From NCBI GenBank assembly GCA_019348355.1, contig JAHWJP010000013.1, forward strand, positions 6,993-39,086: a DNA stretch of 32,094 bases, given 5' to 3'. Each line of letters starts with the position of its first letter. Position 1 is the stretch's first letter. Under the pieces are notes generated by a model. The model saw only the letters and a list, made by a program, of their open reading frames with translations, was not told the origin of the DNA and searched no databases. This document shows positions 1 to 32,094 of the stretch, one piece after another. This DNA comes from Actinomycetota bacterium. GTDB taxonomy: Bacteria > Actinomycetota > Actinomycetes > Mycobacteriales > SCTD01. Both the position numbers and the translations under genes were made by a program.

Positions 1-89
1 TGCAGTGCTGCGCGAACGGTAGCGACGAGCCCCGGGTCCGACAGCTGTCGGCCCGCCAGGTTCACCGCGACCGTCAGCGGCTCATCCCC
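1..89 (-). pseudogene. EAL-domain (c-di-GMP phosphodiesterase) fragment, runs off the left edge
   Basis: Read on the minus strand, the first 89 bases give 29 residues including VAVNLAGRQLSDPGLV. This matches the conserved segment of EAL domains around the VNLS-x-RQL motif, which lies inside the phosphodiesterase fold. An in-frame stop (TGA) lies immediately upstream at 90-92, so within the window the piece has no start and no N-terminal half. It is most likely the remains of a GGDEF/EAL protein cut at this point; the rest, if any, lies left of the window. The family call rests on a short motif. Confidence 0.6.
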
Positions 90-92
90 TCA

Positions 93-936
93 CTTCTGCA
101 ATCAGACAGCGACGCCCCGCGGCTACGGCGACGGCGACGGCCGTAGCGGCGACGTCGGTGGCAAGCTGCTCACCGATCAGGGTCGCTGCTCAACCGCGGC
201 TGTGGCAGCAGCTGCGGCCACAGCGGCCACGCTCAAGGCAACCTTGGCAGCAGCTGTGGCAGCAGCTGCCGCCGTCGCGTTGACCGTCACATCGTGGCCC
301 CCAGCAGCGCCGCCGATCTCGACAGCGACGACCCAGGGGGCCGCCTGGACGCCGCCTGCCTGGTCGCCAGCAGTTCTCTTGGCGCGAGGCTGGTGTGCCA
401 TCGGAGGCGAAGCAAACGTCTCAGCGGCCGCGGCAGCCGCCGCCACAGCTCGGGCAGCGACGGTGCAGGCCTTGGCGGCCGCCTTCACCGCAGCCGCCGA
501 GGCCACGTCAGGCAGACCACGGCCCGCCTGACGCCGTCCCTGGGGCCGACGAGGTCAGCTGCTCGTGGTCATCCGGGGCGACGAGCGCAGTGTCGAGACC
601 GTCAGGTGCAGGAGTCCGACACGTCAGAACTGCAGGAACAGGCGATGAGGCTGGCCGCACGTGGAGCTCCAAGGGCGCATCAAAGGCAGAAGGTGGCCTG
701 CTGCCCGCACTGCCGGAGCAACACTGTCAACGAAGCCATCGACCGACAATCCGGCAGTCTTGACTCCGATAGAGCACATTGCGGCGCGTAGGCCGTATCG
801 CAGACCGACGGCGGGCAACTGTGCGCCCAGATGCCGGGTAGCTGCGCTGGGCCGTGGCGTGGACGAGCCAGAAGTGGAGTCCGCGCCCGCCATCAAACCG
901 GTCTGAGAAGCTGACTTGTCCCGGGCACCTCGTCGG
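93..936. other. Non-coding or decayed stretch with alanine-codon-rich low-complexity DNA
   Basis: No recognisable gene. From about 177 to 531 both strands can be read as alanine-rich open frames because the DNA is dominated by GCAGC/GCTGC runs; neither frame shows a domain or a convincing ribosome binding site. From 532 to 936 several short overlapping frames exist without recognisable protein. Together with the EAL relic on its left, this looks like an old deletion or insertion scar. A real Ala-rich protein read on the minus strand from about 506 cannot be excluded. Confidence 0.4.
199..269. repeat. 17-bp direct repeat in Ala-rich DNA
   Basis: The word GCTGTGGCAGCAGCTGC occurs at 199-215 and again at 253-269, exactly 54 bp apart (18 codons). 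The word contains the palindromic core GCAGCTGC, and the surrounding sequence is rich in the same trinucleotides. This fits slippage or expansion in a low-complexity region. Confidence 0.6.
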
Positions 937-1665
937 TCAGTCCGCGAGCAGGGCGATCAGCGTCTGGGCGTTGCGCACGGCATGGCCGTGCCCGTCATTG
1001 TTGAAGTAGGCGTAGACGTCGTGCCCGCTGCCGCGCCACTCCCAGATGCGGTCGGCCCACCAGCGCAGCTCGTCCTGCGAATAGCAACCGCCGTACAGGT
1101 GGTGATGGTCGGGTCCGTGCAGGCGGACGTACACGACCGGCGCGGTCGCGCGCAGGATGCACGGCAGGCCGGCCCCGCTCATCACGCAGTACGCGGCCGA
1201 GTGGCGTTCCAGCAGGTGGAAGACCTCGTCCGCGTGCCAGCTGGGGTGCCGGAACTCGACCGAGACCGAAATCCAGTCGGGCAGGCGGGTCAGGAAGTAC
1301 TCGAGCCGCGCGTCGTCACGTTCGTGTCCCGGGGCGAGCTGGACGAGCAGCACGCCCCGTCGGGACGACAGCTCGTGCCAGGACGCAGCGATGCGCTCCA
1401 CCCAAGCCTCGGGGGCGTACAGCCGTTTGGCATGAGTGAGGCCGCGCGCGGCCTTGACCGACAGCTGGAAGCCTTCGGGCAGCCGCCGTCGCCAGCCGGC
1501 GAGGGTCCGGTCCGACGGCCACCGGTAGAAGCTCGCATTCAGCTCCACGGTGGCGAACTGCCCGGAATACACCTCGAGGCGCGCTGCCGGCGGCGTGCCC
1601 GGCGGGTACAGCGCGCCCTCCCAGTGGGCATAGCTCCACCCGGACGTCCCGACATGCACGCCCAT
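937..1665 (-). CDS. DUF72 (YecE-like) family protein
   Basis: The 242-residue product has the DUF72 signature: an N-terminal GTSGWSYAHW motif (about residues 7-16), then VELNASFYRWPS (about 40-51), a central SVEFRHPSW (about 134-142), and a C-terminal YFNNDGHGHAVRNA segment. Length and motif order are those of full-length members, which adopt a TIM-barrel fold. The biochemical function of the family is not established. The ATG start has no competing in-frame start upstream that would add family-like sequence. It is followed on its 5' side by another minus-strand gene 33 bp away, so the two may be co-transcribed. Identification is firm; role is unknown. Confidence 0.93.
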   Translation of the reverse strand: MGVHVGTSGWSYAHWEGALYPPGTPPAARLEVYSGQFATVELNASFYRWPSDRTLAGWRRRLPEGFQLSVKAARGLTHAKRLYAPEAWVERIAASWHELSSRRGVLLVQLAPGHERDDARLEYFLTRLPDWISVSVEFRHPSWHADEVFHLLERHSAAYCVMSGAGLPCILRATAPVVYVRLHGPDHHHLYGGCYSQDELRWWADRIWEWRGSGHDVYAYFNNDGHGHAVRNAQTLIALLAD

Positions 1666-1698
1666 CAGCGCGTCGAGCGAAGTGCGCCGCGTGCCGCG

Positions 1699-1977
1699 TC
1701 AGAAGGCCGCGACATGCTCGGCCACAAAACCGTGGTCGACCTGCGTCACGTGCCAGACACGGATGTCGTGACCCGATGCGTCCTGCTTCTCGTGAAAGCG
1801 CACCTGGGTGTCGAGCCGGCTGCCGCAGCCGTGCACGACGTACGGGGTGTCGCTCATGTCGATCGTGAACTCGGTGTCACCCAGGAACCCCTCCAGGGCG
1901 GAGGGCGGTTCGTCCCCACCGACGGACGTCACGCGGTGGGGGACTCCCGAGATGACACCGTGCCGGGAGCCATTCAC
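1699..1977 (-). CDS. Small hypothetical protein
   Basis: A 92-residue product that I do not recognise. The chosen GTG at 1977 is preceded by GGGAG with a 9-base spacer, which is better supported than an upstream ATG at 2040 that would add a low-complexity Arg/Ala-rich leader. The C-terminal two thirds look like a compact soluble domain (acidic-aromatic segment FTIDMSDTPYVVHGCG, then VWHVTQVDHGFVAEHV). No signal peptide or membrane segment is visible. It lies between a DUF72 gene and a VWA-protein gene on the same strand. It is probably real because codon use and motif texture look protein-like, but no homologue is known to me. Confidence 0.6.
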   Translation of the reverse strand: MNGSRHGVISGVPHRVTSVGGDEPPSALEGFLGDTEFTIDMSDTPYVVHGCGSRLDTQVRFHEKQDASGHDIRVWHVTQVDHGFVAEHVAAF

Positions 1978-2094
1978 GTCGGTGGTCTCCCTCCGGTGCC
2001 GGCCCGCGGCGGGAGCCAGTCGCGGCGCGAACACAGGCAACCACGCGCCCCTCCTGCCCGTCCACCGCCCGGCAAACCGACAAGGCCGCCCGGT

Positions 2095-4047
2095 TCAGTG
2101 CGCCCGTCGCCCGCGCCTCGCGCGCAGGTAGTCGCTCACGACGTACTCCCCGAGCCGCGTCGGGTCGGGGGCGAAGACCCGGCCGCCGTTGCGGGCCGCG
2201 AGGTGCTGGACGAACTCGACCAGCCGCGGTTCGTCGTCGAGCATGAACACGTTGATCGTTGCGCCGCGCCGGGTGACCCGCTCGACCTCGGCCATCGTGA
2301 GCTCCAGCGTCTCGGCGAGCGGCGGCCAGCAGAACTCGGCGTGACCGGTCCTGGTGAGGTGGGCGGTGGGCTCACCGTCGGTGACGACGAGGACCACCGG
2401 CTCGGCGTCGGGGTGCGAGGCCAGGTGGCGCCCGGCCAGCACCAGGGCGTGCTGCAGGTTGGTGCCCTGCACCCGCTGCGCGTCGAGCCCGGCGAGCTTC
2501 TCGGGTGACAGCACCTGGGCGTAGTCGCTGAAGCCGATGATCTCGATGGAGTCCTGGGGGTACTTCGTCGACACCAGCGAGTGCAGCGCCAGCGCCGTCT
2601 GCTTCGCCGCGCCCCAGGTCCCGCGCAGCTCCATCGAGAACGACAGGTCGACCAGCAGGGCGACCGCGGCGCACGTCCGCCGTTCGGTCTCGACCACCTC
2701 GAAGTCGTCCACGAGAAGCCGGAGCGGGCGCGCACCCCCGCGCTGGACCGCGTTGCGGACGGTACGGACGACGTCGAGCGGCTGCTCGTCGCCGAACTGC
2801 CAGGCGCGGCTCGCCCCGGTGACCTCGCCCGCGGCTCCGGCGTCCCGCACGTCGTGCGCCCCCCGTCCGCCGGCGTCGAGTCGACTGAACACCTTGCGCA
2901 GCGCGGTGGCGCCCACCCGGCGCACCGCCCGGGGCGACAGCTCGAGCTTTCCGCGGGCGTCCCGGACGAGGTATCCCTGCTCGAGCAGCTCGCGTTCGAT
3001 GCGGCGCAGGGCCGCGACGTCATCCACGGCGGAGCGGCCGAGTGCCCGCTGGACGGCAGCCTCGTCGATGTCGTCGAGCGAGGCGCCCGGATAGTCCTGG
3101 CCGAGAGCGGCTTCGAGGTCCTCGAGATCCGCCAGCTCCGCGAGCGCCGTCGTCGCGTCGCCCATCCCCATGCCCTGCTCACCGCGCATCCGCTGTTTGC
3201 CGCCCCACGGCAGGTCGGGTCGGGCACCGCGCAGTGCATCGCCGAGCTGCGCCAGCTGGGCCTGCAGGTCCATGTCCATCGCGCCCTGCATCAGCTCCTC
3301 CAGCTCCTGCCGCTGCTCCGGCGTCAGGGAGTCCATCAAAGCCTGTTGGGCGGCGGCGCGGCGGGCGAGGTCGTCCACGAGCTCGGCGAGGGTCTGCGGC
3401 TGCGAGGGGAAGAATTCGCCGTGCGCAGCCATGAACTGCTCGAACTGCTCCGAGGTGTGCTCGCCCCGTGCGTCCGCCTGGAGCATCGCATTGAGATCCG
3501 CCAGCATGTCCTTGACGGCCTGCATGGCCTCGGGGGAGGCGTTCTCGAGCGCCGCCTTCATCCCCGAGAACTGGCTGTCGAGCACCTCCCGGCGCAGCAG
3601 GTCGTCGATCTGCTCGTAGGTCTCCCGCGCCTCGGCGCTGCGCCAGTCGTACGGCTTCAGCGACTGCACGGCGCGGGCGGTGTCCCGTGGCAGCGTCTCG
3701 AACTCCAGCTCGCGCATCCGCGCGTCGTCGCCAGGGTCGGGGAACAGCGCGGTCTTCTCCAGCTCCACTGCCCGGTCGAGCAGCTCGCGCACCTCCTGCA
3801 GCGTGCCGTCGAGCCGGCCTTGCTTGCGCGCCTCCCGCTGCCGCCGGGCGACCTGGCGGCGCAGGTCGTCGAGCCCGCGCAGCCCGTCGGCGCCGCGGCG
3901 CAGCAGCTCGCGCATCGCCTGCCGGGGGCTTGCGCCGTCGAGCACCGATGCCCCGATCTCGTCCAGTGCGACCGCCACGTCGTACGGCGGCTCGAGCGGG
4001 TCCCGCCCACCGGCCCACGGGCCGTAGCGGTAGGCCGGGCCGGTCAC
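2095..4047 (-). CDS. VWA-domain protein paired with AAA+ ATPase
   Basis: A 650-residue protein. The N-terminal ~300 residues are charged and helical, with Gln/Glu/Leu-rich coiled-coil-like stretches. A linker follows, then a C-terminal von Willebrand A domain from about residue 460. The metal-ion-dependent adhesion site is complete: DLSFS at about 467-471, a GTNLQHA threonine motif, and VVTDGEP with the third aspartate. It starts with GTG two bases after the stop of the upstream ATPase gene, so the pair is almost certainly translationally coupled. AAA+/VWA couples of this type (magnesium-chelatase I/D-like, MoxR/CoxE-like) act as remodelling machines in which the VWA partner recognises a target. 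The target here is unknown; no chelatase H subunit or dehydrogenase is nearby, so a metal-chelatase role is not supported. Confidence 0.93.
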   Translation of the reverse strand: MTGPAYRYGPWAGGRDPLEPPYDVAVALDEIGASVLDGASPRQAMRELLRRGADGLRGLDDLRRQVARRQREARKQGRLDGTLQEVRELLDRAVELEKTALFPDPGDDARMRELEFETLPRDTARAVQSLKPYDWRSAEARETYEQIDDLLRREVLDSQFSGMKAALENASPEAMQAVKDMLADLNAMLQADARGEHTSEQFEQFMAAHGEFFPSQPQTLAELVDDLARRAAAQQALMDSLTPEQRQELEELMQGAMDMDLQAQLAQLGDALRGARPDLPWGGKQRMRGEQGMGMGDATTALAELADLEDLEAALGQDYPGASLDDIDEAAVQRALGRSAVDDVAALRRIERELLEQGYLVRDARGKLELSPRAVRRVGATALRKVFSRLDAGGRGAHDVRDAGAAGEVTGASRAWQFGDEQPLDVVRTVRNAVQRGGARPLRLLVDDFEVVETERRTCAAVALLVDLSFSMELRGTWGAAKQTALALHSLVSTKYPQDSIEIIGFSDYAQVLSPEKLAGLDAQRVQGTNLQHALVLAGRHLASHPDAEPVVLVVTDGEPTAHLTRTGHAEFCWPPLAETLELTMAEVERVTRRGATINVFMLDDEPRLVEFVQHLAARNGGRVFAPDPTRLGEYVVSDYLRARRGRRAH

Positions 4048-4049
4048 GG

Positions 4050-5456
4050 TCAGCCGCCGTAGACGGTACGGCCGGCGACCTCGTCCTTGGCCAGACGACG
4101 ATTGAGATGCAGCCCCTCCAGGGCGAACTCGACTGCGGCCGCCGCGAGACCGGGCGACTCCTGCTCGATGCCCAGCCGCTTCAGCAGCTCGGCGAGCCCG
4201 GGCAGCGCCCCGAGCCGGCCCAGCAGATCAGCGGCCGGCACGAGGTCGCCGGTCTCGACGGTGGCGCCGCCGTCGAAGCGGCGCTGCAGCCCGGTCAGGT
4301 CGGTGCCGGCGAGCAGGGCACGGAAGGCGTCCGCGGTGGCTCGGCGCAGCAGGTGGTGCAGCACCTCGAGCTCGCGGCCCTCCTCTGCGGCCTCGAACTC
4401 CACCTTGCCGCGCGCCGCAGCCACCACGGCCGGCAGGTCGCAGACCCGCGCGACCGCGACAGGCTCAGCGGTCAGGGCAGCCCGGCGTACGGCAGAAGCC
4501 GCCACCGTCTCGGTGGCCGCGACGGCGAAGCGGGCGCTGACCCCCGAGCGCTGGTCGACCTGGGGGGATTCGCGCACCAGGCGCGTGTAACGGGCGACGA
4601 TCTGCAGCAGGTGGTCCGGGACGACCACCGACGTGCCGGGCCAGTCGAGCACCGCCTCCTGGCGGATCAGGGCCACCTCGTCGGCGAGCGCGAGCGGGTA
4701 GTGCGTGCGCACCTCCGCGCCGAACCGGTCCTTGAGCGGGGTGATGATGCGCCCGCGGTTGGTGTAGTCCTCCGGGTTGGCGCTCGCGACCAGCAGCAGG
4801 TCCAGCGGCAGGCGCAGGGTGTAGCCGCGCACCTGGATGTCGCGCTCCTCCAGGACGTTCAGCAGCGCGACCTGGATCCGCTCGGCCAGGTCGGGCAGCT
4901 CGTTGACGCTGAAGATGCCGCGGTTGGTGCGCGGGACCAGCCCGTAGTGCACCGTCTCCGGGTCGCCGAGGGTGCGGCCCTCGGCGACCTTGATCGGGTC
5001 GACGTCGCCGATCAGGTCACCGACGCTGGTGTCCGGGGTTGCGAGCTTCTCGCCGTAGCGGTCGCTGCGGCGCTTCCAGGTGACCGGTGTCGCGTCATCC
5101 TGCTCGGCCACCAGCCGGGTGCACCGCCCGCAGACCGGGGCGTACGGATGGTCGTTGATCTCGCAACCCGGGATCACCGGCGTCCACGCGTCGAGCAGCC
5201 CGACCAGCGTGCGGATCAGCCGGGTCTTGCCCTGGCCCCGCTCGCCGAGCAGGACCAGGTCGTGACCGGCGAGCAGCGCCCGCTCGACCTGTGGCAGCAC
5301 CGTGTCGTCGAAGCCGAGGATGCCGGGGAAGACGGTCTCGCCGGCGGCGAGGCGCGCGAGCAGGTTGTCGCGGATCTCGACCTTCACCGGCTTGTGCACG
5401 TGGCCGCTCGCACGCAGCGCGCCGAGGCTGGTGGGGTCCGGGGCAGGGCTGGTCAC
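4050..5456 (-). CDS. AAA+ ATPase, magnesium-chelatase I/MoxR-like
   Basis: With the GTG start at 5456 the product is 468 residues. Walker A is GERGQGKT (71-78). The Walker B region is GIFSVNELPDL, followed by LLNVLEERDIQVRG, then the sensor-type ASANPEDYTNRGRIITPLKDRF. These are hallmarks of the ChlI/BchI-like clade, including its helix-2 insert. An unusual insertion after Walker A carries C98, H103, C109 and C112 (the last two as CGRC), which could bind zinc. Longer start options would overlap the divergent ROK gene region and add low-complexity sequence, so they were rejected. It lies directly upstream of and coupled to the VWA gene. It probably supplies ATP-driven force for the VWA partner; the substrate cannot be read from context. 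Confidence 0.93.
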   Translation of the reverse strand: MTSPAPDPTSLGALRASGHVHKPVKVEIRDNLLARLAAGETVFPGILGFDDTVLPQVERALLAGHDLVLLGERGQGKTRLIRTLVGLLDAWTPVIPGCEINDHPYAPVCGRCTRLVAEQDDATPVTWKRRSDRYGEKLATPDTSVGDLIGDVDPIKVAEGRTLGDPETVHYGLVPRTNRGIFSVNELPDLAERIQVALLNVLEERDIQVRGYTLRLPLDLLLVASANPEDYTNRGRIITPLKDRFGAEVRTHYPLALADEVALIRQEAVLDWPGTSVVVPDHLLQIVARYTRLVRESPQVDQRSGVSARFAVAATETVAASAVRRAALTAEPVAVARVCDLPAVVAAARGKVEFEAAEEGRELEVLHHLLRRATADAFRALLAGTDLTGLQRRFDGGATVETGDLVPAADLLGRLGALPGLAELLKRLGIEQESPGLAAAAVEFALEGLHLNRRLAKDEVAGRTVYGG

Positions 5457-5556
5457 CGCTCGACAGTACGTCCGGGTTCGGCTCCCTGCCAGGTCGCCGG
5501 TCAGGTCCGCCAGCGGGGACAGGGCAAGATGACGACATGGGCACGAGGACGCCGGC

Positions 5557-6459
5557 GTGAGCGCCGTGCTGGCGCTGGACATCGGCGGCACCAAGCTGGC
5601 CGCTGCACTTGTCTCGGCTGACGGCGTGGTGCAGCGCTCGGCCCGCGCGCCGACCCCCGCCGACCCGTGGCCGGTCTGTCACCACCTGCTGGAGCAGGTG
5701 CGGGACGGAGCCGAGATCGCGGGCGTCGGGGTCGGCAGCGGCGGACCGATGGAGTGGCCGGCCGGGCTGATCTCGCCGCTCAACATCCCTGGGTGGCGGG
5801 ACTTCCCGCTTCGGGACCGGCTCGTCGAGAGCTATCCGGGCGTGCCGGTCCGGGTGCACAACGACGCTGCATGCGTCGCCGCCGGTGAGCACTGGCGGGG
5901 AGCGGGGCAGGGTGTCGACAACGTGCTCGGCATGGTCGTCTCGACCGGCGTGGGTGGTGGTCTGGTCCTCGGCGGGCGGTTGATCGACGGCGCAACCGGC
6001 AACGCGGGCCACATCGGTCACGTCGTCGTGCAGCCCGACGGGCCGGACTGCGTGTGCGGTGGGCAGGGGTGCCTGGAGGCGATCGCCCGCGGCCCGGCCG
6101 TCGTCGCGTGGGCCCGCGAGCGGGGGTCATCCGCCGCGGACGGCCGCGAGCTCGCGGCGCTCGCTCGCGACGGTGACCAGGTCGCCCTCGCCGCGCTCGA
6201 ACGGGCGGGCGCTGCAGTCGGGGTGGGGGTCGCGTCGGCCGCCGCGCTGCTCGACGTACGGCTGGCCGTGATCGGCGGCGGCCTGGCTTCCAGCGGGGAG
6301 CCCTTCTGGCGACCGCTGCAGACCTCGTTCGCCCGGCACGCCCGGCTGGGCTTCCTCACTGGAGTCACGGTCGTGCCCGCAGCGCTCGGTGGTGAGGCCG
6401 GCCTGGTCGGTGCGGCAGCGCTGGTGCTGGCCGGGGACCGTTACTGGTCGGTCGGTTGA
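5557..6459 (+). CDS. ROK-family sugar kinase (glucokinase-like)
   Basis: A 300-residue protein with the full ROK architecture: the N-terminal phosphate-binding ALDIGGTKLAAALV, the catalytic-aspartate segment RVHNDAACVAAGEHW, a glycine-rich VVSTGVGGGLVLGG, and the zinc-binding block GHIGH followed by CVCGGQGCLEA. All metal and catalytic residues are present and no DNA-binding domain precedes them, so this is a kinase rather than a ROK repressor. Substrate is probably glucose or another hexose, phosphorylated in the cytoplasm; exact specificity cannot be told. The GTG start at 5557 places the conserved strand at residue 4. The gene is divergent from the ATPase gene across about 100 bp and is followed 3 bp later by the threonine ammonia-lyase gene, suggesting co-transcription. 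Confidence 0.93.
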   Translation: MSAVLALDIGGTKLAAALVSADGVVQRSARAPTPADPWPVCHHLLEQVRDGAEIAGVGVGSGGPMEWPAGLISPLNIPGWRDFPLRDRLVESYPGVPVRVHNDAACVAAGEHWRGAGQGVDNVLGMVVSTGVGGGLVLGGRLIDGATGNAGHIGHVVVQPDGPDCVCGGQGCLEAIARGPAVVAWARERGSSAADGRELAALARDGDQVALAALERAGAAVGVGVASAAALLDVRLAVIGGGLASSGEPFWRPLQTSFARHARLGFLTGVTVVPAALGGEAGLVGAAALVLAGDRYWSVG

Positions 6460-6462
6460 GCC

Positions 6463-7689
6463 GTGGTGCCTCGCGTCGGACTGGCGGATGTCCGTGCCGC
6501 GCGCGGCCTGCTCGAGGGCGTCGCCCGGACGACGCCGCTGGCCGGGCTGCGTGATCTGTCCGAGCAGGTCGGGGGACCGGTCCTGCTCAAGTGCGAGAAC
6601 CTTCAACGGACAGGATCTTTCAAGATCCGTGGGGCTTACGTGCGCATCGCGCGCCTCAGCGACGCCGAGCGGGCGGGCGGTGTCGTGGCTGCCAGCGCCG
6701 GCAACCATGCGCAGGGGGTGGCGCTGGCCGCCTCCCTGCTCGGCTGCCGCTCCACGGTTTTCATGCCGCAGGCGGCGCCGCTGCCGAAGGTGGCCGCCAC
6801 CCGGGGTTACGGCGCGCAGGTCCGCCACTTCGGGCACACCGTCGACGACGCGCTCGGTGCTGCGCAGGACTTCGCCGCCGAGACCGGCGCCGTGCTCATC
6901 CACCCGTTCGACCACTTCGACGTCATCGCCGGCCAGGGCACGGTCGGGCTGGAGCTGCTCGAGCAGTGCCCGGACGTGCGCACGGTGCTGGTCTGCACCG
7001 GCGGCGGGGGCCTGGTGGCCGGGATCGCTGCCGCGGTCGCCGGGCTCCGGCCCGACGTCCGGATCGTGGGGGTGCAGGCTTCCGGCGCCGCGTCGTTTCC
7101 CGCGTCGCTGCTGGCCGACCGGCCGGTGGCGCTCGAGGCGATGACGACGATGGCGGACGGCATCGCGGTCGGCCGGCCGGGGGAGCTGACCTTCCCGCTC
7201 GTCCGGGATCTCGTCTCGGACATCGTGACGGTGGACGACGACGCGCTGTCCCGCGCGCTGCTGCTGCTGCTCGAGCGGGCCAAGCTCGTGGTCGAACCTG
7301 CCGGCGCCGCAGGGCTTGCGGCGGTGATGGAGTGCCCCACGGCTTTCGAGCCGCCGTTGGTCGCCGTTCTCTCCGGCGGCAACATCGACCCGCTGCTGCT
7401 CAGCAAGGTGATCCGGCACGGGCTCGTGGCAGCCGGCCGGTTCCTGTCGTTGAAGGTGCCCATCCCGGACCGGCCGGGGGCGCTCGCCCGGATGCTGGGC
7501 GTGCTCGGCGACGCCGGCGCGAACGTGCTCGACATCGAGCACTCGCGCACCGGTCCGGGCCTGCATTTGGAGGAGGTGGCGGTCGAGCTCCTGCTCGAGA
7601 CGCGCGGCTCCGAGCACAGCAGCGCCGTGCTCGACCGGTTGCAGCAGGCGCAGTACACCGTCGCGTCGATGGAGGCGCCGCACTGGTAG
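6463..7689 (+). CDS. ilvA: Threonine ammonia-lyase with ACT-like C-terminal domain
   Basis: The 408-residue enzyme should convert L-threonine to 2-oxobutanoate and ammonia using pyridoxal phosphate. The cofactor lysine lies in GSFKIRGA (K54). ASAGNHAQGVA, the phosphate loop CTGGGGLVAG and LSGGNIDPLL are all present. The last ~75 residues (from about 330, VPIPDRPGALARML) form a single ACT-type regulatory domain. This length and single ACT domain match the short form often annotated ilvA in actinobacteria, while it resembles catabolic TdcB-type enzymes in sequence style, so biosynthetic versus catabolic use is open. GTG is the likely start, 3 bp after the ROK gene stop. Confidence 0.95.
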   Translation: MVPRVGLADVRAARGLLEGVARTTPLAGLRDLSEQVGGPVLLKCENLQRTGSFKIRGAYVRIARLSDAERAGGVVAASAGNHAQGVALAASLLGCRSTVFMPQAAPLPKVAATRGYGAQVRHFGHTVDDALGAAQDFAAETGAVLIHPFDHFDVIAGQGTVGLELLEQCPDVRTVLVCTGGGGLVAGIAAAVAGLRPDVRIVGVQASGAASFPASLLADRPVALEAMTTMADGIAVGRPGELTFPLVRDLVSDIVTVDDDALSRALLLLLERAKLVVEPAGAAGLAAVMECPTAFEPPLVAVLSGGNIDPLLLSKVIRHGLVAAGRFLSLKVPIPDRPGALARMLGVLGDAGANVLDIEHSRTGPGLHLEEVAVELLLETRGSEHSSAVLDRLQQAQYTVASMEAPHW

Positions 7690-7692
7690 CTG

Positions 7693-7720
7693 CCGCAGGT
7701 GTGGTGATCGCGACCTGCGG
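7693..7720 (+). terminator. Possible hairpin after ilvA
   Basis: CCGCAGGT (7693-7700) and ACCTGCGG (7713-7720) form a perfect 8-bp inverted repeat with a 12-base loop, four bases after the ilvA stop. There is no T tract. It could attenuate transcription between ilvA and the next gene. Confidence 0.3.
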
Positions 7721-7765
7721 GGTAGGTGCGTGGTCGCCACCGTCCGACGACCCTGAAGGAGCACC

Positions 7766-8317
7766 ATGCCCGACCTGACCGGCAAGATCATCGCTTTCCT
7801 GGTCGCGGGGGAGGGCATCGAGCAGGTCGAGCTGACCGAACCGTGGCAGGCCGTGAAGGACGCCGGCGGCATCCCGCAGCTGGTCAGCCCGGAGTCGGGC
7901 GAGGTCCAGGCGTACAACCACCTGGACAAGGCCGACACCTTCCCGGTCGACATCGCCAGCGACGCAGCCGACCCGCTGGGCTATGACGGGCTCGTCCTGC
8001 CGGGCGGCGTGGCCAACCCCGATGCCCTGCGCACCGACGCCGGCGCCGTCGCCTTCGCCAAGGCTTTCTTCGACGCCGGCAAGCCGGTCGCAGCCATCTG
8101 CCACGCGCCGTGGACGCTCATCGAGGCCGACGTCGTACGCGGCCGCACCCTCACCAGCTGGCCGAGCCTGCAGACCGACCTGCGCAATGCCGGTGCCACG
8201 TGGGTCGACGAGCCGGTCGTCGTCGACATCGAAGGACCGAACACCCTGATCACCAGCCGGAAGCCGGACGACCTGAAGGCGTTCATCGAGGCGCTGCTCG
8301 AGGCCGTCGCCGGGTAG
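7766..8317 (+). CDS. PfpI/DJ-1 family type 1 glutamine amidotransferase-like protein
   Basis: A 183-residue single-domain protein of the DJ-1/PfpI superfamily. The nucleophile elbow is AAICHAPW with C112, the upstream acidic residue lies in GEGIEQVEL (E18), and DGLVLPGG (about 74-81) is typical of the family. The C-terminal half (RGRTLTSWPSLQTDLRNAG, then a WVDEPVVVD strand) matches general stress protein 18/PfpI-type members, variously described as proteases, deglycases or chaperones; which activity applies here is unknown. A strong ribosome binding site, GAAGGAG, lies 6 bases before the ATG. It ends 5 bp before the C-terminal end of the broken hpd gene, which comes from the other strand. 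Confidence 0.93.
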   Translation: MPDLTGKIIAFLVAGEGIEQVELTEPWQAVKDAGGIPQLVSPESGEVQAYNHLDKADTFPVDIASDAADPLGYDGLVLPGGVANPDALRTDAGAVAFAKAFFDAGKPVAAICHAPWTLIEADVVRGRTLTSWPSLQTDLRNAGATWVDEPVVVDIEGPNTLITSRKPDDLKAFIEALLEAVAG

Positions 8318-8322
8318 CCGAC

Positions 8323-9190
<868 letters not shown>

Positions 9191-9483
9191 TGCTGCAGCG
9201 CTCGAGCGTGGACGGGAGCCTGCCGCGCGGTCCGAGGCGGTCGCCTACCCGGGCCGGCCCGGCAGGCCGAGGACCGCCAGGCCCGCGAGAGCACGGCAAG
9301 GCCGGCTCCGGCGCGAGACACGGACAAGGAACGCTCGCTCAAAGCGGGTGGCGGCAGGGGTGGAGGTGGGATGTCCAGGGACGTCCTGGACGTCCGTCCT
9401 CGGCAGGACGGCGCCGTTGCTGTAGCGAGGCAAGCGCAGCTGAGTCCGGCCGACCGTCGGCGACGTCCGTAGTGCCGGCTCGG
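9191..9483. other. Spacer between DUF4012 relic and small membrane protein
   Basis: Apart from the paired hairpins at 9373-9410 no feature is supported here. The left part may be further decayed DUF4012 sequence. Several open frames exist on both strands but are of the GC-driven kind and show no domain. Confidence 0.4.
9373..9410 (-). terminator. Two adjacent hairpins downstream of the small membrane-protein gene
   Basis: GTCCAGG (9373-9379) pairs with CCTGGAC (9385-9391) across a 5-base loop. Immediately after, CGTCCT (9395-9400) pairs with AGGACG (9405-9410) across a 4-base loop. They lie about 75 bp beyond the stop of the minus-strand gene at 9484, and there is no other gene nearby on that side. 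No U tract follows, as is common in GC-rich genomes. Direction is inferred from the neighbouring gene. Confidence 0.35.
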
Positions 9484-9681
9484 TCAGGCGGCCCGGGTCA
9501 GCGCGGGCCCGGCGGCGGGAGCTGCCTGTGGCGAGGTGCCGGTGCGTGGGGCGGGCCGCTGCCAGGCGAGCACCAGGCAGCGCATCTGCCGGGTCATGCC
9601 CTGGCTGATGACGACGACGACGAACAGGGACGTCGTGACGACCAGGGCGTACATCCAGGCGGTGACGAGGCTCGCGAGCAT
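9484..9681 (-). CDS. Small single-pass membrane protein, unknown
   Basis: A 65-residue product starting at the ATG at 9681, which has GGAAGG about 10 bases upstream; a longer start at 9711 is less well supported. Residues 1-30 (LVTAWMYALVVTTSLFVVVV and flanks) form one clear transmembrane helix. The rest is a basic, Pro/Ala-rich cytoplasmic or extracytoplasmic tail. No family recognised. It is divergent from the Wzz/BY-kinase gene across 307 bp at the left end of the polysaccharide island. A different tiny membrane-peptide gene occurs near the right end, so an accessory role in the machinery is possible but purely positional inference. Confidence 0.5.
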   Translation of the reverse strand: MLASLVTAWMYALVVTTSLFVVVVISQGMTRQMRCLVLAWQRPAPRTGTSPQAAPAAGPALTRAA

Positions 9682-9988
9682 GCGTGTGCTGCCTTCCGGG
9701 CGAGGGGCCACTGCGCCGGATTCCGCAGGAGTGACCGGTATCAGAACCCTCGGCAGACTTCCCCGGTGTGTTTAGCCGTCGATGTCGCGACTTGGGATCC
9801 GCCTGTCGTCGGGCGGCGGTCCCGCGGTGATGGAAGAGTGGGGGCTGTGGTCCTGCCGTGTTTGCTGCTGGGACCGCAACCCGCACGCGCCGGCCGACAG
9901 CCGCGACCCATCCCGACGTGCGGCGGAAGGTCGTCGAGCCCGCGAGAGGGTAGGGCCGAGGTCCACAGCGGCAGGGTGACGGGATGAG
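9682..9988. promoter_or_regulatory. Divergent intergenic region between small membrane protein and Wzz/BY-kinase genes
   Basis: At 307 bp this is the longest clean intergenic space inside the island and lies between two divergent starts, so it probably holds the promoter(s) for the kinase operon and for the small gene. I could not find a convincing -35/-10 pair or a long inverted repeat. No gene is supported within it. Confidence 0.4.
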
Positions 9989-11368
9989 GTGGCGGTGGAG
10001 CTCGTCGACTACCTGAGGGTGCTCCGGCGGCGGTGGGCGCTGATCGCGCTCGCCGCCTTCGTCTGCGCCGGTTCGGCTGTCGGGTTCTCCCTGCAGCAGA
10101 CGCCGGTGTACGAGGCGACGACCCGCCTGGTGGTGTCCGGCTCCGCCGGCGGGAGCGCCGCCGACGAGGTCGCCCAGCGGCAGCTGGCCGTGCAGCGGGC
10201 CACTTCCTACGCGCAGTTCGCCTCGACGCCACCGGTGGTCGACGAGACGGTGGAGAGCGCGGGGCTGGACCCGCAGGCCGGGCGCCCGGAGGTGACCGGC
10301 ACCGCCGACGGCGCGGCGCCGTTCCTCACCGTCACGGTCGTCGACGCTGAGCCGGAGCGGGCCGCGGCCGTGGCCAACGCCTTCGCGGAGGTGCTGCCGA
10401 CAGCCGTCGCGCAGCTCGAGGGAGCTTCGGGCACCGGTCAGGCCCGGTTGACGGTGCTGTCGGCGGCGTCCACCCCGCAGGACCCGGTCCGACCCAAGCC
10501 GGTCCGCAACGGTGGGATCGGGCTGGCGCTGGGGCTGATGCTCGGGGTCGGCTCGGCCTTCCTGAAGGAGGCGCTGGACCGGAGCTACAAGGCTGTCGAG
10601 CAGCTCGAAGACGAGACGGGGCTGTCCGTCCTCGGCGTGGTCCCGCAGGAGCTCGCGGGCGTCAGCCTGCCGACCCTCACTCACCCCACCAGCAACCGCG
10701 CGGAGGCCTACCGGACCGTCCGCACCAACGTGCAGTTCGCCGGCCCGCCGCACAGCCTCAAGACGATCCTGGTCACGAGCGCGACCGCCGCCGAGGGCAA
10801 GACCACGCTGACGACCAATCTGGCCGTCGCGTTCGCCGCGACCGGCCAGTCGGTGGTGCTGGTGGACGGCGACCTGCGTCGGCGCCAGGTGGGCAAGGCC
10901 TTCGGGCTCGAGGACGAGGGACCCGGGCTGGCGGGGGTGCTCGCCGGCTGGGCGCCGCTCGACGAGGCGCTGCGGACCGTGGAGACGGCCCGGCTGGCGA
11001 TCCTGCCGGGCGGATCCACCCCGGAGAACCCCAGCGAGCTGCTCGGCAGCGCCCGGATGGCCGAGCTGCTCAAGGAGCTGGGCCAGCTCTTCGAGGTGGT
11101 GCTGGTGGACAGCCCGCCGGTCCTGCCGGTGACCGATCCGCTGGTGCTGGCGGTCAACGCGACCGGCGTCGTGCTCGTCGTCCGGCTGGGGGAGACCTCG
11201 CGGGAGCGGCTGCGGCGAACGATCGGCAGCCTGCAGAAGCTCGACGTCCCGCTGCTCGGCCTGGCGGCCAACGGCGCGGTGGCGTCACAGGACCCGGCGT
11301 ACGGCTACGGCTACGCCTACGGCTACACCGGCAAGGAGGCCAGGTCGAGAAAGCGGCACAGGAAGTGA
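9989..11368 (+). CDS. Polysaccharide co-polymerase / bacterial tyrosine autokinase (Wzz-BY-kinase)
   Basis: A 459-residue fusion of a Wzz chain-length domain and a cytoplasmic BY-kinase. The first membrane helix is about residues 16-36 and the second about 173-192, with the extracytoplasmic Wzz loop between them. The kinase has Walker A SATAAEGKTT (264-273), Walker A' VVLVDGDLRRR (289-299) and Walker B VVLVDSPP (370-377). The C-terminal tyrosine cluster, with Tyr at 438, 440, 442, 444 and 446, is the autophosphorylation tail, followed by a basic end. Known members control polymer length and export through cycles of tail phosphorylation. The start is GTG 9989 or GTG 9995 (a GAGG precedes the latter). 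It is the first gene of a plus-strand run; two decayed copies lie downstream. Confidence 0.93.
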   Translation: MAVELVDYLRVLRRRWALIALAAFVCAGSAVGFSLQQTPVYEATTRLVVSGSAGGSAADEVAQRQLAVQRATSYAQFASTPPVVDETVESAGLDPQAGRPEVTGTADGAAPFLTVTVVDAEPERAAAVANAFAEVLPTAVAQLEGASGTGQARLTVLSAASTPQDPVRPKPVRNGGIGLALGLMLGVGSAFLKEALDRSYKAVEQLEDETGLSVLGVVPQELAGVSLPTLTHPTSNRAEAYRTVRTNVQFAGPPHSLKTILVTSATAAEGKTTLTTNLAVAFAATGQSVVLVDGDLRRRQVGKAFGLEDEGPGLAGVLAGWAPLDEALRTVETARLAILPGGSTPENPSELLGSARMAELLKELGQLFEVVLVDSPPVLPVTDPLVLAVNATGVVLVVRLGETSRERLRRTIGSLQKLDVPLLGLAANGAVASQDPAYGYGYAYGYTGKEARSRKRHRK

Positions 11369-11413
11369 CGGCAGGCGCCCAGGCACGATCTGGCCCCGAG
11401 CCAGGGAGTACGA

Positions 11414-12553
11414 GTGGCGGTCGCTGAGCGGCGCGCGGACCCGGCGGCCGGCGAGCATGTGGCGGACCTGCGGGTCGCCGTCGTGCACGACTACCTGACC
11501 CAGCGAGGCGGTGCCGAGCGGGTGGCGCTGGTGCTGCTGGACACCTTCCCGGGCGCGCGGATGATCACCTCGGTGCACGACCCGGAGGCGGTCAGACTGC
11601 GCGGCGGCGATCCCGTGGTGGAGACCAGCTGGCTGAACCGGGTGCCGGCGCTGCGCCGCGACCCGCGTCGGGCTCTGCCGCTGCTGCCGGGCGCGTTCGA
11701 CCGGATGCCCGTGCGGGACGTGGACGCCGTGGTGTGCAGCTCCACCGGCTTCGCGCACGGCATCCCGGCCAAAGCCCCCAAGGTCGTCTACTGCCACAAC
11801 CCGCCGCGCTGGCTGTACCAGCCGGAGGACTACCTGCACGACCAGCCGCTGCCGGTCCGCGCTGCGCTGACCGCGCTGCGGCCACGGCTGCTCCGCTGGG
11901 ACCGGCGGGCGGCCGCCAGTGCCGACCGCTACCTGGTGAACTCCACGGTCGTACGGGAGCGGGTGCGCCGGGTCTACGGCATCGACGCGCAGGTGCTCGC
12001 GCCGCCGGTGAGCAACAACCCGGAGCTGCGGCAGGAGCCGGTTTCCGGCCTGGAGCCGGGCTTCTTCCTGGCGATCGGCCGGGCCCGCGGCTACAAGAAC
12101 ATCGACCTGACGTGCGAGGCGTTCCGCCGGCTACCCGGCGAGCGGCTGGTCGTGGTCGGAGGGCTGCCGGACGGGGACTGGCCGGACCGAATCATGGGTC
12201 TGACGGGGGTGCCGGACGCCCAGCTGCGGTGGCTGTACGCGAACTGCGCGGCGACGGTGGCCGTCGCCCACGAGGACTTCGGCCTGACGCCGCTGGAAGG
12301 CAACGCCCTGGGCAGCCCGGCGCTGTGCCTGCGGGCCGGCGGCTACCTGGACACCATGGTCGAAGGCGTCAACGGCCTCTACATCGAGGAGCTGACACCC
12401 GAGGCCGTGGTGACCGCCGTCCAGCGGCTGCAGGCCGACCCGCTGGACGAGGCGGAGATCCGGCGGCACGTCGATCGCTACAGCGTGCGCGCCTTCAAGG
12501 GGCAGCTGCGCGAGATCGTGGGGGATGTGGTGGCAGGTTCACGCCCGGGATGA
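11414..12553 (+). CDS. Glycosyltransferase family 4 (WbaZ-like)
   Basis: A 379-residue GT-B-fold enzyme. The N-terminal domain has VAVVHDYLTQRGGAERVAL (about 21-39) and APKVVYCHNPPRWLYQ (about 119-134). The C-terminal donor-binding domain has FFLAIGRARGYKNIDL and the E-x7-E type motif HEDFGLTPLEGNALG. This set is typical of mannosyltransferases of the WbaZ type, but the donor here is not proven. It presumably adds one sugar to the lipid-linked repeat unit at the inner face of the membrane. The start GTG at 11414 lies 45 bp after the kinase gene. The kinase plus this gene form the unit that was later duplicated at 12605-14438. It appears intact, with a family-typical length. Confidence 0.92.
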   Translation: MAVAERRADPAAGEHVADLRVAVVHDYLTQRGGAERVALVLLDTFPGARMITSVHDPEAVRLRGGDPVVETSWLNRVPALRRDPRRALPLLPGAFDRMPVRDVDAVVCSSTGFAHGIPAKAPKVVYCHNPPRWLYQPEDYLHDQPLPVRAALTALRPRLLRWDRRAAASADRYLVNSTVVRERVRRVYGIDAQVLAPPVSNNPELRQEPVSGLEPGFFLAIGRARGYKNIDLTCEAFRRLPGERLVVVGGLPDGDWPDRIMGLTGVPDAQLRWLYANCAATVAVAHEDFGLTPLEGNALGSPALCLRAGGYLDTMVEGVNGLYIEELTPEAVVTAVQRLQADPLDEAEIRRHVDRYSVRAFKGQLREIVGDVVAGSRPG

Positions 12554-12604
12554 GGTTGCTAGGGCAGGGTAGGGCCGGTTCGGCCGCGTGAGGGAGAGGT
12601 CAGG

Positions 12605-13968
12605 GTGGAGTTGCGGGATCACTTCAGAGTGCCGCGTGCGCCCTCCGGAACTGACAGCGCTCGCCGCTGTCGTGCTTAGACAGAGCCGTCGGCTTTCTGC
12701 TCCAGTAGACGCTGGCGTACGAGGCGACTGCGAGGCTGGAGGTCTCCCGGCGCCGCTGCCGACGAGATGAACGTGCCGCGCCAATCCTCCGTGGGATTGG
12801 CCACGACGTGCGCCCTCGCCACGACGGTGCCCGGCGTCGGCGAGGCACTGGCCGGTGCCGGCGGCGATTCGGGAGCCGATCGTCCCAAGGTCGTCGCCGT
12901 TGCCGAGCCCAGTGCGCCCTTCCTGTCAGTCACCGACGCAGTTGCCTACGGCTACCCGGCGCGCGCGGCGGCGGTCGCCAACGCCTACGCCACGACAACG
13001 CCCGGAGCCGTGGCGCGGCTGGAGGGTCGGTCGGCAGATGCCGCCGACCTCACCGTGCTGACACCGGCCGCCGCGTTGGTCGAACCGGCGCGTCCCCAGC
13101 CGGTGCGCAACGGTGGTATCGGTTTGGCGCTCGGGCTGATGCTGGGCGCCGGCTCCGTCTTCCTGCGGGAAGCGCTGCGCGGCAGCTACAAGTACGGCGA
13201 GCAGCTCGATGAGGAGACCGGGCCGTCCGTGCTCGGGGTCGTTCCGCAGGAGCTGTCCGGGGTCGACCTGCCGACGATGACGAAGCCGACCAGCAACCGG
13301 GCCGGGGCCTACCGCACCATCCGCACCAACGTGTAGTTCGCCGGGCCGGCGCACAGCCTCAATACGATCCTGATCACCAGCGCCACCGCCGGCGACGGCA
13401 AGACCTCGGTGGCCACCAACCTGGCGGTGGCGTTCGCGGCGACGGGACAGTCGGTCGTGCTGGTCGACGGCGACCTGCGCCGCCACCGCGTCGGCGAGGC
13501 CTTCGGCCTTCCGAACGACGGCCCGGGGTTGGTGGGCGTGCTCGCCGGCTGGGCCACGCTCGACGACGCGCTGCGCTCGGTCCAGCCAGGGCAGCTGGCA
13601 GTGCTGCCGGCCGGGTCCACGCGGGACAACCCGAGCGAGCTGCTCGGCAGCACCGCGATGTCTCAGCTGCTCAAGGAGCTGGGCGAGCTCTTCGAGGTCG
13701 TGGTGGTCGACAGTCCGCCGGTGCTGCCCGTGACCGACCCGCTGGTGCTGGCTGTGAACGCCACCGGAGTGGTGGTCGTCGTGCGGCTCGGCGAGACCAG
13801 CCGCGAGCAGTTACGGCGGACGATCGGGAGCCTGCAGAAGCTAGGGGTGCCGCTGCTCGGGGTGGTCGCGAACGGCGCGGTGGCGTCGAGCGGTCCGGCT
13901 TACGGGTATGGGTACACGTACGGCGCGAAGGTAAGCGGGGGCACGGGAAGAGGCGGGAGGGGCGCTGA
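12605..13968 (+). pseudogene. Second Wzz/BY-kinase copy, inactivated
   Basis: This region parallels the kinase at 9989-11368 over most of its length, starting GTG-GAG-TTG after GAGGGAGAGG. An early amber codon at 12706-12708 replaces the second Gln of the LQQT motif. Part of the Wzz loop is missing or scrambled between about 12740 and 12880. A second amber at 13334-13336 replaces the Gln of TNVQF. Downstream, the kinase core is well preserved: SATAGDGKTS, VVLVDGDLRRHR, VVVVDSPPVLPV and a tail with YGYGYTYG, but its natural stop has shifted out of frame. A residual open frame starting near 13409 would begin within the Walker A region and is unlikely to be functional. A duplicate kinase that has decayed. 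Confidence 0.88.
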
Positions 13969-13976
13969 CGGCTCGA

Positions 13977-14438
13977 GTGGAGCAGCGCGACCGCTCCGGC
14001 AGCGCCTCACCGGCGGCGCGCGAACGGGGCGGCGCGGCCGGGTTGTGGCGGACCTGCGGGCCGCGGCCGTACGTGCTTGACCCAGCGTACCGACGCGGAG
14101 CGGGTGGCGCTGGTACTGCTGGACACCTTCCCCGGCGCGCGAATGACCACGTCAGTGCGCAACCCGGAGGCGGTCAGCCTGCGCGGCCGCGACCCGGGAG
14201 TGGAGACCAGCTGCTGAACCGGGTGCCGGCGCTGCGCCGCACCCTTGCCGTGTTCTGCCGCTGCTGCCGGTCGCTTTCGACCGGATGTGCGTGCAGGACG
14301 TCGACGCCGTGCTGTGCAACTCCACCGGCCTCGCGCACGGCACCCCCGACGCGCCGAAGGTCGTCTACTGCCACAACCTGCCGCATTGGCTCTACCAGCT
14401 CAAGGACTACCTGCGCGACCAGTCGTCGCCCGTCCGCG
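13977..14438 (+). pseudogene. Second copy of the family 4 glycosyltransferase, truncated by an IS element
   Basis: Mirrors the 5' 40% of the glycosyltransferase at 11414, in the same position behind a kinase copy. Recognisable blocks are VADLR, the ERVALVLLDTFPGAR equivalent, LNRVPALRR, QDVDAVLCNSTGLAHG and APKVVYCHNLPHWLYQ up to DQSSPVRA. Several frame changes occur between 14070 and 14290. Homology to the intact gene stops at about 14438, where IS21-type transposase sequence begins. The C-terminal donor-binding domain is absent, so no activity is possible. Confidence 0.85.
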
Positions 14439-14582
14439 CGTCTGCGAGGAAGCAGTTGGACGTCATCACCGCCTACCGCCAGGTCGGCACCTCCCGCGGC
14501 GCCGCCGAGATGTGCGGCGTCACCCACAGGACCGTCAAGAGGATCATCGAGAAGGACCAGGCCGCCGCTGCTCGGGTCGAGC
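14439..14582 (+). pseudogene. istA: IstA transposase, N-terminal fragment
   Basis: About 48 residues, including KQLDVITAYRQVGTSRG and VTHRTVKRIIEKDQ, form the helix-turn-helix start of an IS21 IstA. The DDE catalytic domain is wholly missing; the reading passes directly into istB sequence by deletion. It is fused in frame with the truncated glycosyltransferase relic. Confidence 0.75.
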
Positions 14583-14589
14583 GCCAAAA

Positions 14590-15243
14590 TTCTACGAGAG
14601 CGTGCGGGCGCTGGTCCAGGTCGAGATCACGGCCCGGGACGCCAACAACACCCGGCTACGCAGCAAGCAGGCCAGCTTCCCGGCCGTCAAGACGATCGAG
14701 CAGTTCGGCCTGGCCGCCAGCAGCATCGCGCCGCAGACCTGGGCCTACCTCACCTCGCTGAGGTGGATCGCGGCGAAGGAGAACATCACCCTTCATCGGC
14801 CCGGCCGGAACCGGCAAGAGCCACGCACAGATCGCGCTCGGCCACGCGCCGTCGCAACCGGCCTGCAGGTTCGCTACTTCACCGCAGCCGAGCTGGTCGA
14901 GAACCTCTACCGCGGCTTGGACGACAACAGCGTCGGTAAGCTCATCGAGACCGCCCTACGCAACGACCAGATCATCCGCGACGAGGTCGGGTTCGCACCG
15001 CTGGACAGCACCGGCAGCCAACTGCTGTTCCGCTTCGTCGCCGCCGCCTACGAACGCCGCAGCCTCGCGATCGCCAGCCACTGGCCGTTCGAGGAATGGG
15101 GCCGCTTCCTGCCCGACCACAGCACCGCCGTCAGCCTGCTCGACCGCCTCCTACACCACAACAACGTCGTCGCCACCGACGGCGAGAGCTACCGAATGCG
15201 CGAAGCCCGCAGCCGGTCAGGAGGCCGCCCCTCGAAGCACTAA
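14590..15243 (+). pseudogene. istB: IstB ATP-binding helper, frameshifted
   Basis: Starts inside the protein (VRALVQVEITARDANN) and runs to the normal end. The C-terminal part is well preserved: FTAAELVENLYRG, IIRDEVGFAPLD (Walker B), RRSLAIASHWPFEEWGRF, AVSLLDRLLHHNNVV and DGESYRMREARSR. Walker A (IGPAGTGKSH) is present only in a second frame between about 14790 and 14845: one base is out before it and one compensates after it. The current frame therefore passes through the ATP site as unrelated residues. No intact start. Inactive as it stands. Confidence 0.82.
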
Positions 15244-15260
15244 CCCATCCCGCGAGGTGA

Positions 15261-15306
15261 GGACTTTTGTTGGCCACCAGCGGGGACCACGAGTTGGCCA
15301 GTGACA
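15261..15306 (+). repeat. IS21-type right terminal repeats
   Basis: Two GGCCA-containing repeat words, TTGGCCACCAGCGGGGACC and AGTTGGCCAGTGACA, lie in tandem after istB, as in the multiple terminal repeats bound by IstA. The outer word ends at 15306 with the conserved CA dinucleotide. Confidence 0.5.
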
Positions 15307-15675
15307 TGCAGCGTGACCGATCCCTTTCCTGGTTCAGTAGGCACGACCTGCCCGTCATGCTCGTGAGGCCGCGGCCGGGTAGTTGTCGGTGAGGCTGCGG
15401 GCCTTCCGCCCGTACACCCTGGCAGGCAACCAACGGCTCCATGGCGTCCCGGGCTCTCCTTCGGAAGACGACAAAGCGCGATGCCGCACGACAGAGGCAC
15501 GCCGAGGTCGGGCAGGCCGGTGGCTCCACGAGGGGGTGCCCCGTCGCGAAAGGTCACTTATAATCCCGCATGACCTGGCAGGCTCCGGACCTCAGCCGCG
15601 GGGAGCACTCCCACCATGCCCGACACCCAGCCCCGGTCCGCAGGACCGCGGCTGCCGACCTGACCCGAGGCGCCC
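15307..15675. other. Unassigned segment between IS end and third kinase remnant
   Basis: No gene recognised. Several short frames occur on both strands, but none has a domain or a plausible start. A perfect TATAAT word at 15559-15564 (within TTATAAT) stands out against the GC-rich background but lacks a good -35 at the right distance. By position this DNA should be either leftover glycosyltransferase/kinase sequence decayed beyond recognition or a second insertion remnant. Confidence 0.4.
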
Positions 15676-15894
15676 GTGCCGAGCCCTAGTGAACTGACGA
15701 TGCTCGTCGTGCACCTCGGCGTGACCTGTCGCAAGCAGCTCGGGAGCACCCTCGGCAGCTTGCGCAAGCTCGGGGTTCCGCTGCTCGGCCTGGCGGCCAA
15801 CGGCTCCGTGGCGTCGCGCGACCCGGCCTACACGTACGGCTACTACGGCGCCAACGACAAGGCCGGCCACAGCAGGAAGAGGAGCCCCCGGTGA
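15676..15894 (+). pseudogene. Third Wzz/BY-kinase remnant, C-terminal tail only
   Basis: The last ~65 codons correspond to the end of the kinase at 9989: LVVHLGVTCRKQLGSTLGSL, KLGVPLLGLAANGSVAS, then a tyrosine tail YTYGYYG and a basic end SRKRSPR. The run coding for PLLGLAANG is identical at base level to the intact copy. No ATP-binding site is present. The stop overlaps the methyltransferase start (GTGA), showing that a full kinase gene probably once preceded and was translationally coupled to the methyltransferase. A short peptide could still be made from the GTG at 15676, but that is unproven. Confidence 0.8.
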
Positions 15895-16598
15895 CGACCC
15901 CCAGTATCTCGCCGCGCGCCGCCGAGCATCGGCCGGTGGAGCTGTCGGGCGGCCACTACAGCGCGCCACGGGCCGAGCTGCTGCCGCTCGTCCCGTCCTC
16001 CGCGACCCGCGTCCTTGACGTCGGCTGCGGAGCCGGGGGGTTCGGCCGCAGCCTGCTGGCCGCACGACCGGCGGTGGAGCTGTGGGGGGTGGAGGCGAAC
16101 CCTGAGGCCGCCGCCCTCGCAGCCGCGGACTACCAGCGGGTGGTGATCGGCTTCTTCCCCGATGCCTCGTCGAAGCTGCCCACGCAGTACTTCGACCTGA
16201 TCTGCTTCAACGACGTCCTCGAGCACATGCTCGACCCGCAGTCGGCCGTCGGGGCAGCGACCGCGCACCTGGCGCCCGGCGGATCGCTGTTCGCCAGCAT
16301 CCCGAACGTCCGGCACTTCAGCGTCCTGTGGCCGCTGCTGACCCGCGGCCGGTGGGACTACGCGGACGACGGCCTGCTCGACCGGACCCATGTCCACTTC
16401 TTCACGAGGGTCACGATGGTCGAGCTGTTCGAGCGCTCCGGGTGGCGGATCGACCGGGTCGTCGGCATCAACCGGTCCCGGTGGCCCGAGGCCGGCAAGG
16501 ACACCTGGAAGACGAAGCTCGCCAGCGTCGTGACACGAGGGCGGAGTGATGACTTCTTCTTCACCCAGTACGTTCTCCAGGCCACACCCGCGAGCTAG
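15891..16598 (+). CDS. SAM-dependent class I methyltransferase
   Basis: The 235-residue product has the Rossmann methyltransferase motifs VLDVGCGAGGFGRSL (about 42-56, motif I), an acidic residue ending strand 2 in LWGVEANPEA, FDLICFNDVLEHMLDP (motif IV and post-I region) and APGGSLFASIPN. The DVLEHM/GGSL style is that of small-molecule or sugar methyltransferases found in EPS and O-antigen loci. It probably methylates a sugar hydroxyl of the repeat unit. GTG start overlapping the upstream kinase remnant's TGA by four bases. Five bases later the next glycosyltransferase begins, so the two are co-transcribed. The substrate is unknown. Confidence 0.93.
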   Translation: MTTPSISPRAAEHRPVELSGGHYSAPRAELLPLVPSSATRVLDVGCGAGGFGRSLLAARPAVELWGVEANPEAAALAAADYQRVVIGFFPDASSKLPTQYFDLICFNDVLEHMLDPQSAVGAATAHLAPGGSLFASIPNVRHFSVLWPLLTRGRWDYADDGLLDRTHVHFFTRVTMVELFERSGWRIDRVVGINRSRWPEAGKDTWKTKLASVVTRGRSDDFFFTQYVLQATPAS

Positions 16599-16602
16599 GC
16601 GC

Positions 16603-17505
16603 ATGCCGCGAGCTCGCCAGGGAGAGCCGGCACCGCCGGCAGTCTCGGTGATCGTCCCGGTCTACAACCCCGGCCCGCATCTGGCCGAGGCTCTCGACAG
16701 CCTGCTGGCGCAGACGTGGACGGACTGGGAAGCCGTCGTCGTGGATGACGGCTCGACCGAGGACCTGCGTTGGATCGCCCGCCTCGACCCTCGGATCCGC
16801 CTCTTACGGCAGGCGAACCAGGGCGTGAGCGCGGCGAGGAACACGGCGATCAAGGAAGCCACCGGCGGCCTGCTGGCCTTCCTGGACCAGGACGATGCCT
16901 GGCTGCCGGCCAAGCTCGCCAGGCAGGCGGAGTGGATGGGCCGACATCCTGCAGTCGTGCTGACCTCGACCGGGTTCGAGCGCGTGGACGACGACGGCGG
17001 CTACGTCGGCCCGGGCTACGTCGGCTACAACGGCTCGTACGACGAGCTGCTCCAGGGGTGTGGCATCTGCGCCAGCACCGTTGTGGCACGTCGAGACGGG
17101 GTCCTCGCGGCCGGCCTGTTCCGACCCCTGCTCGTCTCGCAGGACTGGGACCTGTGGTTGCGGCTCGCTGAGCACCAGCCGATCACCCACCTGCCCGAGG
17201 TGCTCGCCCGCTACCGGGAGCACCCCAAGCAGGGCAGCGCCGACTTCCGCCAGCTGTACCGGGATGCGTGCATCGTCCTTGCCGACCACCAGCACCGCTC
17301 GCTCAGCCGGGTAGGGCTCGCCCGCGTGCGACACCTGTCCGGCGCGCAGGCTCTTGACGCTGCGCGTCGCTGCTGGGCTCGCCGGGACGTGCGCGCTGTG
17401 CGACATCTGGGCTATGCGATGAGGTACGCGCCTGCGATGGTCTGGCGGGCGCTGCTGAGCAGGACCTGGACGCAGGTCAGTCGACTTCGCGCGCATCGCG
17501 TGTGA
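16603..17505 (+). CDS. Glycosyltransferase family 2
   Basis: With the ATG at 16603 the product is 300 residues, a GT-A-fold enzyme. It shows VSVIVPVYNPGPHLAEALDS, WEAVVVDDGSTEDL, NQGVSAARNTAI and the metal-binding LDQDDAWL, followed by SQDWDLWLRLAEH carrying the catalytic acid region. The C-terminus is basic and amphipathic, compatible with membrane association. It likely adds a sugar from a nucleotide donor to the growing lipid-linked unit. An upstream ATG at 16546 would overlap the methyltransferase and add unrelated residues. Its 3' end overlaps by 29 bp that of the flippase gene on the other strand. Confidence 0.92.
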   Translation: MPRARQGEPAPPAVSVIVPVYNPGPHLAEALDSLLAQTWTDWEAVVVDDGSTEDLRWIARLDPRIRLLRQANQGVSAARNTAIKEATGGLLAFLDQDDAWLPAKLARQAEWMGRHPAVVLTSTGFERVDDDGGYVGPGYVGYNGSYDELLQGCGICASTVVARRDGVLAAGLFRPLLVSQDWDLWLRLAEHQPITHLPEVLARYREHPKQGSADFRQLYRDACIVLADHQHRSLSRVGLARVRHLSGAQALDAARRCWARRDVRAVRHLGYAMRYAPAMVWRALLSRTWTQVSRLRAHRV

Positions 17506-19117
17506 CAGCCGGTTCCCCGACGGCGACCTGGCGTTGCTGCAGTACGCGCAGCACCAGGCGCACCGGCCGGTCGAGGCGGCCCGGCATGACCCTGCGCAGC
17601 CCCTCCGCGTCCGCCGCGGCGACACCGGTGTTCGTGAGGCGCAACCCACCCACGAAGCACACGGCACCGACCACGGCAGCCAGGACTGCCGCCACGGGGG
17701 CGGGAGAGGGCGCCAGCGAGCAGAGCAGAACTGCTGGCACAGCCGCGGCCAGGGCGACGAACCACGACGCGGACGCTGCGAGGAACGCCTTTGCTGACAG
17801 GGCCTGCACCCTCAGCTCGTGCCGGACGCCGGCCACGAAGAAGGCTGCGAGTGCGGCGGCGTTCGCGATGGTCGCACCCCAGACGCCGAACGGCGGGATC
17901 AAGGCGACGGCGACGACGACGTTGACGACGAGCGCGAACGTGCTGAGCGCCAAGATGACGTCCGTGCGCTGGCGGGCCTGCATGAAGACGATCACCGGGT
18001 TGCAGATGGACTGGAAGCAGGAAGCGGCACCGAGCACGAGGAACAACGGGGCTGCGGCACCGAACGCCGGCCCGTAGATGAGCGGGATGGCGACGTAGAA
18101 CAACGGAAGCGCGACCGCGGTGACCCCGCCTGCAAGGAGCGCTGCCAGGCGCACCGACCGCAGGAAAGCCGCCTTCGCACTTCCGGGGTGAGAGCCGACC
18201 AGGCCGGCGACCGCCGGCGCCAGCGGGCCCAGCAGAGCATCGACGGGCGCCGTGATCTGCGCGCTCACCCCGTAGGCCAGGGCGAACAGGCCGACGGCCT
18301 CCGGCGTCGACAGCCACGACAGCAGCAGCACCTCGCTGCGGGAGAACACCAGCGTCAGGACCAGCCCGGCGAGCCAGGCGAGGGAGCAGAACCGCCAGAA
18401 GCCCGAAGGCATCCGGGTCGGCAGCGTGACGCGCAGCGTGACCCGGCGTCGGACCCTGTCCAGCAGCAGCAGGTTCAACGGCAGTAGGACGCTTGCCGCC
18501 ACCGACCTGGTGGCCCAGACCCCTGCGGCCGTTCCGCTCACGAGGGCAGTCGCCACGACCGAGGCCTGGATGACGAGGTTGGACGCGATGGCGATCTTCG
18601 CCGCCCCCGCGGTCCGGTTCTCGATGGTCAGGCTCAGGGCGGTGGAGCTGAAGGCGGCCGGTAGCGCGACGCTGAGCAGGAGGGCGCCCCGGATCAACCA
18701 GGACTCGTCGCGGGCCAGCACGAGGACCGCGACGACGAGCAGGGGGAGCTGGACGAGCAGGTGGTAGCCCAGCGACCGCCGCAGCAGGTCGTCGGCGCCG
18801 GCGCGGTCGCCGCGCGCCTCCGCCGTCGCGCCCCACTGCACGACCCCGCCGGTGACACCGAGGTTGGTGAACGCGATCGCGAGTCCCAGCGCGAGCGTGA
18901 GGAAGGCCAGCGAGCCGTACGACGCGGGGCCGAGGACCCGTGCCACGACGGCGTTCGCGGCGAAGGCCACGGGGGCGGCCAGCACGGTGTGCAGAACCGT
19001 CCAGAGCGTTCCGGAGACGGCGCGTCCTTGCAGCTCCCGCGCCGACAGGCCCGCTCCCGCAGCCGGAAGCGGCGACGGCGCGCTGTCGTCCGCGAGGGGT
19101 CCGCTGGGCGTCGTCAC
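17477..19117 (-). CDS. Polysaccharide flippase (Wzx/MATE-like, MurJ superfamily)
   Basis: A 546-residue polytopic membrane protein with a ~40-residue polar N-terminus and about 12-14 hydrophobic helices. The first pair reads SGTLWTVLHTVLAAPVAFAA and VARVLGPASYGSLAFLTLAL. The G-P-x-x-Y-G motif in the first helix pair and the SRSEVLLLSWLSTPEAVGLF segment in the middle are typical of oligosaccharide flippases. It should turn lipid-linked repeat units from the inner to the outer leaflet. The GTG start at 19117 lies 10 bp after the upstream glycosyltransferase, so they form an operon. A longer frame upstream is the antisense shadow of that gene. The 29-bp convergent overlap at 17477-17505 is unusual but causes no damage. 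Confidence 0.92.
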   Translation of the reverse strand: MTTPSGPLADDSAPSPLPAAGAGLSARELQGRAVSGTLWTVLHTVLAAPVAFAANAVVARVLGPASYGSLAFLTLALGLAIAFTNLGVTGGVVQWGATAEARGDRAGADDLLRRSLGYHLLVQLPLLVVAVLVLARDESWLIRGALLLSVALPAAFSSTALSLTIENRTAGAAKIAIASNLVIQASVVATALVSGTAAGVWATRSVAASVLLPLNLLLLDRVRRRVTLRVTLPTRMPSGFWRFCSLAWLAGLVLTLVFSRSEVLLLSWLSTPEAVGLFALAYGVSAQITAPVDALLGPLAPAVAGLVGSHPGSAKAAFLRSVRLAALLAGGVTAVALPLFYVAIPLIYGPAFGAAAPLFLVLGAASCFQSICNPVIVFMQARQRTDVILALSTFALVVNVVVAVALIPPFGVWGATIANAAALAAFFVAGVRHELRVQALSAKAFLAASASWFVALAAAVPAVLLCSLAPSPAPVAAVLAAVVGAVCFVGGLRLTNTGVAAADAEGLRRVMPGRLDRPVRLVLRVLQQRQVAVGEPAVTRDAREVD

Positions 19118-19127
19118 GAACGCTGCA

Positions 19128-20258
19128 TCACGCGGAGCCGGCTGCCATGACGGCCTGGTAGACCCGCAGGTGCCCCTCCGCGCTGCGCTGCCAGGAGAAC
19201 CCGGACGCGTGCCGCAGGCCGGTCTCCCGCCTGCGCGCCAGCTCTTCGGCCGGCACCGCGAGCAGGCGGCGCACGCCTTCTGCCAGCGCAGAGCAGGAGC
19301 TGGTGTCGACGTAGAGCGGAGCACCCCCACCGATCTCCCGGAAGACCGCGATGTCACTGCAGAGCACCGGCGTTCCGCATGCCTGTGCCTCCAGCAGGGG
19401 CAGGCCGAAGCCCTCCTCCCGCGACGGCAGAAGCAGCGCGGTAGCCCGCCGCATCAGGGCCGGGACCGCATCGGCAGGCACCATCCCCAGCGCCAGGACG
19501 CCCTCGGACACAGCCGCCTGTGCGTCCAGCCGGTTCGGGGACCACGGACCGACGAGCACCAGGGAGGGCATGTCCGCTTCCTGCGCGTGCAGCGACCGGT
19601 AGGCCTCCACGAGCAGCGCCACGTTCTTGCGCCTGGTCAGCCCGCCGACGTAGAGGAGGTAGGGACCGCGGAGGCCGAAGCTCTCCAGCCGCTGCTCGTC
19701 CTCGCTCTCGGCCACCGGCTGGAAAGCCCCGTGGTCGACGCCGTTCCACACGACGTGGACCCGGCTGCGCGACACCCCCGGGAAGCGAGACAGGATGGTC
19801 TCGCGGGACGTCGCACTCACCGTGATGACGGCCGCGGCACGGCTCAGCAGCCGCTCGGCGCCGGGCAGCAGACGGCCCTCGTCGGGCCAGTGGTCGGCGA
19901 TGACGTCGTGCAGCGTGAGAACGAGCTTGCTGTCCGGGACCGGCGGATCGAGGTCCAGGTGCGTCTGGTGGTACAGCTCGTGCCGCCCGAAGAGCCGGTC
20001 GTACGACGGCAGCAACGCCGAGCGCCCGCGCTGAAGGAGGCGAGTGCTCACCGGCCTGCCGCGGACCGCGACACCGAGCAGCGCCGAAGCGGTGGCTCGC
20101 TGACGAGCGGCGGCGCGGGTCGCCTGCTTCGTGCCGAGGAGCAGAACGCGCACGTCGGCCGTCGAGCGCAGCTGCGTGAGCGCCTTGGCGAAGCCCGTGA
20201 CGTAGGTGCCGGGACCGCCCGAACCCGAGAGGGAGCCGGGGAGCAGTCCTACTCTCAC
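19128..20258 (-). CDS. Glycosyltransferase family 4 (GT-B)
   Basis: The 376-residue protein starts at the GTG at 20258 (VRVGLLPGSLSGSGGPGTYV). Motifs in order: LVLTLHDVIADHWPDEG, ITVSATSRETILSRFP, VHVVWNGVDHGAF, PYLLYVGGLTRRKNVALL and SREEGFGLPLLEAQACGTPV. The GGxGxY and EEGFGLPLLE blocks are those of the widespread mannosyl/rhamnosyl-type GT4 enzymes in capsule loci. Predicted cytoplasmic, peripheral on the membrane. It is the first gene of a two-gene minus-strand operon with the flippase and is separated from a divergent glycosyltransferase by 27 bp. The sugar is not deducible. Confidence 0.93.
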   Translation of the reverse strand: MRVGLLPGSLSGSGGPGTYVTGFAKALTQLRSTADVRVLLLGTKQATRAAARQRATASALLGVAVRGRPVSTRLLQRGRSALLPSYDRLFGRHELYHQTHLDLDPPVPDSKLVLTLHDVIADHWPDEGRLLPGAERLLSRAAAVITVSATSRETILSRFPGVSRSRVHVVWNGVDHGAFQPVAESEDEQRLESFGLRGPYLLYVGGLTRRKNVALLVEAYRSLHAQEADMPSLVLVGPWSPNRLDAQAAVSEGVLALGMVPADAVPALMRRATALLLPSREEGFGLPLLEAQACGTPVLCSDIAVFREIGGGAPLYVDTSSCSALAEGVRRLLAVPAEELARRRETGLRHASGFSWQRSAEGHLRVYQAVMAAGSA

Positions 20259-20285
20259 CGGCCAAAGTCTGACATGGTTCGCGGC

Positions 20286-21389
20286 ATGAGGGTCTGGCTC
20301 GCGCCGAGCAGGTACGCGCCCCATGTAGGCGGCATCGAGACCGTAGTGGCCCAGCTGGCGGGCGAGCTCGCGGCGAGGGGGGATCAGGTTCTGGTCGTCA
20401 CCCACCGGCACCCGGCGGGTCTCCCGGTCGACGAAACCGCCGGTGGGATCCGGGTGCGGCGGCTGACCTTCGACGCACCCGGCCGCAGCGTCGGTGCGCT
20501 GCAGCGCTTCGTGGCCTCGTACCGCGCCGTCGCAGTGGCGCTCGACTGCGAGGCGACTCCGGATGTCCTCCATCTGCACGGCGCGGCGAACCAGTCCCTG
20601 CACCTGGCCCGGTACTCGACGGGACGGGGCATCCCCCTCGTGCTCACCACGCACGGTGAGATCTCCGGCGATGTCGAGGACATCTTCCGTCGCAGCGGGT
20701 ACTTCCGCTTCTCGTTCCGCTTTGCCACGCGGGTGGCGGCGGCGGTCACCGCCCCGAGTGAGCAGACGTTGCAGGAGGCGTCCTTGCTTGCGCCGGGGGT
20801 GCGTGCCAAGGGCCGCGTGGTGCCCAACGGCATTCGCACCGAGGCCTGGCAGCGGTGCCCGCCCGTGCGCGCGACCGGACGGGTGCTCGCTTGGGGACGG
20901 CTGGAGCCGCAGAAGGGCTTCGACCGGTTGCTGGCGGCGTGGCCGCTGGTGCGCCGGCAGCTGCCGCACGCCGAGCTACGGATCGCCGGCGAGGGCGCCC
21001 AGCGGCCGGCCCTGGAGAAGACCGCCTCGGCAGGGGTCCAATTGCTCGGGCGGCTGGGCGAGGCTGAGCTCGTTCAGGAGCTCGGCTCGGCGCAGATCGC
21101 TGCCGTCCCCAGCCGGGTGGAGGCGTTCGGGATGTCCGCGCTGGAGGCTCTGGCCGGCGGACGGCCGGTCCTGCACTCAGGGGTGCCCGCCCTGTCCGAC
21201 GTCGTCGGCGACCACGGCTGGGTCGCCCCGCACGACGATCCCGCGGCACTGGCCGGCGCCCTCGTGGCAGCCCTGCGCGAGGAGCCACGAGCTGTACCCC
21301 CCGAAGCCGTGCAGCGGTTCGACTGGGCCGATGTCGTCGAGGCGTACCGGGGGATGTACGTGGCCGCCGTCAGCGGTGAAGGCTTCTAG
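20286..21389 (+). CDS. Glycosyltransferase family 4 (GT-B)
   Basis: The 367-residue protein begins MRVWLAPSRYAPHVGGIETV (a second ATG at 20274 adds four residues). It has VLTTHGEISGDVEDIF, VTAPSEQTLQEASL, RVVPNGIRTEAW, RVLAWGRLEPQKGFDRLL and the donor-binding PSRVEAFGMSALEALAGGRP. Full GT4 length with both Rossmann domains. It probably transfers one sugar in repeat-unit assembly. It is a lone plus-strand gene between two minus-strand operons. The promoter must lie in the 27-bp gap or in the start of the divergent gene, perhaps giving a leaderless message. Confidence 0.93.
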   Translation: MRVWLAPSRYAPHVGGIETVVAQLAGELAARGDQVLVVTHRHPAGLPVDETAGGIRVRRLTFDAPGRSVGALQRFVASYRAVAVALDCEATPDVLHLHGAANQSLHLARYSTGRGIPLVLTTHGEISGDVEDIFRRSGYFRFSFRFATRVAAAVTAPSEQTLQEASLLAPGVRAKGRVVPNGIRTEAWQRCPPVRATGRVLAWGRLEPQKGFDRLLAAWPLVRRQLPHAELRIAGEGAQRPALEKTASAGVQLLGRLGEAELVQELGSAQIAAVPSRVEAFGMSALEALAGGRPVLHSGVPALSDVVGDHGWVAPHDDPAALAGALVAALREEPRAVPPEAVQRFDWADVVEAYRGMYVAAVSGEGF

Positions 21390-21436
21390 ACGAGAGACGC
21401 GCTGAGCCAGGGGGCGGGCGGCGCTCGGTCAGCTGA

Positions 21437-21462
21437 GTCCCGGCAGCCGCTCAGGCCGGGAC
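21437..21462. terminator. Inverted repeat at the shared 3' end of convergent genes
   Basis: GTCCCGGC (21437-21444) and GCCGGGAC (21455-21462) pair perfectly across a 10-base loop. The hairpin covers the stop of the acyltransferase relic and lies 48 bp after the stop of the plus-strand glycosyltransferase, so it could stop transcription from either side. No T tract. Confidence 0.35.
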
Positions 21463-22037
21463 GAGCATCTCCACGTTCGCCAGCACCTGCTCCCGGGGCC
21501 AGTCCCACCAAGCGAACTCGAGCAGGTAGGCGATGGTCTGCTCGTCGAAGCGGTAGCGCAGGAGCTTCGCAGGGACGCCACCGACAACGCCGTACGGCGG
21601 CACGCTCGCCGTGACCAGCGAGCGCGCGGCGATGACGGCGCCATGCCCGATGGAGACGCCGGACATGACCGTCGCCGCGTGACCGATCCAGACGTCGCTT
21701 CCCACCGTGACGTCGCCGCGGCCGATGTTCGCGCCGTCCTGACCGGCTCCCGGCAGGCCGTACAGCCCCGGAACGGGAAGGTGCTCACCCAGTCCGTGCG
21801 GTGGTTGCCGGCGAGGAAGAACTCGCATGCGGCAAGTGAGCAGTACGAGCCGAGGCGGAGTCTGCCGCCCAGCCAGGTGCCGTCCGGCCGCCGGAACTCG
21901 TGGACGTAGAGCAGGTTCGTGTCGTAGGTGCCCTCGCCCTTGACCACGATCCCCTCCTGCTCCAGCCGAGCCCACTGGCTGGGTGGGGCAGGCGGGGCGA
22001 GGCGGCGCTTCACGGACCGAGCGGCTCGTTGCAGCAC
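21451..22037 (-). pseudogene. Hexapeptide-repeat O-acetyltransferase (CatB/LbH type), frameshifted
   Basis: Starting at GTG 22037 (GGAAGG 7 bases upstream) one frame reads VLQRAARSVKRRL, then GGRLRLGSYCSLAACEFFLAG and NHRTDWVSTFPFRG. The reading must then shift by one base near 21770 to continue as LYGLPGAGQDGANIGRGD, VTVGSDVWIGHAATVMSGVS, AARSLVTASVPPYGVVGG and AKLLRYRFDEQTI. Combined, about 195 residues form a left-handed beta-helix acyltransferase with the catalytic His (GNHRTDW) and the usual VPPYGVVGGVPAK end. A single missing base in a GGGGC tract explains the break. This is either a true recent mutation or a sequencing error. If functional, it would O-acetylate the polymer. It is the last gene of the Wzy/GT operon. 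Confidence 0.85.
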
Positions 22038-22090
22038 GGCGACACCTTCCCACGGCTTCGGCGTTTCTGCGAAGGCCAGATTCTCCGTGA

Positions 22091-23227
22091 TCAGTCCCGC
22101 AGCACGAGGTCCTCGACCCGGTTGAAGACCGCGGACCACTCCAGCTCGCGCACAGCTGCCGGCGCCACACGCGACATGCGCGCCAGGACGGACGCCTCCA
22201 GGCACCCGTCCAGGACCGTCGCGAGCTCCTCGTCGTCGTCCGGGCGCTCGATCAGCCGGCCGCACTCCGGGGTGACGTAAGGGCTGGCGCCAGCGAGCCG
22301 GGTGGTCACGACGGGCAGGCCGGTCGCCAGTGCCTCGACCAGGACGAGCCCGAACGGTTCGTAGTACGTCGGGAGGACGAGCAGGTCGCCAGCGGCGTAG
22401 AAGTCTGCGATCCTCGGGGAGGATCCATGCCAGTACACCTGTGGGACCCAGCCTCGTGCCTCTGCCGCGGCGACCAGCGGCGCCGGGTCCGCCTTCCCCA
22501 CGACGTCGACACGCACGTCATCCCGTCGCAGCCGCGCCAGGGCAGCCAACAGTGTCGCGAAGCCCTTGCGGTGAAGCTCGTTTGCCGCGAAGAGTACGCA
22601 GAGCCGGCCGTCGGGGATCCCGAGCCTTCCGCGGACCTCGTCGCGCACCCGAACCCGATGCTGGTTGTTGAAGAGCGCGGGATTGTAGCCGTTCCCGATG
22701 ACATGGACAGCGTCCGGGTCCACGTCGTACAGCTCGACGAGGTCCTCACGCTCGCGCTCCGAGGTCGCCAGCACCATGCGGGGCGGGTGCCGCTGGAAGT
22801 AGTTGCGCTCGAGTGCGAGCAGAACCTGGTGCCGCGGAAGAGCGTGGCGCCATCGAGCCGAAACCTGCATTGGCCCGACCTGCAACCGCCCAGGCACACG
22901 CAGGAAAGCTCCGTGGACGCTGTGCACCCAACGCACCCCTCCGGGCGCGCAGTTGGCACCCATGCTGATGACTGCGTCGCCCGGGTCGAGCTCCTGCAGG
23001 GCCCGCTGCGAGTCGCGCCGAAAGGCGACCGGCCGCCGGACGTTGCCGAGCTTCGGCTCGACACGGACGTGACGCACGCCCTCGACGGGCGGCGTCATCG
23101 ACGTGCCCACGAACGTGGTAGGTCGACGTCCGGAGAAGTGCTCGAGGGTCTCGCGTGCGATCAGTTCGACGCCGCCGGTGTTGGCTGCCACCGGCCACAC
23201 GAGTGTGACCCCTTTCCGGTCAGACAC
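22091..23227 (-). CDS. Glycosyltransferase family 4 (GT-B)
   Basis: The 378-residue protein starts at GTG 23227, overlapping the stop of the polymerase gene by 8 bp. Motifs are WPVAANTGGVELIARE, AVHVIGNGYNPALFNNQ, LCVLFAANELHRKGFATLLA, and donor-site YYEPFGLVLVEALATGLPVV followed by GRLIERPDDDEEL. All features of a complete GT4 enzyme are present. The overlap shows translational coupling with the polymerase. It adds an unidentified sugar to the repeat unit. Confidence 0.92.
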   Translation of the reverse strand: MSDRKGVTLVWPVAANTGGVELIARETLEHFSGRRPTTFVGTSMTPPVEGVRHVRVEPKLGNVRRPVAFRRDSQRALQELDPGDAVISMGANCAPGGVRWVHSVHGAFLRVPGRLQVGPMQVSARWRHALPRHQVLLALERNYFQRHPPRMVLATSEREREDLVELYDVDPDAVHVIGNGYNPALFNNQHRVRVRDEVRGRLGIPDGRLCVLFAANELHRKGFATLLAALARLRRDDVRVDVVGKADPAPLVAAAEARGWVPQVYWHGSSPRIADFYAAGDLLVLPTYYEPFGLVLVEALATGLPVVTTRLAGASPYVTPECGRLIERPDDDEELATVLDGCLEASVLARMSRVAPAAVRELEWSAVFNRVEDLVLRD

Positions 23228-24515
23228 GGGTATGTGTCTCCTGCTCAGCCACCCCGGCGATCCGGCGCCGCTCCTCCGCTAGGCCGAAGCCCGCGATCAG
23301 CCATGGGAGCGCGGCCGTTCCTGCACTCCAGTAGATATCGACCTGTCCGTGGAGTAGCCGCCCCACCACGCACGCCAAGCCGGCTGTCGCCAGAGGGCCC
23401 GACCCACGAGCCAGCGCCAGCACTGCCGCCGCCTGCAGGATCAGGAAGCCTGCGGTGCCCACGACCCCCGTCTCGGCCATGCTTTCGTTCAGCACGTTGT
23501 TCGGCGCCTGGTTCGCGGCGCCGAAAGCACCGGTGGTGAAGTACTTCAACCCGACGCCGACCACCCAGTTCTCACGCCACAGATCGAAGGTCGCCGTCTC
23601 GACCTGCTCCCTCTGCGCCAGGCTGTCCTGCAGGTTGCCCGTCTCCACCCGTTCCTGGAGCTGGTTCTGGACGCTCACGATGATCAGTGCGGCGATCCCA
23701 CAGACGGCCAGCACCGCGGCCCCCCGAACCGGCAGCCTGCGGGGCCCCTGCCGGCGAACTGCCAGGATGAGCAGGCCGGCGAGGAGGGTCAGGAACGCGC
23801 CGCGTGACTGGGCCGCAGCAAGTCCTGCGCTCAGCGCCACGACGAGCGGAAGTCGCCCCCAGACAGGAAGCCGGAAGACCGGATAGTGAATGACCGCGAG
23901 CAGCAGGAACGTCGCGAACAGACTCCCCACGAAGTTCTTGTGCAGGCCCCACGGGTAGGCGGGTTGCAGCCCCGTGCTCAGTGTGGTGGCGATCGAGGCG
24001 AACGAGACCGTGACGGTTGCGGCCAGCAGCAGGCGCAGTGCCAGCACGTGCCGGCCCGTCCGGACAAGCTGTACTCCGATGATGACGCTGCCGCCCACCA
24101 AGATGGCGCGGTGGAACACCTCGGCATAGGAGCGGATGCTCGGGTGGAACGCGATCGTGAACGTCACCAGGCTGAGGTAAATGGTGAGGCCCAGCAGCAG
24201 GAGCCGCGCGCGCGGAGACAGCGGCCACCTCGATAGCGCCGGCAAGGCGACGGCGGTCGCCCCGATGAGCAGCGCATCGGAGTAGCTGAGGTCGATACCA
24301 CCCAGGTCGAGGCGCTCGACGAGGAAGACGGCAGGAACGGCGAGGACCGAGATGCTCTGGGTGTTGAGCGCCAGGGCACTCAGGACGACGCAAAGGGCCA
24401 CCAGAAGGGCCGCCAACCGCGCCTGCCCTGTCGCCAGCAGAGCGCCGGCCATGGCGGCGTAGAGGGCCAGCCCGGTGGGCGCTAGCAGCTGCTTCCCCCG
24501 CGAAAGCCATGGCAT
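23220..24515 (-). CDS. O-antigen ligase/Wzy-like polysaccharide polymerase
   Basis: With the ATG at 24515 (AGGA 8-9 bases upstream) the product has 431 residues and about 11-12 hydrophobic helices. A large soluble loop between roughly residues 290 and 350 carries ENWVVGVGLKYFTTGAFG and APNNVLNESMAETGVVG. This loop and the upstream AAQSRGAFLTLLAGLL segment are the O-antigen ligase/Wzy_C family signature. The usual His of the H-N pair in WaaL ligases is replaced (PNN), which favours a polymerase role. It would join flipped repeat units at the outer face. It is the first gene of a minus operon with a GT and the acetyltransferase relic, divergent from the GT2 gene across 66 bp. Confidence 0.88.
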   Translation of the reverse strand: MPWLSRGKQLLAPTGLALYAAMAGALLATGQARLAALLVALCVVLSALALNTQSISVLAVPAVFLVERLDLGGIDLSYSDALLIGATAVALPALSRWPLSPRARLLLLGLTIYLSLVTFTIAFHPSIRSYAEVFHRAILVGGSVIIGVQLVRTGRHVLALRLLLAATVTVSFASIATTLSTGLQPAYPWGLHKNFVGSLFATFLLLAVIHYPVFRLPVWGRLPLVVALSAGLAAAQSRGAFLTLLAGLLILAVRRQGPRRLPVRGAAVLAVCGIAALIIVSVQNQLQERVETGNLQDSLAQREQVETATFDLWRENWVVGVGLKYFTTGAFGAANQAPNNVLNESMAETGVVGTAGFLILQAAAVLALARGSGPLATAGLACVVGRLLHGQVDIYWSAGTAALPWLIAGFGLAEERRRIAGVAEQETHTRV

Positions 24516-24581
24516 ACGACATCCTGTTCCGTTGGGCGGTCTGCCCGTCGTGCTGAGACTAGGTCCAGGGAGCAAGCAGGG

Positions 24582-25496
24582 ATGACCCCGGCGGCTACAG
24601 CAACCGCACTTCGCGGGGAGGTGGCGGTGCTCGTCGTGGCCTATGGACAGCCCGAGCTGCTCGAGCGTTCACTGAGTTCGGTGCGCGAGCTGCGCGGGGT
24701 GGTGGTCGACAACAGCAGCGATCGGGAGGTCTGCAAGGTCGTCGAACAGCACGGGTTCAGCTACCTGGCGCCGGGCGACAACCTGGGATTCGCCGGTGGG
24801 GTGAATCTCGGCCTGGCCGAGCTCGGCCGGCAACCGACGACGCCGTACGTCCTGCTGCTGAACCCCGACGCCACCCTGCACCCGGACGACCTCGAACGCC
24901 TGCGCAGCGCGATACGCGCTGATGACCAGCTCGCGGCAGTGGCGCCCACTCTTGTGTCGCCGGACGGAAGAACGGAGCCGACGGTGTGGCCGGGGCCCTC
25001 GCCGGCCCAGGCCTGGGCCGGCGCCGTGGGCCTACGCCGTACGCCGAGGTTCACCTTCCTCAACGGCGCCGTGCTGCTGCTGTCGCGGCGCGCGCTCGAG
25101 GCCGTCGGCGGCTTCGACACCCGGTTCTTCATGTACGCGGAGGAGTGCGACTGGCAGTACCGGGCGACGCGCGCAGGCTGGCATGTCGCGCACGCCACGG
25201 AGGCCAGGGCGGTACATGTGGGAGGCGCCACCAGCTCAGACCCACGGCGACGGCTGCGGTGGTTCCACACGTCGGCGGCGCTGTATGTAGAGAAGTGGTA
25301 CGGCCGTCGCGGTGCAACAATCTTCCTGATCGGCACGGCGGTGGCCGCTCTGCGACGAATCTTCACCGGGGGCAGCGAGCAGCGGCAGGCCCACGTCCTG
25401 GCACTGCGGCTCGCGGCCAAGAACCTGCGGGCGCTCTACGACACCGGCCTCTCTCACCCACAGCGCGGCCCGGGACCGCAGCCACAGCCGGATTAG
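24582..25496 (+). CDS. Glycosyltransferase family 2 (rhamnosyltransferase-like)
   Basis: The 304-residue GT-A enzyme has VAVLVVAYGQPELLERSLSS, VVVDNSS, DNLGFAGGVNLGLAEL, LLLNPDATLHPDDLERL, FLNGAVLLLSRRALEAVGGF and FMYAEECDWQYRATRAGW. This exact series (DNSS, NxGFAGGVN, NPD, AEExDWxYR) defines the WbbL/RfbF-type GT2 group that often transfers rhamnose. A possible membrane-attaching hydrophobic helix lies near the C-terminus (ATIFLIGTAVAAL). The ATG start is the first codon of a lone plus-strand gene; it ends 6 bp before the stop of the convergent GT4 gene. Confidence 0.93.
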   Translation: MTPAATATALRGEVAVLVVAYGQPELLERSLSSVRELRGVVVDNSSDREVCKVVEQHGFSYLAPGDNLGFAGGVNLGLAELGRQPTTPYVLLLNPDATLHPDDLERLRSAIRADDQLAAVAPTLVSPDGRTEPTVWPGPSPAQAWAGAVGLRRTPRFTFLNGAVLLLSRRALEAVGGFDTRFFMYAEECDWQYRATRAGWHVAHATEARAVHVGGATSSDPRRRLRWFHTSAALYVEKWYGRRGATIFLIGTAVAALRRIFTGGSEQRQAHVLALRLAAKNLRALYDTGLSHPQRGPGPQPQPD

Positions 25497-25502
25497 ACCA
25501 GG

Positions 25503-26525
25503 TCACACTGACGCCCTCCCGCGGCGGGCCTCGCTGTAGAGGTGGATGAGCCGGTCCACGTGTCCCTCCACATCGAAGGAAGCCCGCTGTCGCGCACGCA
25601 GATCTCCGCCGAGGTCCCGACGCCATGACGGGTCGTCAGCCAGCTCTCGCAGCAGCTGCCCGGCATGGACGGCATCACCTACCGGGAAGAAGCCGGGATA
25701 TTCCGCGGGCAGCGTCTCCAGATGCCCTCCCACCGCCGTCGCCACCACCGGTCTTGCAGCGGCCATCGCCTCGAGGACTGCCAGTCCCAGCCCCTCCTGT
25801 TTCGAGCTGGCGAGCACCAGCGCGCTGGCGGCGAGCCGGTCCGGGACATCGTCCACGGCGCCGAGGAAGCGGACGCCGCTGAGGTCCAGATCCACCACCA
25901 GCCGCTCGAGTGCGGCGCGCTGACTGCCGTCGCCGGCCAGTTGCAGCTCCCAACCCTGGCCGTCCAGCCCGGACGCCGCCCAGGCACGGATCGCCGTCGC
26001 CGCGTCCTTCTCCGGCTCCAGCCGCTGCACGGCGAGCACGACGCGGCTGGTCTCGTCATAGCCGGTGTTGCTGGTCGGCACCCCGTTCCACAGGACGATG
26101 TCGGGCGCTCGCTCAATGCTTGCGCCGACGTGTTCGCTGATCGCGATCTGCAGGCGCAGGAAGCGGTTCAGCACGCGCGAGAACACCTTGGCCGGCGTTG
26201 ACGATCCCCGCCGTGTCGCGATGTGCCGCGTCGACACGACCGGGGCCCGGTGGCGCGGAAACGCGAGGAAGGCTGCGGTCTCGGCTGCGGTGAGGTGGGC
26301 ATGGACGACATCGGGGCGCCCCCCGCGCGCTAGCACGGCAGCGGCGGTTCGCAGGTCTGACGCCGGTTGCCAGGCGGCGGGAGCGACCGCGCCTGGCATG
26401 CTCACCGGGTCACCACCCACCACCAGGACGTCGTGGCCCCGCTGGGCGAGCCGCCGCGCCACCTCCGCGACATAGCGCTCGGTCCCGGCGAAGGCGTCGC
26501 TGACGACCACGTGCGTTATGCGCAC
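25503..26525 (-). CDS. Glycosyltransferase family 4 (GT-B)
   Basis: The 340-residue protein starts at GTG 26525 with RITHVVVSDAFAGTERYVAE. It contains VVHAHLTAAETAAF, STRHIATRRGSS, VVLAVQRLEPEKDAATAIRA and SSKQEGLGLAVLEAMAAARP. These are the acceptor-domain and donor-domain signatures of GT4. The start overlaps the stop (TAA) of the upstream glycosyltransferase by 10 bp, implying coupled translation. It is slightly shorter than other GT4 enzymes here but complete. Confidence 0.92.
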   Translation of the reverse strand: MRITHVVVSDAFAGTERYVAEVARRLAQRGHDVLVVGGDPVSMPGAVAPAAWQPASDLRTAAAVLARGGRPDVVHAHLTAAETAAFLAFPRHRAPVVSTRHIATRRGSSTPAKVFSRVLNRFLRLQIAISEHVGASIERAPDIVLWNGVPTSNTGYDETSRVVLAVQRLEPEKDAATAIRAWAASGLDGQGWELQLAGDGSQRAALERLVVDLDLSGVRFLGAVDDVPDRLAASALVLASSKQEGLGLAVLEAMAAARPVVATAVGGHLETLPAEYPGFFPVGDAVHAGQLLRELADDPSWRRDLGGDLRARQRASFDVEGHVDRLIHLYSEARRGRASV

Positions 26526-27580
26526 GCCGGCTCCGGATCGAGCAGACAGCCGGAGAACGCGCGCGCCCGTTCCGGCCAGCCCGTCGGCCGCTGGGCGGGT
26601 CCCCCTCCGCCGACGGCCGCGCCCGCCGCCGCCACGAACCCCTCCGCGGGCGCGACCACGATCCCAGCGTCGTCCAGCAGCTGGAAGCCGCTGGTCGGGG
26701 TCGCCACCACCGGGCGGCCGGCCGCGGCGTACTCGTGTGCCTTGATGGCGTCCAGGCTGAGCGTGAAGTCGTTGACCAGGTGCGGGCAGACCAGCACGTC
26801 CATCGCTGTCATCCAGCCTGGTACCTCCGACGCCGGCACCGGACCGTGCAGATGCACCCTCGGCTCGGCCGCCAGCCGCTGCCGACTCTCGCTATCCAGG
26901 CTGTCAGGGCCGACCAGGTGCACCGCCCCACCGAGCTCCCGAGCCAGCCGCAGGACGAGGTCCACGTCCAGCCGCTGGCTGTGCAGCGTCCCGACGTAGC
27001 CCACGTGTGGTCCCGGCCCGTCCAGCTTGTGCGGGATCACGTCCTTGAACGCCGACAGGTCGACCGCGTTCTGCACGACCGGCGGTCGCGCCCCATAGCG
27101 GTCCTCCCACCGCTGCGCCAGCACCTCGCTGCACACGATCGTTCCCGCCTGCCGGGCGAGCGCGTCCTCCGCCGAGACGATCCGCTGCCGGATGTAGGGC
27201 GGGTTGTCGAAGGTCCGCCAGTCGTCGGTGACGTCGTAGACCGCCTGGGCACCCTTCCGCACGCAGTGCCGTCCCAGCGTCGCGTCGTTCACCCACAGCA
27301 CATCGATGCGCCGCAAGACCGTCTGCCGCAGCAGCACGCCGGCCAGCTGTAGTCCGCCCAACCGCTTCGGCGCCGGAAGCAGCGGGCGTACGACCTGGAT
27401 GCCGGGCTGTGGCGACCAACGCCGGGGGCGCTCGCCCAGGCGTGGGGGTTCCACGAACACCAGCCGGGACACCAGGCCCTGCTCGACCAGCTGCCAGGCG
27501 AAATGCTGGTTGCGCCGCCACACCTCGTCCCACGGCTCCAGGGAGATGCAGCCCACGACGGGACCGGAGGAACCGGGCAC
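26516..27580 (-). CDS. Glycosyltransferase, GT4-like (TuaH-type)
   Basis: From GTG 27580 the product has 354 residues. It opens with CISLEPWDEVWRRNQHFAWQ and has VLWVNDATLGRHC, the characteristic VYDVTDDWRTF (about residue 110-120), TIVCSEVLAQRW, HVGYVGTLHSQRLDVDLVL and KAHEYAAAGRPVVATPTSGF. The D-V-x-D-D/E-W block and the SLEPWDEVWRRNQ start mark a GT4-like subgroup common in exopolysaccharide loci (TuaH-like). A much longer open frame upstream is an artefact of GC-rich antisense sequence. It lies 48 bp from the divergent GT4 gene. Sugar unknown. Confidence 0.9.
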   Translation of the reverse strand: MPGSSGPVVGCISLEPWDEVWRRNQHFAWQLVEQGLVSRLVFVEPPRLGERPRRWSPQPGIQVVRPLLPAPKRLGGLQLAGVLLRQTVLRRIDVLWVNDATLGRHCVRKGAQAVYDVTDDWRTFDNPPYIRQRIVSAEDALARQAGTIVCSEVLAQRWEDRYGARPPVVQNAVDLSAFKDVIPHKLDGPGPHVGYVGTLHSQRLDVDLVLRLARELGGAVHLVGPDSLDSESRQRLAAEPRVHLHGPVPASEVPGWMTAMDVLVCPHLVNDFTLSLDAIKAHEYAAAGRPVVATPTSGFQLLDDAGIVVAPAEGFVAAAGAAVGGGGPAQRPTGWPERARAFSGCLLDPEPACA

Positions 27581-27628
27581 GCGGTCATCCTGCCCCGAAC
27601 GGGCAGGATGACGCCGGAGGTGGTGTCG

Positions 27629-28891
27629 GTGCGGGTGGTCCGGATCTACCACGCCGGGCGTGACCAGGCGCACCGCGCGCGGGAGCGGGCGCTGGTCGCT
27701 CAGGGCATGGACCTGCGGCTCGTCGTCCCGACCACCTGGCCGGGACCGTCCGGCGGGCTCGAGTCTGAGCCGTTCGACGTCGTCCAGCTCGATGTCGAAC
27801 GTGCTGGCGACGTCAATCGGCACCGCTACTCCGACGCGAACGCGCTGTGCCGCGCCGTCAACGAATGTCAGCCGGACGTGGTCGACGTGCACGAGGAGCC
27901 GGTCAGCGTCGTGGCACGGCAGGTGCTCGACGCAGTCGGCACGACGCCGGTCGTCATGTACACCGCGCAGAACCTGGACAAGCGGTGGCCTCCGCCGTTC
28001 GCCGGCATGGAGCGTCGGGCGCTGTCGCGGGTCGCCGCCTTTTACCCCTGCAGCCGGCAGGCCGCGTCGGTCCTGCGCGGCAAGGGCTACCGCGGACACG
28101 TCCGCGTCCTGCCACTGGGCCTCGATCCCGCCGTGCACCACCCGGGTGAACAGGATCTGGGCAGCGACCCGGAGGTCGTCCTGGGGCTGGTCGGCCGCCT
28201 CGTCCCGGAGAAGGGGCTGCGCGACGCCGTCGACGTTCTGGCTGCGGTACGAGGTGGGCGGCCGGCCAGGCTGCTGGTGATCGGGGAAGGGCCGGACCAG
28301 GCCGCCGGGCGAGCCCGCGCCGAGCAGCGAGGTGTCGCGGACGCCGTCGAGAGGCAGCCCTGGCTCGATGCCGCCGGTCTGGCGGCGGCCTACCGGCGGA
28401 TGCACGTGGTGCTGGTGCCGAGCCGCGCGACTGCCACCTGGGTGGAGCAGTTCGGCCGGGTCATCACCGAGGGCATGGCCAACGGGGCCGTCCCGATCGG
28501 CTACGCCAGCGGCAGCATTCCCGAGGTCATCGGCGTGGAGGGGGTGGCGACGCCCGAGGGCGACGTCGCTACGCTTTCCGCGACCGTCCTCGACCTGCTC
28601 GCCGACCCGCCGCGCTGGACCGCCTTGCGCAGCGCCGGCCTCATGCGGGCCGCGGAGATCGACTGGTCCGCTATCGCCGCAGGGATGGTCGAGATGTACG
28701 AGCAGGCGCTGTGGACCGGAGCACCGGGCACTGTGCGGCCGGACCGGGCGACAGCGGTGCAGGAGTTCGGCCCGCCGGCGCGCACCAGCGTCAGTGCCCG
28801 GCCGTTCGCGCTCCCGGTCCTGCGCGAGAGCCCGCTTGCCCACAAACTCCTCGAGCCGGCCACTGACCTCGTCGGCCGCTGGCGCGGCTGA
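27629..28891 (+). CDS. Glycosyltransferase family 4 (GT-B)
   Basis: GTG 27629 follows a strong GGAGG (27616-27620, 8-base spacer) and gives 420 residues beginning VRVVRIYHAGRDQAHRARER. An ATG at 27608 would add seven residues but lacks a comparable site. Further motifs are DVVDVHEEPVSVVARQVL, MYTAQNLDKRWPPPF, YPCSRQAASVLRGKGYRG, VLGLVGRLVPEKGLRDAV and donor-binding FGRVITEGMANGAVPI. The expected acidic residue before FG is replaced by a glutamine (WVEQFGRV), as in several subfamilies. The C-terminal ~50 residues are a variable tail. A lone plus-strand gene whose product probably contributes one sugar. Confidence 0.9.
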   Translation: MRVVRIYHAGRDQAHRARERALVAQGMDLRLVVPTTWPGPSGGLESEPFDVVQLDVERAGDVNRHRYSDANALCRAVNECQPDVVDVHEEPVSVVARQVLDAVGTTPVVMYTAQNLDKRWPPPFAGMERRALSRVAAFYPCSRQAASVLRGKGYRGHVRVLPLGLDPAVHHPGEQDLGSDPEVVLGLVGRLVPEKGLRDAVDVLAAVRGGRPARLLVIGEGPDQAAGRARAEQRGVADAVERQPWLDAAGLAAAYRRMHVVLVPSRATATWVEQFGRVITEGMANGAVPIGYASGSIPEVIGVEGVATPEGDVATLSATVLDLLADPPRWTALRSAGLMRAAEIDWSAIAAGMVEMYEQALWTGAPGTVRPDRATAVQEFGPPARTSVSARPFALPVLRESPLAHKLLEPATDLVGRWRG

Positions 28892-28950
28892 GGTCAGGAC
28901 CGGAAGCGCGCAGCAGTCGATCACACAGAAACTCTTCTCGGGTCCGTGTC

Positions 28951-30117
28951 TCAGCGCCCCAGCACCTGGCGGTAGACCGCCATCAACCCCTCCGCCGTCC
29001 GCTCGGGGCTGTACCCCAGCGCCGTCTCCCGCCCCGCCACCGCCAGCCGCTGCCGCAGCCCTGGATCCTCGAACAGCCGGCGCAGCGCGGCCGCGAGCAG
29101 CGCCGGGTCCCGCGGCGGCACGAGCAGCCCGTCCACACCATCGGTCACCACCTCGGCCGGACCACCCTCCGCCGAGGCGATCACCGGTCGTCCTGCCGAC
29201 ATGGCCTCGATGACGACCTGCCCGAACGGCTCGGGCAGGACCGAGCAGTGCACGACGACGTCCATCTCGGCGAGTTCGGCGTCCACGTCTTCGCGGAACC
29301 CACGGAAGTCCACCTGCTCGTCGATGCCGAGGGAGACGACCTGGTCCCGGAGGCGCTGTTCGTAGGCCTCCTCGCCGAACATCGCCGAGCCGACCAGCCA
29401 GGCCCGCGCCGGGCTGCCGGCGAAGACCTGCGCGAAGGCGTCGAGGAACACGTGCTGGCCCTTCCACTCGGCCAGTCGCCCGACGACACCCACCGTGAAG
29501 CCGCCGCTTCCTCGCTGAAGAACGCCGTGGCTCGGCACCACCGAGTCCGGCACGACCGGACTGGCCACCACGGCAGACCGACGCCGGGGCCGTAGCGTCG
29601 CCAGCGTCGCCTGCGAGTTCGCCACCACCGCGGTGGGCAGCAGCCGCGACGCCAGTCGTACAAGCAGCACCGCCGGCCGCGGCAGGTAGTCGTCCGCGAT
29701 CCGGTCCCGTACGTGCCAGACCACCGGCACCCGGGCCAGCCGGCCGGCCAGCCCGCCGTAGATCGCCGCCTTGAGGCTGTTGGTGTGCACCAGGTCGGCG
29801 TCCAGCCGGCGCAGCAGCCGGGCGGTCGCCTCGATGTAGCGCAGCAGCCGCCACAGCGTCCGGGGTGACAGCGCCGCCGTGGGTGCTCCCGCCCGGCGGA
29901 CGTCCCGCACGTCGTCGGCCAGGGGCAGGGCGATCACCTCGACCCCGATGGCGCGGAGCCGCTCGGCGAGTGGGCCATCCTCGGCCAGCACGACGATCGC
30001 CTCCACCCGGTCGAGCAGCGGCGGCAGCGTCCGCAGCAGGGCGAGCTCGCCGCCGGACAGCCGCGCGACGTGGTCGAGGTAGACCACGCGGATCCGCCGT
30101 ACGCCGTCAGGCACCAT
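28951..30117 (-). CDS. Glycosyltransferase family 4 (GT-B)
   Basis: The 388-residue protein has RVVYLDHVARLSGGELALL at the start, then DLVHTNSLKAAIYGGLAGRL, VPVVWHVRDRIADDYLP, FTVGVVGRLAEWKGQHVFLD, HCSVLPEPFGQVVIEAMSAG and EVVTDGVDGLLVPPRD. The PEPFGQVVIEAM donor-site motif is intact. It follows the sugar-1-phosphate transferase gene by 48 bp on the same strand, so it may encode the enzyme that adds the second sugar; this is an inference from operon order only. Confidence 0.93.
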   Translation of the reverse strand: MVPDGVRRIRVVYLDHVARLSGGELALLRTLPPLLDRVEAIVVLAEDGPLAERLRAIGVEVIALPLADDVRDVRRAGAPTAALSPRTLWRLLRYIEATARLLRRLDADLVHTNSLKAAIYGGLAGRLARVPVVWHVRDRIADDYLPRPAVLLVRLASRLLPTAVVANSQATLATLRPRRRSAVVASPVVPDSVVPSHGVLQRGSGGFTVGVVGRLAEWKGQHVFLDAFAQVFAGSPARAWLVGSAMFGEEAYEQRLRDQVVSLGIDEQVDFRGFREDVDAELAEMDVVVHCSVLPEPFGQVVIEAMSAGRPVIASAEGGPAEVVTDGVDGLLVPPRDPALLAAALRRLFEDPGLRQRLAVAGRETALGYSPERTAEGLMAVYRQVLGR

Positions 30118-30165
30118 CTGCCCGCCTCTCGATGCCTCGATGCCCGTCCCCGCGTCGCACTGGCG

Positions 30166-31716
30166 TCAGTAGGCGCCACGGGCCGTGAGCACCGTGATCG
30201 CGGTGCGGGTCAGGATGCTGATGTCCAGCGCCAGGGACCAGTTCTCGACGTACTGCAGGTCGAGCCGCACGGTATCGTCCCAGGACAGCTCGCTGCGCCC
30301 GCTCACCTGCCACAGGCCGGTGATCCCCGGCTTCACCAGCAGCCGCCGGTGTGCGTGCCCCTGGTAGCGCGCCACCTCGGTCGGCAGCGGCGGCCGCGGC
30401 CCCACCAGCGCCATCTCCCGGCGGAGCACGTTGAACAGCTGCGGCAGCTCGTCGAGCGAGTACTTGCGCAGGACCGCGCCGACCCGGGTGATGCGCGGGT
30501 CCTCGCGCACCTTGAACAGCACCCCGTCGTGCTCGTTGAGGTGGGCCAGCTCGGCCAGCCGCTGCTCGGCGTCGGCGCTCATGGTCCGGAACTTCAGGAC
30601 CCGGAAGGTGCTCCCGCGCAGGCCGACCCGCTCCTGGACGAACAGCGCCGGTCCCGGGCTTGTCGCGCGGACGAGCGCCGCGATCCCGGCCAGCACCGGC
30701 AGGAGCAGCAGGACCAGGAGCGAAGCGGTGACCAGGTCAAAGCCCTGCTTGACGACCTTGCGCGCGCCCGTCAGCTCGGGTTCGTCCAGGTGCAGCAGCG
30801 GCAGCCCGGCGACCGGCCGGATGCTCACCCGCGTGCCGGAGATGCTGGCCAGCGCCGGCGCGACCAGCAGGTCCACGCCGGTCCCTTCCAGCTCGTACGA
30901 CAGCAGCCGTAACCCCTCGCCAGACGTCTCCGGCCCGGCAGCGACGGCCACGGTGTCGGCGCCTGTCGCGAGCACTGCTGTCCCCAGACGGGTCAGCTTC
31001 CCCGCCACCGGCACCGTCGTGTCGTCGTGCAGACGCAGCGGCGTCTCGTCGCCGCCCGGGATCACCGCCCCGACGATGCAGTAGCCGGCGCGGGCACTGC
31101 GGGACAGCTCGCCTGCCAGGTCCGCCGCCTGGCCGCGGCTGCCGACGACCAGGACCCGGTGCGTCCAGCGGGTGCGCCGCCGGCCGGCGTGCAGCACCGC
31201 GCGCGCCCACACCCGGCCGAGTAGGAGCGCCACCGTGCCGGCGAGCAGGAAGGGCACCCCGAATCCCTGGGCGAAGGGCAGCTCGAGCAGGAAGGACGCC
31301 ACCGCCGCGACTGCCATGACCTTCAGCGCGGCGTTGCCGACCCGGCGGTACTCCTCCGGCCCCTCCCCGAGGAACCTCGTCTCGTAGCACCGGCTCAGCG
31401 CGAGCGCCGCCATCCACGCCAGCGGCAGGCCGGCCGACATGGCGGCGTACAACCCGGCCTGCGCCGCCGCGACCTCGTTGCTGCCGTATGTCGAGGCGGT
31501 GATGGTGCCCGCGAGCACCAGCATCGTGAGGTCGAGGAAGACCAGCCAGAAGGCGTAGCGGCGCAGCCAGTACTCGTTGCGGGTGGCGGTTGCCGCGATG
31601 GCGTTGAGCCGGCTCTCGTCGTCCCGGACCAGGGTTGGGTCGGCGACGACCAGGCCGGTATGACCCGTCGTGCCGGGCCCGTGCGCTGCCGGACCGGCCT
31701 GCGACCCAGGCTGCAT
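30166..31716 (-). CDS. Polyprenyl-phosphate sugar-1-phosphate transferase (EPS initiation)
   Basis: A 516-residue (from ATG 31716) phosphoglycosyltransferase of the WbaP/WcaJ type. The N-terminal half holds about four membrane helices and a CoA-binding-like Rossmann segment (HRVLVVGSRGQAADLAGEL). A further helix follows (VTASLLVLLLLPVLAGIAAL), then the catalytic Bac_transf domain with RVLKFRTMSADAEQRL, the essential Asp-Glu pair in RKYSLDELPQLFNVLRREMA, LVGPRPPLP and KPGITGLWQVSGRSELSW. It should transfer a sugar phosphate from UDP- or GDP-sugar to undecaprenyl phosphate, the first step of repeat-unit assembly. An upstream start at 31794 would overlap the small gene ahead of it. Last conserved block ends near the stop, as usual. 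Confidence 0.93.
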   Translation of the reverse strand: MQPGSQAGPAAHGPGTTGHTGLVVADPTLVRDDESRLNAIAATATRNEYWLRRYAFWLVFLDLTMLVLAGTITASTYGSNEVAAAQAGLYAAMSAGLPLAWMAALALSRCYETRFLGEGPEEYRRVGNAALKVMAVAAVASFLLELPFAQGFGVPFLLAGTVALLLGRVWARAVLHAGRRRTRWTHRVLVVGSRGQAADLAGELSRSARAGYCIVGAVIPGGDETPLRLHDDTTVPVAGKLTRLGTAVLATGADTVAVAAGPETSGEGLRLLSYELEGTGVDLLVAPALASISGTRVSIRPVAGLPLLHLDEPELTGARKVVKQGFDLVTASLLVLLLLPVLAGIAALVRATSPGPALFVQERVGLRGSTFRVLKFRTMSADAEQRLAELAHLNEHDGVLFKVREDPRITRVGAVLRKYSLDELPQLFNVLRREMALVGPRPPLPTEVARYQGHAHRRLLVKPGITGLWQVSGRSELSWDDTVRLDLQYVENWSLALDISILTRTAITVLTARGAY

Positions 31717-31762
31717 GCGCCGCAGCGTAAGCCCGTCGGCCGTCGATCCGCTGCGGCTGCGC

Positions 31763-31885
31763 CTACTCGATCGGGAAGCTGTCGCGGCCGTCATCCGCGG
31801 CGGCGCCGCGGAACAGCTGGCTCACGAAGACGGCGGTGACGGCCGCAGCGACCAGCCGGCCGGCGAGCAGCTGGAGCAGCAGCAT
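31763..31885 (-). CDS. Tiny membrane peptide, unknown
   Basis: A 40-codon frame from ATG 31885, with AGGA about 9 bases upstream, reads MLLLQLLAGRLVAAAVTAVF, then VSQLFRGAAADDGRDSFPIE. One strong hydrophobic helix is followed by an acidic tail. It lies directly upstream (47 bp) of the sugar-1-phosphate transferase start and 83 bp inside the right border of the island. No family recognised. Its size is near the lower limit of what can be trusted; its presence in the same operon position in relatives would settle it. Confidence 0.5.
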   Translation of the reverse strand: MLLLQLLAGRLVAAAVTAVFVSQLFRGAAADDGRDSFPIE

Positions 31886-31924
31886 GTCGATGTCCTGTCG
31901 GTAGCTGCCTGTCGAGAGGGTCGT

Positions 31925-31949
31925 TCCTCGATCGGGTGCCTTTCGAGGA
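31925..31949. promoter_or_regulatory. Inverted repeat upstream of the right-end operon
   Basis: TCCTCGA (31925-31931) and TCGAGGA (31943-31949) form a perfect 7-bp inverted repeat with an 11-base spacer, between the hpd relic and the tiny membrane-protein gene. It lies where an operator or 5' leader hairpin of the sugar-transferase operon would be. No promoter boxes recognised. Confidence 0.25.
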
Positions 31950-31968
31950 TGACAGTTCCGGGGGACCA

Positions 31969-32067
31969 GTGCGCCGCCTGCCGGTCGTTGCCGACCGCGA
32001 AGCGCAGGTGGTCGACGGCCTCGACCGGAAAGGGGTCCCGCGCAGCACTGCCAGCAGGGTCGGTCAC
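31969..32067 (-). pseudogene. hpd: 4-hydroxyphenylpyruvate dioxygenase, N-terminal fragment
   Basis: From GTG 32067, with GGGAG 6 bases upstream, 33 codons read MTDPAGSAARDPFPVEAVDH and LRFAVGNDRQAAH. The FPV-x-x-x-DH-x-x-FAVGN-x-x-QAAH block is the diagnostic start of bacterial HPPD, normally continued as YYSTAFGM. Here homology ends exactly after QAAH and the frame continues as unrelated sequence to a stop near 31822. It is the missing front of the relic at 8323-8693 and has the same orientation. Start and ribosome binding site are intact, so a short chimeric peptide may still be translated. Confidence 0.85.
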
Positions 32068-32094
32068 GCCATCTCCCGGTCAGCCGGTGTAGGG

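Follow-up and report, generated by a model that had tools for sequence, protein, structure and literature searches.

Decayed copies of a Wzz/BY-kinase and glycosyltransferase pair, with an IS21 remnant, at the edge of an actinobacterial exopolysaccharide locus

The window, a 32,094-nucleotide stretch of actinobacterial DNA, carries three copies of a gene for a Wzz/BY-kinase (K1, psi-K2 and psi-K3), of which K1 is open and the other two are decayed (Table 1). K1 and psi-K2 are each followed by a glycosyltransferase gene (GT1 and the decayed psi-GT2), and a remnant of an IS21-family element, absent from the original prediction, begins where psi-GT2 breaks off. This arrangement probably arose by copying of the kinase gene or of the kinase–glycosyltransferase (K–GT) unit within the lineage, followed by decay of the copies, arrival of an IS21 element in GT2 and deletions, with K1 being retained. 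It is a case of ordinary gene duplication and decay and involves no new mechanism.

Table 1. Features around the kinase copies (window coordinates).
Feature	Position	Strand	Remarks
4-Hydroxyphenylpyruvate dioxygenase gene fragment	8483-8710	-	~75 residues, E 1e-32 to 1t47; adjoins psi-DUF4012; upstream of K1
psi-DUF4012 gene	8715-9142	+	two PF13196 pieces in different frames; upstream of K1
K1, Wzz (polysaccharide co-polymerase) + BY-kinase fusion, Tyr-rich tail	9989-11368	+	open, domain-complete
GT1, GT4-type glycosyltransferase	11414-12553	+	open; PF00534 E 1e-14, PF13439 E 1e-7
psi-K2, full-length decayed kinase copy	~12605-13968	+	from alignment to K1
psi-GT2, 5' 40% of decayed glycosyltransferase copy	14035-14439	+	85% nt identical to GT1
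Decayed IS21-family element, 5' part of istA joined to istB	14440-15306	+	PF01695 E 5.6e-38, HTH_23
Filler DNA, ~380 bp	15307-15685		between IS21 remnant and psi-K3
psi-K3, C-terminal ~68 codons of a third kinase copy, with Tyr-rich tail	~15686-15894	+	matches K1 at 76% (nt) over 165 bases
Class I SAM methyltransferase	15891-16598	+	PF13489 E 7e-23; adjoins psi-K3

The window was taken from a 39-kb contig of an actinobacterial draft MAG (88% complete, 2.97 Mb, 259 contigs). The region belongs to the left part of an exopolysaccharide locus and is the edge of a locus of the Wzx/Wzy type; besides numerous glycosyltransferases, the locus encodes a flippase, a probable polymerase and a polyprenyl glycosylphosphotransferase. 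The comparison sample comprised 24 genomes of the family, and the search with the methyltransferase covered 149 other genomes; changes were polarised with G004, which belongs to the same genus. Upstream of K1, the dioxygenase fragment has longer orthologues (86-88%) in three further members of the genus, but none was found in this incomplete genome. Intact counterparts of the adjoining psi-DUF4012 lie near kinase genes on another contig of the same genome (C83) and in two relatives (G004:C256 and G008:C9). C83 also carries a second, intact but distant (39%) Wzz/BY-kinase (L039, G000:C83:403-1758), so that two or more polysaccharide loci are likely in this genome. A kinase homologue from a different genus within the family was interrupted by an in-frame TAG (L042, G012:C34:83483-84847), which suggests that decayed extra BY-kinases recur in the family.

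Both members of the intact pair were open and domain-complete, as originally claimed. The Wzz domain of K1 was recognised at residues 3-74 (PF02706, E 4e-9, 37 bits against a cut-off of 25.5) and a tyrosine autokinase domain of the eps family at residues 239-445 (TIGR01007, 157 bits against a cut-off of 108). The protein ends in a tyrosine-rich tail, DPAYGYGYAYGYTGK, and its matches in the PDB were the BceF, CapAB and Wzc kinases. Its periplasmic part is short (~130 residues) relative to that of proteobacterial Wzc. The G004 counterparts of K1 and GT1 (the latter a 62% amino acid match) are single-copy genes lying 7 kb apart on opposite strands.

The second pair had been described as full-length and dead, which proved correct for the kinase and incorrect for its partner. 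Psi-K2 aligned with K1 at 77.3% identity over 1542 bases, in a stretch extending into the glycosyltransferase genes, and at 70% over 100 bases in the N-terminal (Wzz) part. Two TAG stops, at ~12705 and 13334, stand where K1 has CAG at both positions, and the reading frame is further disrupted by shifts of +1, -2 and -8 near the N-terminus and of -1 in the Tyr tail. Psi-GT2, which contains frameshifts of 4, 1 and 1 bases, matches positions 11470-11862 of GT1 only, so that only the first ~40% of the gene is represented, and ends abruptly at 14439 because the IS21 element begins there. The case is cautionary: what inspection by eye takes for a full-length dead pair can conceal a transposon.

The IS21 remnant encodes an IstB helper ATPase (PF01695, 131 bits against a cut-off of 24.1), and its istB is frameshifted. 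A longer IS21 element in G004 (contig C85), carrying NF033546 IstA and NF038214 IstB, matched the window in two blocks, at 87% over 14440-14628 (189 bases) and at 92% over 14603-15308. About 1.49 kb of istA, lying between these blocks in G004, is gone from the window, leaving only an N-terminal IstA fragment; this gap and the overlap of the blocks by 26 bases are the pattern expected of a deletion between short repeats. The right terminal repeat was kept (15261-15306), and no left end was found in the window. Compared with the IS21 family, then, the sequence has an istA/istB origin evident from its 87-92% nucleotide identity to the G004 element but is missing its left end and ~1.49 kb of istA, and its istB is broken. 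Since the left end and most of IstA are missing, we classed it as an IS21 remnant rather than an IS21 element; judged from its sequence, it should be incapable of moving on its own.

The filler DNA behind the remnant had no homologue among GT2, the kinase copies or the relatives' DNA, except for one match of 22 bases between 15430-15451 and 15797-15818 in the K3 tail (91%, E 0.003), which is either chance or a tiny further remnant. Beyond it, the predicted third kinase tail in front of the methyltransferase was confirmed. Over positions 15701-15862, identity was 76% with K1 and 75% with K2 (E ~1e-30), and the score of 121 bits was far above the maximum of 38 bits in 1000 shuffles; at the protein level, the K3 and K1 tails shared 61% of their residues. 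The tail forms an open frame of 72 codons with a Tyr cluster. Likewise, the reported overlap was present, the psi-K3 stop and the methyltransferase start sharing GTGA at 15891-15894. The methyltransferase had a single match in the 149 other genomes, at 39% identity, and no kinase–methyltransferase pair was found in relatives among these genomes, so that the originally proposed status of the third copy as first neighbour of the methyltransferase is unsupported by these comparisons.

The relationship of the copies was analysed with a codon-partitioned tree of K1, K2, K3, the kinases of G004, G019, G079 and G117, and this genome's own second kinase. The three copies formed one group, with 100% bootstrap on the separating branch, and topologies joining G004 to any one of them were rejected in AU tests (p = 0.004, 0.005 and 0.0002, from 5000 resamplings, fewer than the 10000 that the program advises). 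Among the sampled genomes, the copies are each other's closest relatives: the best kinase match outside them, from G004, showed 58% amino acid identity, compared with 70% between K1 and K2, and K2 as a query found nothing closer than K1. Kinases as close as E 1e-90 occurred in only three genomes of the class. K1–GT1 and K2–GT2 consist of homologous genes in the same order and on the same strand, an order seen in this genome alone among those sampled, and no tandem K–GT arrangement was seen in the family and order genomes searched. No copy was placed with the kinases of a different species, and the part of the original prediction that invoked duplication followed by loss agrees with a single clade outside which all sampled relatives' kinases fall. 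Because it excludes the sampled relatives, this clade suggests that K1, K2 and K3 are lineage-specific copies, a grouping that fits duplication, or else imports from an unsampled close relative.

Other parts of that prediction fared less well. The 45 tail codons did not settle the branching order within K1, K2 and K3, and no recombination junction was found, leaving repeated unequal crossing-over without support. Decay in ordered stages along the array was not borne out either, as the copies were about equally distant from each other, with third codon position differences in the tail of 20/45 (K1–K2), 17/45 (K1–K3) and 16/45 (K2–K3).

Codon position patterns suggest that the two members of the second unit died at different times. 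In the BY-kinase part, K1 and K2 differed by ~13%, 8% and 37% at codon positions 1, 2 and 3, a pattern indicating that both genes were functional for long, whereas the corresponding values of ~9%, 16% and 20% for GT1 and GT2 indicate relaxed constraint. When changes at positions 1 and 2 were polarised by G004, 25 fell on GT2 and 4 on GT1 (p = 1e-4), and 34 fell on K2 and 16 on K1 (p = 0.015). The third-position bias was kept in K2 and absent from GT2, and the patterns of K2 and GT2 differed (p = 0.003); an unpolarised pairwise comparison of the K and GT pairs gave a weaker result (p = 0.07). By a rough estimate, K2 would have escaped selection during about 25% of the period after the split; this is a guide only, because third positions are near saturation against G004, which makes polarisation there noisy. 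Psi-GT2 thus appears to have been unconstrained since the split or soon after, and purifying selection, on this rough timing, would have acted on K2 during most of the intervening period.

The raw third-position divergence was larger for K (0.37) than for GT (0.21; p = 0.002), and GT was also slower against G004. This silent divergence had hinted that GT2 is younger than K2 through gene conversion, a signal that was gone after outgroup scaling. A model with proportional branches for K and GT was not rejected (2dlnL 1.41, df 2, LRT not significant), so that one joint K–GT duplication is compatible with the data. Third-position differences between K1 and K2 were distributed along the gene, at 3-11 per 20 codons, with no identical tract. 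It is conceivable, and at best a tentative proposal, that two related polysaccharide co-polymerase kinases ran in one locus for a time, K2 being selected long after GT2 had died, possibly for two chain lengths that were later abandoned.

These data were weighed against other explanations. As K1 and K2 share only 70% of their residues, the same picture would result if a K–GT allele had been imported from a close relative outside the sample; in such a palimpsest of allele swaps, K2–GT2 and K3–methyltransferase would be leftovers of older versions of the locus, replaced by alleles imported from closely related strains. The nearly equal distances among the three kinase tails would fit alleles of related strains, the downstream neighbours differ (GT1 behind K1, the methyltransferase behind K3), and remnant genes from capsule-locus exchange are known, such as the truncated galE2 of Neisseria meningitidis (PMC5349592). 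However, no sampled genome has a kinase nearer to K2 or K3 than K1, and K and GT are adjacent in both K1–GT1 and K2–GT2, an order found in no sampled relative, which favours copying of a unit. We consider allele swaps possible but doubtful.

The decayed copies might instead be a functional reservoir, in which recombination of K1 with the dead copies, or expressed fragments such as the K2 kinase domain and the K3 Tyr tail, would vary or tune chain length. The open K3 tail with its Tyr cluster, overlapping the methyltransferase start, and the selection on K2 during most of its life would suit such a role, but a short open frame is expected at the GC content of such DNA, psi-K2 is interrupted by two nonsense mutations as well as by several frameshifts, the longest kinase frame left in it (from 13409) starts inside the Walker A motif, and the spread-out K1–K2 divergence includes no identical tract of the gene-conversion kind. 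We therefore regard this role as very improbable, and the original suggestion that the array is a way to vary chain-length control finds no evidence here, with two of the three copies dead. Even an assembly artefact was considered, since a strain chimaera might arise in a metagenome bin and the genome is an incomplete draft in many contigs. Yet the lesions are typical of pseudogenes, copies that are 75-77% identical are not easily collapsed or mis-joined, all of them lie on the single 39-kb contig in a region with no Ns, and a search of the rest of the genome revealed no second near-identical kinase copy. Assembly collapse is thus no concern, and a chimaera is extremely unlikely.

Under the preferred reading of copying within the lineage, the Wzz/BY-kinase gene would have undergone two or more rounds of copying, of which one or more probably carried the neighbouring glycosyltransferase along as a K–GT unit. 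K1–GT1 would have been retained. Selection on GT2 appears to have ceased with the split or shortly afterwards, and K2, probably maintained by purifying selection over most of the subsequent period, would have died later through nonsense and frameshift mutations. An IS21 element presumably came to sit in GT2; later deletions would have taken its left end and most of istA, and the same or earlier deletions the 3' part of GT2 and all of K3 except its tail. IS21 insertion with later deletions thereby offers a concrete alternative explanation of why GT2 is truncated and K3 has lost its front, although the 380-bp filler and the lost IS left end obscure the deletion history. K1 alone is now the predicted polysaccharide co-polymerase and autokinase of the locus.

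Together, these results make the array a clear small case of how genes for chain-length regulators arise and die at the margin of an exopolysaccharide locus, in which the partner genes of one duplicated unit appear to have died at different times, with an IS21 remnant at the break. Remnants of capsule-locus genes have been described for galE1/galE2 of Neisseria meningitidis, where galE2 is truncated (PMC5349592), and the present case is similar in that the margin of a surface polysaccharide locus holds an intact gene together with a truncated relative. It differs in comprising two decayed kinase copies, a broken glycosyltransferase gene and an IS21 remnant, and in showing no inversion or switching. 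K1 itself resembles the BY-kinases of the Wzc, CapAB and BceF type in Wzx/Wzy loci in its Wzz N-terminal domain, its kinase domain with Walker A, A' and B motifs and its Tyr-rich tail, whereas the locus differs from those systems in that only one of its three kinase copies is intact.
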